This document shows positions 1-52,306 of a DNA stretch of 52,306 nucleotides, piece after piece. Position numbers and translations under genes: made by a program. Below the pieces are notes generated by a model. The model did no database searches and was not told where the DNA came from. It saw nothing but the letters and a program-made list of their open reading frames with translations. Origin of the DNA: Prevotella sp. (GTDB taxonomy: Bacteria > Bacteroidota > Bacteroidia > Bacteroidales > Bacteroidaceae); NCBI GenBank assembly GCA_017449025.1, contig JAFSKJ010000059.1, positions 1 to 52,306 on the forward strand. Direction: 5' to 3'. Position 1 is the stretch's first letter. Every line of letters starts with the position of its first letter.

Positions 1-88
1 GCTCGCGGCGCAGCATCAGCGTGTAGGGCAGGTAGAGCAGTGTGAGCACCAACGCCGACTTCAGGGTATAGACAAGCAATATGTTCAT
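1..88 (-). CDS. BlaR1-type M56 peptidase sensor, N-terminal fragment
   Basis: This gene runs off the left edge, so only about 29 N-terminal residues are visible. They start MNILLVYTLKSALVLTLLYL, a hydrophobic first membrane helix followed by a basic RR turn, as in M56/BlaR1 membrane metalloprotease sensors. The zinc-binding HExxH region lies outside the window. It sits 17 bases downstream of the BlaI-type repressor on the same strand, which is the usual repressor-sensor order in Bacteroidota. The M56 call rests mainly on this context and the helix, so it is moderate. Confidence 0.6.
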   Translation of the reverse strand, partial: MNILLVYTLKSALVLTLLYLPYTLMLRRE

Positions 89-105
89 TTGCGATTTACG
101 ATTTT

Positions 106-489
106 CTATTTACTATTTTCAACATCCTCCAGCAACGCCTTGATGTCGTCTTCCGTCAGTTGCTCCTCCTCCACGAAGAAGCAGAGCATCTTCTTGATGC
201 TGCCGCCGAAGAAGTCCTTCTTCACTTCCTGCATGGCATGTCGCGTGTATTCGGCCCGCGTCACCTTGGCCACGTACTGGTGGGTCTTGCCCTCGCCTTT
301 GTTCTTGAAGTAGTCCACAAAGCCCTTCTCGCGCAGCACCTTCAAATAGGTGGCCACGGTGGTATAGGCGGGCTTCGGCTCTTCCCACCGCTCCAGGATG
401 TCCCATGCGCAGGCGGCGTGACCCAAGTCCCAGAGTATGGTCATCAGCTGGAACTCGGTCTTGGTCAGTGTCTGTTCGTTCTTCTTCAT
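106..489 (-). CDS. BlaI/MecI/CopY-family transcriptional repressor
   Basis: A 127-residue penicillinase-repressor family protein. The winged helix occupies roughly residues 8-75 (LTKTEFQLMTILWDLGHA, then TTVATYLKVLREKGFV), the usual BlaI spacing of the wHTH and recognition helix. The C-terminal third (KKDFFGGSIKKMLCFFVEE) matches the dimerisation helices. In this family the paired M56 membrane protease cleaves the repressor after sensing envelope damage or a beta-lactam. That partner begins 17 bases downstream. The ATG at 489 gives the standard family length. No beta-lactamase is visible in the window, so the regulon is unknown; many Bacteroidota BlaI/M56 pairs are not tied to resistance. Confidence 0.9.
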   Translation of the reverse strand: MKKNEQTLTKTEFQLMTILWDLGHAACAWDILERWEEPKPAYTTVATYLKVLREKGFVDYFKNKGEGKTHQYVAKVTRAEYTRHAMQEVKKDFFGGSIKKMLCFFVEEEQLTEDDIKALLEDVENSK

Positions 490-611
490 CGCCGTAAGGT
501 TTTTCTCGGTGCAAAGAAAGCGGAAAATAGTGAATCTCGCAACATTCCGATATACCTTTCTGCCCCACCCCTCCCCTTTTTAACCTTTATTCTTAGAAAT
601 GCAACAACTAT

Positions 612-630
612 TTACAATAGTATATTGTCA
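612..630. promoter_or_regulatory. Inverted repeat between cobT and the BlaI gene
   Basis: TTACAATA and TATTGTCA flank three bases and pair at 7 of 8 positions. BlaI/MecI operators are AT-rich dyads containing ACA/TGT, so this could be an operator. It lies about 120 bases upstream of the repressor start, and a plausible minus-strand -7 box (CAAAGAAA on the plus strand, 512-519) lies nearer the gene. Operator function is therefore only a guess. Confidence 0.25.
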
Positions 631-673
631 GTCATCGAAGAAAGCGTGCCGTGGGTGTTCTTACGCGCCTTGC

Positions 674-1717
674 TTAGAAGTATTTGGTGATGTTGGCATT
701 GGAGAAGTTGTTCATCTCGTTGACCATGCGTACTGCGGAGTCCACTATTGGGTAAGCGCACAAAGCTCCCGTGCCTTCGCCAAGACGCAGCCCAAGCGAG
801 AGCAGTGGCTTGGCGCCCATATATTCGAGCATGCTTCTGTGGGCTTTCTCATCGCCAGAGTGAGTGAATATCATATAGTTCTTGGCCTGCGGATACATTT
901 CGAGTGCGGCCATGGCACAAGCCGACATAATGAAGCCGTCGACGAGCACAATCATCTTGCGCTCTGCGCCGCGCAGCATGGCTCCTATTGCCGTTACCAT
1001 CTCGTAGCCACCGAAATATCTGATTATGTTTTCTGTCGACAAGTCGCCTATGGCCATGAAACGCTGCAAGGCTTCATCCAGCACGTAGAGCTTGTGGCTT
1101 ATGCCGCGTTTGTCGAGACCTGAGCCGGCTCCTACGCACTCTTGCAAGGGTATGCTGGCGAAGAGGCTGAGCCAGATGCTCGACGGCGAGGTGTTGCCTA
1201 TGCCCATCTCTCCTATCGCCAGAATATTGCATCCTTCGGCTGCACACTCGTCAACAAGCATGCTGCCTGTGTCTATGGCGCGGTTGAACTGCATGTCATT
1301 CATGGCAGCCTTGTAGAGGAAGTTATTGGTGCCACGGGCTATCTTCATGTCGATGATACCCTGCGTGGTGCTCAGGTCGTAGTCAACACCTACGTCTACG
1401 ATGCGGAGTTTGAAGCCGTGCTGCCGGCAGAACATGTTGACGCCGCCGCCGCCACGGGTGAAGTTCTTCATCTGCTGCCACGTAACCTCACGCGGTGACA
1501 GGCTGACGCCCTCGCGCTCTATGCCGTGGTCGCCACCCAACAGCAGGTGGCAGGGATGTGTGAGCCTGGGTGTCAGCGTCTGTTGCACCATGCATATCTG
1601 AAAGGCCAGCTCTTCCAGCATTCCCAGTGCCCCCTTGGGCTTGTTCAGGTTGTCAATCTTTTCCCTGATGCTTTCTGCCATCGCGGTGTCTGGAACTGTT
1701 ATGTTGAATGTCCTCAT
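674..1717 (-). CDS. cobT: Nicotinate-nucleotide--dimethylbenzimidazole phosphoribosyltransferase
   Basis: A 347-residue protein, about the family length. It activates the lower-ligand base (dimethylbenzimidazole or another base) to alpha-ribazole phosphate from nicotinate mononucleotide, for nucleotide-loop assembly of cobamides. Seen in the sequence: the GGDHGIEREGVS segment near residues 61-72, GEMGIGNTSPSS near 170, and the C-terminal RLGEGTGA in which Glu314 corresponds to the catalytic glutamate of the family. It starts 7 bases after the cobU stop, so the two are surely co-transcribed. cobS (cobalamin synthase) and cobC are not next to it here. The next gene downstream is the unrelated BlaI repressor. 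Confidence 0.95.
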   Translation of the reverse strand: MRTFNITVPDTAMAESIREKIDNLNKPKGALGMLEELAFQICMVQQTLTPRLTHPCHLLLGGDHGIEREGVSLSPREVTWQQMKNFTRGGGGVNMFCRQHGFKLRIVDVGVDYDLSTTQGIIDMKIARGTNNFLYKAAMNDMQFNRAIDTGSMLVDECAAEGCNILAIGEMGIGNTSPSSIWLSLFASIPLQECVGAGSGLDKRGISHKLYVLDEALQRFMAIGDLSTENIIRYFGGYEMVTAIGAMLRGAERKMIVLVDGFIMSACAMAALEMYPQAKNYMIFTHSGDEKAHRSMLEYMGAKPLLSLGLRLGEGTGALCAYPIVDSAVRMVNEMNNFSNANITKYF

Positions 1718-1724
1718 GCTCTGT

Positions 1725-2252
1725 TTACTTTATTTTCACTGCTATACCACTTACCATTAGAATCACCTCGTCGGCCTTGGAGGCTACATACTGGTTCATC
1801 CAACCCTGAAGGTCGGTGAACCGCCGCTGGATGGCATTGTCGCTGACGCCGCCCGAGCCAATCTCGTTGGTGACGAAGATAAAGGTGGCATCCTGGCTTG
1901 TAAACCTGTCGAACTCCGCCTTCAACAGGCTCAGTGCCTCGTCAACGGAAGGCTGTTCCCATTCGGCCTTTTCCCTTCTGAAGAAGAAATTTGTGCACCA
2001 AAGTGTTATACAGTCTATTACGGCAACACGACCAGTGAGGTCGTGGCGGCTAAGATACATCTCCTCCTCAACATTAGTCCACTGCGGGCCGCGGCGGCGC
2101 TGGTGAACAGCCACGCGCTGGCGGAACTCATCGTCCCAGACGTGAGCCGTGGCAACATAAACGGGATTGTCAGCCAGCATCAGCGCCATTTCCTCGGCCT
2201 TCTGGCTCTTGCCCGAGCGCTGCCCTCCTGTTATCAGTACTATTTTCCTCAT
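1725..2252 (-). CDS. cobU: Adenosylcobinamide kinase / GTP:adenosylcobinamide-phosphate guanylyltransferase
   Basis: A 175-residue bifunctional cobamide-loop enzyme. It phosphorylates adenosylcobinamide and then transfers GMP to give AdoCbi-GDP. The P-loop GGQRSGKS is at residues 9-16, followed by VYVATAHVWDDEFRQRV with the family's conserved region for the guanylylated histidine. I chose the ATG at 2252 because the longer reading frame (to 2357) adds 35 residues unlike CobU before the conserved MRKIVLITGG start. It is the first gene of a cobU-cobT operon, divergent from ffh across a 166-base gap. I saw no cobalamin riboswitch in that gap. Confidence 0.94.
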   Translation of the reverse strand: MRKIVLITGGQRSGKSQKAEEMALMLADNPVYVATAHVWDDEFRQRVAVHQRRRGPQWTNVEEEMYLSRHDLTGRVAVIDCITLWCTNFFFRREKAEWEQPSVDEALSLLKAEFDRFTSQDATFIFVTNEIGSGGVSDNAIQRRFTDLQGWMNQYVASKADEVILMVSGIAVKIK

Positions 2253-2340
2253 AATCGAGTGCAAAGTTACGCATTTTCTTTCAATTAGCACGCAACAGGT
2301 TAGCTTATTTGTCGGTAAAAAACGAAAAATCGCTAATAAA

Positions 2341-2372
2341 TTTGGCTGTTTGCACACTTCTTAGTACCTTTG
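2341..2372 (+). promoter_or_regulatory. Bacteroidota-type promoter for ffh
   Basis: TTTG at 2341-2344, a 20-base spacer, then TACCTTTG at 2365-2372. This matches the phylum's primary-sigma consensus. It leaves a leader of about 40 bases before the ffh ATG. Confidence 0.75.
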
Positions 2373-2418
2373 CACCTCAATAAGAGAATTGTAAAACGTA
2401 GAATAGAAAGCAACTCAG

Positions 2419-3765
2419 ATGTTCGAGAATTTGTCAGAGAGACTTGAACGGTCGTTCAAGATACTTAAGGGTGAAGGGAAAATCACCGAGATCAATGTGG
2501 CCGAAACCCTGAAGGACGTGCGCCGTGCACTGCTCGACGCCGATGTCAACTACAAGGTGGCCAAGCAGTTTACCGACACAGTGAAGCAGAAGGCAATGGG
2601 CATGAACGTGCTCACCGCCGTGAAGCCCAGCCAGCTGATGGTAAAGATAGTCCACGACGAGCTTACCGAGCTTATGGGCGGCAAAGCCGTTGACATGAAA
2701 CTGGAGTCACGACCGGCCGTCATCCTTATGTCTGGACTACAAGGTTCGGGTAAGACCACGTTCACCGGCAAGCTTGCCAATATGCTCAAGACCCGACAGC
2801 ACAAGAACCCGCTGCTCGTGGCTTGCGACGTCTACCGTCCGGCTGCCATAGAGCAGCTGAAGGTGGTGGGTCAGACTGCCGGCTGCGACGTCTATACCGA
2901 AGAGGGAAACAAAGACGTGGTGGCCATAGCACAGAACGCCATCAGAAAGGCAAAGCAGGAGTCGTACAATGTGGTAATCGTCGACACCGCCGGACGCTTG
3001 GCCGTAGACGAGCAGATGATGGACGAGATCTTCCGCCTGAAACAGGCCATCAACCCCGATGAGACTCTTTTCGTGGTCGATGCCATGACAGGCCAGGATG
3101 CCGTGAACACTGCCAAGGAGTTTAACGACCGCCTCGACTACGACGGCGTGGTGCTCACCAAGCTCGACGGCGACACCCGCGGCGGTGCAGCCCTCTCCAT
3201 ACGCACCGTTGTCAGCAAGCCCATCAAGTTTGTGGGTACGGGCGAGAAGATGGAGGCCATCGACGTGTTCCACCCCGAGCGCATGGCAGACCGCATACTC
3301 GGCATGGGCGACGTGGTCTCTCTTGTGGAGCGGGCACAGATGCAGTTCGACGAAGAGGAAGCCAAGAAGTTGGAAAAGAAAATACGCAAGAACAAGTTCG
3401 ACTTCGACGACTTCATGGGACAGATACAGCAGATAAAGAAGATGGGTAACATCAAGGAGCTGGCATCGATGATTCCCGGAGTGGGCAAGCAGATAAAAGA
3501 CCTCGACATTGACGACAACGCCTTCAAGAGCATTGAGGCTATCATCAACTCAATGACGCCCAAGGAGCGCCAAAACCCTGACATCATAAACCAAAGCCGC
3601 CGCCTGCGCATTGCACGCGGCTCCGGCACCAAGATAGAAGACGTGAACCGCCTGATGAAGCAGTTCGACCAGACGCGCAAGATGATGAAGATGGTCAGCG
3701 GCATGGGGTCGTCGAAGATGGCACAGATGGCTGCGGCCATGAAGGGGAAAATGCCAAGGATGTAA
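2419..3765 (+). CDS. ffh: Signal recognition particle protein Ffh (SRP54)
   Basis: A 448-residue SRP GTPase that binds signal peptides of nascent membrane and secreted proteins together with 4.5S RNA and delivers them to FtsY. The N domain is residues 1-90. The G domain has GLQGSGKTT near 105, DTAGRLAVDEQM near 190 and TKLDGDTRGG near 248. The M domain follows from about 300 and ends in a methionine-rich tail (MMKMVSGMGSSKMAQM). The length is normal. A clear Bacteroidota promoter lies 47 bases upstream. folD follows after 47 bases and may be co-transcribed. Confidence 0.98.
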   Translation: MFENLSERLERSFKILKGEGKITEINVAETLKDVRRALLDADVNYKVAKQFTDTVKQKAMGMNVLTAVKPSQLMVKIVHDELTELMGGKAVDMKLESRPAVILMSGLQGSGKTTFTGKLANMLKTRQHKNPLLVACDVYRPAAIEQLKVVGQTAGCDVYTEEGNKDVVAIAQNAIRKAKQESYNVVIVDTAGRLAVDEQMMDEIFRLKQAINPDETLFVVDAMTGQDAVNTAKEFNDRLDYDGVVLTKLDGDTRGGAALSIRTVVSKPIKFVGTGEKMEAIDVFHPERMADRILGMGDVVSLVERAQMQFDEEEAKKLEKKIRKNKFDFDDFMGQIQQIKKMGNIKELASMIPGVGKQIKDLDIDDNAFKSIEAIINSMTPKERQNPDIINQSRRLRIARGSGTKIEDVNRLMKQFDQTRKMMKMVSGMGSSKMAQMAAAMKGKMPRM

Positions 3766-3812
3766 GAAGCTGGAAGTATGCAACCAAACAAATTTATTAA
3801 GAAGTAAGCAAT

Positions 3813-4691
3813 ATGCAGATAATCGACGGAAAAGCTACGGCATCGGCCATAAAGGCTGAAATTGCCGAAGAGGTGAAGAGCATTGTCTCACGCGGCGGAA
3901 AGCAGCCCCATCTGGCTGCTGTGCTGGTGGGTCACGACGGCGGCTCGGAGACGTATGTAAAAAACAAGGTGCTTGCGTGCGAAGCCTGCGGGTTCAAGTC
4001 AACGCTCATACGCTATGAGGACAACGTCACAGAGGAGGAGCTCCTTGAGTGTGTGTCGCGACTGAACAGCGACGACGATGTAGATGGCTTCATAGTACAG
4101 CTGCCACTGCCTAAGCACATCGACGAGCAGAAGATTATCGAGGCCATCGACTACAGGAAGGATGTCGACGGATTCCACCCCATCAACGTGGGTCGCATGG
4201 CCATCGGACTGCCCTGCTTCATCTCGGCCACGCCTCTGGGCATCATGACCCTTCTGCAGCGCTACGGCATCAAGACGTCAGGCAAGAAGTGTGTAGTGCT
4301 CGGGCGCTCCAACATCGTAGGCAAGCCCATGGCACAGCTCATGATGCAGAAGCAGTATGGCGATGCAACGGTCACCGTGTGCCACTCCCACTCTGCCACT
4401 CTCAAGGAAGAGTGCCGCGAGGCAGACATTATTATTGCCGCCATCGGACAGCCCGACTTCGTGACTGCCGACATGGTGAAGCCCGGAGCAGTGATTATCG
4501 ACGTAGGCACCACACGCGTGCCCGATGCCACACGCAAGAGCGGCTTCCGTCTCAATGGCGACGTGAAGTTCGACGAGGTGGCACCACTCTGCTCTTTCAT
4601 CACACCAGTGCCAGGAGGCGTAGGCCCCATGACCATCTGTTCGCTGATGAAGAACACCCTCGCCGCAGGCAAGAAGGAATACTATAAATGA
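3813..4691 (+). CDS. folD: Bifunctional methylenetetrahydrofolate dehydrogenase/cyclohydrolase
   Basis: A 292-residue cytosolic enzyme that interconverts 5,10-methylene-, methenyl- and 10-formyl-THF with NADP. The SETYVKNK motif (residues 45-52) carries the catalytic Tyr and Lys. [12 protein letters not shown], the dinucleotide-binding [11 protein letters not shown] and the C-terminal [10 protein letters not shown] signature are all present. Length and domain order are standard. Its TGA overlaps the ATG of the following small gene in an ATGA arrangement, which implies translational coupling. Confidence 0.97.
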
Positions 4692-4867
4692 CTGCACAGG
4701 AGTTTTACGAACAGGGCAACGAGGCGCGCAGGCACGGCCTGTGGCACGAGGCCATCAACAGCTACATACAAGCCATCGAGCTCGACCCGGAGAGTCCGGC
4801 TGTAGAAGCCAAGCGGATGTTAGACGACATCTTGGCTTTCTACTGCAAGGACATGTATAACCCATAG
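4688..4867 (+). CDS. Small TPR-like protein, 59 residues
   Basis: Begins [20 protein letters not shown] and continues [18 protein letters not shown]. This is one tetratricopeptide-like helical hairpin (A-x-Y at the end of helix B, then DPESP), followed by a short helix ending FYCKDMYNP. Its ATG lies inside the folD stop (ATGA), so it is almost certainly translated with folD. At 59 residues it falls under common gene-calling cut-offs. No specific function can be assigned. A single TPR hairpin suggests a small peptide-binding or scaffolding role, and the coupling to folD may simply reflect a conserved gene order. Confidence 0.75.
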
Positions 4868-4960
4868 ATCAAAAACCTTATCGAAAACACATCGGATTTT
4901 CCCTTTTTCTTGTCCGACCTTACACTTTTCAACCGTGAAACATTGAGGCCTCATTTGTAG

Positions 4961-5034
4961 AGTGGCACTTTACGACGCTAAAGTGGCACTTTTTTGAAAT
5001 TAAGTGCCACTTTACGGTCGTAAAGTGCCACTCT
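4961..5034. repeat. Cluster of palindromic GTGSCAC repeats
   Basis: Four units occur: AGTGGCACTTTACG (4961-4974), TAAAGTGGCACTTTT (4979-4993), AAGTGCCACTTTACG (5002-5016) and CGTAAAGTGCCACTC (5019-5033). The last two form an inverted pair around GT. The same unit makes the tandem array at 23639-23735. Both clusters lie directly upstream of sugar-uptake or sugar-kinase promoters. Confidence 0.85.
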
Positions 5035-5121
5035 GTGGAAGAGGCATGTTTCACGCCATTTTTATACGTGTCCGAATTGTCTGTGAAAAGTGTCATTTCG
5101 TACGTGCGCGCTTAGATTGTG

Positions 5122-5146
5122 GTGGGCGAGGGATGCCCCGCGTTCC
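5122..5146. repeat. Short GC-rich element, copy 1
   Basis: GTGGGCGAGGG followed by ATGCCCCGCGTTCC. It resembles 38094-38117 (TGCGGGCGAGGG then CGCCCGCGCTCC), and both follow ATTGTG. The GGGC/GCCC arms could form a small hairpin. Probably a dispersed intergenic repeat of this lineage. Confidence 0.5.
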
Positions 5147-5264
5147 AAACATCACCCTCCTGTCAATAGGAGTTGAGGGGAAGGTGGGAGTTGAGCAAGA
5201 CGACACAATAAGATAATCCATAAAAATACTGAGAAATTATAGGTTTTTATTGAAAAAGATGTAG

Positions 5265-5272
5265 TATCTTTG
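5265..5272 (+). promoter_or_regulatory. -7 box upstream of the sugar transporter
   Basis: TATCTTTG at 5265-5272. The -33 element is poorly matched (AT-rich, near 5241-5252). Transcription would begin close to the ATG at 5281, which favours the in-frame ATG at 5305 as the real start. Confidence 0.6.
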
Positions 5273-5280
5273 CACCGTGA

Positions 5281-6636
5281 ATGAACCAACAATCAAATTT
5301 AATCATGCAAAACAACAACCGTACATTTCTTTATTTCATCTGTGCCGTCTCGGCCATGGGAGGTCTTCTCTTCGGCTACGACTGGGTGGTGATAGGCGGC
5401 GCCAAGCCGTTCTATGAGTTGTTTTTTGGTATTGGCGGCTCTCCGCTGATGCAAGGTCTTGCCATGACCACGGCCTTGGTGGGCTGTTTGTTCGGAGCCA
5501 TGGTGGCCGGTGCTGCCGCCGACCGCTGGGGGCGCAAGCCGCTGCTCATGGTTTCGGCAGTCCTGTTCACGGTGTCAGCCATCGCCACAGGCCTGTTCAA
5601 CGACTTCACCTTATTTAATATAGCTCGATTTATTGGGGGCGTGGGCATTGGTGTGGCTTCGGCCTTGGCGCCGATGTACATTGCCGAGGTTAGTCCCACG
5701 GAGATTCGCGGGCGCATGGTGAGCCTCAACCAGATGACCATAGTGCTTGGCATACTGGCCGCTCAGGTGGTAAACATGATGCTTGCCCGCGACACGTCTG
5801 TTGCCGAGAGCCAGGCGTGGAATGTGGAATGGGGCTGGCGGTGGATGTTCTGGGCAGAGACGCTTCCCGCCGCGCTTTTCCTTGTGTTGAGCTTCTTCAT
5901 TCCTGAGAGTCCTGTCTACTTGAAACTGAAAGCCCTCTCAAGCCAGCCCCAAGGCAGGGATGTAGAGTCGTCCAACGCCGTTTCAGGCAATCAAGCATCC
6001 CCTACTTGGAAGGAGCTTGGCAAGTCCCGCTACCGCCGAGTATTGGTTCTTGGCCTGATTATTGCCGTATTCCAGCAGTGGTGCGGCACTAACGTCATCT
6101 TCAACTATGCTCAGGAGATATTCGTAGGTGCAGGCTTCGATGTCGACGGCATGTTCATCAACATTGTCATTACGGGCATTGCCAATGTTGTGTTCACCAT
6201 TGTAGCCCTATATACCATTGAGAAGTGGGGACGCCGCACGCTAATACTCATCGGTGCCGGAGGCCTCGGACTTATCTACCTTACGCTTGGCACCTGCTAC
6301 CATTTGGGAACCACCGGCATGGCAATGGTAGCCCTGGTGGTTGCTGCCATCTCCGTCTACGCAATGACGTTGGGACCTGTCACGTGGACGCTGCTGGCCG
6401 AGATATTCCCCAACCGCGTTCGCGGCGTTGCCATGGCCACCTGCACCTTTGCGCTGTGGGTGGGCTGCTGCACTCTCACCTTCTCCTTCCCGTCGATGAA
6501 TGCGGCCCTCGGCAGCAGCGGTACGTTCTGGATCTACAGTGGCATCTGCGCCTGTGCCTTCATCTTCCTGTTCCGCAACTGTCCGGAAACCAAGGGTAAG
6601 AGCTTGGAGGAGCTGGAAAGGGAGTTGGCGAATTAA
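5281..6636 (+). CDS. Sugar-porter family MFS transporter (XylE/GLUT-like)
   Basis: A 451-residue, 12-helix inner-membrane sugar:proton symporter of the sugar-porter family. Family signatures are visible: GGLLFGYDWVVIGG in helix 1, DRWGRKP in the loop after helix 2, AEVSPTEIRGR after helix 4, PESPVYL after helix 6, FQQWCGTN in helix 7, and EKWGRRT after helix 8. It ends RNCPETKGKSLEELE. The -7 box ends at 5272, so the ATG at 5305 (MQNNNRTF) is a better start than 5281, where the message would be nearly leaderless. The loop between helices 6 and 7 carries about 30 extra residues (5929-6020) homologous to a segment of the next gene. Substrate unknown; xylose or a similar sugar is plausible. Confidence 0.92.
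   Translation: MNQQSNLIMQNNNRTFLYFICAVSAMGGLLFGYDWVVIGGAKPFYELFFGIGGSPLMQGLAMTTALVGCLFGAMVAGAAADRWGRKPLLMVSAVLFTVSAIATGLFNDFTLFNIARFIGGVGIGVASALAPMYIAEVSPTEIRGRMVSLNQMTIVLGILAAQVVNMMLARDTSVAESQAWNVEWGWRWMFWAETLPAALFLVLSFFIPESPVYLKLKALSSQPQGRDVESSNAVSGNQASPTWKELGKSRYRRVLVLGLIIAVFQQWCGTNVIFNYAQEIFVGAGFDVDGMFINIVITGIANVVFTIVALYTIEKWGRRTLILIGAGGLGLIYLTLGTCYHLGTTGMAMVALVVAAISVYAMTLGPVTWTLLAEIFPNRVRGVAMATCTFALWVGCCTLTFSFPSMNAALGSSGTFWIYSGICACAFIFLFRNCPETKGKSLEELERELAN
5929..6020 (+). repeat. In-frame palindromic insertion element in the MFS gene
   Basis: Encodes KAL-S-P-GR-V...SG-Q-SP-W-ELG, the same peptide pattern as 8491-8590 in the next gene and read in the same frame. The ends are inverted: TCAAGCC...GGCAGGG on the left, CCCCTACTTGG then AAGGAGCTTGG on the right. 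It falls in the cytoplasmic loop after helix 6, where insertions are tolerated. The TIRs are more degraded than in the second copy. Confidence 0.7.
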
Positions 6637-6673
6637 TTATTCAAGTTCGCAAGCTATGAAAAAAAGGTACAGC

Positions 6674-6750
6674 GACGGCCTGAAAGGCCAACAAGCACTT
6701 AGCCCAGGGCAGCGCCATGGACAGTGAGATTTCTGGCCTTACAGGCCGTC
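6674..6750. repeat. Long imperfect hairpin between MFS and DUF5107 genes
   Basis: GACGGCCTGAAAGGCCA (6674-6690) pairs with TGGCCTTACAGGCCGTC (6734-6750) at 16 of 17 positions across a 43-base loop. The loop includes AGCCCAGGGCAGCGCC, a phrase I recognise from dispersed Bacteroidota intergenic elements. It could attenuate or stabilise the message between the two genes. There is no clean T tract. Confidence 0.7.
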
Positions 6751-6811
6751 TTTGCGGAACATGCGAAAGTTGTATTAATTATAGAACATAACTAAAAAGA
6801 ATAACACAAAA

Positions 6812-9800
6812 ATGGTAAAAGCTTGGAGAGAAATAGTTACTATCCCAACCTATGAGGTGGGAAAGGCAGAGAAGAATCCCATTTTCTTGGAGAAACGAGT
6901 GTATCAGGGTTCGAGCGGAGTGGTATATCCCTACCCCGTCATCGAGAAGATAGCCAACGAGCCTACACCGCACGAGTGGAAGGTGGTTTTCTTGGAGAAC
7001 GATTACATCAAGGTGATGGTGATGCCGGAATTGGGCGGGCGCATACAGATGGCATACGACAAAATCAAGAAGCGCCACTTTGTCTACTACAACCACGTCA
7101 TCAAGCCGGCGTTAGTGGGACTTACCGGACCGTGGATCAGCGGCGGCATAGAGTTCAACTGGCCGCAGCACCACCGCCCGTCGACCTACCTGCCCATAGA
7201 CTGCGACATTGTGGAGAACGAGGACGGCAGCGTCACCGTGTGGGTGAACGAGATGGAGCGCATGTTCCACCAGAAGGGCATGGCAGGCTTCACCCTGCGC
7301 CCCGGCTGCGCATACTTGGAGATTCAAGGCCGTGTCAGCAACCGTACGCCGCTGCCGCAGACATTCCTCTGGTGGGCAAACCCTGCCGTGGAGGTCAACG
7401 ACGAGTACCAGAGCGTGTTCCCGCCCGATGTCAATGCTGTCTTCGACCACGGCAAGCGCGCCGTATCAAGCTTCCCCATAGCCACTGGCACATACTACAA
7501 GATGGACTATTCGGCAGGCGTGGACATCTCGAACTACAAGAACATAAAGGTGCCTACGTCGTACATGGCAGTGAACTCGAAGTACGACTTCGAGGGCGGC
7601 TACGAGAACGACAGCCACGGAGGCATGCTTCATGTGGCCAGCCACCACTTCTCGCCAGGAAAGAAGCAGTGGACGTGGGGCAACGGCAACTTCGGACGTG
7701 CCTGGGACAGGAACCTGACGGACAAAGATGAGAAAGGATGCTTCCGGCCCTACATAGAGCTGATGGCGGGTGTGTATACCGAGAACCAGCCCGACTTCAC
7801 GTGGCTCATGCCTTACGAAGAGAAGCAGTTTGTGCAGTACTTCATGCCCTACCGCGAGCTGGGTATGGTGAAGCAGGCGAGCAAGGACTTCATTCTGAGC
7901 ATGGAAAGCTTCACGCAGCCCTCATCCAAAGAGAGCTTGGTGTCATTCAAGGTGTTGGCCACCAGTAGGCAGGAGGTACGCATAGTGCTGAGCAACAGGC
8001 AGGGCGAGGTATATTATAATAAGGTGGTGACACTGTCGCCCGAAGAAGTCTTCGAGGAGGAGGTAGATGTGAAAGGGGCTAAGCTCGACGAACTGCTGTT
8101 TACCATTCTCCCACCTCTCGACACTCGCCACTCACCCCTGTTAACGTGGCAAGCCGAGGACGATGCCATACGTCCCATACCCGATGCCGCCGAGGCGGCG
8201 CTGCCGCCACAAGAGACCAAGACCAACGACCAGCTCTATCTCACAGGCCTCCATTTGGAACAGTACCGCCACGCCACGTGGAGTGCCCTCGACTACTATG
8301 AGGAAGCCCTGCGCCGCGACCCCAACGACGTGCGCTGCCTGAACCAGATGGGACTGTGGTATCTGCGCCGCGGCAGGTTCCACAAAGCCGAGGAGTATCT
8401 GCGCCGAGCCGTCAGAATATGGCAGAAGCGCAATCCAAACCCCTACGACGGCGAAGCCATCTTCAACCTCGCCCTCACGCTGAAGTATTTGAAAGCCCTT
8501 CCAAGCACTCCCGAAGGGAGGGAAGTTAAAATACATAATGCATCAGGTTATCAGACATCCCCTCTTTGGGAGGAGCTTGGTGAGGCTTACAATCTCTTCT
8601 GGAAGTCAACGTGGAACAAGGCATGGGCAGATGCCGGCTACTTCGAGGCGGCTTGCATCAGCACAGCGCAAGCCCGCTACGACGATGCGCTGGACGAGCT
8701 GAACCGCTGCCTCATCTTCAACAGCTGCAACCATAAGGCGCGTGCACTGAAAGCGGCAGTGCTGCGCAAGCTGAACGAAGGCAGACAGAAGGGCGGACTG
8801 CAGATGGGCACCTCACGCGAGCTGAACGAGAGACTGGCACTCATCAGGGAGTCGCTCGCCATAGACTCCTTCAACTATGGCATACGCTACGAACAATGGC
8901 TGCTAACCAAGGACAAGGACCTGCTGAAGGAGCTGAAGACACTGCTGCGCAAGAGCTGCCATAACTACGACGAGCTGGCTCTCGACTATGTGCAGGCCGG
9001 ACTCTACGACGAAGCATGCGACATCTGGGCGATGGCCGAGAGCGAGAAGGCCGTATCGCCAATGACATATTACTATTTAGGCTACTCGAAGACCATGCAA
9101 GGCAAGAACGCAGGAGCAGACACACTCACAGCCATGCAAACACAGGACGAGGCAAAGGCTCTCTTCGCCAAAGCAGAGGCCTTGAAGCCCGACTACTGCT
9201 TCCCCAACCGGTTGGAGGACATTCTGGCCTTGGAAACCGCCAAAGCCATCAACCCCGACGGTGCACGCGCACCTTATTACCTCGGCTGCCTCTACTACGA
9301 CAAGCGGCAGTACGACCTCGCCGTAGGCAATTGGGAACTGTCTGCCAAGCTCGACCCCATGTTCCCCACAGTATGGCGCAATCTCGCCCTGGCACGCTTC
9401 AACAAGTCCGAATTGTCGGTTAGCCGTTTGCAGGCCGTGGAATACATGGAAAAGGCTTTCCAGCTCGACAGCAACGACAGCCGCATGCTTATGGAACTCG
9501 ACCAGCTCTACAAGCATCTGAACAAGCCCCACCAGTTCCGACTCGACAATCTGCAGAAGCACCCCAAGCTCATTGCGCGGCGCGACGACCTGGTGTTAGA
9601 GCAAATCACCCTGCTCAACCAGCTGGGACGCTACGAGGAGGCCATGGCGAAGCTCGACGCCCACCAGTTCCATCCTTGGGAGGGCGGCGAGGGCAAGGTG
9701 CCGGCGCAGTATCAGATTTGCCGCATAGAACAGGCAAAGAAACTGCTGGCCGACAATCCGCAGTCGACAAAGGCCAGACGGCTTTTGGAGGAGTGCCTCG

Positions 9801-10303
9801 ACTATCCCCCACATCTTGGCGAGGGCAAGCTCTACGGAGCACAGGACAACGACATACTCTATTTCCTCGGCCGCTACGAAGAGGGAACAGCAGGGCCCAC
9901 CGAGCCTGCAGCTGCCATGTACTACAACGACGCCAAGCCCGACAAAATCTTCTATGCCGGCCTTTGCTACCTTAAGTTAGGACAGCAAGACAAGGCGAAC
10001 AGCCTCTTCCACAAGCTCGTAAACTACGGCAAGCAGCACATCTTCGACCACGTCACCATGGACTATTTCGCTGTCTCGCTGCCCGACCTCCTCATCTGGG
10101 AAGGAAGCGGTGGGAATCAGCTCTCCACACTCGACGCGAAAAACAGAATACACTGTCTCTACATGCTCGCACTCGGATACTACGGCCTGGGCGACAAAGA
10201 CCACGCCGAGCACTATCTCAGACAGGTAGAGGCCGACGACGTAAACCATCAAGGTGCACAGGCTCTGCGCTCACTAATGAAAACAATTGATGTTTCCCAT
10301 TAG
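6812..10303 (+). CDS. DUF5107 domain protein with C-terminal TPR repeats
   Basis: A 1163-residue protein. Residues 1-400 form the DUF5107 region (VVFLENDYIKVMVMPELGGRI..., GGIEFNWPQHH, WWANPAVEVND). This is a beta-sandwich resembling galactose-mutarotase/lyase folds, with a PELGGRI strand and conserved His and Glu. From about residue 480 to the end there are many TPR-type hairpins (SALDYYEEALRRDPNDV, KAEEYLRRAV, LAVGNWELSAKLDP). No signal peptide is visible, so it is probably cytosolic. In Bacteroidota such proteins commonly neighbour sugar transporters, which suggests a role in handling the imported sugar. This is inference, since no reaction is established from the sequence. It carries an in-frame repeat insertion at 8491-8590, before the TPR hairpin near residue 600. 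Confidence 0.88.
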   Translation: MVKAWREIVTIPTYEVGKAEKNPIFLEKRVYQGSSGVVYPYPVIEKIANEPTPHEWKVVFLENDYIKVMVMPELGGRIQMAYDKIKKRHFVYYNHVIKPALVGLTGPWISGGIEFNWPQHHRPSTYLPIDCDIVENEDGSVTVWVNEMERMFHQKGMAGFTLRPGCAYLEIQGRVSNRTPLPQTFLWWANPAVEVNDEYQSVFPPDVNAVFDHGKRAVSSFPIATGTYYKMDYSAGVDISNYKNIKVPTSYMAVNSKYDFEGGYENDSHGGMLHVASHHFSPGKKQWTWGNGNFGRAWDRNLTDKDEKGCFRPYIELMAGVYTENQPDFTWLMPYEEKQFVQYFMPYRELGMVKQASKDFILSMESFTQPSSKESLVSFKVLATSRQEVRIVLSNRQGEVYYNKVVTLSPEEVFEEEVDVKGAKLDELLFTILPPLDTRHSPLLTWQAEDDAIRPIPDAAEAALPPQETKTNDQLYLTGLHLEQYRHATWSALDYYEEALRRDPNDVRCLNQMGLWYLRRGRFHKAEEYLRRAVRIWQKRNPNPYDGEAIFNLALTLKYLKALPSTPEGREVKIHNASGYQTSPLWEELGEAYNLFWKSTWNKAWADAGYFEAACISTAQARYDDALDELNRCLIFNSCNHKARALKAAVLRKLNEGRQKGGLQMGTSRELNERLALIRESLAIDSFNYGIRYEQWLLTKDKDLLKELKTLLRKSCHNYDELALDYVQAGLYDEACDIWAMAESEKAVSPMTYYYLGYSKTMQGKNAGADTLTAMQTQDEAKALFAKAEALKPDYCFPNRLEDILALETAKAINPDGARAPYYLGCLYYDKRQYDLAVGNWELSAKLDPMFPTVWRNLALARFNKSELSVSRLQAVEYMEKAFQLDSNDSRMLMELDQLYKHLNKPHQFRLDNLQKHPKLIARRDDLVLEQITLLNQLGRYEEAMAKLDAHQFHPWEGGEGKVPAQYQICRIEQAKKLLADNPQSTKARRLLEECLDYPPHLGEGKLYGAQDNDILYFLGRYEEGTAGPTEPAAAMYYNDAKPDKIFYAGLCYLKLGQQDKANSLFHKLVNYGKQHIFDHVTMDYFAVSLPDLLIWEGSGGNQLSTLDAKNRIHCLYMLALGYYGLGDKDHAEHYLRQVEADDVNHQGAQALRSLMKTIDVSH
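8491..8590 (+). repeat. In-frame palindromic insertion element in the DUF5107 gene
   Basis: The left end GAAAGCCCTTCCAAGC then ACTCCC mirrors the complement of the right end, GTAAGCCTCACCAAGC then TCCTCCC. CCCGAAGGGAGGG and CCCCTCTTTGGGAGG make internal palindromes. Its peptide shares 16 identities over 27 aligned residues (19 of 30 when the preceding KAL is counted) with the element in the MFS gene, in the same reading frame. It resembles, by analogy, the Rickettsia palindromic elements that insert in coding sequence. Confidence 0.75.
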
Positions 10304-10314
10304 AGTAATTATTC

Positions 10315-10400
10315 GACGACAACTTAGACAACTTGAACAACAGTTGCGACCGCAGTCTTCGGAATTCAGATAAGTTGTTTTAGTTGTCATAGTTGTCGTC
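10315..10400 (+). terminator. Long hairpin terminator downstream of the DUF5107 gene
   Basis: The arm 10315-10341 (GACGACAACTTAGACAACTT...) pairs with 10374-10400 (...AGTTGTCATAGTTGTCGTC) at 23 of 27 positions over a 32-base loop. TTTTATTT follows at once. It is longer than a usual intrinsic terminator but well placed to end transcription from the transporter operon. Confidence 0.65.
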
Positions 10401-10442
10401 TTTTATTTGATTAAGAGATCTAAAATCATAGGAGGTAACATT

Positions 10443-10550
10443 ATGACACTGACATAATTCTTTGCGATTGTAGGCCTTATCGGCCCCGTAGCATTCAAAG
10501 GCGCTATTATCTATTTCCACCATCAGGACCTTATGCTTAAAGGAAACTGA
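10443..10550 (+). pseudogene. Micro-ORF with strong SD and in-frame stop
   Basis: A perfect AGGAGG (10430-10435) precedes ATG at 10443. The frame reads MTLT, stop (TAA 10455-10457), then FFAIVGLIGPVAFKGAIIYF and HHQDLMLKGN to TGA at 10550. The part after the stop looks like a single membrane helix, so this may be a small membrane protein gene broken at codon 5. Alternatively only the tetrapeptide is made. Nothing here identifies a family. Confidence 0.35.
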
Positions 10551-10587
10551 TTATGGGAGTTTTTTAGTAGCACTGACAATGTGAACC

Positions 10588-10641
10588 ACGCTTTTGGGTG
10601 CCAATAATTTGGAGATTAGGAAAAATAGCCGTAACTTTGCA
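10588..10641 (+). repeat. 54-bp direct repeat containing a promoter, copy 1
   Basis: Identical over 54 bp to 11510-11563. It includes TTTG at 10608-10611, a 20-base spacer and TAACTTTG at 10632-10639, which is a complete Bacteroidota promoter. This copy reads into the small ORF at 10746 and the DUF6169-like gene. Confidence 0.92.
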
Positions 10642-10745
10642 TGCGAAAGCATGCGAGTCTGCTCACGCTCGGCCATTGAAACAAGTTTTATTGCCCTCGC
10701 TCAACCGCAGACTTGTAGCCAGAAAGTGCAAAACGACATAAGATT

Positions 10746-10898
10746 ATGGAAGCAAGAACAACAACACGTCAGAATCCCATTCGACGCTTGCTCGAATACA
10801 AGCGGGCAATGAGAGAGTGCATCCAGCGAGGAGCTGACCATGAAGAAATGAAGAAAATAACAAAGGACTATGGCTTCACCCTCGCTACCCCCGTATAA
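10746..10898 (+). CDS. Small basic protein, 50 residues, upstream of the DUF6169-like gene
   Basis: Starts MEARTTTRQNPIRRLLEYKR and continues AMRECIQRGADHEEMKKITK with the end DYGFTLATPV. It is largely helical and rich in Arg, Lys and Glu. It is preceded by the first promoter copy and its 3' end overlaps the next gene by 26 bases in another frame, an arrangement that suggests translational coupling. I believe small proteins with a similar C-terminal ATPV motif occur next to DUF6169 genes elsewhere, but this is recollection only. The function is unknown. Confidence 0.6.
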   Translation: MEARTTTRQNPIRRLLEYKRAMRECIQRGADHEEMKKITKDYGFTLATPV

Positions 10899-11356
10899 AT
10901 ACGAGGAAATCATAGCGCTGAACTATGAGTTCGTGAACAGAGACGGCATAAGATACCATCTCTTTTTTTACACCCATTGACGTGCTCTATCCCGATATGG
11001 TGAACACCTACTCGTTCAACATTGAACGCGAAGGTATCGCTCCGCACAGAATTGACCGTCGCATTGCTGCAACCGTCATCGACATCCTGCGCCGCTTCTT
11101 CGAAAAGGTGGAGAATGCGATGATTATGGTGTGCGACAATACCGACGGCAAACAGGAAAAACGCCGAGTGCTGTTCAACCGATGGTTCGATATCTACAAC
11201 GACGGCACCCTATCATCGCGCAGCGCAGAGGTTCGTGAGGGCTACTACCAACTGTTAGTGTCCATCTATTTCAAGAACGACAACCCCAACAAGCAACAAC
11301 TTGTAAGGTCCTTTAACGAGATGATGAGCCGCGACATCTATGAGATAATAGTATAG
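10873..11356 (+). pseudogene. DUF6169-like gene, frameshifted in a T7 run
   Basis: The ATG frame from 10873 reads MASPSLPPYKYEEIIALNYE... up to RYHLFFYTH and a stop at 10977-10979. The frame that is open from before 10982 to 11356 reads FFTPIDVLYPDMVNTYSF..., then RIDRRIAATVIDILRRFFE, CDNTDGKQEKRR and LFNRWFDIYN. Removing one T from the run at 10963-10969 joins them without a gap (RYHL-FFTPIDVLYPD), giving a 160-residue protein of the DUF6169 pattern. This could be a real mutation, an assembly error in a homopolymer, or slippage. The function of the family is unknown to me. The whole cassette lies between two identical promoter copies. Confidence 0.65.
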
Positions 11357-11509
11357 GAATACATATCTTCATAACCCCATCAGAATGAAAAAATATGAAG
11401 GGACTTGCTATATTGCCTGAACACAAGAGGGTAAGCACTGGATGAGAATGAACGGTATTGGTCTCGGGAACCTTCTTGATTGATTGAGGAATGTGAGCCA
11501 GGCGAAAAA

Positions 11510-11563
11510 ACGCTTTTGGGTGCCAATAATTTGGAGATTAGGAAAAATAGCCGTAACTTTGCA
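11510..11563 (+). repeat. 54-bp direct repeat containing a promoter, copy 2
   Basis: Identical to 10588-10641. TTTG at 11530-11533, 20 bases, TAACTTTG at 11554-11561. This copy drives the PBP gene starting at 11589. The 153 bases before it (11357-11509) hold only a 10-codon ORF starting MKKYEGTCYIA-like and nothing else I can support. Confidence 0.92.
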
Positions 11564-11588
11564 GCAAACTTAACCGAACAGTATATCT

Positions 11589-13907
11589 ATGAGAAAGATA
11601 TTTGTAAGATTCTTATGGTCATTGCTCGTTATGGGTGTGCTGGCTACAGGCTTGGCCTTCTACGCCATCAATGAGGGCTGGATAGGCTATATGCCCCCAG
11701 TGGAAGAGCTGCAGAACCCCATCAACAGGTTTGCCACACAGGTGTATTCGTCGGACGGCAAGATACTGGGCACGTGGAACTTCAACCGCGAGAACCGCAT
11801 CTGCATTGACTACACCAAGCTGCCGGAGTCGCTGGTGAAGGCTTTGGTGGCCACCGAAGACGCCCGCTTCTACGAGCACTCGGGAATAGACTTCTATGCT
11901 CTGGGCAGGGCAATAGTAAAGCGCGGCATCTTGGGACAGAAGAGCGCCGGCGGAGGCTCTACCATCACCCAGCAGCTGGCCAAGCAGATATGGACGCTGA
12001 AACCTGCACACACCACCATGGAGAGACTGCTGCAGAAACCCATAGAATGGGTGATTGCCGTGAAGCTGGAACGAAACTACACTAAGGACGAGATCATTGC
12101 CATGTACCTGAACTATTTCGACTTCTTGCACAACGCCGTGGGTATCAAGACTGCTGCGAACACATACTTCAGCAAGGAGCCGGCAGACCTCAGCGTGGCT
12201 GAGTCGGCAACACTGGTGGGACTGTGCAAGAACCCCTCGTTCTTCAACCCCGTGCGCAACCCGGAGCGATGCCGCGAGCGACGGAATGTGGTGCTTGGTC
12301 AGATGGTGAAGGCTGGATACCTCTCACAAGCCGACTACAACACATACAGCGCACAGGAGTTAGGGCTTAAGTTCCACGTGGCCGACCACAAGGAGGGCAT
12401 AGCCCTCTACTTCCGCGACTTCCTGCGCCGATACCTCATGGCCAAGAAACCGTCGAGAAGCGACTACCCGTCGTGGGGAGGCACCAAGTACTACCAAGAC
12501 TCCATAAACTGGATGAACGACCCGCTGTACGGCTGGTGCAACAAGAATACGAAGAAGAACGGTGAACACTATAACATATACACCGACGGCCTGAAGGTCT
12601 ACACCACCATTGACTCACGCATGCAGAAGATGGCAGAAGAAGCATGCTACGAGCATGTGGTGAAGTACCTGCAGCTGGAATTCAACAAGGAGAACCGCAA
12701 AAAACCGACAGCCCCCTTCACCGACCAGCTGACGCGCGAACAGGTAAGGAAGATAATGCAGCGCTCTGTGAGGCAGAGCGAGCGGTACAGGGCGATGAAG
12801 GCATCGGGAGCCGACGACAGGGAAATAGAGCAGGCGTTCCGGACGCCAGTGAGAATGTCGGTGTTCACATACCACGGCGAGGTGGACACCACAATGACGC
12901 CCTTGGACTCCATACGCTACCTGAAGTCGTACCTGAGATGCGGATTCTTGAGCATGGACCCGAAGAACGGCTATGTGAAGGCTTACGTGGGCGGCCTCGA
13001 CTTCATGCACTTTGCCTACGACATGGCCATGGACGGACAGCGGCAGGTGGGGTCGACCATCAAGCCCCTACTCTACTCGCTGGCTATGGAGAACGGCTTC
13101 TCGCCATGCGACAAGGCACCCAACGTGCAGCAGACATACATGGTGGCGGGGAAACCCTGGACACCACGCAACAGCAGCCATTCGCGCTACGGAGAGATGG
13201 TGACGCTGAAGTGGGGACTGCAGCAGTCGAACAACTGGATATCGGCATATCTTATGAGCAAGCTCAACCCCGTGGCATTCGTGGAACTGCTGAGAAAATA
13301 CGGGATAATGAACCCGGAGATACACCCCTCAATGTCGCTCTGCCTCGGCCCGTGCGACATCAGCGTAGGGGAGATGGTAAGTGCATACACGGCCTTCGTA
13401 AACCACGGCATCAGGGCTGCACACATGTTCGTTACCCGAATAGAAGACAACGAGGGCAACATCATTGCCACTTTCCAGCCCCGAATGAACGAGGTGATAA
13501 GCGAGGCCAGCGCAGACAAGATGCTATACATGCTGAAGAGCGTGGTGGACGGAGGCACGGGCAGCAGGCTGAGGTTCAAGTATAACTTCACCGGTGAAAT
13601 TGGTGCCAAGACCGGAACCACCAACAACAACTCCGACGCATGGTTCATTGGCCTGACACCGTCGTTGGTGAGCGGGTGCTGGGTTGGCGGCGACGACCGC
13701 GACATACACTTCGACTCCATGGCCATGGGACAGGGAGCTACGATGGCACTGCCCATCTGGGCAATCTACATGCGCAAGGTGTACGAGAACAGGCAGTTGG
13801 GCTATAACGAGGAGGCAGTGTTCGACCTTGACGAGAACTACAACCCATGCTACAGCATTGATGAAGGCATGCCCGAGGACAAAGACATAGAGGAAGTGTA
13901 CGAATGA
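11589..13907 (+). CDS. Class A penicillin-binding protein (PBP1A-type)
   Basis: A 772-residue bifunctional peptidoglycan synthase. An N-terminal membrane helix (residues 5-26) anchors it in the inner membrane. The GT51 glycosyltransferase domain shows EDARFYEHSG near 89, GGGSTITQQLAKQ near 122 and the KLERNYTKDEIIAMYLN motif. The transpeptidase domain has the active-site STIK near 488, SNN near 546 and KTGTTNNNSDAWF near 673. All catalytic motifs are intact. It has its own promoter (copy 2 of the 54-bp repeat) with a leader of about 25 bases, and a hairpin follows the stop. Confidence 0.96.
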   Translation: MRKIFVRFLWSLLVMGVLATGLAFYAINEGWIGYMPPVEELQNPINRFATQVYSSDGKILGTWNFNRENRICIDYTKLPESLVKALVATEDARFYEHSGIDFYALGRAIVKRGILGQKSAGGGSTITQQLAKQIWTLKPAHTTMERLLQKPIEWVIAVKLERNYTKDEIIAMYLNYFDFLHNAVGIKTAANTYFSKEPADLSVAESATLVGLCKNPSFFNPVRNPERCRERRNVVLGQMVKAGYLSQADYNTYSAQELGLKFHVADHKEGIALYFRDFLRRYLMAKKPSRSDYPSWGGTKYYQDSINWMNDPLYGWCNKNTKKNGEHYNIYTDGLKVYTTIDSRMQKMAEEACYEHVVKYLQLEFNKENRKKPTAPFTDQLTREQVRKIMQRSVRQSERYRAMKASGADDREIEQAFRTPVRMSVFTYHGEVDTTMTPLDSIRYLKSYLRCGFLSMDPKNGYVKAYVGGLDFMHFAYDMAMDGQRQVGSTIKPLLYSLAMENGFSPCDKAPNVQQTYMVAGKPWTPRNSSHSRYGEMVTLKWGLQQSNNWISAYLMSKLNPVAFVELLRKYGIMNPEIHPSMSLCLGPCDISVGEMVSAYTAFVNHGIRAAHMFVTRIEDNEGNIIATFQPRMNEVISEASADKMLYMLKSVVDGGTGSRLRFKYNFTGEIGAKTGTTNNNSDAWFIGLTPSLVSGCWVGGDDRDIHFDSMAMGQGATMALPIWAIYMRKVYENRQLGYNEEAVFDLDENYNPCYSIDEGMPEDKDIEEVYE

Positions 13908-13914
13908 AAAAAGC

Positions 13915-13936
13915 AAGGACGTCTCACGACGTCCTT
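13915..13936. terminator. Hairpin after the PBP gene
   Basis: AAGGACGTC, loop TCAC, GACGTCCTT: a perfect 9-bp stem. An A-run precedes it, but no T-run follows directly on the plus strand, so termination efficiency is uncertain. Confidence 0.55.
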
Positions 13937-14041
13937 ACTCTGTGTTTAACTAACTTATTATCAACTATTCATTACTCATTTCCGAGTGCAAAGGTAATAC
14001 ATTCCAGCGACAAGAAACATGTTTTTATAAAAAAAACACAC

Positions 14042-14053
14042 GTAAACGTTTGC
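14042..14053. promoter_or_regulatory. LacI-type operator
   Basis: GTAAACGTTTGC, a near-palindrome with central CG, matches the half-site style of LacI-family operators. It overlaps the -33 TTTG (14049-14052) of the LacI gene just downstream, so autorepression is the simplest reading. Confidence 0.6.
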
Positions 14054-14080
14054 GCCTTCAAAGAAAATTGTTTAACTTTG
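14049..14080 (+). promoter_or_regulatory. Promoter for the LacI-family gene
   Basis: TTTG 14049-14052, 20-base spacer, TAACTTTG 14073-14080. The start codon follows 25 bases later. Confidence 0.75.
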
Positions 14081-14105
14081 CAGTCAGTTAAAAAATCAGT
14101 ATAAT

Positions 14106-15128
14106 ATGGCTAAGACAAAACACCGCGTGTCACTGAAAGACCTGGCTCAGCTGTTGGGGGTAAGCATTGCTACCGTGAGCAGGGCTCTACACTCTTCGCC
14201 CGAGATAGGCAAGGAGATGCAACAAAGGGTCAAGGCACTGGCAAAGGAAATGAACTACAGGCCGAACCCCTTTGCACAAAGCCTCAGGAAGGAGGCGCCG
14301 AAGATGATAGGCGTGGTGGTGCCCGACCTGGTCACACACTACTATGCTGCCGTGCTCGACGGCATTGAGGACGAAGCCCGTGATGCAGGATACACGGTCA
14401 TAAGCGCCAACACCCATGAGGACAGCGGCATTGAGGTGCAGGCCATCGACAATTTCATAAGCATGCACGTGGAGGGTATCATTGCCTGTCTGACGCAAGA
14501 CACCACAGACTACTCACACTTCGAAGAGATTGCCGACATGGGAATACCCCTTGTGTTCTTCGGACGGACATGCCTGGCAGACAGATTCTCGAGCGTCATG
14601 GCCAATGGCGACGAGGCTGCCATGAAAGCCACGCAACACCTGATAGACACCGGCAGTCGGAGGATTGCCTTCATTGGAGGCCCCAACCACTTAGACATGG
14701 TGAGGCGCCGCAAGCACGGGTACTTGGAGGCTCTCAGGGAAAACAGGATACCCATAGACCGCTCAATCGTGGTCTGCGACCGCATAAGCTACGACTGGGC
14801 GCTGCAGGCAACCGCCGACATGCTGACACGCGAGGACAGGCCCGATGCCATTCTGGCATTCAACGACACCATAACATTCGCCGCCTTCACAGCCATCAAG
14901 GAAGCCGGCCTCAGAATTCCCGACGACGTGGCGCTGATAGGGTTTACCGACGATGTGCATGCACGCTATGTCACGCCAAGGATGTCGGCAATTGAAGACC
15001 AGTCGAGGCTTATGGGGCAGACAGCCTGCCGACTACTGCTTAGGAACATCAGCGGAGATAGCAGAATCTACAAGGAGATAGTGCCGCAGCAAGTGGTAAT
15101 CAGAGACACATCGGCAAAGAACAAATAG
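14106..15128 (+). CDS. LacI-family transcriptional regulator
   Basis: A 340-residue repressor. The HTH is at residues 8-30 (VSLKDLAQLLGVSIATVSRALHSS in overlapping pieces), with a hinge at NYRPNPFAQSL. The sugar-binding PBP1-like core starts at IGVVVPDLVTHYYA and includes FFGRTCLADRFSSV, AFIGGPNH and the C-terminal ALIGFTDD. All are normal for the family. An operator-like dyad overlaps its own -33 box. Immediate neighbours are a PBP upstream and a propeller sensor protein 36 bases downstream, which may share the transcript. The effector is unknown; a sugar or sugar phosphate is typical of the family. Confidence 0.93.
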   Translation: MAKTKHRVSLKDLAQLLGVSIATVSRALHSSPEIGKEMQQRVKALAKEMNYRPNPFAQSLRKEAPKMIGVVVPDLVTHYYAAVLDGIEDEARDAGYTVISANTHEDSGIEVQAIDNFISMHVEGIIACLTQDTTDYSHFEEIADMGIPLVFFGRTCLADRFSSVMANGDEAAMKATQHLIDTGSRRIAFIGGPNHLDMVRRRKHGYLEALRENRIPIDRSIVVCDRISYDWALQATADMLTREDRPDAILAFNDTITFAAFTAIKEAGLRIPDDVALIGFTDDVHARYVTPRMSAIEDQSRLMGQTACRLLLRNISGDSRIYKEIVPQQVVIRDTSAKNK

Positions 15129-15164
15129 AAACACCTTATTAATATATACAATGGCAAAGAAACT

Positions 15165-17825
15165 ATGACTAACGAAAATATGAGAAAAAAACGGTACATG
15201 CAGACCATTGCATGCCTGTTGGCTACAACAATAATGATGATAGCTGAGGCTACAGCCGCAGTGATACCAGACTTGCACTTCCGCCGCCTCGACACACGCG
15301 ATGGCCTGTCAAGCTCACAGGTGAACTGCATTTTCCGCGACTCGAAGGGCTACGTGTGGATGGCAACAAACTACGGACTGAACCGTTACGATGGCTACCG
15401 CATACGCCACTTCTATTCCTACGACAAGGACTCAACCACCATTCCCAGCAATCGCGTAGACAAGGTGGAGGAAGCATCTGACGGGCGCCTGTGGATGAAG
15501 CATGACATGAGCTATTCCGTATACGACCCTGTGACAGAGAGAGTAGACCGCAACCCCTCGCTATGGCTTAACAAGCTTGGAGTGCACGGAAGCATTGAGC
15601 ACTTGCATATAGACAGCAAGAAAAACTACTGGATAAAGACCATCGACGACGGATTCGCATACCTGAACCCGCAGTCGAAGAAGGTGACGCACATTAACTT
15701 CGGCTACGGCCCAAAGGAGTTCTCGAAGGAGTTCGGCATTACAGACTATGCTGAGTCGAAAAGGGGCATGCTGGTAATATCGTCGCAGGCTGAGCTGATG
15801 TGCATTGACGGAGAGAACGGCGAAATACTATGGAAGAACGACTATGTGAAGAACATTCTCGACCAGTACAATGACTACGGCCTGTATGTGGACAAGAACG
15901 ACAACTACTGGGTGATAACCCGGCAGAACACCCTCTTCACTTACATACAGAAGGAAAGGAAATGGTACAACAACCTGCCCGACCTGATGAGAGCCTACGG
16001 ATTCAGCAACGTGCCCGACGAAATAATAGTATGGGACGTGCACTACGACACCAAGGGACTGCTGTGGGTGTCTACCGACCACATGGGAGTGCTCGTGCTC
16101 GATTTCAAAAACCGTGAATGGCGGCAGTTCACCAACGTAAAGGGCGACGAGACATCGCTGCCCGACATCACCACCCGACGCTTCTGCCTTGACCAGTTAG
16201 GCCGAATGTGGGTGGCAACCTACAAGAACGGCGTGGCAATGTGCCTGGAAGCCATGTCAAACTTCTCAAGCCATGCCGTAGGCGACATCAACGCAGTATG
16301 CGAGGACAAGGCCGGGTACTACTGGTTAGGATGCAACAACGGAGGCATACTGCGCTTGGACTCAAGGACAATGGAGGTGGTGGAACGACACACAAAGGAA
16401 AGCCTCGGATTGCGAAGCGACATCATAGTGAGCGCCTTTACGGCACAAGACGGCAGCGTATGGTTCGGCACGTATGAGGGAGGACTGATAAAGTACCACA
16501 ACGGCCATTGGCACAACTACCTGGCATCTGACCCCGGAAGCGCACTGACAACAAACAACATCTGGTCGGTAACCCAAGACAAATGGGGACACATGTGGAT
16601 AGGAATACTCGGCGGAGGCGTAGCAAGGATTGACGGGAAGACGGGCAAGCAGAGAGTGTTCAACTCCGACAACTCCGACCTCGCGTCGATATGGACCAAC
16701 AGCGTGCAGCGAGGAAAGAACGGATGGATAATAGTGGGTAACTCTGAGTACTACTCAATGATAAACCCCGGAAACTTCAAGATTGAGAACGGCGGCGTGC
16801 AGCAGGACGGCAATACCTACACCATATCCTCCGGCACTAACCATGCATACATGGACACGCGAGGACTCGTTTGGTTGGGCTCGGCTTCGGGAGTGTCAAT
16901 CTGCGACAGGAAGAACAACACCACTACCCTACTCGACATGAAGTCAGGACTTTTAGGCTCGAACGTAGTGTCCATCACAGAAGATACAAAGCGTACGATG
17001 TGGGTGGTTACCGACCACGGTGTCTCCAACATAGTGCCACAGCGACAGGAAGACGGCCATTGGAGCTTCACACTGCGCAGCTTCAACGATCGCGACGGAC
17101 TGCAGCCTGGCCCATTCAACCAGCGAGCAATATGGTGTACTCACGACGGCAAGCTGCTGATAGGCGGACAAGACGGCCTCGACATCATCAATACCCTGAA
17201 AATCAAGAACGATGCCGGAAACGAACGACCTGTGTTCAGCGGACTCTTAGTGTTCGACCAGGAGGTGAACGTAGGACAGAAGGTGAACGGCCACGTTATT
17301 CTCGACGAGCCGCTCGACGTGAGCCATAAGCTAAGACTGCGCTACTCGGAAAACCAGTTCACCATACAGATGGCATCGGACAACGGAGGGCTGAACAATG
17401 GAACACGATTCATATACCAGCTGAAGGGATTCAACGACCAGTGGGTGAAAACAACGGCTTTGAACCCCAACATCAGCTACACTTCGCTGCCAACAGGAAG
17501 CTATACGCTCTGTGTGAGAATGCTCAACGACGACGGAACTATGGGTAAGGTGGAAAGCCAGCTTGACATAGTCATTGCCGCACCATGGTATCGCTCATGG
17601 TGGGCCATTGCCATCTACGTGATGTTGATCATTGCCGCATGGTACTATCGCAAAGACCTTATAACTGAAAGCGACAAGCTGCGCAGCAGGCTCAAAGAGC
17701 TTATTGAACAGAAGAGGCAGGCGGCCAAGGATAAGAAATCCAAGACCGAAGAAGAACCCGTGGCTGAAAATGCTGACAACGACATTGAAGAGGCTGTGAT
17801 CATAGAGGAAGACAGCGACCTTTGA
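15165..17825 (+). CDS. Propeller/Y_Y_Y membrane sensor without a kinase domain
   Basis: An 886-residue protein with a signal peptide (residues about 7-33). Two-component-regulator propeller blades follow, with repeats such as DGLSSSQVNCIFRDSKGYVW, GLLWVSTDHMGV, GSVWFGTYEGGL, KWGHMWIGILGGG and RGLVWLGSASG. A Y_Y_Y-type beta domain covers about 690-790 (FIYQLKGFNDQWVKT, YTSLPTGSYTLCVRM), and there is one transmembrane helix at about 808-826. In hybrid two-component systems this is followed by HisKA, ATPase, receiver and AraC domains. Here only about 55 charged residues follow, ending EEAVIIEEDSDL. It therefore lacks any output domain and may signal through a partner. The alternative ATG at 15180 would trim five residues. 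Confidence 0.88.
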   Translation: MTNENMRKKRYMQTIACLLATTIMMIAEATAAVIPDLHFRRLDTRDGLSSSQVNCIFRDSKGYVWMATNYGLNRYDGYRIRHFYSYDKDSTTIPSNRVDKVEEASDGRLWMKHDMSYSVYDPVTERVDRNPSLWLNKLGVHGSIEHLHIDSKKNYWIKTIDDGFAYLNPQSKKVTHINFGYGPKEFSKEFGITDYAESKRGMLVISSQAELMCIDGENGEILWKNDYVKNILDQYNDYGLYVDKNDNYWVITRQNTLFTYIQKERKWYNNLPDLMRAYGFSNVPDEIIVWDVHYDTKGLLWVSTDHMGVLVLDFKNREWRQFTNVKGDETSLPDITTRRFCLDQLGRMWVATYKNGVAMCLEAMSNFSSHAVGDINAVCEDKAGYYWLGCNNGGILRLDSRTMEVVERHTKESLGLRSDIIVSAFTAQDGSVWFGTYEGGLIKYHNGHWHNYLASDPGSALTTNNIWSVTQDKWGHMWIGILGGGVARIDGKTGKQRVFNSDNSDLASIWTNSVQRGKNGWIIVGNSEYYSMINPGNFKIENGGVQQDGNTYTISSGTNHAYMDTRGLVWLGSASGVSICDRKNNTTTLLDMKSGLLGSNVVSITEDTKRTMWVVTDHGVSNIVPQRQEDGHWSFTLRSFNDRDGLQPGPFNQRAIWCTHDGKLLIGGQDGLDIINTLKIKNDAGNERPVFSGLLVFDQEVNVGQKVNGHVILDEPLDVSHKLRLRYSENQFTIQMASDNGGLNNGTRFIYQLKGFNDQWVKTTALNPNISYTSLPTGSYTLCVRMLNDDGTMGKVESQLDIVIAAPWYRSWWAIAIYVMLIIAAWYYRKDLITESDKLRSRLKELIEQKRQAAKDKKSKTEEEPVAENADNDIEEAVIIEEDSDL

Positions 17826-17847
17826 CTACAGACTTCAAGACCATAGA

Positions 17848-20706
17848 CTACTGTCGCTGGAGCTTGGGCTTCAGGTATTGACCCGTGATGCTGGCAGAGC
17901 AGGCGGAAATATCTTCAGGTGTACCGCAACAAACGAGCGAGCCACCGCGATCGCCGCCATCAGGTCCGAGGTCGATGACGTAGTCGGCACACTTCACAAC
18001 TTCAAGATTGTGCTCGATGACTATGATGGAGTGTCCGCGCTCTATCAGGGCGTCGAACGCCAACAGCAGGCGGCTGATGTCATGGAAGTGGAGGCCGGTG
18101 GTTGGCTCGTCGAATATGAACAATGTGGGTTCCTGACGCTCCTGGCCAATGAAGTAGGCAAGCTTCACACGCTGATTCTCACCACCGGAGAGCGACGACG
18201 AGTTCTGTCCGAGCTTTATATATCCTAACCCTACATCCTCCAAGGGCTTCAGCCGCTTCACGATGACTTTGCACAGCTGACGGATGTTCTTATCTCCATT
18301 AGCCTCTCCGAAGAAGGCTATGGCCTCGGAGATGGTCATGTTCAGCACATCATCTATATTCTTGCCCTCGAAGCGCACGTCAAGTATGTCATGCTTGAAG
18401 CGGTGGCCGTGGCACGACTCGCACTCCAGCACAAGGTCGGCCATGAACTGCATCTCAACGGTGATGGTGCCCGTGCCCTTGCACTCCTCGCAGCGGCCGC
18501 CGTCGGCATTGAACGAGAAATACTGGCTCGTAAAGTCCATCTGTTTCGACAGTGGCTGCTCGGCAAAGAGGTCGCGTATGGCATCGTAGGCCTTGACGTA
18601 TGTCGCAGCATTTGAGCGTGTTGACTTTCCTATGGGGTTCTGGTCGACAAACTCTATATGCTTTACTATTTCGGTGTCACCCTCAAATTTCAGATACTCT
18701 CCCGGAGCGTCGCACACCTCACCGAGATGGCGCTTGAGCACAGGGTAGAGAATACCCTTGACAAGGCTTGACTTTCCGCTTCCGCTGACTCCCGTCACCA
18801 CGGTCAACACGTTGAGTGGTATCTTCACGTCGATGCCGCGGAGGTTGTTCATCCGCGCCCCCTTTATCATTATGTACCTGTTCCAGGGCCTGCGGCTTTC
18901 TGGTACGGGTATCTTCTCCTGGCCTGACAGGTACTTGACAGTATAGCTGCGTTGTCCTGCACCCTGCTCGTCATTGTCTGTGAGTGAATATGAAGCCGGC
19001 GCACCCTCGTATACAATCTCTCCGCCCAAGCGACCTGCATCTGGCCCAACGTCAATCAGGTAGTCGGCTGCCCTGATAATCTCCTCATCGTGCTCCACCA
19101 CAACCACCGTGTTACCTAAAGCCTGCAGCTCCCTAAGCACGTGTATCAGGCGGTCGGTGTCGCGCGAATGAAGTCCTATGCTTGGCTCGTCGAGAATGTA
19201 GAGCGACCCCACGAGTGAGCTGCCGAGGCTGGTGCATAGGTTTATGCGCTGGCTCTCTCCGCCACTTAGGGTGTTCGACTGACGGTTAAGCGTAAGATAG
19301 CCGAGTCCTACATCGAGAAGGAATTGCAAGCGCGAACGTATCTCCGTCAACAGCCTGCGCGCCACCTCCGTGTCATGATTGTCAAGCTCTAACTGGTCGA
19401 ACCATTCCTTCAGTCTCACCACTGGCATTTGTACAAGGTCGGTGATGCTGCGACCGTTGACCTTCACATAGTCGGCCTCGGGCTTCAGCCGGGTGCCGTG
19501 ACACTTCGGGCAAGTGGTCTTGCCGCGGTATCGCGCCAGCATCACCCTGTACTGGATCTTGTACTGGTTGTCACGAACCATCTGGAAGAACTGGTCGATA
19601 CATGGTTTCTCCCCTGCCCCCTTGTCCGACGGCAGGCCGTGCCACAGCCAGTCTTTCTGCTGCTGCGTCAGGTTCATGTATGGCTCGAAGATGGGAAAGT
19701 CGTCGTTGGCAGCATGGTGGATGAACCACTGCTGCCACTCCTTCATCTTGTCACCGTGCCAGCACACCACGCAACCGTCATATACAGAGAGCGTGGTGTT
19801 GGGAATTACCAGTCGCTCGTCAATGCCTATAACGCTGCCGAATCCCTGGCACTCTGGGCAAGCACCTACGGGAGAATTAAACGAGAAGAGCTGGTCGGAG
19901 GGTTCCTCGAAAGTGATGCCGTCGGCCTCATAGCGCATGGAGAAGTCGTAGAACAAGCCCGAAGGATAGACCAACAGGCGCATGCTGCCTTTGCCCTCAT
20001 AGAAGGCCGTCTCCGATGAGTCCACAAGGCGGGCTATTGCATCCTTGGAGTCGTCGATAGACAAGCGGTCGATGACAAGAAACAAGTCTCCGGAGGCTGT
20101 TGGCTTACCCTCTGTGGCTGAAAGCCTTTCCATATAGTCGTCTATCCTGAGCAGTTCGCCGTCTGCATAGATCCTGGCATAGCCCTCAATGATATATGCC
20201 TTCAGCTGCTGCTCTATGGTGCGGCCCTCAGCAACGTGCACCGGCGCCATAACCACAAACTTAGTGCCATGCTGGAATTCAAGAGCCTGCCTCACCACGT
20301 CTTCCGTGGAATGTTTCTTCACCTCCTGTCCGCTTACTGGCGAGAATGTGCGTCCTATGCGTGCATAAAGCAGACGCAGATATTCGTATATCTCCGTCGA
20401 TGTGCCTACAGTGCTCCTCGGATTACGGCTAATCACCTTCTGCTCAATGGCTATTGCCGGCGGAATGCCACGAATGAAGTCGCACTCGGGCTTGTTCATG
20501 CGGCCAAGAAACTGGCGTGCATAGCTGCTGAGGCTCTCCACATATCTGCGCTGGCCCTCTGCATACAAAGTGTCGAAGGCAAGCGACGACTTGCCCGAGC
20601 CGCTTACTCCGGCAATAACCACAAACTTGTTTCTTGGTATGCGGACGTCAACATTCTTAAGGTTGTTCACGCGCGCTCCCTTTATCTCTATATATTCGCT
20701 CTTCAT
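17848..20706 (-). CDS. uvrA: Excinuclease ABC subunit A
   Basis: A 952-residue ABC-type DNA damage sensor of nucleotide excision repair. It forms the UvrA2B complex that finds lesions. Both ATPase halves are intact: [19 protein letters not shown] near residue 31 and [14 protein letters not shown] near 640, with signature [13 protein letters not shown] in the first half and [15 protein letters not shown] in the second. Zinc-finger cysteines are visible in [10 protein letters not shown] and in [14 protein letters not shown] then CESCHG. Length is normal. It is convergent with the propeller gene, with only 22 bases between the stops. The gene upstream on the same strand is a small lipoprotein with a strong hairpin between them. 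Confidence 0.98.
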
Positions 20707-20731
20707 CGCAGGTGTAAAAAATGAAAAAAAT

Positions 20732-20758
20732 AGCCGCTTGACATCTCGTCAGGCGGCT
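20732..20758 (-). terminator. Intrinsic terminator after the small lipoprotein gene
   Basis: AGCCGCTTGAC (20732-20742) and GTCAGGCGGCT (20748-20758) pair around ATCTC with one G-T pair. There are A/T runs on both sides, so it can terminate on either strand. On the minus strand it separates the lipoprotein gene from uvrA. Confidence 0.85.
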
Positions 20759-20794
20759 TTTTCTGAGAATTAGTTCGTTACTATTAACAACTAA

Positions 20795-20986
20795 TTACAT
20801 AGCAGCAGCACTATCAGCAGCAACTGTATCAGCTGCAACAGTGTCACCAGCAAGGCTGTCAGCAGCAACAGTATCTGCCTCCTCAATCTCTGCGTCCTGA
20901 GCAGGAGCCTGCTGAGCCTGATTACCACCGCAAGATGCGAACGAAATAGCTGCAACAGCTACGAACATAAATACTAATTTCTTCAT
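20795..20986 (-). CDS. Small Ala/Asp-rich lipoprotein, 63 residues
   Basis: MKKLVFMFVAVAAISFASCG is a lipoprotein signal peptide with lipobox FASC, so the mature protein is about 44 residues starting at Cys19. The mature part is acidic and repetitive (EEADTVAADS, GDTVAADT, VAADSAAAM), built from a 5-6-residue TVAADS repeat and without predicted fold. Similar short repetitive lipoproteins are common in Prevotellaceae, with unknown roles. It has its own terminator and a -7 box on the minus strand (CAAAGGTA on the plus strand, 21040-21047). Confidence 0.8.
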   Translation of the reverse strand: MKKLVFMFVAVAAISFASCGGNQAQQAPAQDAEIEEADTVAADSLAGDTVAADTVAADSAAAM

Positions 20987-21039
20987 TTTCTTCTAAGCTT
21001 TTAAATCTGTAAAACAATCATTTGTTTATTAAAACGATG

Positions 21040-21047
21040 CAAAGGTA
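21040..21047 (-). promoter_or_regulatory. -7 box for the small lipoprotein gene
   Basis: TACCTTTG on the minus strand, 53 bases before the start codon. No good -33 box is visible. Confidence 0.5.
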
Positions 21048-21216
21048 GGAATTTTTTTGATACAACGGTTATTTTTTAACGACTTTTTTTTGCCTGTTTT
21101 TGTAACTTTTTCGCAAAAGACTGATTAGCAGTTACTTACAAAATGTTAAAAAGTGCTTAAGAACAGCCACTTGGTGATTATTAATCAAAAAAAGCTTGTT
21201 TTTAAGAAAAAAGCAG

Positions 21217-21224
21217 TACCTTTG
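21217..21224 (+). promoter_or_regulatory. -7 box for mtaB
   Basis: TACCTTTG at 21217-21224, 24 bases before the mtaB ATG. A weak upstream CTTG sits at 21195-21198. The 262-base gap 20987-21248 otherwise holds only AT-rich divergent promoter DNA. Confidence 0.6.
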
Positions 21225-21248
21225 TAGTCGATAAGAATTGACTATAAG

Positions 21249-22610
21249 ATGATAGATACATCAGCTTTCCAAGGAAAAAAGGCCGCATACTTCACATTGG
21301 GGTGCAAGTTGAACTTCTCAGAGACTTCAACCTTCGGGAAAACGCTCTCCAGCATGGGGGTGTCTGCGGTCAGGTCAGGAGAGCAGGCCGACATCTGCCT
21401 TATCAACACCTGCTCGGTGACAGAGGTGGCCGACCACAAGTGTCGGCAGGCCATTCACCGCCTGGTGCGCCAGCATCCTGGAGCATTCGTAGTGGTGACA
21501 GGATGCTATGCCCAGTTGTCGCCCAAAGAGGTGAGCAGCATTGATGGTGTTGACCTTGTGCTCGGCTCGAACGAGAAGGCCAGCCTGATACAGTTTCTCA
21601 GCGACGCCTGGTCGGGCAGGTCTTTTGTGGCGGATGGCGACGGAAGCACGGACAAGTCATCTGCGCCCTATCTTGTCAGCAAGACCAAAGACATAAAGTC
21701 GTTTGCGCCGAGCTGCTCGCGTGGCAACCGCACACGCTACTTTCTCAAGGTACAGGACGGCTGCGACTATTTCTGCACTTACTGCACCATTCCCTATGCC
21801 CGAGGTTTCAGCCGTAATCCTACGGTGGCCTCTCTTGTGGAGCAAGCACGTCAGGCGGCAGCTGAGGGTGGCAAGGAGATTGTGCTTACGGGCGTCAACA
21901 TCGGCGACTTCGGAAAGACCACCGGCGAGCGGTTCATTGACCTGGTGAAGGCCTTGGATAAGATTGAAGGCATTAGCCGCTTCCGCATCAGCAGCCTTGA
22001 ACCCGACCTTATTTCCGACGAGCTTATCAGCTTCTGTGCCACGAGCAGGGCTTTCATGCCCCACTTCCACATACCTTTGCAGAGCGGCAGCGACAGCGTG
22101 CTCCGACTTATGCACCGCCACTACGACACCCGCCTCTTCGCCGACAAGATTTCACGCATAAAGAGTCTGATGCCCGATGCCTTCATCGGCGTAGATGTAA
22201 TGGTGGGATGCCGCGGCGAGACACCGGAGTGCTTTGAAGAGACGCGCCGCTTCATAGAAGGCCTGGATGTAAGCCAGCTCCACGTGTTCCCCTACTCCGA
22301 GCGTCCGGGCACATCGGCGCTGAACATTCCCTACGTGGTGACAGAGCGCGACAAGAAAGAGCGCTGCCGGTGCCTGCTGGAACTTTCCGACATCAAGACC
22401 CGCAGCTTCTACTCGAAGTACATGGGCAGCAAGGCCGAGGTGCTCTTCGAGAAAGCCCTGCGCGGCAAGGCCATGCACGGTTTCACCAAGAATTACATAC
22501 GCGTGGAGCTGCCTGCCTCTATAGCCCATCCCGACCTTGACAACCAGATAGTCAGTGTGAGCCTTGGCGGCTTCACTCCCGACCAATCGGCATTGTACTG
22601 TAGCATATAA
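21249..22610 (+). CDS. mtaB: tRNA t6A37 methylthiotransferase MtaB
   Basis: A 453-residue radical-SAM methylthiotransferase that converts t6A37 to ms2t6A37 in ANN-decoding tRNAs. The N-terminal MTTase domain has the three cluster cysteines (TLGCKLN with Cys19, INTCSV, TGCYAQL). The radical-SAM CxxxCxxC lies in DGCDYFCTYCTIPYARG near residues 171-178. IPLQSGSDSVLRLMHRHY and a C-terminal TRAM-like segment follow. The MtaB subtype, rather than MiaB, is suggested by its CKLN signature and overall length. It has its own promoter, and a glycosyltransferase starts 10 bases downstream. Confidence 0.95.
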   Translation: MIDTSAFQGKKAAYFTLGCKLNFSETSTFGKTLSSMGVSAVRSGEQADICLINTCSVTEVADHKCRQAIHRLVRQHPGAFVVVTGCYAQLSPKEVSSIDGVDLVLGSNEKASLIQFLSDAWSGRSFVADGDGSTDKSSAPYLVSKTKDIKSFAPSCSRGNRTRYFLKVQDGCDYFCTYCTIPYARGFSRNPTVASLVEQARQAAAEGGKEIVLTGVNIGDFGKTTGERFIDLVKALDKIEGISRFRISSLEPDLISDELISFCATSRAFMPHFHIPLQSGSDSVLRLMHRHYDTRLFADKISRIKSLMPDAFIGVDVMVGCRGETPECFEETRRFIEGLDVSQLHVFPYSERPGTSALNIPYVVTERDKKERCRCLLELSDIKTRSFYSKYMGSKAEVLFEKALRGKAMHGFTKNYIRVELPASIAHPDLDNQIVSVSLGGFTPDQSALYCSI

Positions 22611-22620
22611 CCCAAGGAGT

Positions 22621-23640
22621 ATGAAGAAGATAGCAATAGTTATTCTCAACTGGAACGGTGCAGCGATGCTGCGCAAATATCTGCCAAGCGTGCTTTTGTA
22701 CTCACTCGACGAGGCCACTGTCTACGTAGCCGACAATGCCTCAACCGACGACTCTCTCTCATTGTTGAGAAATGAGTTTCCTGAGTGCCACATCATCGAG
22801 TTTGACCGCAACTGGGGCTTTGCCGAAGGCTATAACAAAGCGCTGGCTCAAGTTAAGGAGGAATATGTGATGTTGCTTAACAGCGACATAGAGGTAACCC
22901 ACCACTGGCTCACGCCCTTGCAGGAGTTTCTTGATTCCCATCCCGATGTTGCTGCCGTACAGCCAAAGCTTCTTTCCGTCTTCGACCACGACAAGTTTGA
23001 ATATGCCGGAGCCTGCGGCGGTTTCATCGACCGTTATGGCTATCCCTTCTGCCGCGGCCGCATATTCGACACCGTTGAACGCGACAACGGCCAGTACGAC
23101 TATCCGTGCGAGATAATGTGGGCAACGGGAGCGGCTCTTCTCGCGCGCGCGAACATTTATAATATATTAGGGGGGCTTGATTCCCGCTTCTTCGCCCACA
23201 ACGAAGAGATAGACCTTTGCTGGCGCATGAGGCTAAGGGGCTACAAAATCTTCTGCTTGCCAGAGTCTTACGTCTACCATGTCGGGGGTGGTACGCTCCC
23301 CAAGTCCAACCCGATGAAGACATTCCTCAACTTCCGCAACAACCTGACAATGCTCTACAAATGCCTGCCGGACAAAGAGTTGCGCAGAGTGATGCGCATA
23401 CGCTGGTGGCTCGACTACCTGGCTGCCTTCGAGATGCTCGTGCTCAAGCGCAACTGGGGCGACTTTTGCGCCGTTTTCCGCGCCCGCCGAGCATTCAGTC
23501 GCTGGAAGCATGACTTCGATGCCGACCGCCAGCAAATACAGTCGTCGCGCACCGTCGTGGACTTACCCGAACAGCGTTCCTTCTCCCTTCTCTGGCAGTA
23601 CTATGTAAAAGGCCGCAAACACTTCTCCGATCTTCCTTAA
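22621..23640 (+). CDS. Family 2 glycosyltransferase
   Basis: A 339-residue cytosolic, membrane-associated glycosyltransferase of the rhamnosyltransferase-like GT2 group. The GT-A fold is clear: IAIVILNWNGAAMLRKYLPS at the start, YVADNASTDDSLSLL, FAEGYNKAL, LLNSDIEV (the DxD-like NSD), and HNEEIDLCWRMRLRGYKI as the acid-base motif. The last 80 residues (YKCLPDKELRRVMRIRWWLD...) form an amphipathic tail. ATG at 22621 is preceded by AAGGAG. An upstream in-frame ATG at 22564 would lie inside mtaB and adds nothing conserved. It is likely in one operon with mtaB. The acceptor is unknown. Confidence 0.92.
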   Translation: MKKIAIVILNWNGAAMLRKYLPSVLLYSLDEATVYVADNASTDDSLSLLRNEFPECHIIEFDRNWGFAEGYNKALAQVKEEYVMLLNSDIEVTHHWLTPLQEFLDSHPDVAAVQPKLLSVFDHDKFEYAGACGGFIDRYGYPFCRGRIFDTVERDNGQYDYPCEIMWATGAALLARANIYNILGGLDSRFFAHNEEIDLCWRMRLRGYKIFCLPESYVYHVGGGTLPKSNPMKTFLNFRNNLTMLYKCLPDKELRRVMRIRWWLDYLAAFEMLVLKRNWGDFCAVFRARRAFSRWKHDFDADRQQIQSSRTVVDLPEQRSFSLLWQYYVKGRKHFSDLP

Positions 23641-23735
23641 GTGGCACTTTACGGTCGTAAAGTGCCACTTCTTGCTCGTAAAGTGCCACTTCTTGCTCGT
23701 AAAGTGCCACTTCTTGCTCGTAAAGTGCCACTTTT
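23639..23735. repeat. 21-bp tandem array of palindromic GTGCCAC repeats
   Basis: An inverted first unit, AAGTGGCACTTTACG (23639-23653), is followed by four direct units of CGTAAAGTGCCACTTCTTGCT, whose GTGCCAC cores start at 23662, 23683, 23704 and 23725. The period is exactly 21 bp, two helical turns. The array starts at the GT2 stop codon and ends about 70 bases before the promoter of the FGGY kinase. Confidence 0.92.
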
Positions 23736-23807
23736 CTGCAACCATTGCCCTACCAGGGTGAAACAAGGTCGTGTTTTTCGAGTCAGACGTAAAAATATAG
23801 TTAATTG

Positions 23808-23839
23808 TTTGGCCGTTTGAGGAAAAAAAAGTACTTTTG
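23808..23839 (+). promoter_or_regulatory. Promoter for the FGGY kinase
   Basis: TTTG 23808-23811, 20 bases, TACTTTTG 23832-23839; the start codon is 28 bases further on. Confidence 0.72.
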
Positions 23840-23867
23840 CACAATAAACCCTAAAACGAAGAATAAT

Positions 23868-25457
23868 ATGACCGCAAAACAAACCATTGAGGCCGGAAAG
23901 GCCATTTTGGGAATCGAATTCGGTTCCACACGTATCAAGGCCGTGCTCATCGACCAGGACAACAAACCCATAGCACAGGGAAGCCACGAGTGGGAGAACC
24001 AGTTAGTGGATGGCCTTTGGACCTATTCTACCGAGGCCGTCTGGTACGGATTGCAGGACTGCTATGCAGAGCTGCGCAAGGATGTGCAGAAGCAGTATGA
24101 CTGCGAACTGGAGACGCTGGCCGCAATCGGCTTCTCTGCCATGATGCACGGCTACATGGCCTTCAACGAGAAGGAGGAGATACTGGTTCCTTTCCGTACA
24201 TGGCGTAACACTAATACGGGCAAGGCTGCCGCTGAACTCTCAGAACTGTTCAACTACAACATTCCTCTGCGCTGGAGCATTAGCCACCTCTATCAGTGTA
24301 TTCTCGACAACGAGGAGCACGTCAGCAATATCAAGTACCTGACCACACTGGCTGGCTACGTGCACTGGCAGGTCACGGGGCAGTTTGTGCTGGGCGTGGG
24401 TGATGCCTCGGGAATGATTCCCGTAGACCCCAGTACAAAAACCTACGACGCTACGATGGTGAAAAAATTTGACGAGCTGATTGCCCCGAAGGGCTTCTCG
24501 TGGAAGTTGCTCGACATTCTTCCCAAGTCGCTCAACGCTGGCGAGAACGCCGGTTTCCTCACTCCTGAGGGTGCCAAGAAGCTCGACGTTTCCGGCCACC
24601 TGAAGGCAGGCATCCCCGTATGTCCTCCCGAAGGCGACGCAGGCACTGGCATGGTGGCCACCAATGCCGTTAAGCAGCGCACGGGCAACGTTTCCGCCGG
24701 CACTTCCAGCTTCTCGATGATTGTGCTTGAGAAACCGCTTTCGAAGCCATACGAGATGATTGACATGGTTACCACGCCCGACGGAAGCCTCGTGGCTATG
24801 GTTCACTGCAACAACTGCACCAGCGACATAAACTCCTGGGTGGGACTCTTTAAGGAATATCAGCAACTACTTGGTGTCAAGGTAGATATGAACGAACTAT
24901 ACGGCAAGCTATTCAACAAGGCATTAGAGGGCGACACCGACTGCGGTGGCCTCATGGCTTACAACTACGTGAGCGGTGAGCCTGTCACTGGCTTGGCTGA
25001 GGGCCGCCCCATGTTCGTCCGCTCTGCAGGCGACAAATTCAACTTGGCCAACTTCATGCGTGCCCATCTCTATGGTGCTATTGGTGTGCTTAAGATTGGC
25101 AACGACATACTGCTGAAGGAAGAGAAAATCAAGGTGGACCGCATCACCGGCCACGGCGGTTACTTCAAGACTCCCGGCGTGGGACAGCGCATGCTTGCCG
25201 CCGCCCTCAACTCACCCATCTCTGTCATGGAAACCGCCGGCGAAGGTGGAGCATGGGGCATAGCCTTGCTGGCAGGTTTTGTTGTGAATAATCCCAACAA
25301 TCTGAGCCTTGCCGACTACCTTGAGAACGTGGTCTTCGCTGGCAACACGGGTGTGTCTATAGCTCCCACTGCCGAGGATGTTGCCGGCTTCGAAAAGTAC
25401 ATAGAGAACTACAAGCGCTGCCTGCCCATAGAGCAGTGCGCGGTGGACAACAAATAG
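23868..25457 (+). CDS. FGGY-family carbohydrate kinase
   Basis: A 529-residue ATP-dependent sugar kinase of the FGGY/ASKHA fold. The N-terminal phosphate-binding loop is GIEFGSTRIKAVLID. GFSAMMHGYMAF, PFRTWRNTNT and the region around GDASGMIPVDP contribute the sugar site. The C-terminal ATP-site motifs include GDAGTGMVA, NVSAGTSSF and TGHGGYFKTPGVGQ then ETAGEGGAWG. The substrate is probably a ketose such as L-ribulose or xylulose, but sequence reading cannot separate these. ATG at 23868 fits the promoter; the longer frame from 23805 overlaps the -33 box. An array of repeats shared with the MFS gene lies upstream, hinting at a common control. Confidence 0.9.
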   Translation: MTAKQTIEAGKAILGIEFGSTRIKAVLIDQDNKPIAQGSHEWENQLVDGLWTYSTEAVWYGLQDCYAELRKDVQKQYDCELETLAAIGFSAMMHGYMAFNEKEEILVPFRTWRNTNTGKAAAELSELFNYNIPLRWSISHLYQCILDNEEHVSNIKYLTTLAGYVHWQVTGQFVLGVGDASGMIPVDPSTKTYDATMVKKFDELIAPKGFSWKLLDILPKSLNAGENAGFLTPEGAKKLDVSGHLKAGIPVCPPEGDAGTGMVATNAVKQRTGNVSAGTSSFSMIVLEKPLSKPYEMIDMVTTPDGSLVAMVHCNNCTSDINSWVGLFKEYQQLLGVKVDMNELYGKLFNKALEGDTDCGGLMAYNYVSGEPVTGLAEGRPMFVRSAGDKFNLANFMRAHLYGAIGVLKIGNDILLKEEKIKVDRITGHGGYFKTPGVGQRMLAAALNSPISVMETAGEGGAWGIALLAGFVVNNPNNLSLADYLENVVFAGNTGVSIAPTAEDVAGFEKYIENYKRCLPIEQCAVDNK

Positions 25458-25493
25458 TTACTGCCTGTAATATCTTAAGGAAAATCTATTAAT

Positions 25494-25564
25494 TGTAGGG
25501 ACTTACTTTATGTATGTACACAAAAACCACAGGGTATCGGACATACATGAAGTAAGTCCTTACA
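25494..25564. terminator. Long hairpin between convergent genes
   Basis: Arms 25494-25517 (TGTAGGGACTTACTTTATG...) and 25541-25564 (...ACATGAAGTAAGTCCTTACA) pair at 22 of 24 positions over a 23-base loop. It sits between the FGGY kinase and the convergent HAD gene, so bidirectional termination is likely. There is no T tract, and it might instead be a small mobile palindromic element. Confidence 0.6.
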
Positions 25565-25603
25565 TATAGAAATGGCATGGCTTAGGGATAGGGCGGCTCT
25601 GTG

Positions 25604-26305
25604 CTATAGAATATCCATGAGCTGCCGTAGCGCTGTCACTTCATACTTCACGCCCAGCCCTGCCGGGTACTCCGGGAATCGGTTGAAGTAGGCGGCGTCG
25701 ATGCCCGCGTCAATGGCTCCTTGTATGTCTGTGCCAAGGTTGTCGCCAATCATGAGCGTGCTCTCCCTGCAAGCGCCGGTAACCCTCAGGGCATAGTCGA
25801 AGAACTGTCGCGACGGCTTGTTGGCTCCTGCATCCTCGCTGAGCACGATGGTGTCGAAACTGTGGAGCATGCCGCATGCTTCAAGCTTCTTATACTGCAC
25901 CTCATGGAATCCGTTGCTGCAGATATGCATACGGTATCCACTGGCCCGAAGATACTCTACCAGCTCATGAGCACCATCGACCACCCCTGGCTTTGTTGAG
26001 CACAGGTCGAGAAACAAGTCACTCGCCTTCAGACAATAATCGTCGGTGGGCTTCAGACTGCGGCTTACGCCCAGCGGCCGCTTGAAGCGCTCCACGATTA
26101 GGTAGTCGCGGCTTATCTCTCCCATGGAGTAGCTCTTCCACAACTCAATGTTCGCCCGCCAGTAGGCGTCGAAGAAATCGTCGGCACAGTCGAAATGATT
26201 CTCCAAGTGCAATGCCTCGTATAGCTCGCGGAGGGCTATTACGGCATTGCCATGAGTGTCATAGAGAGTGTCGTCGAAGTCAATGAATAGGTCGTTGTAT
26301 CTCAT
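25604..26305 (-). CDS. HAD-family phosphatase, YjjG-like
   Basis: A 233-residue HAD hydrolase of subfamily IA. Motif I is LFIDFDDTLYDTHG (nucleophile and acid Asp). Motif II lies in MHICSNGF, motif III is the Lys in GANKPSRQFFDYAL, and motif IV is MIGDNLGTDIQGA. Overall it resembles YjjG, a nucleotidase that removes non-canonical pyrimidine nucleotides. I chose ATG 26305 (MRYNDLFIDFDD). ATG 26314 adds three residues, and anything longer would run through the minus-strand -7 box (CAAAGTTA on the plus strand, 26335-26342). It is divergent from the histidine kinase. Confidence 0.88.
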   Translation of the reverse strand: MRYNDLFIDFDDTLYDTHGNAVIALRELYEALHLENHFDCADDFFDAYWRANIELWKSYSMGEISRDYLIVERFKRPLGVSRSLKPTDDYCLKASDLFLDLCSTKPGVVDGAHELVEYLRASGYRMHICSNGFHEVQYKKLEACGMLHSFDTIVLSEDAGANKPSRQFFDYALRVTGACRESTLMIGDNLGTDIQGAIDAGIDAAYFNRFPEYPAGLGVKYEVTALRQLMDIL

Positions 26306-26334
26306 AATTATCATCTTCTTCGTGAAAAACGCCA

Positions 26335-26342
26335 CAAAGTTA
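26335..26342 (-). promoter_or_regulatory. -7 box for the HAD gene
   Basis: TAACTTTG on the minus strand, 29 bases before the chosen start. The -33 box is not obvious. Confidence 0.5.
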
Positions 26343-26372
26343 GGCTTTTTTTCGCAAAATGTTACCAACTTT

Positions 26373-26404
26373 TTTGGAGAATTCATTTTTATTTCGTATT
26401 TTTG
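26373..26404 (+). promoter_or_regulatory. Promoter for the SBP-fused histidine kinase
   Basis: TTTG 26373-26376, 20 bases, TATTTTTG 26397-26404, followed by a leader of about 40 bases. Confidence 0.7.
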
Positions 26405-26451
26405 TGGCCGAATTACGACTATAGAACTTAACCTGAAACTTTAAAGAACTT

Positions 26452-28005
26452 ATGTCACGTCGGTTGATACTGTTTGTAGTTATGTTTGCCATGGCCTTAA
26501 TGGCCAGGGCCGACAACTTAGGCTACTCCAAGTACCACCCCCTGCGCTTCGGTGTCGACGTAGACTATCCGCCAATGGAGTATGTAGATGCCGACGGCAT
26601 TCCCCATGGTCTTGACGTGGAGTTCACCAAGAGGCTGATGAAGCGCCTGAACATTCCCTTCACCTACGCCCCGAACTTCTGGGAGCAGATAGCCGACGAC
26701 ATTCTGAACAAGAATGTGGACTTAGGCATGATGGTATACTCGCCGTACAGGAAGGACTCCACCAATTTCTCACGCGCCGTCTTCCGCCTGTACTACCAGA
26801 TAATCAAGCGCACCTCGGACAAGCGCACCTACGGGTTGCGCAACGTAAACGGAATGGAGATTGCCCTCATGCGCTCGAAGCCCGTTGTTGACACGCTCAA
26901 CAAGTCTGGAGCCAAGGCTGTGGTGGTGCAAGACCTCAAGAAGGCTTTCCTCGACCTTGCAGGCGGCAAGTACGACGCCGTGATATGCTTCCGCTATCAG
27001 GCGCGCTACATCATAGAGACCAACAATCTGGACGGGCTTTTCACTGAAGACCTGACGCTCACTCCCCGCGAATACTGCTATGTGAGCCACGACAAGCACC
27101 TTATAGAGGCAATCAACTCAGAGTTAGACAAGATGGAGACCGAGGGGGTGATAAACGATGTCTACGGCAACGTGCGCTCCGAATTCGGCAGCAGCGCCAT
27201 ACCTACGTGGGTGTGGTTTCTCTTGCTTGGACTTATCATAACCATGCTCGTTGTCCACATGCTGGTGCAGAGGCGAAACAACAAGCGGCTGAGAAAGGAA
27301 ATGATACGTGCACAGCGCTCAGAACAGATGAAGAATGTGTTCCTGGGCAATGTGAGCCACGCACTGCGCACGCCGCTGAACTCCGTAATAGGGTTTTCCG
27401 ACATACTTATAAAAGCCGAAGAGGGCGCGCTCTCTTTCGCCGAGCAAAAACAGATGCTGGGCATAATCAACAAGAACGGCCAGCAGCTGCTCTCGTTCAT
27501 CAACGAGTTGCTGCAACTATCAGACATCGAGGGTGACGAGCTTCTTTTCCACCGCACGGAGATAGACTTGCCTGCCATCATGGAAGAGTTTGCCAAAGAC
27601 ACGCGGAAGAAGGTGAAGCCCGGCGTGGAGGTTGTGATTGAAGGTCCTGGCGGACACGTGTATGCCGACTCACGCCTGATGCGGCTGGTCACCTTACACT
27701 GCCTTGACAATGCTGCCGCCCACACCCACAAGGGCCGCATCACACTGGCCTACCGCAAGGAAAACAACGGACTCAGGATAGAGGTAAGGGACACCGGCGA
27801 GGGCCTGCCCGACAAGCTGCGGAACAGCATCTTCGAGCTGCTGTCGGAAAAGCACACATACATGCAGAGCGGCATGCCGGGACTGGGGTTGAGCATCTGC
27901 AAGGCCGTGGTCACCAAGAGCAACGGCTTCATAGGCGCAGAGTCGCCGCCAGAGGGAGGAACGGTGCTCTGGCACTGGGTGCCGGTGAAATGGATTAAAG
28001 AATAA
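26452..28005 (+). CDS. Sensor histidine kinase with family-3 solute-binding domain
   Basis: A 517-residue inner-membrane kinase. A signal peptide (1-20) is followed by a periplasmic SBP_bac_3 domain (LRFGVDVDYPPMEYVDADG to about residue 245), which in this family binds amino acids or similar small molecules. One transmembrane helix (residues about 245-268) leads to HisKA with H303 in SHALRTPLNSVIGFSD. HATPase motifs are CLDNAAAHT (N box), VRDTGEGLPD (G1) and GMPGLGLSICKAV (G2). There is no receiver domain, and no response regulator is encoded in the window, so it is an orphan here. It lies 43 bases upstream of nhaD on the same strand and could share its transcript. Confidence 0.93.
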   Translation: MSRRLILFVVMFAMALMARADNLGYSKYHPLRFGVDVDYPPMEYVDADGIPHGLDVEFTKRLMKRLNIPFTYAPNFWEQIADDILNKNVDLGMMVYSPYRKDSTNFSRAVFRLYYQIIKRTSDKRTYGLRNVNGMEIALMRSKPVVDTLNKSGAKAVVVQDLKKAFLDLAGGKYDAVICFRYQARYIIETNNLDGLFTEDLTLTPREYCYVSHDKHLIEAINSELDKMETEGVINDVYGNVRSEFGSSAIPTWVWFLLLGLIITMLVVHMLVQRRNNKRLRKEMIRAQRSEQMKNVFLGNVSHALRTPLNSVIGFSDILIKAEEGALSFAEQKQMLGIINKNGQQLLSFINELLQLSDIEGDELLFHRTEIDLPAIMEEFAKDTRKKVKPGVEVVIEGPGGHVYADSRLMRLVTLHCLDNAAAHTHKGRITLAYRKENNGLRIEVRDTGEGLPDKLRNSIFELLSEKHTYMQSGMPGLGLSICKAVVTKSNGFIGAESPPEGGTVLWHWVPVKWIKE

Positions 28006-28048
28006 CTGCCCGTAGCCAACATGATTAATACCTACATGAAACCTTGAT

Positions 28049-29455
28049 ATGACACTAATAATAGTACTGCTACTCATTTTCGGATACATTCTCATTGCCA
28101 CCGGCCACGTGACAGGTGTCAACAGGGCTGCTATTGCCATGTTCATCTGCACAGTAGGATGGGTGGTCTACGTGTGCTGGGGCTTCGACTTCGTAATGTC
28201 CCAACACCCCCACGAGTATGCCGAGTACCTGCTTGAGCAGGATGCCGACGGCAACATAGTGAAGGAGTACATCCAGGCCAACGTTTTCCTTAAGTACGTG
28301 GGGCGTGCGGCCAGCATCGTAATGTTCCTGCTGGCCACAATGAGCATAATAGAAATCCTTCACAACAACGGATGCTTCGACTTCATAACGGAGTGGATTC
28401 GCACGCGCAATTCCAAGCGCCTGCTCTGGACCATCACACTGGCCACGTTTGTCATCTCCGCCAATCTCGACAACCTTACCACGGCAACGATGATGCTCGT
28501 CATCATGCGCTCTATCATCAAGAGCAGGCGACAGCGCATGCTTGTGGGTGCTGCAATAGTGCTGGCTGCCAACTGCGGCGGATGCTTCACTGTCATAGGC
28601 GACCCGATAGGCCTGATACTGTGGGGCGACGGAGCGGTAACTGCCACAGACTTCTCACTTCACCTGGCACTGCCGGCATTAGCGGCATGGCTCATACCGA
28701 CAATACTCATCAACCGCCAGCTGCCCGACCGCCTCGACATTGAGTGGGTAGCCCCACCCTACCGTGGCGATGACACTCGCCTGAACCGCTGGCAGAGGCT
28801 GGTAATGCTGTTCGTGGGCATTGGGGGGCTGTGGTTCATACCCACATTCCACAACATCACCAAGCTTTCACCGTTCCTCGGCGCCCTCTGCGTGCTTTGC
28901 GTGCTATGGGTGATAAATGAAGTCTTCAACCGCAAGCTCATGGACGCCGACCAGATGGCAGACCGCCGCATACCACACGTGCTTCAGTACGGCTCCATAC
29001 AGCAGATGCTCTTCGTGATGGGCATCATGCTGGGCATGGGAGTGATGAAGGAGACTGGAGTCATGGGCGACATCTCTGCCTGGATAGACTACAACGTTCA
29101 CAACATCTGGATAATGGGTGCCGTGGCGGGATTGCTCAGTGCCGTTGTCGACACGTTCACCGTGGCCATCACCAACATCTCCCTCTATCCCGTCATCGAG
29201 TCGGAGCAGCTAAGGCTGTGGGCAGACAGCGACTATATGGCCAACTTCACCCAGAACGGCAGCTACTGGATGGTTATGGCCTACGCCACAGCCTCGGGCG
29301 GCTGTCTGCTCTCCGTAGGAAGCACCAGCGGCCTGGCTCTCATGAAGATGGAACACATGCGCCTGGGATGGTACATCAAGAACCTCACTCCAAAGATTCT
29401 GGCAGGTGTTGTTGCAGGATTCGTAATCCTGTGGATAGAGACACTCTGCGTATGA
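28049..29455 (+). CDS. nhaD: NhaD-type sodium:proton antiporter
   Basis: A 468-residue inner-membrane Na+/H+ antiporter of the ion transporter superfamily, with about 12 hydrophobic helices. Visible NhaD features are SANLDNLTTATMMLVIMRS, GAAIVLAANCGGCFTVIGDP (the re-entrant helix-break region) and SAVVDTFTVAITN, plus TASGGCLLSVGSTSGLA near the C terminus. It starts with the membrane helix MTLIIVLLLIFGYILIATGH and has no signal peptide, as usual. It follows the SBP-fused kinase closely. Confidence 0.9.
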   Translation: MTLIIVLLLIFGYILIATGHVTGVNRAAIAMFICTVGWVVYVCWGFDFVMSQHPHEYAEYLLEQDADGNIVKEYIQANVFLKYVGRAASIVMFLLATMSIIEILHNNGCFDFITEWIRTRNSKRLLWTITLATFVISANLDNLTTATMMLVIMRSIIKSRRQRMLVGAAIVLAANCGGCFTVIGDPIGLILWGDGAVTATDFSLHLALPALAAWLIPTILINRQLPDRLDIEWVAPPYRGDDTRLNRWQRLVMLFVGIGGLWFIPTFHNITKLSPFLGALCVLCVLWVINEVFNRKLMDADQMADRRIPHVLQYGSIQQMLFVMGIMLGMGVMKETGVMGDISAWIDYNVHNIWIMGAVAGLLSAVVDTFTVAITNISLYPVIESEQLRLWADSDYMANFTQNGSYWMVMAYATASGGCLLSVGSTSGLALMKMEHMRLGWYIKNLTPKILAGVVAGFVILWIETLCV

Positions 29456-29503
29456 TGTATCTGATTAGACATTAGAGGCATAACAATTGAAGACAAGAAA
29501 CAG

Positions 29504-30607
29504 ATGGCAGACATTAAGCGAATAGTATTGACAGGCGGCCCATGTGCAGGCAAGACCACAGCACTGGTGCGCATCATAGAGCATTTCTCAAGCCTGGGCT
29601 ACAAGGTGTTCACCGTGCCAGAGGTTCCCACGCTATACAGTCTGGGGGGCTGGAACTATCTCACCCCCAACAGGCAGCTCTATTACGAAGGCGAACGCGC
29701 CATACTTGAAACACAGTTGGCACTTGAAGACCACTTCATGCGCATGGCAGGCGTATGCACAAAACCAGTGCTGGTGGTATGCGACCGCGGGGCAATGGAC
29801 ATATCGGCATACATGACGCCAGAGATGTGGGACGACATCACCCGTAAGGCCGGCACAGAGCCCAACCAGCTGCGAGAGAGGTACGATGCCGTGCTCCACC
29901 TTGTGTCGGCAGCCGACGGTGCCGAGCAGTACTATACCATTGCCACCAACTCCACCCGTTACGAGAAGGCCGACGAGGAGGGACTGCGAATAGCCCGCGA
30001 GCTGGACAAGAAAGTGATAAGGGCCTGGACCGGGCACCCACACCTGCGCGTCATTAACAACCACGACGACTTCGAGCGCAAGCTCGGGCGCGTAATACAG
30101 GAAATCTCCTCCGTGCTCGGACTGCCGCAGAGAGTAGAGGAGGAACGAAAGTATATCGTGGAGGTGGTGGGAGACATGCCGGAGACCATTGAGTGCGACA
30201 TCACACAGACATATCTCGTCAGTGAGCCGGGAACAGAGGTCAGGCTGCGCCGCAGGAACTGGCGCGGGAAGACCGTAAACGTGCACACCACCAAGAAACG
30301 CACGCCCGACAATGAACTGATAGAGACAGAGCGACAAACAACCAACGCACTCTACGAATCGCTGCTGCAGCAGGCCGACCCCTACCGGCAGGCCATAAAC
30401 AAGCACCGGCAGAGCTTCATCTGGAGAGGGCAGTATTTCGAACTCGACACCTATCACGGGGCACTTGACGGACTCATAATACTTGAGACCAAGGGAGTAG
30501 CCAGCAAGGAAGATGTCAAATTCCCACCGTTCATACGAGTGGTGGAAGACATTACCGGCAACACCACCTATTATAATTATAACCTGGCACTGCGGGGAAA
30601 GAAGTAG
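29504..30607 (+). CDS. P-loop NTPase fused to a CYTH-like domain (TTD14-like)
   Basis: A 367-residue two-domain protein. Residues 1-190 form a P-loop kinase-like fold: Walker A GGPCAGKTT at 11-19, VPEVPTLYSLGGW, VCDRGAMDISAYM, and an HLVSAADGAEQYY substrate region. Residues about 210-360 look like a CYTH/triphosphate-tunnel domain with alternating charged strands (RKYIVEVV, EVRLRRRNWRG, LIETERQTT, YFELDTYHG, LIILETKG). This domain order matches the eukaryotic protein TTD14, which binds GTP and phosphatidic acid, and its bacterial homologues. No bacterial function is established that I know of. It follows nhaD by 48 bases and may be in its operon. Confidence 0.78.
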   Translation: MADIKRIVLTGGPCAGKTTALVRIIEHFSSLGYKVFTVPEVPTLYSLGGWNYLTPNRQLYYEGERAILETQLALEDHFMRMAGVCTKPVLVVCDRGAMDISAYMTPEMWDDITRKAGTEPNQLRERYDAVLHLVSAADGAEQYYTIATNSTRYEKADEEGLRIARELDKKVIRAWTGHPHLRVINNHDDFERKLGRVIQEISSVLGLPQRVEEERKYIVEVVGDMPETIECDITQTYLVSEPGTEVRLRRRNWRGKTVNVHTTKKRTPDNELIETERQTTNALYESLLQQADPYRQAINKHRQSFIWRGQYFELDTYHGALDGLIILETKGVASKEDVKFPPFIRVVEDITGNTTYYNYNLALRGKK

Positions 30608-30681
30608 ACACCCTACACCTTACTCCATGAAAAACCCTTCAACGAAAAAAGAGGGCGAAAGGGCAAAACAGCAAGGAAAAA

Positions 30682-30713
30682 CTTGCAGAATCCGATTATT
30701 CTGCGTAACTTTG
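30682..30713 (+). promoter_or_regulatory. Promoter for the unknown gene before prfC
   Basis: CTTG 30682-30685, 20 bases, TAACTTTG 30706-30713, with the ATG at 30743. Confidence 0.68.
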
Positions 30714-30742
30714 CAGCCCCAAAACAAACAAAGGACAAGAAA

Positions 30743-31357
30743 ATGAGCTTTATAACAAAGATTTTCGGAAAGAAAGAATCCACCCAAGCTGGCGGCATGG
30801 AAGACTTCATGACGCTGATTCGTGTTTATTTCCAGGCTGTGATGGCTGCCGACCTCGGCATAACTAACCTGGGCATGCTTCCCGACTTGCGCGTGTTCAA
30901 GACAACGCTTAAGGTGCCGACGGTGAACAATAGGCTTGGCGTGGGCGAGAAGTCGCGCTGCAACAAGATGTTCAAGGAAATCTACGGCATGGAAGACTCG
31001 TTCACCAAGGAATTGGAGCAGAGCATACGGCGCCGTTGCAAGAAGCCGCAGGACATACAGACATACACCATACAGTTCCAGGGCTTCTCGCAGGACCTGA
31101 TGATGCTCACTGGCAACCTGATGAAATTCAAGCTCAGGCTGCCCAGCTTCTTCAAGAAGATGCTCTACACCATGACAGAGCAGACCGTGCAGGAGATTTT
31201 CACCAAGAACGACTATACCGACCCCGGTGTCATGAAGACCGTGGTGGCCATACGCCAGTACAACCAGCGCCTCGGTTTCTCACAGCCCTGGATCACACAA
31301 TTTGTCTACCGTGTAATAATGCTTGCCAAGAAGGAGCCGCGTAATAAAGCGGAATAG
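30743..31357 (+). CDS. Conserved hypothetical protein upstream of prfC
   Basis: A 204-residue protein that I do not recognise as a named domain. It begins [20 protein letters not shown] and has no signal peptide or membrane helix. The body is alpha-helical and basic ([55 protein letters not shown]). ATG 30743 fits the promoter; a longer frame begins at 30683, before the -7 box. prfC starts within 10 bases of its stop, so co-expression with the translation factor is likely. A link to translation is only suggested by this neighbour. Confidence 0.75.
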
Positions 31358-31364
31358 GATGCAA

Positions 31365-32954
31365 ATGAACCAGGAGATTGAACGCAGGCGCACATTCGCC
31401 ATCATTTCGCACCCCGATGCCGGTAAGACCACGCTGACAGAGAAGTTCCTTCTCTTCGGCGGACAGATACAAGTGGCCGGTGCCGTAAAGAACAACAAGA
31501 TAAAGAAGACCGCAACCAGCGACTGGATGGACATAGAGAAGCAGCGCGGCATATCCGTGTCTACCTCGGTAATGGAGTTCGACTACACGCCGGAGGGTTC
31601 CGGCGTGGAGTACAAAGTGAACATTCTCGACACTCCCGGCCACCAGGACTTCGCAGAAGACACGTTCCGCACGCTAACCGCCGTTGACTCGGCAATCATA
31701 GTCGTAGACGGAGCCAAGGGTGTGGAAACACAGACACGGAAGCTGATGACCGTCTGCCGCATGCGTAAGACTCCCGTCATCATCTTCATCAACAAGATGG
31801 ACCGCGAGGGTCGCGACCCTTTCGACCTGCTTGACGAGCTGGAACAGGAACTGGAGATAAAGGTGCGCCCGCTGTCATGGCCCATCAACCAGGGTGCCAA
31901 GTTCAAGGGCGTCTACAACATCTACGAGCAGAAACTCGATCTCTTCACACCCGACAAGCAGCGCGTCACAGAGAAGGTAAGTGTGGAACTTGGTTCCACT
32001 GAGCTTGACAGCCGCATAGGGGAAAACGATGCAAGCAAGCTTCGCGAAGACCTGGAACTTGTCGACGGTGTCTATCCTGAGTTCGACGTTGAGACCTACC
32101 GCTCGGCCGAGGTGGCTCCCGTCTTCTTCGGCTCAGCCCTAAACAACTTTGGTGTGCAGGAGCTGCTGAACTGCTTTGTAGAGATAGCCCCGTCGCCACG
32201 ACCCACCAAGGCCGAGGAGCGCGACGTGATGCCAGAAGAGCAGAAGTTCACGGGATTCATTTTCAAGATAACAGCCAACATCGACCCCAACCACCGCTCG
32301 TGCATTGCCTTTTGCAAGGTGTGCAGTGGACGGTTCCAGCGCAACGTGCCCTATCTGCATGTGCGCCAGGGAAAGTCCATGCGCTTCACCTCGCCCACAC
32401 AGTTCATGGCACAGCGCAAGTCTACCATCGACGAGGCCTGGCCCGGCGACATAGTAGGCCTGCCCGACACCGGCGGCATATTCAAGATAGGCGACACGCT
32501 GACAGAAGGCGAGCAGCTCCACTTCCGAGGCCTGCCTTCCTTCTCGCCCGAACTGTTCAAATACATTGAGAACGACGACCCGATGAAGTCGAAACAACTG
32601 CAGAAGGGCATCGACCAGCTGATGGATGAAGGTGTGGCGCAGTTGTTCGTCAACCAGTTCAACAATCGCAAAATCATAGGCACCGTGGGCCAGCTGCAGT
32701 TTGAGGTCATCCAATATCGCTTAGAGAATGAGTACAACGCCAAGTGCCGCTGGGAACCGGTGCATCTCTACAAGGCCTGCTGGATAGAGAGCGACAATGA
32801 GGCGGAGCTTGAGAACTTCAAGAAGCGTAAGTACCAGTATATGGCCAAGGACAAGGAGGGGCGCGACGTGTTCCTTGCCGACTCAGGCTATATGCTGCAG
32901 ATGGCACAGCAGGACTTTGAACACATACAGTTCCACTTCACCAGTGAGTTCTGA
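31365..32954 (+). CDS. prfC: Peptide chain release factor 3
   Basis: A 529-residue translational GTPase that recycles RF1 and RF2 from the ribosome after termination. G motifs are [13 protein letters not shown] (G1), ISVSTSV (G2), DTPGHQDF (G3) and [10 protein letters not shown] (G4). [11 protein letters not shown] is an RF3 signature, followed by domains II and III ([33 protein letters not shown]). The ATG at 31365 gives [17 protein letters not shown], the usual RF3 start. An in-frame ATG two codons upstream (31359) is possible. Only a few bases separate it from the upstream gene. Confidence 0.96.
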
Positions 32955-32959
32955 TTCTT

Positions 32960-33622
32960 TTACCGCTCAAAGTGCTGATAGTCTTTCAGGCTGCGCCAGT
33001 TGCCTCCCCAGGTGAAGCCGTGGCCAGTGAACAGGCGATAGCATAGGTCGCCCTTCTCTATCTTGTAGCCAAACTTCCGACTACGGTCGGCATACGGCTT
33101 ACCCTTGGCAGGCTGGTATATCCACCTGCCTTTCCTGTCTTTCCTGACACACGGATTGTAGAGAGGGTTGACATCAACAGCCATCCCCCTTGAGTGTGCC
33201 GACAGCTTTGTGCTACCGGCTATCTGCCTGAAGTTAAAACAGCTGGTGTTGTTGTCGCGCATGGAGCGTTCGTCGTCGCCGTCGTAATCGTCAATGAGAC
33301 GCATACGCTCTATGGGGTACTTGTTCCGGTACAGCTCCCTGAAAATCTCCAGGAGGTCATCGGCAATGGCACGGTTGCATACCATCTCCCCTTGACGCAC
33401 ATTGCCCGACAAATCATAGTGAGCCACGCTAAGATAGCGCAGCTCACTACGTGGTATGTTGCATCCTACGGCAAACGACTTTCCCTTCATGCGGGCAAAC
33501 ACCTCGTCGCTGATGGTGTCGGCAGTGAACACCTGCGCCCTTACCGTCATGCTTACTGCCATCAGTGCAGCCATGAAGTAGAGTCGTCTTTCCACCTTAT
33601 TAATATAATAATGTAAAAGCAT
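32960..33622 (-). CDS. M15-family peptidoglycan peptidase, exported
   Basis: A 220-residue D-alanyl-D-alanine carboxypeptidase-like protein. It starts MLLHYYINKVERRLYFMAAL with a signal peptide ending near RAQ. The metal-site motifs of the M15 group are STKLSAHSRGMAVDVNPL (His and Asp ligands) and the C-terminal GHGFTWGGNWRSLKDYQHFE with the last His ligand. It probably trims peptidoglycan peptides in the periplasm. The upstream open frame continues for 147 more codons that belong to the antisense of DUF3127, so I reject a longer start. GTG 33595 is an alternative. It lies 31 bases after the DUF3127 gene on the same strand. Confidence 0.88.
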   Translation of the reverse strand: MLLHYYINKVERRLYFMAALMAVSMTVRAQVFTADTISDEVFARMKGKSFAVGCNIPRSELRYLSVAHYDLSGNVRQGEMVCNRAIADDLLEIFRELYRNKYPIERMRLIDDYDGDDERSMRDNNTSCFNFRQIAGSTKLSAHSRGMAVDVNPLYNPCVRKDRKGRWIYQPAKGKPYADRSRKFGYKIEKGDLCYRLFTGHGFTWGGNWRSLKDYQHFER

Positions 33623-33653
33623 TACCCGACTTCTTGCAAGCCCTAACAGATAT

Positions 33654-34085
33654 TTAGAACGGCAGGTCGTCGGAACTACCTTCGGCAGGAGCCTCACCGG
33701 CAGGCGGGAACGGCGCTGCCTGTACCTGCTGTGCGGGCTGCTGGGGCGGGAACGGTGTCGGCTGGGCGGGCTGCTGTGGAGGGAAGCCGGCAGGCTGGGC
33801 TGCCTGAGGCACTTGTCCGCGAAGAATGTTGTAGGCGCGGACATCATTGAACCAGCGTCCGTTATACTCATGGGCATCAATGTCAAACTGTACGGTAACA
33901 TCCTCACCGTTTTGTATATTGAACTGCTTGATACGGTCTTCGCCAAGGATTCTGAACACACAACGACGCGGATACTGGCCGGGAACCTCGATAACATAGT
34001 CCTGAGACATCCAGTTGTTGCCAGTGCGTGCCGATACGCCGCTCTGTGCTGGTATGACTGCAATAATTCTACCTGTTAATTCCAT
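33654..34085 (-). CDS. DUF3127 OB-fold protein with an SSB-like tail
   Basis: A 143-residue protein. Residues 1-95 form the DUF3127 beta-barrel (MELTGRIIAVIPAQSGVS, WMSQDYVIEVPGQYPRRCVF, VTVQFDIDAHEYNGRWFNDV). A low-complexity Pro/Gln linker follows (GFPPQQPAQPTPFPPQQPAQ), and the C terminus is EGSSDDLPF. The OB-like core, disordered linker and acidic DDLPF tip copy the plan of single-stranded DNA-binding protein SSB, whose DDxPF tip docks replication and repair proteins. dnaN and a DnaQ-like exonuclease are divergently encoded 209 bases away. An ssDNA or ssRNA role is a reasonable inference, not shown. Confidence 0.88.
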   Translation of the reverse strand: MELTGRIIAVIPAQSGVSARTGNNWMSQDYVIEVPGQYPRRCVFRILGEDRIKQFNIQNGEDVTVQFDIDAHEYNGRWFNDVRAYNILRGQVPQAAQPAGFPPQQPAQPTPFPPQQPAQQVQAAPFPPAGEAPAEGSSDDLPF

Positions 34086-34197
34086 TTGTTTGATGATATA
34101 AGTTGTTGTTTTTATTAAATTGCGTGGCGAAATTACTAAAAATAGTTGAAATGAGCAATTTTTACCGCGATTTTTTTCTGATAACGCGAAAATTTCT

Positions 34198-34205
34198 TAT
34201 CTTTG
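34198..34205 (+). promoter_or_regulatory. -7 box for dnaN
   Basis: TATCTTTG at 34198-34205; the -33 region is T-rich (34171-34177). It gives a leader of about 82 bases, in which I see no structured element. Confidence 0.55.
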
Positions 34206-34294
34206 TAGTCAATTTCCGGCCATACAGGTGTGACAGGTGTTTGCACATTGTCGGCAAGGACATAATAAAAGAGTAAAACTAAGACAGAAATATT

Positions 34295-35419
34295 ATGAGA
34301 TTTACAGTATCAAGCACAGCATTGAGCAACAAGCTCTCAGCTTTGGCAAGAGTTATTAACAGCAAAAACTCCATTCCCGTTTTGGGCGACTTCCTCTTCG
34401 AGGTTGAAGGCACCACACTGCGACTGACAGCTTCCGACAGTGAGAACACCATGAACACCGCCATCGAACTGGCCGACAGCGACGGCAACGGTCGCTTTGC
34501 CATTGGCAACCACGACCTGTTGGAGGCTGTACGCGGATTCTCCGAGCAACCTATAGTCTTCGATGTCAACATGGAGCAGGCCTTGGCCAAGGTGAGCTAT
34601 CTTAACGGTCTTTTCTCGCTGCCTATCGACAACGCCGACGAATATCCAACGACTCTGGCCATCAGCGATGGAGCAAACATCATAACCATGCCCAACGACG
34701 TGCTTAGCGACAATGTCAACCGCTCACTCTTCGCAACTGCGTCGGACGAGATTCGCCCCGTGATGAATGGTATTTATTTCGACCTGACGCCAGAAGGCCT
34801 GGCAATTGTTGCCAGCGACGGCCACAAACTGGTGCGCAACAAGGTGTACACCATCAAGAGCGACCAGCCCGCATCGTTCATCCTGCCCAAGAAGCCGGCC
34901 ACACTGCTTAAGGGCCTGTTAGGCAAGGACGGAGGCGACGTAACCATACGCTTCGACGAGCGCAACGCAGAAATCAACTACGGCGACGGCATACTGCAGT
35001 GCAGGCTGATTGAGGGGCGCTATCCCAACTACAACTCCGTGATACCACAGGACAATCCCAACCAGCTCACCGTAGACCGCATGAGCCTGCTCTCGGCACT
35101 TCGCCGCGTCCATCCCTTTGCCAACGACTCGAGCAACCTGATACGCTTCCACGTAGAGGATGACACACTACAGCTCGATGCCGAGGACTACGACTTCTCC
35201 AAGACTGCCACAGAGCGCATGTCTTGCGTCTATAGCGGACAGCCCATGAGCATCGGCTTCAAAGGGACATCGTTCATTGATATACTCAGCAACTTTGCCT
35301 GCGACGAGGTTATTATACAGCTTGCCGACCCCAGCCGTGCCGGACTGGTGCTCCCGTCAGAGCAGCCCGAAGGCCAGGACATACTCATGCTCATGATGCC
35401 AATGCTTTTGAACGATTAA
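34295..35419 (+). CDS. dnaN: DNA polymerase III beta subunit (sliding clamp)
   Basis: A 374-residue processivity clamp with the three repeated clamp domains: MRFTVSSTALSNKLSALARV, then EIRPVMNGIYFDLTPEGLAIVASDGHKL across the second, and the C-terminal LVLPSEQPEGQDILMLMMPM. Length is standard. It is not beside dnaA here, as is usual in Bacteroidota. The next gene, a DnaQ-like exonuclease, starts 6 bases after the stop, so the two are co-transcribed. Upstream and divergent lies the SSB-like DUF3127 gene. Confidence 0.97.
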   Translation: MRFTVSSTALSNKLSALARVINSKNSIPVLGDFLFEVEGTTLRLTASDSENTMNTAIELADSDGNGRFAIGNHDLLEAVRGFSEQPIVFDVNMEQALAKVSYLNGLFSLPIDNADEYPTTLAISDGANIITMPNDVLSDNVNRSLFATASDEIRPVMNGIYFDLTPEGLAIVASDGHKLVRNKVYTIKSDQPASFILPKKPATLLKGLLGKDGGDVTIRFDERNAEINYGDGILQCRLIEGRYPNYNSVIPQDNPNQLTVDRMSLLSALRRVHPFANDSSNLIRFHVEDDTLQLDAEDYDFSKTATERMSCVYSGQPMSIGFKGTSFIDILSNFACDEVIIQLADPSRAGLVLPSEQPEGQDILMLMMPMLLND

Positions 35420-35425
35420 GACGCG

Positions 35426-36232
35426 ATGAAACTAAACCTCAAGAAGCCTCTGGTCATCTTCGACCTTGAGACCACTGGTCTTGACTTGGTGAGAGACCGT
35501 ATAATACAAATATCCTACATTAAGATCATGCCTAACGGCGACGAAGAGCGCACCAACCTCCTCGTCAACCCAGAGCGCCCCATACCCTCAGAGGTGGTTC
35601 AGCTGACGGGAATCAGCAACGACGACGTGGCCGACAAGCCCACGTTCAAGCAGCTTGCAGCAAAGCTTAACGAGGCATTCGCCGGCTGCGACTTTGCCGG
35701 CTTCAACTCAAACCATTTCGACATTCCACTGCTTGCCGAAGAGTTCCTGCGAGCAGGCATAGACTTCGATTTCAGCAAGTGCCGCATGGTTGACGCGCAG
35801 ACCATATTCCACAAGATGGAGCGCCGCAACCTGGCAGCAGCTTACAAGTTCTACTGCGGCAGGAAGATGGAGGAAGACTTCGAGGCCCACAGGGCCGACC
35901 AGGACACAGAGGCCACCTACCGTGTGCTGATGGGTGAACTCGACAAGTACGCCCCAGGAGCCAATGAGGATCCAGAGAAAGTGCTGGAGAACAACATCGA
36001 CGCAATGGCCGAGTTCTCCAAGCTCAACGACAATGTAGATTTCTCCGGGCGCATAGTCTGGGCAGATGTCAACGGCAAGCGCACTGAGGTGTTCAACTTC
36101 GGCAAGCACAAGGGCAAGCCTGTGGTCGACGTATTGCGCATGGATCCAGGTTATTACAGCTGGATACTCAACGGAGACTTTACCTACAACACCAAGCAGG
36201 TGCTCACGCGCATCAGGCTAAGGGAAAAGTAA
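35426..36232 (+). CDS. DnaQ-like 3'-5' exonuclease with extra C-terminal domain
   Basis: A 268-residue DEDDh exonuclease. Exo I is VIFDLETTGLD (D13, E15), Exo II is GFNSNHFDIPLLAEEF, and Exo III is HRADQDTEA with the catalytic His and Asp. Residues about 215-268 form a separate small domain (GKHKGKPVVDVLRMDPGYYSWILNGDF) of the kind found at the C terminus of exonuclease X-like proteins. It starts 6 bases after dnaN, consistent with a proofreading or repair role near the clamp. It may serve as the epsilon proofreader in this lineage or be a separate repair nuclease; the sequence alone does not decide. Confidence 0.9.
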   Translation: MKLNLKKPLVIFDLETTGLDLVRDRIIQISYIKIMPNGDEERTNLLVNPERPIPSEVVQLTGISNDDVADKPTFKQLAAKLNEAFAGCDFAGFNSNHFDIPLLAEEFLRAGIDFDFSKCRMVDAQTIFHKMERRNLAAAYKFYCGRKMEEDFEAHRADQDTEATYRVLMGELDKYAPGANEDPEKVLENNIDAMAEFSKLNDNVDFSGRIVWADVNGKRTEVFNFGKHKGKPVVDVLRMDPGYYSWILNGDFTYNTKQVLTRIRLREK

Positions 36233-36245
36233 GAATGGCAGGAGT

Positions 36246-37148
36246 ATGGGCAGGCTTTTCATAATTCTCGTTTGCATTGCGTCGGCTCTCCGTATGGAGG
36301 CGCAAGAGCTGCAGGCAAAGATCACCATCAACCACTCTAAGATACAGGGGTCTGACGCCTCCGTCTTCGAACAGCTTCAGCAGAGTCTGGAGCAGTTTGT
36401 CAATGAGAAGCAGTGGACGGCTCTGCAGTTCCAGCAGAACGAGCGCATTGTCTGCAATTTCAACATCACCGTGAACAAGTATGTAAAGGAAGAGAACAAG
36501 TTCCAGTGTACAGCTCTCGTTCAGGCAAACCGCCCCGTCTACAACTCATCCTACGCCACAACCCTCTACAACAACAACGACAAACAGTTCGATTTCGAGT
36601 ATGTTCAGTTCGACCAGCTGAACTTCAATGAGGAGGTAATCGACAACCAGCTCATGGCGCTCATGGGCTACTACGCCTACCTCATCATAGGCCTCGACCT
36701 CGACAGCTTCTCGCCGCTCGGCGGCACCGACATACTGCAGCGCTGCATGAACCTCGTGAACAACGCCCAGGATCTCGGTTTCCCGGGGTGGAAGTCGTTT
36801 GAGGACTCCCGCAACCGCTTTGCCATCATCAACGACTATCTTGACGAAGCCATGAAGCCCTTCCGCCAGCTTCAGTACGACTACTACCGCAAAGGGCTCG
36901 ACGAGATGGCGCAGAATGCCGAGCGCGGGCGCACCAATGTGACCACGGCCCTTGAGACCCACCTCGAAAAGGCACACAAGGACAAGCCCCTGAGCCTGCT
37001 GCCACAGATATGGACTGACTACAAGAAAGATGAGTTTGCCAACATCTACAAAGGCAAAGGCACGCAGAAGGAAAAGGAATCGGTCTACGAACTGCTCTTC
37101 GGCATCAATGCTTCGCAGAGCAACACATGGGACAAAATCAAACAGTGA
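36246..37148 (+). CDS. DUF4835 / PorD-like type IX secretion protein
   Basis: A 300-residue exported protein. A signal peptide (MGRLFIILVCIASALRMEAQ) precedes a conserved body: LQAKITINHSKIQGSD, VFEQLQQSLEQFVNEKQWT, FNITVNKY, and later YYAYLIIGLDLDSFSPLGG and NAQDLGFPGWKSFEDSRNRF. This is the DUF4835 family, which is linked with type IX secretion/gliding in Bacteroidota and sometimes named PorD. Its common neighbours as I recall them, coaBC just upstream and recN downstream, are absent here. Upstream is the exonuclease gene (13 bases) and downstream an acid phosphatase (29 bases). Confidence 0.85.
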   Translation: MGRLFIILVCIASALRMEAQELQAKITINHSKIQGSDASVFEQLQQSLEQFVNEKQWTALQFQQNERIVCNFNITVNKYVKEENKFQCTALVQANRPVYNSSYATTLYNNNDKQFDFEYVQFDQLNFNEEVIDNQLMALMGYYAYLIIGLDLDSFSPLGGTDILQRCMNLVNNAQDLGFPGWKSFEDSRNRFAIINDYLDEAMKPFRQLQYDYYRKGLDEMAQNAERGRTNVTTALETHLEKAHKDKPLSLLPQIWTDYKKDEFANIYKGKGTQKEKESVYELLFGINASQSNTWDKIKQ

Positions 37149-37177
37149 AACAATCACCATAAACAAACATAGAAGCT

Positions 37178-37903
37178 ATGAAAAAGATATTTGGCGTATT
37201 GCTGACCGCTACTCTGCTGTCAAGCATGATTGCAAAGGCCCAGAAAGCCATCGACTTGATATATCTCACAGCCGATGAGGTTCCAAATGCAGTATTATGG
37301 TTGCCTTCACCACCCGAGCCAGGCTCATCTCAGTTTATGTACGACATATCCCAGTACTACTGGGGCAAACAGCAGCGTCTCGACACACTGCGTGCCCGCA
37401 AGGCAATACGCGAGGCAGCATATCAGGTGGCAGACATGGCCCAGCAGTTCAGCCAAGCCTTCGGCATGGAGATTTCCGAGCAGAGCACACCAGCCATCTA
37501 CAACGTATTGAACAGGGCTGTGCTCACCATACGCCTGAGCGCCACCAAGCCCAAGGCAACCTATATGCGGACACGCCCATTCGTCTACTTCAACGAGCCT
37601 TCTCTTGTGCCGGAAGACGAGGAAGAGCTGCGCACCAACGGCTCCTACCCCTCCGGCCATACCGTACGCGGCTGGGGCATGGCCTTGCTTCTTTGCGAGA
37701 TCAATCCCGACGCACAGGACAACCTCTACCGCCTTGGCTACGAATGGGGGCAGAGCCGCGTGATTGCCGGTTTCCACTGGCAGAGCGACGTCGACGCCTC
37801 GCGAATGCTTGCCGCCGCCTGTTATGCCCGCCTGCACACCTGCCAGGCATTCCTCGACGACATGGCCGCCGCCAAGAAGGAATACAAGAAACTCACGAAG
37901 TGA
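37178..37903 (+). CDS. Class A acid phosphatase (PAP2 superfamily), periplasmic
   Basis: A 241-residue exported phosphatase. A signal peptide (MKKIFGVLLTATLLSSMIAKA) is followed by the three PAP2 motifs: KATYMRTRP (KX6RP), SYPSGHT (PSGH) and SRVIAGFHWQSD (SRX5HX3D). Together they make the vanadate-type phosphate site with a catalytic His in PSGH. It resembles PhoN-type nonspecific acid phosphatases, which dephosphorylate many phosphomonoesters in the periplasm. Length and motif spacing fit the family. It lies close behind the PorD-like gene and may share its message. Confidence 0.92.
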   Translation: MKKIFGVLLTATLLSSMIAKAQKAIDLIYLTADEVPNAVLWLPSPPEPGSSQFMYDISQYYWGKQQRLDTLRARKAIREAAYQVADMAQQFSQAFGMEISEQSTPAIYNVLNRAVLTIRLSATKPKATYMRTRPFVYFNEPSLVPEDEEELRTNGSYPSGHTVRGWGMALLLCEINPDAQDNLYRLGYEWGQSRVIAGFHWQSDVDASRMLAAACYARLHTCQAFLDDMAAAKKEYKKLTK

Positions 37904-37946
37904 GAACACCTTGAGACATTTTCACTACCTGTGCGCTTAGAAGGCC

Positions 37947-37970
37947 CCCTCCTACTCCGGAGTAGGAGGG
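37947..37970. repeat. Perfect 24-bp palindrome
   Basis: CCCTCCTACTCC is followed at once by its exact complement GGAGTAGGAGGG, with no loop. It may be half of a palindromic repeat family or act as a terminator for the acid phosphatase gene. There is no T tract. Confidence 0.85.
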
Positions 37971-38093
37971 ACAATCAGCTCATTTCCAGCACTTTCAGTA
38001 ATCAGAATTCCGCTATCACCACCCTCATCTTAGGTTGGATAAAGACTTTTAGCTACCTTTGCAAGCCGGCATTTATACACATCTCGGCAATTG

Positions 38094-38117
38094 TGCGGGC
38101 GAGGGCGCCCGCGCTCC
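38094..38117. repeat. Short GC-rich element, copy 2
   Basis: GCGGGCG (38095-38101), loop AGGG, CGCCCGC (38106-38112): a 7-bp GC stem. Related to 5122-5146, including flanking ATTGTG and GCTCC. Confidence 0.5.
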
Positions 38118-38231
38118 TGATGGATGCACAGCAGAAGCCCAAAGGGCTGAAAAGAAGACGATGGTGAACCTTTGGCACACAAAATCTCACAACATGCAAT
38201 TTCATCCCAACTTATTTTTTATCGTTACTTA

Positions 38232-38263
38232 TTTGCATTTCCGACAAGAAAGTATTACCTTTG
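38232..38263 (+). promoter_or_regulatory. Promoter for the TrmN6-like gene
   Basis: TTTG 38232-38235, 20 bases, TACCTTTG 38256-38263. The ATG at 38273 is only 9 bases after the -7 box, so the message would be nearly leaderless. Confidence 0.78.
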
Positions 38264-38272
38264 CAGCCGATT

Positions 38273-38980
38273 ATGGGCAAAGACAGCTTCAGCTTCCGCC
38301 GCTTCACGGTACGCCAAGACCGCTGCGCCATGAAAGTGGGCACCGACGGCACGCTGCTTGGCGCATGGGCCAATGGCGGTAGGCGGGTGCTCGACATAGG
38401 CACAGGCAGTGGCTTGTTGGCACTGATGATGGCTCAGCGGTTCGCTGACGCCAGCATTACGGGTGTTGAGATTGACCCTGATGCCGCCGCACAGGCTCAG
38501 GAGAATGTGGAGGCCTCGCCCTTCGCAGAACGTGTGACCATAGTCTGCGGCGACATCTGCTCATGGGAGCCGGATGTGGCAGAAGGGTACGACGCCATAG
38601 TGTGCAACCCACCCTACTTCGCCAACGACCTGCATTGCCCAGACCAGCGGCGCACGCTTGCCCGCCACGACACCACGCTGACCTTCGCCATGCTCATGGC
38701 AGTGGCCAAGCGTATGCTTGCCGACGACGGTGAGCTGTCAGTGGTGGTGCCCACCTCCGCAGCCTCGCGCATTGAGGCAGAGGCAGCCCTTGCAGGATTT
38801 GAAATGCGAAGGCGCTGGGCGGTGAGGACTACGCCTGCCAAAGAGCCGGGCAGATGGCTGATGGCCTTCGGACGCCATTCGGCAGCACTGTTCGACAGCG
38901 GAGAAGGAGTGATAGAGACATCGCCTGGCGTGCGTTCTGAATGGTACGGCGAACTGACAAAGCAATTCTATTTGAAATGA
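38273..38980 (+). CDS. tRNA1(Val) (adenine37-N6)-methyltransferase, TrmN6-like
   Basis: A 235-residue class I methyltransferase. It opens with FSFRRFTVRQDRCAMKVGTD, the family's substrate-facing segment, then the SAM motif VLDIGTGSGLLALMMAQR, GVEIDPDAAAQAQEN, and the base-flipping motif VCNPPYF (NPPY) typical of adenine-N6 methyltransferases. This pattern is that of YfiC/TrmN6, which makes m6A37 in tRNA1(Val). The promoter fixes the start at ATG 38273; a longer frame from 38261 would begin inside the -7 box. The next gene overlaps its stop (ATGA), so they form one operon. Confidence 0.9.
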   Translation: MGKDSFSFRRFTVRQDRCAMKVGTDGTLLGAWANGGRRVLDIGTGSGLLALMMAQRFADASITGVEIDPDAAAQAQENVEASPFAERVTIVCGDICSWEPDVAEGYDAIVCNPPYFANDLHCPDQRRTLARHDTTLTFAMLMAVAKRMLADDGELSVVVPTSAASRIEAEAALAGFEMRRRWAVRTTPAKEPGRWLMAFGRHSAALFDSGEGVIETSPGVRSEWYGELTKQFYLK

Positions 38981-39753
38981 GAGTAACACTTCTGCAGACT
39001 GACATACACTGGGCGCAGCCCGAGAAGAATATCAATGCGGCCGAGCGGCTCATGGCAAGCCAGCCGCGAGCCGACCTTTATGTGCTGCCGGAGATGTGGG
39101 CCACGGGATTTGCCACCACGCCGATGGAGGTGGCGGAGAGCGAAAGCAACTCCTTGGCTCTACAATGGATGAAAGCCACTGCGGCAGAAAACAAATGCGC
39201 CATCAGCGGCAGCCTGGCCGTGAGACTTGCCGACGGCACCTATCGCAACCGCCACTACATGGCGTTGCCCGACGGCCAGTGCCACCACTACGACAAGCAC
39301 CACCTGTTCAGCTATGGACACGAGGACCGTTATTTCACCCCTGGCAACAGCCACACCATAGTAAGCTATGGAGGCGTTGACATACTGTTGCTGACATGCT
39401 ATGACCTGCGATTCCCACTATGGTCGCGATACGGCATTGCCGGAAGGTTCGACATGATAGTCTGCGCAGCCAACTGGCCGGACAGCAGGCAGCAGCCCTG
39501 GCGGGTGCTCACAAGGGCACGCGCCATTGAAAACCAGTGCTACCTTGTGGGAGTTAACCGCGTGGGTAGCGATGCCTTCTGCCACTATGTCGGCGAAAGC
39601 CTTGTCTGCGACAGTCGTGGCGACACACTTGTCGAAGGAGGCAGCGAAGAGCAGGCCATCAGCGCCGACCTCGACTTCAGCCGTCAGAAAAGTGCTCGTG
39701 AGCGTTTCCGGGTGCTCGACGACAGAGACAACTACAAAATCGTGGAACAATGA
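38977..39753 (+). CDS. Nitrilase-superfamily omega-amidase (YafV-like)
   Basis: A 258-residue C-N hydrolase. The catalytic triad is visible: Glu39 in LYVLPEMWATGF, Lys near 107 in YDKHHLFSYGHEDRYF, and Cys near 140 in LLTCYDLRFPLWSR. The sequence around the Lys is the pattern of omega-amidase YafV, which hydrolyses alpha-ketoglutaramate and similar omega-amides in metabolite repair. The ATG at 38977 overlaps the upstream TGA, showing translational coupling to the tRNA methyltransferase. The following kinase-RapZ gene overlaps its stop by 4 bases. Confidence 0.9.
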   Translation: MRVTLLQTDIHWAQPEKNINAAERLMASQPRADLYVLPEMWATGFATTPMEVAESESNSLALQWMKATAAENKCAISGSLAVRLADGTYRNRHYMALPDGQCHHYDKHHLFSYGHEDRYFTPGNSHTIVSYGGVDILLLTCYDLRFPLWSRYGIAGRFDMIVCAANWPDSRQQPWRVLTRARAIENQCYLVGVNRVGSDAFCHYVGESLVCDSRGDTLVEGGSEEQAISADLDFSRQKSARERFRVLDDRDNYKIVEQ

Positions 39754-41318
39754 AACAACTCATAGACCTATACAGACAGCACTACGGAGAAGAGCCTGCC
39801 AGCACGGAACGCGTGGAAGGCGCAGGCAGCAACCGCCAGTACTTCCGCATGACCAACGGCAAGGGAGTCAGCGTGATTGGATGCATAGGCACAAGCCGCG
39901 ACGAGAACCACGCCTTCATTGCCATTTCGCGGCACTTCACGCAACGGCAGCTGCCTGTGCCTAACGTCATTGCCGCCAGCAGCGACGAGCTGCGCTACTT
40001 GCAGCAAGACTTGGGGACCACGTCGCTCTACGATGTCATCAGCGGCGGACGGCAGGCGGGCGGACGATACAACCTGGCAGAGCAGCAGATGCTGCGCCGC
40101 ACCATCCGCGAGCTGCCCAACATACAGATACGCGGTGCACGCGGGATGGACTTCTCACAGTGCTACCCGCAGCCTGCCTTCGATGCCGACAGCGTGCTCT
40201 TCGATCTGAACTACTTCAAGTACTGCTTCCTGAAAGCTACAGAGCTGGACTTCCATGAGCTGAAGCTTGAGGCCGACTTCCGCCTGCTGGCTAAAGACCT
40301 GACGGCAGCCGGCGACGAGCAATGCTTTCTCTACCGCGATTTCCAGGCACGTAACGTGATGGTGGGCGCCGACGGCAGCATCAGCTTCATAGACTTCCAG
40401 GGAGGGCGGCGCGGACCGTATTACTACGACCTGGCCTCATTTCTCTGGCAGGCATCGGCGCACTACTCCGAGAAGCTGCGCCGGGAGCTGGTGTTTGAAT
40501 ACTACAATGCGCTGAAGCAGTACACAGAGGTGCCGTCTACCCACCATTTCGTGGAACGCCTGCGACTCTTCGTGCTGTTCCGCACACTACAGGTGCTGGG
40601 AGCGTACGGCTTCCGTGGATATTTCGAGCGTAAGCGACACTTCATCGAGTCCATACCGCCAGCCATTGAAAACCTGCGACAGATTACAAGCACTGCCGTT
40701 TGTCAGCAGTACCCCTATCTTTGCGACGTGCTCCAGCGCCTTTGTGCCCTTCCTCAGTTTGCACCGCAAAAGCAGATGCCCCAGCAGCGTGCTGACGGAT
40801 ACAAGACCACCGAACAGAACCCATACAATGCTCACCCTGCCGACGGCCCCGCCACCTTCTCGAAATACGACGGTCGCGGCCCGCTTGTGGTGAGAGTATA
40901 CAGCTTCTCGTACCACAAGGGAATACCCCAAGACGAGAGCGGAAACGGCGGAGGATACGTGTTCGACTGCCGGTCGACCCACAACCCGGGACGGTACGAG
41001 CCATACAAGCAGTTGACAGGTCTCGATGAGCCTGTCATCAGATTCCTTGAGGACGACGGCGAGATTCTGGTATTCCTCGACGCCGTCTATCGCCTTGCCG
41101 ATGCTCACGTCCGCCGCTATCTGCAGCGAGGTTTCACAAGCCTTATGTTCTGCTTCGGATGCACCGGCGGGCAGCACCGCTCCGTTTACTCTGCACAACA
41201 CTTAGCCGAGCACCTCAACAAGAAGTTCGGCGTGGAAGTGCATATTTTCCACAGGGAACAGAACATAAAACAAATACTCAAACCCTTTAACAACAATGAT
41301 AGCCTCAACACAGTATGA
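39750..41318 (+). CDS. Sugar kinase (APH fold) fused to a RapZ C-terminal domain
   Basis: A 522-residue two-domain protein. Residues 1-330 are an aminoglycoside-phosphotransferase-fold kinase resembling AmgK (MurNAc/GlcNAc-1-kinase). The Brenner motif is FLYRDFQARNVMV, the metal site is ISFIDFQGGRRGPYYYD, and the nucleotide loop region is around RVEGAGSNRQYFRM. Residues about 380-515 match the C-terminal domain of RapZ: SFSYHKGIP, GYVFDCRSTHNPGRYEPYK, TGLDEPV, and MFCFGCTGGQHRSVYSAQHL. In E. coli that domain senses glucosamine-6-phosphate. The RapZ N-terminal P-loop domain is missing. A role in amino-sugar or cell-wall recycling is inferred. Confidence 0.87.
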   Translation: MKQLIDLYRQHYGEEPASTERVEGAGSNRQYFRMTNGKGVSVIGCIGTSRDENHAFIAISRHFTQRQLPVPNVIAASSDELRYLQQDLGTTSLYDVISGGRQAGGRYNLAEQQMLRRTIRELPNIQIRGARGMDFSQCYPQPAFDADSVLFDLNYFKYCFLKATELDFHELKLEADFRLLAKDLTAAGDEQCFLYRDFQARNVMVGADGSISFIDFQGGRRGPYYYDLASFLWQASAHYSEKLRRELVFEYYNALKQYTEVPSTHHFVERLRLFVLFRTLQVLGAYGFRGYFERKRHFIESIPPAIENLRQITSTAVCQQYPYLCDVLQRLCALPQFAPQKQMPQQRADGYKTTEQNPYNAHPADGPATFSKYDGRGPLVVRVYSFSYHKGIPQDESGNGGGYVFDCRSTHNPGRYEPYKQLTGLDEPVIRFLEDDGEILVFLDAVYRLADAHVRRYLQRGFTSLMFCFGCTGGQHRSVYSAQHLAEHLNKKFGVEVHIFHREQNIKQILKPFNNNDSLNTV

Positions 41319-42432
41319 TTTTTCCAACGCACATGCCATAGTGTGCAGCTTCAAAGGCAGAAGCGTTGATGAGTATCACGCAATCATCCACGCAGACAAC
41401 GCCATGCTTACCTTTACCCAGCAGCTTGATGCCGTCACCGAAGCCTACGGCCAATTGCTCAGTCAGCTGCCAGGCAACCCCCGGGCTGTTTTCAAGCGAT
41501 ACTTCCTAAGCGACGCAGCCAACCAGGCCGACGATGTGGAGGCGGTTGACGTAAGCGACTGCGCAAAAAGCATAGTGCAGCAGCCACCACTTGACGGAAC
41601 AAAAATAGCAATGTGGGTGTGGATGATGACTAACGTGGAGACAGGCGTGGCTACAAGCGGACTCTACGAAGCCAGGCACGGCAGCTACTGCCACTTATGG
41701 AACGGCACCGCCCACAACCTGGCTGCGAACTCCGAATACCAGATGCGGCTGCTCTTCAACGAGTATGTCATGCAGCTTGCAGAACAGGGATGCACACTTA
41801 AGGACAACTGCATACGCACGTGGCTCTTCGTGAACGACATAGACCTGAACTACGGAGGAGTGGTAAGGGCCAGGAACCAGGTGTTCTTCACTCAAGGACT
41901 TACCCACGACACCCACTACATAGCTTCCACGGGAATAGGAGGACGGCAGCAAGACCCCAACGTCCTGGCGCAGATGGACAACTATGCCGTTGGCGGACTG
42001 CAGCCAGAGCAGGTGAAGCACCTGTATGCACCAACCCACCTGAACAGGACCAGCGACTACGGAGTGTCGTTCGAACGCGGAACCAGAGTGGACTACGGCG
42101 ACCGCCGACACGTGTTCATCTCAGGCACTGCGAGCATCGACAACAAGGGGCGCATACTCTACCCCAAGGACGTGGTAAAGCAGTTGCATAGGATTTGGGA
42201 GAACGTGGAAGCACTGCTAAGCGAGGCACAGTGCAACTTCAACGATGTGGTGTACATGATTGTATATCTGCGCGATATGTCAGACTACGCAGTGGTGAAA
42301 AAGCTCTACGAGGAGCGCTTCCCCAATATGCCCTACGTGATAGTGCTCGCTCCTGTCTGCCGCCCGGGATGGCTGATAGAAATGGAGTGCATGGCCGTGA
42401 AGGAAACCCAATCGGCGTTCGAACCCCTGTAA
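41296..42432 (+). CDS. Rid/YjgF-superfamily protein, chorismatase-like
   Basis: A 378-residue protein. The C-terminal 130 residues are a Rid (YjgF) fold: RRHVFISGTASIDNKGRILYPKDV, then VKQLHRIWENVEALLSE and FNDVVYMIVYLRDMSDYAVV, ending GWLIEMECMAV. The preceding region (CIRTWLFVNDIDLNYGGVVRARNQVF, ASTGIGG) has the arrangement of a second degenerate Rid domain. Two such domains in tandem are typical of the FkbO/Hyg5 chorismatases. Whether it acts on chorismate is uncertain. Its start overlaps the kinase-RapZ stop by 23 bases. The spacing argues for joint expression with the amino-sugar kinase. Confidence 0.75.
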   Translation: MIASTQYDFSNAHAIVCSFKGRSVDEYHAIIHADNAMLTFTQQLDAVTEAYGQLLSQLPGNPRAVFKRYFLSDAANQADDVEAVDVSDCAKSIVQQPPLDGTKIAMWVWMMTNVETGVATSGLYEARHGSYCHLWNGTAHNLAANSEYQMRLLFNEYVMQLAEQGCTLKDNCIRTWLFVNDIDLNYGGVVRARNQVFFTQGLTHDTHYIASTGIGGRQQDPNVLAQMDNYAVGGLQPEQVKHLYAPTHLNRTSDYGVSFERGTRVDYGDRRHVFISGTASIDNKGRILYPKDVVKQLHRIWENVEALLSEAQCNFNDVVYMIVYLRDMSDYAVVKKLYEERFPNMPYVIVLAPVCRPGWLIEMECMAVKETQSAFEPL

Positions 42433-42471
42433 ATAATTATTCTTGAAGTAGTAAACAAAAACATTTCCGTT

Positions 42472-44991
42472 ATGAACATACTAAAAAAATGTCTGCCCGA
42501 CGTAGTGGCAGTTGTATTGTTTGCCATTGTGGCCTTAGCGTATTTCTACCCTGCCGACATTGAAGGGCGAATACTTTTCCGCCACGACTCGTCGGCCGGT
42601 CGCGGTGCCGGACAGGAGCAGCAGGAATACCTGGCACGTACCGGCGAGCGTACTCGCTGGACCAACGCCCTTTTCTCTGGAATGCCAACCTACCAGCTTG
42701 CCCCGTCGTACAAAAGCACGGATATGCTCGAAAAGGCAGAGAAAGTATACCACCTCTGGCTGCCCGAGAACGTGTGGTATGTGTTTGCCTACCTGCTGGG
42801 ATTCTACATCCTGCTGCGTGCTTTCGACTTCAGGCAGTCGTTAGCAGCACTCGGCTCCATCGTCTGGGCCTTTTCCACCTATTTCTTAATAATAATAGCC
42901 GCCGGACACATCTGGAAGGTGATGGCTTTGGCATATCTGCCGCCATTGATTGCAGGAATAGTGCTTGCCTACAAGGGAAAGTACCTTTGGGGATTGGTGG
43001 TGACAGCACTGTTTACCGCCTTCGAGTTGCATGCCAACCACGTGCAGATGACTTATTACTATCTGTTCATAATACTCGCACTTATACTGGCCTACCTTGC
43101 CGAAGCAGTGCGCAGCGGACGCTGGACTAACTTTGCCAAGGCTACTGCAGCGGCAGTCGTTGGCGGACTCATCGGCGTGGCTGTAAACCTGTCGAGCATA
43201 TACCACACATGGCAGTACGGACAGGAGTCAATGCGCGGCAAGAGCGAACTGGTGAAAGCAAACAGCAGCAACCAGACCAACAGCGGACTGGAGCGCGACT
43301 ACATAACACAGTGGAGCTACGGCATAGGCGAGACGTGGACGCTGCTGGTGCCTAACACCAAGGGCGGGGCATCGGTGCCACTGGCCATGAACGAGAAGGC
43401 CATGGAACATGCCGACAACAACTACGTTGGCATTTACCAGCAGTTGGGACAGTACTGGGGCGAACAGCCGGGCACGAGCGGCCCCGTCTACGTGGGAGCT
43501 TTCGTGCTTACCCTATTCATACTGGGACTCTTCATAGTGAAGGGTCCGGTAAAGTGGGCACTGCTCGCAGTCACCGTACTCTCAATCTTACTCTCGTGGG
43601 GAAAGAACTTCATGGGGCTTACCGACCTTTTCATCGACTACGTGCCCATGTACTCCAAGTTCCGCACCGTGGCCTCCATACTTGTCATTGCCGAGTTCAC
43701 CATTCCCCTGCTGGCCATGCTCGCCCTGCGCGAATACATGCGCCAGGTGGAGGATGCTACAGCCGATGCCGCCAGCAAGACAAAACTGCTGAAACACACC
43801 TATGTCGCCTTCGCGCTAACAGGCGGTTTCTGCCTTCTCTTCGCTGTCATGCCCACAGTGTTCTTCCCGAGCTACGTATCAAGCAGCGAGATGCAGGCCA
43901 TGAGCCAGATACCACACGAGCAGCTCATGCCGCTGCTGGCTAACCTGAGCGAGATGCGGCGCGCTTTGTTCACCAGCGACAGCTGGCGCTCGCTGATAAT
44001 CATACTCATAGGCACAACATGCCTGCTGCTCTACCGCGCCCGCAAGATTAAGGCAAACGTACTGGTGGGCGCTCTGGTGCTGCTCTGCTTGGTTGACCTA
44101 TGGCAGATAAACAAGCGATACCTTAACGACGACATGTTCGTTGACAAGCAGGAAAGGGAGATGCCCGTGAGAAAGACACAGGCCGACGAGCAGATACTCA
44201 TGGACAAGGCCTTGGACTACAGGGTGCTGAACCTATCGACAAACACGTTCAACGAAAACGAGACCAGCTACTACCACAAGAGCATTGGCGGATACCACGC
44301 CGCCAAGCTGCGCCGCTATCAGGAGCTGATAGAGGCATACATACAGCCAGAGATGGAGAAAACCATGCAGGCCGTGGCTGAAGCCGGAGGCGACATGACA
44401 CAGGTGAACGGCGACAGCATCTTCCCCGTTCTCAACATGCTCAACACCAAGTATCTCATACTGCCACTGCAGACTGGGCAGACCGTGTCAATACAGAATC
44501 CTTACACGTACGGAAACGCCTGGATAGTTGACAATGTGGTGTATGCCGACAATGCCAACGGCGAACTTGAAACCATGGCCAACACCGACCTGCGCCATAC
44601 TGCCATTGCCGACAAGAAGTTTGAGCAGACACTGGGCAGCAGCACAAGGCAAGACACTCTAAGCCTGGCGTCCATCACCAGCTACGAGCCTAACCACCTG
44701 ACCTACGACGTCAGCACAGGCAAGGGAGGAGTGGTGGTCTTCTCGGAAATCTACTATCCCGGATGGACGGCAACCATCGACGGCCAGCCAGCAGAGCTCG
44801 GTCGCGTCGACTACGTACTGCGCGCACTTAACGTACCCGCCGGAAACCACAAGGTGGAGCTGGCGTTCCACCCCGCGTCGGTAAGCGCCACCGAGAGCAT
44901 AGCCTACGCCTCCTACGCCATACTGCTGCTGTTCGTGCTGCTTGCAGCATTCATGCAGTACCGCTCGCAGAAGAATCGCCATGACAGATGA
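42472..44991 (+). CDS. YfhO-family membrane protein
   Basis: An 839-residue polytopic membrane protein of the YfhO family, a GT-C-like group linked in other bacteria to glycosylation of cell-envelope polymers. It opens with a helix (VVAVVLFAIVALAYFYPADI) and the conserved HDSSAGRGAGQEQQEY and WTNALFSGMPTYQL luminal segment. About a dozen further helices follow, then a large soluble C-terminal domain (LDYRVLNLSTNTFNENETSY, YYPGWTATIDGQPAEL) and a last helix near 813-833. It follows the Rid gene by 39 bases. The specific substrate cannot be read from the sequence. Confidence 0.9.
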   Translation: MNILKKCLPDVVAVVLFAIVALAYFYPADIEGRILFRHDSSAGRGAGQEQQEYLARTGERTRWTNALFSGMPTYQLAPSYKSTDMLEKAEKVYHLWLPENVWYVFAYLLGFYILLRAFDFRQSLAALGSIVWAFSTYFLIIIAAGHIWKVMALAYLPPLIAGIVLAYKGKYLWGLVVTALFTAFELHANHVQMTYYYLFIILALILAYLAEAVRSGRWTNFAKATAAAVVGGLIGVAVNLSSIYHTWQYGQESMRGKSELVKANSSNQTNSGLERDYITQWSYGIGETWTLLVPNTKGGASVPLAMNEKAMEHADNNYVGIYQQLGQYWGEQPGTSGPVYVGAFVLTLFILGLFIVKGPVKWALLAVTVLSILLSWGKNFMGLTDLFIDYVPMYSKFRTVASILVIAEFTIPLLAMLALREYMRQVEDATADAASKTKLLKHTYVAFALTGGFCLLFAVMPTVFFPSYVSSSEMQAMSQIPHEQLMPLLANLSEMRRALFTSDSWRSLIIILIGTTCLLLYRARKIKANVLVGALVLLCLVDLWQINKRYLNDDMFVDKQEREMPVRKTQADEQILMDKALDYRVLNLSTNTFNENETSYYHKSIGGYHAAKLRRYQELIEAYIQPEMEKTMQAVAEAGGDMTQVNGDSIFPVLNMLNTKYLILPLQTGQTVSIQNPYTYGNAWIVDNVVYADNANGELETMANTDLRHTAIADKKFEQTLGSSTRQDTLSLASITSYEPNHLTYDVSTGKGGVVVFSEIYYPGWTATIDGQPAELGRVDYVLRALNVPAGNHKVELAFHPASVSATESIAYASYAILLLFVLLAAFMQYRSQKNRHDR

Positions 44992-45008
44992 AGAAAAACA
45001 GGCAAAAA

Positions 45009-45040
45009 GTTGCGGGAACGAATGAAAATGAGTAACTTTG
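45009..45040 (+). promoter_or_regulatory. Promoter for the histidine acid phosphatase
   Basis: GTTG 45009-45012, 20 bases, TAACTTTG 45033-45040, leader about 40 bases. Confidence 0.7.
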
Positions 45041-45080
45041 CAGCCGTTTTCAAGAGGTATAACAATTCCCAACGGATGAC

Positions 45081-46421
45081 ATGAACACTAAGATACATTA
45101 CCAGAGACTTTTCTCAGCAATAGCCGCAACGATGGCTGCTGCAACCATGTGTGCCCAACTGCCCAGCTCCGCCACAGCCCGTCAGGAGCTGAAGGAAAAC
45201 CCATTCCTTGCCGGCAGCAACTACTTAGACTACGACCGCCAGCTGCCAACAGCGGCTCTGACACCAGCCCCGAAGGGCTACGAGCCTTTCTACATGAGCC
45301 ACTATGGCCGTCACGGTTCCAGATGGCTCATTTCCGAGGGCGACTACCGTAACCCCACTACCACACTCCGCGACGCACGCTCACAAGGCAAGCTCACCCC
45401 TACAGGACTTGAAGTGCTGAAGAAGCTGGAAGATTTCATGCCCACCACCGAAAAGCGATTAGGCGACCTAACAACCGTAGGCGAGCGACAGCATCACGGC
45501 ATAGGCCGGCGCATGGCACAGAACTTCCCGGAGCTGTTCAAGAAAAAGAACATTGCCATCGACGCCAGAAGCACGGTGGTCATACGTTGCATCCTTTCCA
45601 TGATTGCCGAGTGCGAGGAGCTGGCTGCTGCTAACCCCACGGCACGCATCCACAACGACGTGAGCGAGGCACTGCAGTACTACCTTAACCAGCCATGGGA
45701 GGGCCGAGTAAAGAACAAGGGGCGCAGCACCGGCGACAAGGAGTACAGACAGGCACAGCTCAGCTACACGCATCCCGAGCGCCTCATGCGGCTGCTCTTC
45801 AACGACGAGCAGTGGGTTTACAACAACGTGAAGGCGGGAGAGCTAATGCGCCAGCTTTTCGAGGTGGCAACAAACATGCAGAGCCACGACACCGACATAG
45901 AACTGCTGTCGCTCTTCAACGAGGAAGAGGTCTACGACCAGTGGCGAATACGCAACATCGGGTGGTATCTCGACTACGGAGCATGGCCAGGCTCGGGAAG
46001 CATCATGCCATTCAGCCAGCTCAACCTGCTGAAAAACATCATAGAGACTGCCGACACAGTAACACAGGCACAGGTGACAATGCGATTCGGGCACGAAGTG
46101 TGCGTGATGCCACTGGCATGCCTAATGGAACTCGACAACTGCGGCGTACAGGTGACAAACCTCGACACACTCGACAACGTATGGCGCAACTACCGCATCT
46201 TCCCCATGGCATGCAACATACAGATGGTGTTCTACCGACCGAAAAAGGGAGCACAACACTCTGCGTTAAAGACTGCCGACGACGTGCTGGTGAAGGTGTT
46301 GCTCAACGAGCGGGAGACACGACTGCCCATAGCAACAACGCAGTGGCCATACTACCGATGGCAAGAACTGAGGAAATACTACACTGACAAGATAAGCCGC
46401 TTTGAGGCCGAAGGGAAGTAA
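45081..46421 (+). CDS. Histidine acid phosphatase (MINPP/phytase-like), exported
   Basis: A 446-residue exported phosphatase with a signal peptide ending near MCAQ. The active site is FYMSHYGRHGSRWLIS, containing the RHGxR nucleophile histidine near residue 77. The proton donor region MRFGHEVCVMPLACLM, about 300 residues later, carries HE, as in MINPP-type phytases. Such enzymes dephosphorylate inositol phosphates or other phosphomonoesters outside the cytoplasm. It has its own promoter. A LacI-type regulator begins 43 bases downstream and may control the pair. Confidence 0.9.
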   Translation: MNTKIHYQRLFSAIAATMAAATMCAQLPSSATARQELKENPFLAGSNYLDYDRQLPTAALTPAPKGYEPFYMSHYGRHGSRWLISEGDYRNPTTTLRDARSQGKLTPTGLEVLKKLEDFMPTTEKRLGDLTTVGERQHHGIGRRMAQNFPELFKKKNIAIDARSTVVIRCILSMIAECEELAAANPTARIHNDVSEALQYYLNQPWEGRVKNKGRSTGDKEYRQAQLSYTHPERLMRLLFNDEQWVYNNVKAGELMRQLFEVATNMQSHDTDIELLSLFNEEEVYDQWRIRNIGWYLDYGAWPGSGSIMPFSQLNLLKNIIETADTVTQAQVTMRFGHEVCVMPLACLMELDNCGVQVTNLDTLDNVWRNYRIFPMACNIQMVFYRPKKGAQHSALKTADDVLVKVLLNERETRLPIATTQWPYYRWQELRKYYTDKISRFEAEGK

Positions 46422-46464
46422 AACCAGACGACCACCAGACGACCAATACCCCAAACGACCAACA

Positions 46465-47526
46465 ATGGCAATAGAGAAAATCAGGATAAAAGACATAGCC
46501 GAACGTGCAGGAGTAAGCGTAGGCACCGTTGACCGCGTGCTGCACAACAGGCCAAACGTGTCGAAGAAAGCTCTCGAAAAGGTTCAGAAAGCACTCGGCG
46601 AGATGGACTACAAGCCCAACATGTATGCATCGGCATTGGCATACAACAAGACATACACCTTCTACTGCCTACTGCCTAAGCACGAGAGCGAGGCATACTG
46701 GGAAGAGATTGAACAGGGAGCTAACGCCGCATGCGAGCGACGACGCGACTTCGGCATCTCCGTGGAGTTCATCTACTACAAACGCTTCGACGTGAAGACG
46801 TTCGAGAAGGCCACAGCCGAATGTCTCAAGCAAAACCCCGACGGGGTGATTATTGTGCCATCGAAGCTCGACGTGACACGACAGTTCACCGACAAGCTGC
46901 ACGAGCTGCAGGTGCCGTTCATACTCCTTGACTCCTACATGCCCGACCTGCGGCCACTGTCGTTCTACGGACAGGATTCCTTCCAGAGCGGATACTTCGC
47001 AGCACGAATGCTGATGCTAATAGCGTCGAAGGAAAAAGAGATAATGCTAATGAAGCAGATGCGCGACGGAAACGTGGCGTCAAAGCAGCAGGAAAACAGA
47101 GAGACGGGGTTCCGCCACTACATGCGCGACCACTTCCCGGACATTGAGATTACGGAGGTCAACCTGCCACTTGACGAAAAGCGCGAGAGCTACGACGACA
47201 TACTTGAGGATTTCTTCAACAGCCACCCTCAGGTGCACCACTGCATAACCTTCAACTCCAAAGCACACCTCGTGGGCGAGTTCCTGCTCCGTTCCAACCG
47301 CCGAAACATACAGATAATGGGCTACGACATGGTGCCAAAGAACGAGGAATGCGTCAAGGAGGGAAGCATTTCCTTCCTCATTGCCCAGCATGCCTACAGG
47401 CAGGGAGCACTATGCGTAGAGTCTCTCTTCGAGGCCATCGTGCTCAAGAAGAAAATCACGCCTGTCAACTACATGCCCATTGAACTGCTCACCAAGGAGA
47501 ATGTAGCCTTCTACAGGCGCTCATAG
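46465..47526 (+). CDS. LacI-family transcriptional regulator
   Basis: A 353-residue regulator. The HTH is at residues 6-28 (IRIKDIAERAGVSVGTVDRV, then LHNRPNVSKKALEKV). A PBP1-like core follows (YTFYCLLPKHESEAYWEEIE, DGVIIVPSKLDVTRQF, FYGQDSFQSGYFAARML, IQIMGYDMVP). Several of these features (the GTVDRV helix and the QDS-SGY-AARM segment) characterise a Bacteroidota subgroup whose ligands are unknown. ATG 46465 is chosen because the longer frame only reads through the upstream ACGACCA-rich spacer. It lies just behind the acid phosphatase gene. Confidence 0.9.
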   Translation: MAIEKIRIKDIAERAGVSVGTVDRVLHNRPNVSKKALEKVQKALGEMDYKPNMYASALAYNKTYTFYCLLPKHESEAYWEEIEQGANAACERRRDFGISVEFIYYKRFDVKTFEKATAECLKQNPDGVIIVPSKLDVTRQFTDKLHELQVPFILLDSYMPDLRPLSFYGQDSFQSGYFAARMLMLIASKEKEIMLMKQMRDGNVASKQQENRETGFRHYMRDHFPDIEITEVNLPLDEKRESYDDILEDFFNSHPQVHHCITFNSKAHLVGEFLLRSNRRNIQIMGYDMVPKNEECVKEGSISFLIAQHAYRQGALCVESLFEAIVLKKKITPVNYMPIELLTKENVAFYRRS

Positions 47527-47931
47527 ACACCCCTTAGCCCACATTGCAGCAATGGGCATCAAGTTGGGTGTTGACAAGGACGTGTGTCTCCGTTTCTGGA
47601 CTTCAACATCAACGAACTGAAGCCGTCGGATGCGATTGTTCGAGCGTCCCAGGCATCCAGTGTAAGAAGTTTCAGCCATTAACGTCCCTTAACGTGGAAA
47701 ACAGGAAAAAACATCACACCCACTGACCTCTTATATATGCCCCACATAATTCCAGCGCTTTTTTGCGGAAGACATGCAAACTTTTCCTTTTCAAATTCGC
47801 CCAAAATTCTTGAGTTTGCAGAAAACTTATCAAAATATAACAGTAAAAACTATAAAAAAACATCATTTGTTTTGGAATTTCGAATATAATTATTAAATTT
47901 GCGGACTAAAAAATATGGAATTATTAAATCC
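47527..47931. other. 405-base intergenic region; possible gene remnant and composition change
   Basis: The first 150 bases can be read as IAAMGIKLGVDKDVCLRF and, one frame over, FLDFNINELKPSDAIVRAS. This looks like a decayed coding fragment with a frameshift, but I cannot name its family. From about 47700 the DNA becomes strongly AT-rich, marking the start of the accessory block. The end holds the promoter of the toxin gene. Confidence 0.45.
47871..47901 (+). promoter_or_regulatory. Promoter of the toxin-antitoxin-chaperone-like operon
   Basis: TTTG 47871-47874, 19-base spacer, TAAATTTG 47894-47901. Transcription would begin near 47908, which excludes the TTG at 47899 as a start and favours GTG 47932. 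Confidence 0.65.
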
Positions 47932-48518
47932 GTGAGTTTAAAAATTGCAGGAACAAAGACCATCTTCAAGGATCACTTGTATAGTATTCAGTATGAGGGT
48001 TGCAGTGAATCGGAATTCACCAGGCTTTTCAATTTATGGAAGAATCCCGAAAACGTTGACCTGTTCATCGATACCTATAAAGACTTAATGATAAGTCCTT
48101 TTTGGGTAGCACAAGGCATATCTGCCTCATATGCGAGACGTCTTATTACGCAAGAGGTTTAGCAACAGAGTCTCATTTCCTTGACCTGTATCTGAACACC
48201 ATAAACGGTGATGTTCCTGATTTCAATCAGGAATTTGTCTTCCTTGACAAACAGGTGTTTGAGTTCAGACTAAGGTCAAAACACAAAATGTATGGCACTC
48301 ATGGGAAGGACTGCCCATCGTTCCTTCGAATCTATGCCATTAAAGTTGAGAACAACTGCTTTCTCATTACAGGAGGAGCAATCAAATTAACACACCGCAT
48401 GGACGAAGCAGAATATCTCCAAGAAGAGGTAAGGAAGCTGAATACAGTACATGACTGGTTAGAGCAAGAGTATATTTTAGACGTAGAAGATTTAAATAAT
48501 TATGAGTCGTATGAATAA
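47932..48518 (+). pseudogene. RelE/HigB-like toxin gene, frameshifted
   Basis: Frame 1 from GTG 47932 reads SLKIAGTKTIFKDHLYSIQY, then EFTRLFNLWKNPENVDLFID, and stops at 48162 after RLITQEV. Frame 2 continues LATESHFLDLYLNTINGD, CPSFLRIYAIKVENNCFLIT, GGAIKLTHRMDEAEYLQEEV to 48518. Adding one T in the run at 48159-48161 fuses them without loss (QEV-LATESHF). The product would be a 195-residue protein whose C-terminal half has the RelE/HigB pattern RIYA-KVE-F-ITGGAIKLT. It overlaps the antitoxin gene by 17 bases. As read, the toxin is probably inactive, unless the shift is programmed or an assembly error. The family assignment comes from pattern recognition. Confidence 0.65.
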
Positions 48519-48963
48519 GAACATGAGCAAGGTTGACTTCCTGAATAAGATTTCAGCAGGTCAAGATACAGAATGGCTGAAGGAAGCTATGTGGAGAAGG
48601 GAAAATGCCGCTTGGCTAAAGAAGTCCATGGATATTGCCAATGATGTTCTTGACGAACTTCATAGGCAAAAGACGTCCAAGTCCGACTTTGCAAGGGCTA
48701 TGGGCGTGTCACCACAACGTGTTACTACACTGCTCAGTGGCAGGGAGAAGATGAATCTTGAAACCATTTCCAAGATGGAAGAAGCCCTGCACATAACTCT
48801 TGTCCGTACTGGAGCCAAAGCAGAAGAAAGTGTTTCTGAAAAGCATCGACATGCAGTCAGCTTCATGCTTCCTCTTGTACACTACGCTACAGAATCTCTG
48901 AAAAGTGCGGATAACATCTTTGTAAATTCAAAGCGTGGAAAGGTAGAATTAAATTGTATTTAG
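48502..48963 (+). CDS. HTH (XRE/HigA-like) antitoxin
   Basis: A 153-residue protein. An N-terminal helical region (LKEAMWRRENAAWLKKSMD, IANDVLDELHRQ) precedes an XRE helix-turn-helix at about 60-95 (KSDFARAMGVSPQRVTTLLS, GREKMNLETISKMEEAL). A C-terminal extension of about 50 residues follows (RHAVSFMLPLVHYATESLKS to VELNCI). Its ATG lies inside the upstream toxin frame, and the third gene starts 4 bases after its stop, so the three genes form one operon. In TAC systems the antitoxin carries a hydrophobic C-terminal extension that requires a SecB-like chaperone. The FMLPLVHYA segment here could play that part. ATG 48523 is a possible shorter start. Confidence 0.85.
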   Translation: MSRMNKNMSKVDFLNKISAGQDTEWLKEAMWRRENAAWLKKSMDIANDVLDELHRQKTSKSDFARAMGVSPQRVTTLLSGREKMNLETISKMEEALHITLVRTGAKAEESVSEKHRHAVSFMLPLVHYATESLKSADNIFVNSKRGKVELNCI

Positions 48964-48967
48964 CCCT

Positions 48968-49381
48968 ATGGATAAGATTCTTTATAACCTCGTAAAAATA
49001 AACACGAAATTGTTCGAGATAAACCTCGACAATTATGATGAAGGCAATTCACCTGATAAAACCATAACGGTGTCATTCAAGGTGAACAGTAAATTCTGTA
49101 ACATAAGCGTCCTGTCTGAAATCCAGTATAATCAGGAGAATCGCAACATCATTAAGCTACAGGTTGAATGTGTATTCAATATTGAACCCAACTCGTTCAA
49201 AGGACTGACCGAGAACGGTAAGATCACAATTCCCGCTGCCCTTGCACGGACTTTGTTTGCCACTACAACAAGTACAGCAAGAGGAGTGTTATTCGACAAA
49301 CTCGAAGACACCATCCTCAAAAATGAGATTTTGCCAATACCTGACTGGAACGAGATAAAGGATCTTGAACAAAACATATAA
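48968..49381 (+). CDS. SecB-like small protein, third gene of the TA operon
   Basis: A 137-residue acidic cytosolic protein. The pattern of beta strands (KTITVSFKVNSKFCNISVLS, IIKLQVECVFNIEPNSFK), then an amphipathic helix region (ITIPAALARTLFATTTSTARGV as a sequence of short pieces) and the closing ILPIPDWNEI, resembles SecB. There, strands ending in EVQQGGIFSI are followed by NILFPYARECI and NLAPVNFDAL. Placed directly behind a toxin and an HTH antitoxin, it matches the gene order of the mycobacterial HigB-HigA-SecB-like (TAC) operon. The likeness is by eye and weak at residue level. A different small beta-rich family cannot be excluded. Confidence 0.55.
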   Translation: MDKILYNLVKINTKLFEINLDNYDEGNSPDKTITVSFKVNSKFCNISVLSEIQYNQENRNIIKLQVECVFNIEPNSFKGLTENGKITIPAALARTLFATTTSTARGVLFDKLEDTILKNEILPIPDWNEIKDLEQNI

Positions 49382-49404
49382 TGCGTTGCATAATAAGACA
49401 GTGG

Positions 49405-49430
49405 AAGGGATGCCGCGGCATCCCTTTTTC
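49405..49430 (+). terminator. Intrinsic terminator of the TA operon
   Basis: AAGGGATGCC, loop GC, GGCATCCCTT followed by TTT: a perfect 10-bp stem with a T tract. It clearly ends the operon beginning at 47932. Confidence 0.88.
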
Positions 49431-49574
49431 AGTTCATATAGTGAACCCCTAAATTCTTCTATGATTATCTTTGAAATATACATGTCGTCTACAATTATAC
49501 TAACCTATTCAAATCATTAAACTGCTCCAACATTCTGTTTCCACAACAGAAGACTTGAGGAACATGAGAAAAGG

Positions 49575-50336
49575 ATGTCCATGCTGGAAGCTTCTCTTCA
49601 TGAGCTGTACCCTACTTCAGCTATCACCGTCCAGAAGAATCAGGAAGAGGATCCTGTTCCGTCAATCAAGAAATGGACTAATGATGACATCCCAATGGAG
49701 AAATTCCAGACGGATGGTGTCAGTCAGCTCAGTGAGAGTGAGCTTTTGGCCATCATTATTGGCAACGGCCCGAAGGAGTTTCCAACTGTAGATCTCATGA
49801 ATCAGATGTTGGATGACTGCGGCAATGACCTTTCCAAACTGGGTAAGAAGACAATTGAAGAACTGATGTGCTACCGTGGCATTGGTAAGAACCGGGCCAT
49901 TGCTATAGTCGCTGCCTGTGAGTTTGGGAAGCGATTCAGGAAGACTGCTCCAGAAGAGAAGCCAGTTCTGAAGAATGCCTTGGCCATCGGTGACTACATG
50001 ATGCCACAACTTGAAGACCTGGATGTGGAGGAGTTCTGGGCATTGTTCCTCAATCCTAAGCATGAACTACTTAGAAGAGTCAGAATCTGCCGGGGAGAGG
50101 TTTCAGAAAACGCTGCCGACCCGAGAAACATCATGCGATTTGGGGTTCTCTACAATGCGACCTACATTGTTACAGTACATAACCATGTCAGTGGGAACCC
50201 CTCTCCCACGAAGTTCGACAGCATGATTGTTGCTAAGCTCACACAAGCTGCAGAGTCAGTACGGATGACCTTGCGCGACCATATCATCCTTGCGGATGAA
50301 CAGTACTACTCCTTCAAGGACAACAAGAAACTATAG
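49575..50336 (+). CDS. RadC-family (JAB1/MPN-like) protein
   Basis: A 253-residue member of the RadC family. A helix-hairpin-helix region (ELMCYRGIGKNRAIAIVAAC) precedes the metalloprotease-like JAB domain with FWALFLNPKHELLRRVRICR, then VTVHNHVSGNPSPTKFDSMI (the HxH-D metal site). The usual HNHPSGDP reads HNHVSGNP here. RadC proteins are frequent on mobile and defence islands, and their molecular role is unresolved. The first 35 residues (MLEASLHELYP...) are unlike RadC. The frame stays open upstream with coiled-coil-like residues (FHNRRLEEHEKRM) but no start codon, as if the 5' end came from another gene. The last 33 bases recur at 52042-52074. Confidence 0.85.
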   Translation: MSMLEASLHELYPTSAITVQKNQEEDPVPSIKKWTNDDIPMEKFQTDGVSQLSESELLAIIIGNGPKEFPTVDLMNQMLDDCGNDLSKLGKKTIEELMCYRGIGKNRAIAIVAACEFGKRFRKTAPEEKPVLKNALAIGDYMMPQLEDLDVEEFWALFLNPKHELLRRVRICRGEVSENAADPRNIMRFGVLYNATYIVTVHNHVSGNPSPTKFDSMIVAKLTQAAESVRMTLRDHIILADEQYYSFKDNKKL

Positions 50337-50361
50337 CCGTACAGCATCTTTGAACACAACA

Positions 50362-50395
50362 ATGGCTCGACACTTTTCTATCGGTATCGAGCCAT
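50362..50395. terminator. Bidirectional hairpin between RadC and the DUF4143 ATPase
   Basis: ATGGCTCGA (50362-50370) pairs with TCGAGCCAT (50387-50395), a perfect 9-bp stem between convergent genes. Confidence 0.55.
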
Positions 50396-50421
50396 AATTG
50401 TTACTATTCCTTTATTAACAA

Positions 50422-51711
50422 TTAGTCCTTCAGACAGCCGATTGGAACCACTAAAACGCCATCCTTCGGACGTTTGTAAGCATACTGACCTACAGCCGTC
50501 AGTACCATCAAGAACGACGGTTTCTTCATTTTGGTTGTATCAATCTTATCCTTCAAGTCTATCAAGGCGTCCGCTCCCTCTTGAATCAAGCTATCACCAC
50601 CAAGTTTAATCTCTATAAGACCATAACTCCCATTTCTTAGATGCACCACTGTATCACACTCAAGTCCACTCCTATCCCGATAATGATAAACTTTGCCGTG
50701 CAAAGTCTCCGCAAAAACCCTCAAATCTCGCACGCAAAGGGTTTCGAAGAAAAGTCCAAACGTATTCAGGTCGTTCATCAAATCATTTGGTCCAAGGTCC
50801 AAAGCTGCAATCGCTAATGATGGATCCACAAAATAGCGGTTATCAGAAGTTCGTATTGCAGTCTTTGAGCGTAGATTCGGATTCCATGCCTCCATATCTT
50901 CTATCACAAAGATTTTCTTCAGTGCCTTGATATATGACGCCACAGTTTCGTCGCTCATACTTTCTGGCTCATTCGTCTTCAAATCCTCAACGATGGTAGG
51001 AATAGGGCCCATAGATCCCTGCAGACGAGCATAGGAGCGCATCAGCCGTTTGGCCCGCTGTTCATCTCTCGAGACTCCGTCCACTCGCGATATGTCCGAA
51101 TGGGTAATAGCTTCATAATACTCTTTTACCTGCCCTAAAGCAGCTTTTTGACTTTTCTTATTCATTGCCTTGGGCCAACCGCCACGACACGTGACAAAAG
51201 CAACGTCTTCCAATGACAGATGACTTTCGCCTTCCACCATTTCAGCATTCTCAAAGAGTTTGCCCAGGCTCACATCGCCGGTAGATTCTCCTGACTCCCA
51301 AAGTGTCATCGGACGCATCGTCAACCACGCAAAACGACCAGTACCAGTATGGTGAATCTTTGAGTCATCTGCAGGAACAGCCGAACCGGTCAGCATAAAT
51401 TGACCGTCATCCCTTCGATGATCAACCTCGAATCGAATTGCGTCCCACAATTGCGGAGCTATCTGCCATTCGTCAATTAGTCTTGGGGTTCCCCCCCTCA
51501 ACAACTGCTTGATATTTGTTTCTGCCAACTGAAGGTTCTGAATCATGCTGTCAGGATCATCCATATATAGGATACTTTTAGCCTGCTGTTCTGCCGTTGT
51601 AGTTTTGCCACAAGCCTTAGGTCCTTCTATCAGCACTGCTCCCATAGCCTCCAATTTTTCAGCCAAAAGACTATCAACAACTCTCTTACGATAATTAAAA
51701 TGCTCTGCCAT
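50422..51711 (-). CDS. AAA ATPase of the AAA_14/DUF4143 family
   Basis: A 429-residue protein. The P-loop AAA_14 domain (AVLIEGPKACGKTTTAEQQA with Walker A near 27-35; RLIDEWQIAPQLWDAIRFEV; GQFMLTGSAVPADD as sensor region) is followed by a DUF4143 domain, whose closing part YHYRDRSGLECDTVVHLRNG and LIEIKLGG resembles a PD-(D/E)xK nuclease-like core. Such proteins are widespread in accessory islands of Bacteroidota with unknown function. ATG 51711 fits a perfect minus-strand promoter. The upstream region carries a 23-bp tandem repeat. It is convergent with RadC. Confidence 0.9.
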   Translation of the reverse strand: MAEHFNYRKRVVDSLLAEKLEAMGAVLIEGPKACGKTTTAEQQAKSILYMDDPDSMIQNLQLAETNIKQLLRGGTPRLIDEWQIAPQLWDAIRFEVDHRRDDGQFMLTGSAVPADDSKIHHTGTGRFAWLTMRPMTLWESGESTGDVSLGKLFENAEMVEGESHLSLEDVAFVTCRGGWPKAMNKKSQKAALGQVKEYYEAITHSDISRVDGVSRDEQRAKRLMRSYARLQGSMGPIPTIVEDLKTNEPESMSDETVASYIKALKKIFVIEDMEAWNPNLRSKTAIRTSDNRYFVDPSLAIAALDLGPNDLMNDLNTFGLFFETLCVRDLRVFAETLHGKVYHYRDRSGLECDTVVHLRNGSYGLIEIKLGGDSLIQEGADALIDLKDKIDTTKMKKPSFLMVLTAVGQYAYKRPKDGVLVVPIGCLKD

Positions 51712-51728
51712 ACAATAATATTTTTGTG

Positions 51729-51760
51729 CAAAAGTACAACTTTTCTCTGAAACAAACAAA
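51729..51760 (-). promoter_or_regulatory. Promoter of the DUF4143 ATPase
   Basis: On the minus strand TTTG (51757-51760), 20 bases, TACTTTTG (51729-51736). The start codon follows 17 bases later. Confidence 0.78.
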
Positions 51761-51775
51761 GAATTTAATAACAAT

Positions 51776-51867
51776 TTGGTTGTTTGGTAAGTTTTCGCTT
51801 GGTTGTTTGGTAAGTTTTTGCTTGGTTGTTTGGTAAGTTTTTGCTTGGTTATTTGGCAAGGTTTTAT
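51776..51867. repeat. 23-bp tandem repeat, four copies
   Basis: Unit TTGGTTGTTTGGTAAGTTTT then YGC starts at 51776, 51799, 51822 and 51845. The last copy is degenerate. It sits 16-107 bases upstream of the -33 box of the DUF4143 gene on the minus strand, and about two helical turns per unit suggests stacked protein binding. Confidence 0.92.
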
Positions 51868-51920
51868 TCACCCATATGACGAATAATCGTTCGCATATTT
51901 GACGGTAAATGCTTTATTTT

Positions 51921-51956
51921 ACTTCGGTAACCCGTTTTTTTAGGCGTTACCGAAGT
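51921..51956. repeat. 11-bp inverted repeat
   Basis: ACTTCGGTAAC and GTTACCGAAGT pair perfectly over a 14-base loop containing T7. Possibly a terminator or recombination site. Confidence 0.7.
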
Positions 51957-52041
51957 AGTATCATTGTATTTGGGGATTACACTACCCTTAAAAAAAGCGT
52001 TTGTTCGGCATTATATACCCCCATTTTTTCTCCTATTCAAA

Positions 52042-52074
52042 TACAACTCCTTCAAAGACAACAAGAAACTATAG
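52042..52074 (+). pseudogene. Remnant of a second radC 3' end
   Basis: 31 of 33 bases match the last 33 bases of the radC-family gene (50304-50336). It encodes YNSFKDNKKL and the TAG stop in frame. Nothing homologous is visible upstream of it, so only the tail survives. Confidence 0.7.
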
Positions 52075-52152
52075 AAACAACCTTTAAAAGAGTTAATTTA
52101 TAATGGAAATTTGCAAATTTAAGCGTTCATAAACTAATTTTTAATCGAAATA

Positions 52153-52184
52153 TTTGGCTCTTAGGGAAAGTTTATGTACCTTTG
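52153..52184 (+). promoter_or_regulatory. Promoter of the HipB-like gene
   Basis: TTTG 52153-52156, 20 bases, TACCTTTG 52177-52184. The ATG is only 7 bases further on. Confidence 0.8.
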
Positions 52185-52191
52185 CAGCCAT

Positions 52192-52306
52192 ATGGAAGAG
52201 ATAATGGATATAAAATCAATGCCTACAGTGCAAATAATACAGGCATTAGGCAAGAGATTTAGGGAGTATCGGATTGCAGCAAGAATGACGCAAAAAGAAG
52301 TCGCTG
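52192..52306 (+). CDS. HTH regulator (HipB-like), N-terminal fragment
   Basis: Runs off the right edge with 38 codons visible: MEEIMDIKSMPTVQIIQALG, then KRFREYRIAARMTQKEVA. The LG-RFREYRIAARMTQKEVA start of an XRE helix-turn-helix resembles HipB-type antitoxins, which are usually followed by a HipA-type kinase, but that partner lies outside the window. A perfect promoter precedes it by 7 bases, so translation may be nearly leaderless. Confidence 0.72.
   Translation, partial: MEEIMDIKSMPTVQIIQALGKRFREYRIAARMTQKEVA

Follow-up and report, generated by a model that had tools for sequence, protein, structure and literature searches.

In-frame palindromic insertions in two Prevotella genes as probable short derivatives of a mobile element encoding a DUF559 nuclease

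Described palindromic elements and the Prevotella locus

As described in the papers cited here, Rickettsia palindromic elements (RPEs) are palindromic sequences of ~100–150 bp that lie in frame in unrelated genes and are translated (PMC10969869); RPE-4 and RPE-6, which belong to the CGTC REPs, are characterized as being without a dedicated transposase (PMC3733652). In REPINs, which are non-autonomous and present in many copies, a variable spacer separates hairpin repeats of inverted orientation (PMC3116915). I-Bth0305I is described among the homing endonucleases of group I introns (PMC3943268).

The elements reported here, whose hosts on the copy listing across genomes are Bacteroidales, resemble RPEs in that a palindromic element is translated in frame in unrelated genes; of the 88 two-ended elements, 14 are of this kind, spread over 11 host genes. 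The sequence-only reading of the locus had drawn the same comparison, which is sound as a statement about behavior (in-frame translation within unrelated hosts) and does not extend to membership: the hosts belong to another phylum, and the sequences are presumably different as well. In contrast to what is described for RPE-4 and RPE-6, a long form that bears an endonuclease is found here. They share with REPINs the inverted doublet and the variable spacer, the core being unconserved between copies across the 88 paired elements; in contrast to the REPIN/REPtron, however, no RAYT was found beside the halves, a DUF559 nuclease gene occurring there instead, and the elements are frequently intragenic and translated. 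The likeness to IS-derived MITEs lies in a short, apparently internally deleted form with inverted ends of a longer coding element, whereas two features set them apart: target-site duplication is lacking, and the long forms seen contain no transposase of the DDE or HUH type. Finally, the predicted fold of the DUF559 protein points to EDxHD/Vsr-like homing endonucleases such as I-Bth0305I; unlike I-Bth0305I, the DUF559 gene lies between its own palindromic ends, and short derivatives exist that lack the gene. A literature search (full text and titles, with subscription papers lying outside it) returned nothing on palindromic ends around DUF559 and nothing on in-frame palindromes in Bacteroidota, which in each case is weak evidence of absence.

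Two translated copies and the architecture of the short element

The window, i.e., the whole stretch of DNA analysed (52,306 nt; Prevotella sp., GCA_017449025.1, contig JAFSKJ010000059.1, positions 1 to 52,306, forward strand), contains a palindromic element of ~95 nt that is common to two genes and is read in the identical frame in both. The first gene encodes an MFS (Sugar_tr) transporter (5281..6636, + strand; Pfam PF00083, E 3.4e-97). Within it, copy 1 (5929..6021, +) occupies 31 codons, which read KALSSQPQGRDVESSNAVSGNQASPTWKELG, with a decayed A-type half first (5930..5963, +; half-element profile E 0.026) and a decayed B-type half last (5993..6020, −; three mismatches to the B pattern, profile E 0.012). 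The second gene, encoding a DUF5107-TPR protein (6812..10303, +; Pfam PF17128, E 2.1e-52), hosts copy 2 (8492..8587, +), whose 32 codons read KALPSTPEGREVKIHNASGYQTSPLWEELGEA; the A-type half again comes first (8493..8527, +; half-element profile E 1.3e-8) and the B-type half last (8552..8588, −; profile E 9.2e-7, one mismatch to the B pattern). Both segments and their common frame had been pointed out by the sequence-only reading, with coordinates right to within a few bases, as had the inverted ends, which we find clear in copy 2 and decayed in copy 1. Strong matches to a two-copy profile in the window are confined to copies 1 and 2 and the reverse complement of copy 2 (E 2.5e-8), which identifies this copy as a palindrome; the reverse complement of copy 1 scored E 0.035, indicating a decayed palindrome. 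Judged by the half-element profile scores, copy 1 alone is the weaker case; it is secured because a clean copy is present at the same site in three related genomes.

Each copy is composed of two inverted halves of ~45 nt, of types A (AAGCCCACCCAAGCCCTCCCNAAGGGAGGGATGTTT...) and B (AAGCCTCCCCAAGCCCCTCCNAAGGAGGGGATGTTTG...), each half being itself a hairpin, with a variable core between them. Two-ended copies number at least 17 in this genome, so that further copies of the kind the earlier reading called for do exist; the end pattern has 40 matches in it as against none for a reversed-pattern control, and the B-type end has 12 as against none. No target-site duplication was detected, the mean longest direct word being 2.13 at 79 anchored elements and 2.11 in shuffled pairs.

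Comparison with orthologues, all drawn from the genus sample, shows that most lack the segment: at the MFS site the element is present in 4 and absent from 10 of 14 orthologues, and at the DUF5107 site it is present in 1 and absent from 19 of 20. These empty sites, together with the further copies in the genome, bear out the proposal that an inserted element stays translated in unrelated hosts. As an account of the insertion that proposal was incomplete, since the halves also bracket DUF559 genes (see below) and the host loop at both sites is replaced, not merely interrupted. A structure model of the MFS protein with its insert had a mean pLDDT of 45.1 and was not used. It should be noted that both insertion sites are hypervariable in relatives, which could also fit a chance resemblance between variable loops of the ordinary kind or a gene duplication. 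We give this explanation practically no credence, since the copies number in the dozens and occupy gene borders as well as unrelated genes, the element ends are sharp and the reversed-pattern control has no matches; it is excluded for copy 2, and the copies in related genomes secure copy 1 against it.

Insertion in frame is not evenly distributed between element types. A spanning open frame was present in 25 two-ended elements, 11 of which (L050, L052, L061, L062, L123, L127, L128, L134, L148, L149 and L167) were excluded from the counts for frames that were antisense or noncoding by the codon model, while L155, whose flanks the codon model did not call coding, was retained by eye. The A/B type is enriched among the in-frame copies thus defined (11 A/B and 3 A/A versus 14 and 54 otherwise; p 6e-5). 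Counting host genes in place of copies gives the same enrichment (9 A/B and 2 A/A; p 1.5e-4). Several of the excluded elements show other frames, and their inclusion would weaken the frame bias. The A half comes first and the B half last in 8 of the 9 A/B host genes, with L131 reversed.

DUF559 nuclease genes between palindromic ends

Halves of the A/B family bracket a DUF559 nuclease gene at six loci (L108, L148, L151, L170, L172 and L173), which come from a scan for A ends and are no unbiased sample, four of them sharing one genomic site. A DUF559 remnant was detected in 1 of 83 short cores tested (L141, an A..A copy; E 3.4e-20), and none was found across 20 shuffles of each core. A genus sample of 30 DUF559 genes was chosen by DUF559 alone, independently of the A-end scan. 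Inverted palindromic arms (arm score ≥16) surround 26 of these genes, no clear arms being found at the other four; with domain-set flanks, 24 of the 30 loci exceed the 95th percentile of the mismatched-flank control. The highest mismatched-flank control value, 160, is very high and originates from related loci with common arms. The DUF559 protein and its end sequences co-vary across the 26 loci with arms (Mantel r 0.712, 0/5000 permutations), and they do so after thinning to <70% identity (20 loci; r 0.554, 0/5000 permutations) and to <60% identity (14 loci; r 0.434, 46/5000 permutations).

Beyond the genus, bracketing is weaker in Bacteroidota, where 12 of 29 DUF559 loci exceed the control 95th percentile. 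Outside this phylum, 12 plasmid DUF559 genes from Alphaproteobacteria and Deinococcus were picked by hand, and inverted palindromes bracket 9 of them; some of these copies separate sufB from sufC or pntAA from pntAB. The arms of the S. meliloti element in L352 probably resemble Rhizobium mosaic elements. DUF559 occurs in 87 of 150 genus genomes and in 109 of 198 Bacteroidota genomes. The genome analysed here, a MAG that is 80.65% complete, contains one DUF559 gene, the ends of which are of another type, and no matching enzyme for the A/B copies was found in it.

A structure model of the DUF559 nuclease (pLDDT 80.6) matched 3hrl (NGO0050; E 1.3e-8), 3r3p (I-Bth0305I; E 1.0e-5, TM 0.78 by target) and 1vsr (E 3.8e-3), and residues D64, E75, D77 and H81 are invariant across 13 DUF559 sequences. 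In its modeled catalytic-domain fold, the nuclease resembles the homing endonuclease I-Bth0305I and Vsr.

DUF559 elements also lie in frame within, or are fused to, housekeeping proteins (ABC-F, SF1 helicase, MetH and LeuRS). That conserved proteins are interrupted by inserts might suggest removal after transcription or translation, as with inteins or introns. We consider this highly improbable: unlike inteins, the six short-insert proteins and the DUF559 fusions that were scanned have no self-splicing, intein or intron domain model among the matches listed (Pfam, NCBIfam), Rfam returned no credible RNA family match in window positions 5000–10500, and removal would be needless for N-terminal fusions.

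A further possibility is that the elements are REPINs, pairs of REP sequences that a HUH tyrosine transposase (RAYT) mobilizes, and that DUF559 is a passenger. The architecture of inverted hairpin repeats and variable spacer is indeed that described for REPINs (PMC3116915), and Y1_Tnp matches occur both in this genome (four, three of them above the cut-off) and in 4 of 6 element-rich relatives. What makes this reading quite unlikely, in our opinion, is the surroundings of these genes. In this genome no A/B half of true strength lies near them, the best neighbor being a related but weak palindrome (L085, E 0.007), and two of the Y1_Tnp genes are flanked by other repeats; in the relatives, only weak matches are seen, in L283 (E 0.006 to 0.05), more than 1 kb away. 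The search for a cognate RAYT flanked by A/B halves, which covered the four Y1_Tnp matches in this genome and six in the element-rich relatives, was therefore negative, and this transposase was rejected as the mover. Moreover, unlike GTAG REPs, the elements have no GTAG tag next to the stem in the base profiles of the halves (225 of type A, 42 of type B). The A halves instead read GGGATGTT/GGGATGTC after the stem, which, with the tag compared alone, is near the TGTC tag of the CGTC REPs (CGTC, TGTC, CCTC).

Mobilization of the elements and its implications

Going past the sequence-only reading, the two segments resemble truncated versions of a mobile element that can be identified by its DUF559 gene. 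We judge it probable that both are non-autonomous (MITE-like), coding-compatible derivatives of a mobile element that has palindromic ends and, in its longer form, encodes DUF559. That the nuclease mobilizes the elements we infer; it could be a passenger or use the hairpins otherwise. As a putative Vsr/EDxHD-type nuclease, the DUF559 protein would cut the recipient site, and repair of the cut would copy the element in, with short forms moving in trans; such repair would explain both the missing duplication and the lost host loop residues. Since neither half introduces a stop in the required frame, an insertion would withstand selection, as a translated peptide, where the loop tolerates it. An insertion at a gene border would provide a stop codon, a start region or a signal peptide. 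The inserted peptide itself probably does little and is tolerated.

Vsr is a repair nuclease, and a Vsr-like protein could act on hairpins in some other capacity (repair, restriction-like, or selfish post-segregational), the palindromes being spread by another enzyme or by recombination; the co-variation, taken by itself, shows only that protein and ends travel jointly. We regard this as unlikely, since the inverted ends on either side of the gene, the recurrence at sites unrelated to one another, the short deletion derivative and the fold like that of homing endonucleases are all as a mobile unit predicts.

For a mobile unit of this kind we propose, more tentatively, that DUF559 may be the nuclease that mobilizes a class of elements distributed throughout bacteria. 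Such elements would have palindromic ends, enter genes in frame and be translated, and their short derivatives would include enzyme-less REP-like families (e.g., the CGTC REPs). If so, the class would represent a route of genome-wide spread distinct from those of RAYT and DDE transposases. It would supply a candidate enzyme for those palindromic repeats that, according to a 2013 survey (PMC3733652), have no dedicated transposase, and it would give a function to the very common DUF559 gene. It would also constitute a natural way for mobile DNA to write new peptides into functional proteins, whether at their termini, in their loops or in their signal peptides. How Rickettsia-type coding palindromes spread, a long-standing question, would become testable in culturable bacteria.

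One element in two host genes

The sequence-only reading, in which two neighboring genes carry the same palindromic element in frame, holds. The segments are present as the codons at 5929–6021 of the MFS transporter gene (5281–6636) and at 8492–8587 of the DUF5107-TPR gene (6812–10303), both hosts being Pfam-checked. They are one and the same element, whose palindrome is good in the DUF5107 copy and decayed in the MFS copy. In agreement with insertion, the segment is missing from 10 of 14 MFS and 19 of 20 DUF5107 sequences at aligned loci. Of 150 genus genomes searched, 58 gave DUF5107, most often as a pair of matches flanking the element. At occupied sites the element substitutes for a host linker, which in the MFS protein comprises ~23 residues between PVYL and KY. 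Since different repeats occupy the MFS and DUF5107 loops in other species, these loops are generally tolerant. The loops matching window 5929–6021 and 8492–8587 hold different coding repeats in stretches L232, L234, L238, L245, and L247, including an NDQTTNHQ-like tandem in L247.

The further copies expected of a mobile element are found in the genome of origin, which is incomplete (3,503,132 bases, 134 contigs, completeness 80.65). Searching it with the DUF5107 copy returned 11 places, including the query itself. The end pattern occurs at 40 places, against 0 for the reversed control, and some of the 40 belong to a related second family, whose ends read AAGCCCACCCCCAACCCC; the second end type occurs at 12, against 0 for its control. 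Profiles applied to 28 fetched stretches and the window yield 16 two-ended copies, or 17 with the MFS copy. Scanned with the pattern, GTDB species genomes gave at least 116 stretches; all 80 titles listed read Prevotella, Prevotellaceae, Bacteroidaceae, or Bacteroidales. The coded peptide, used as query, has a match at E 0.01 in 24 of 150 genus genomes.

Other repeats were also seen. Directly past the DUF5107 stop, ~95 nt at 10310–10404 are self-folding (GACGACAACTTAGACAAC...TTGTCATAGTTGTCGTC) and apparently constitute another repeat, for which Rfam gave nothing beyond chance-level matches. Elsewhere in the genome, a second palindrome family (AAGCCCACCCCCAACCCCTCCCCAAGGGAGGGGAGT) occurs in L046 (8830–8870), L057, L058, L063, and L066; in L058 and L063 it is part of a long ORF and keeps the frame. 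A trpE-like ORF in L004 has an insert, SPPHPPLGGESRSASITPLGGGQGG, that looks like a further coding palindrome. The Y1_Tnp genes of L082 and L083 are flanked by other repeats (CAGGGGTTCCGC...; GGGGACAGGTT...).

Anatomy and placement

A profile search of 145 sequences (116 GTDB stretches, 28 from the same genome, and the window) identifies 273 halves, forming 88 inverted pairs of 89 to 220 nt (60 A..A, 26 A/B, and 2 B..B, after the two types of half) and leaving 97 single. In the base profile, for which the search pattern fixed part of the A half, the half of ~45 nt is sharply bounded inside an A-rich margin, and the core past the hairpin lacks conservation. The A hairpin (CCCTCCC-N-AA-GGGAGGG) and the B hairpin (CCCCTCC-N-AA-GGAGGGG) differ by paired changes that preserve the fold. 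No target-site duplication was found at the element ends.

An open frame with 30 codons on either side spans 25 of the 88 pairs; of these, 14 were taken to be intragenic and in frame, and they fall in 11 host genes. The hosts are a UvrA-like protein, a CarbopepD_reg_2 protein, MMPL, an RND permease, MFS, the L118 and L131 genes, an RluA-like gene in L155 (accepted by eye), a UPF0004/Radical-SAM RimO-like protein, an ABC ATPase, and DUF5107. The frame KAHPSPP...NQTSPPxEGLGEA is used in 10 of 11 host genes. The A half leads in 8 of 9 A/B hosts, and A/B pairs are commoner than expected among in-frame copies (p 6e-5; by host gene, p 1.5e-4). Further copies are located at gene borders, where halves form start regions. 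The element supplies the signal peptide of three SusD-family proteins (L043, L046, L055) and of an FGE-sulfatase-like protein (L010), with families from Pfam; we take these element-derived peptides to carry a lipobox.

DUF559 between the halves

Several single halves flank a gene encoding a DUF559 protein (PF04480, E 4.2e-31 in L170). Halves bracket DUF559 in L108, L148, L151, L170, L173, and L172, the last being the purA-hisS border, which in the genome of origin is occupied by a short A..A copy (L042). The DNA of these six loci aligns end to end, and the 5′ half is A in five; the outer halves of L148 are B. As a scan for A ends had supplied all six, the association was put to an independent test with the 30 genus loci that PF04480 retrieved, each scored by the best inverted arms between flanks. 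The median is 28.9, compared with 10.7 for mismatched flanks (95th percentile 18.3, one extreme of 160; n=120); windows taken elsewhere in these loci give 9.2 (95th percentile 10.8; n=59). With flanks set by the domain, arms score at least 16 in 26 of 30 loci and at least 18.3 in 24. Sequence variation in the ends goes along with that in the protein (Mantel r 0.703, 33 loci; 0.712, 26 independent loci, 0/5000 permutations), also after the 26 are thinned to <70% identity (r 0.554, 0/5000) and <60% identity (r 0.434, 46/5000).

The DUF559 gene of the genome of origin (L288, C3:13474-13794) lies between two genes that look, by eye, like a 2-oxoacid oxidoreductase pair, the ends of which seem to be encoded by the element's arms.

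Host proteins likewise carry translated DUF559 elements. Among the genus matches listed, 49 of 150 lie in stop-to-stop frames of at least 250 residues. By Pfam, DUF559 lies inside an ABC-F ATPase (L306), splits Walker A from the rest of AAA_11 in an SF1 helicase (L309), separates one B12 domain of methionine synthase from the other (L340; L346 likewise by sequence), opens the LeuRS editing domain (L320; L323 likewise by sequence), and is fused N-terminally to SpoU, YgbB (IspF), guanylate kinase, and amino-acid kinase. Arms are weaker in the phylum sample, with 12 of 29 loci above the control 95th percentile of 17.0, and are absent or decayed in its LeuRS and MetH copies. Among 12 plasmid records hand-chosen from the 52 listed, arms score at least 20.8 in nine (for n=132 controls, the 95th percentile is 15.7 and the maximum 25.0). 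DUF559 sites on Sphingomonas plasmids are yqeY/dnaG (L348), pntAA/pntAB (L349), and sufB/sufC (L350).

Proposed mobilization of the short copies

The model of the L170 DUF559 protein (pLDDT 80.6) best matches NGO0050, then the I-Bth0305I catalytic domain, then Vsr. PMC9403480 assigns one DUF559 gene to the EDxHD homing family, which is described in a review (PMC3943268). Judging from published descriptions, the element resembles the coding palindromes already known in Rickettsia and the hairpin doublets already known as REPINs; under these terms, the open-access literature yielded no description of a palindrome–DUF559 tie, and our claim is limited accordingly. A RAYT system, the mover of REPINs, might instead move the short copies, but no cognate RAYT gene was found in the genome of origin or in six element-rich relatives; alternatively, the role of DUF559 could be a non-mobilizing one. 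One short copy (L141) retains a piece of DUF559, and sequence comparison supports the view that short copies are internally deleted forms. In our opinion, these would have been moved by DUF559 cutting and subsequent repair.
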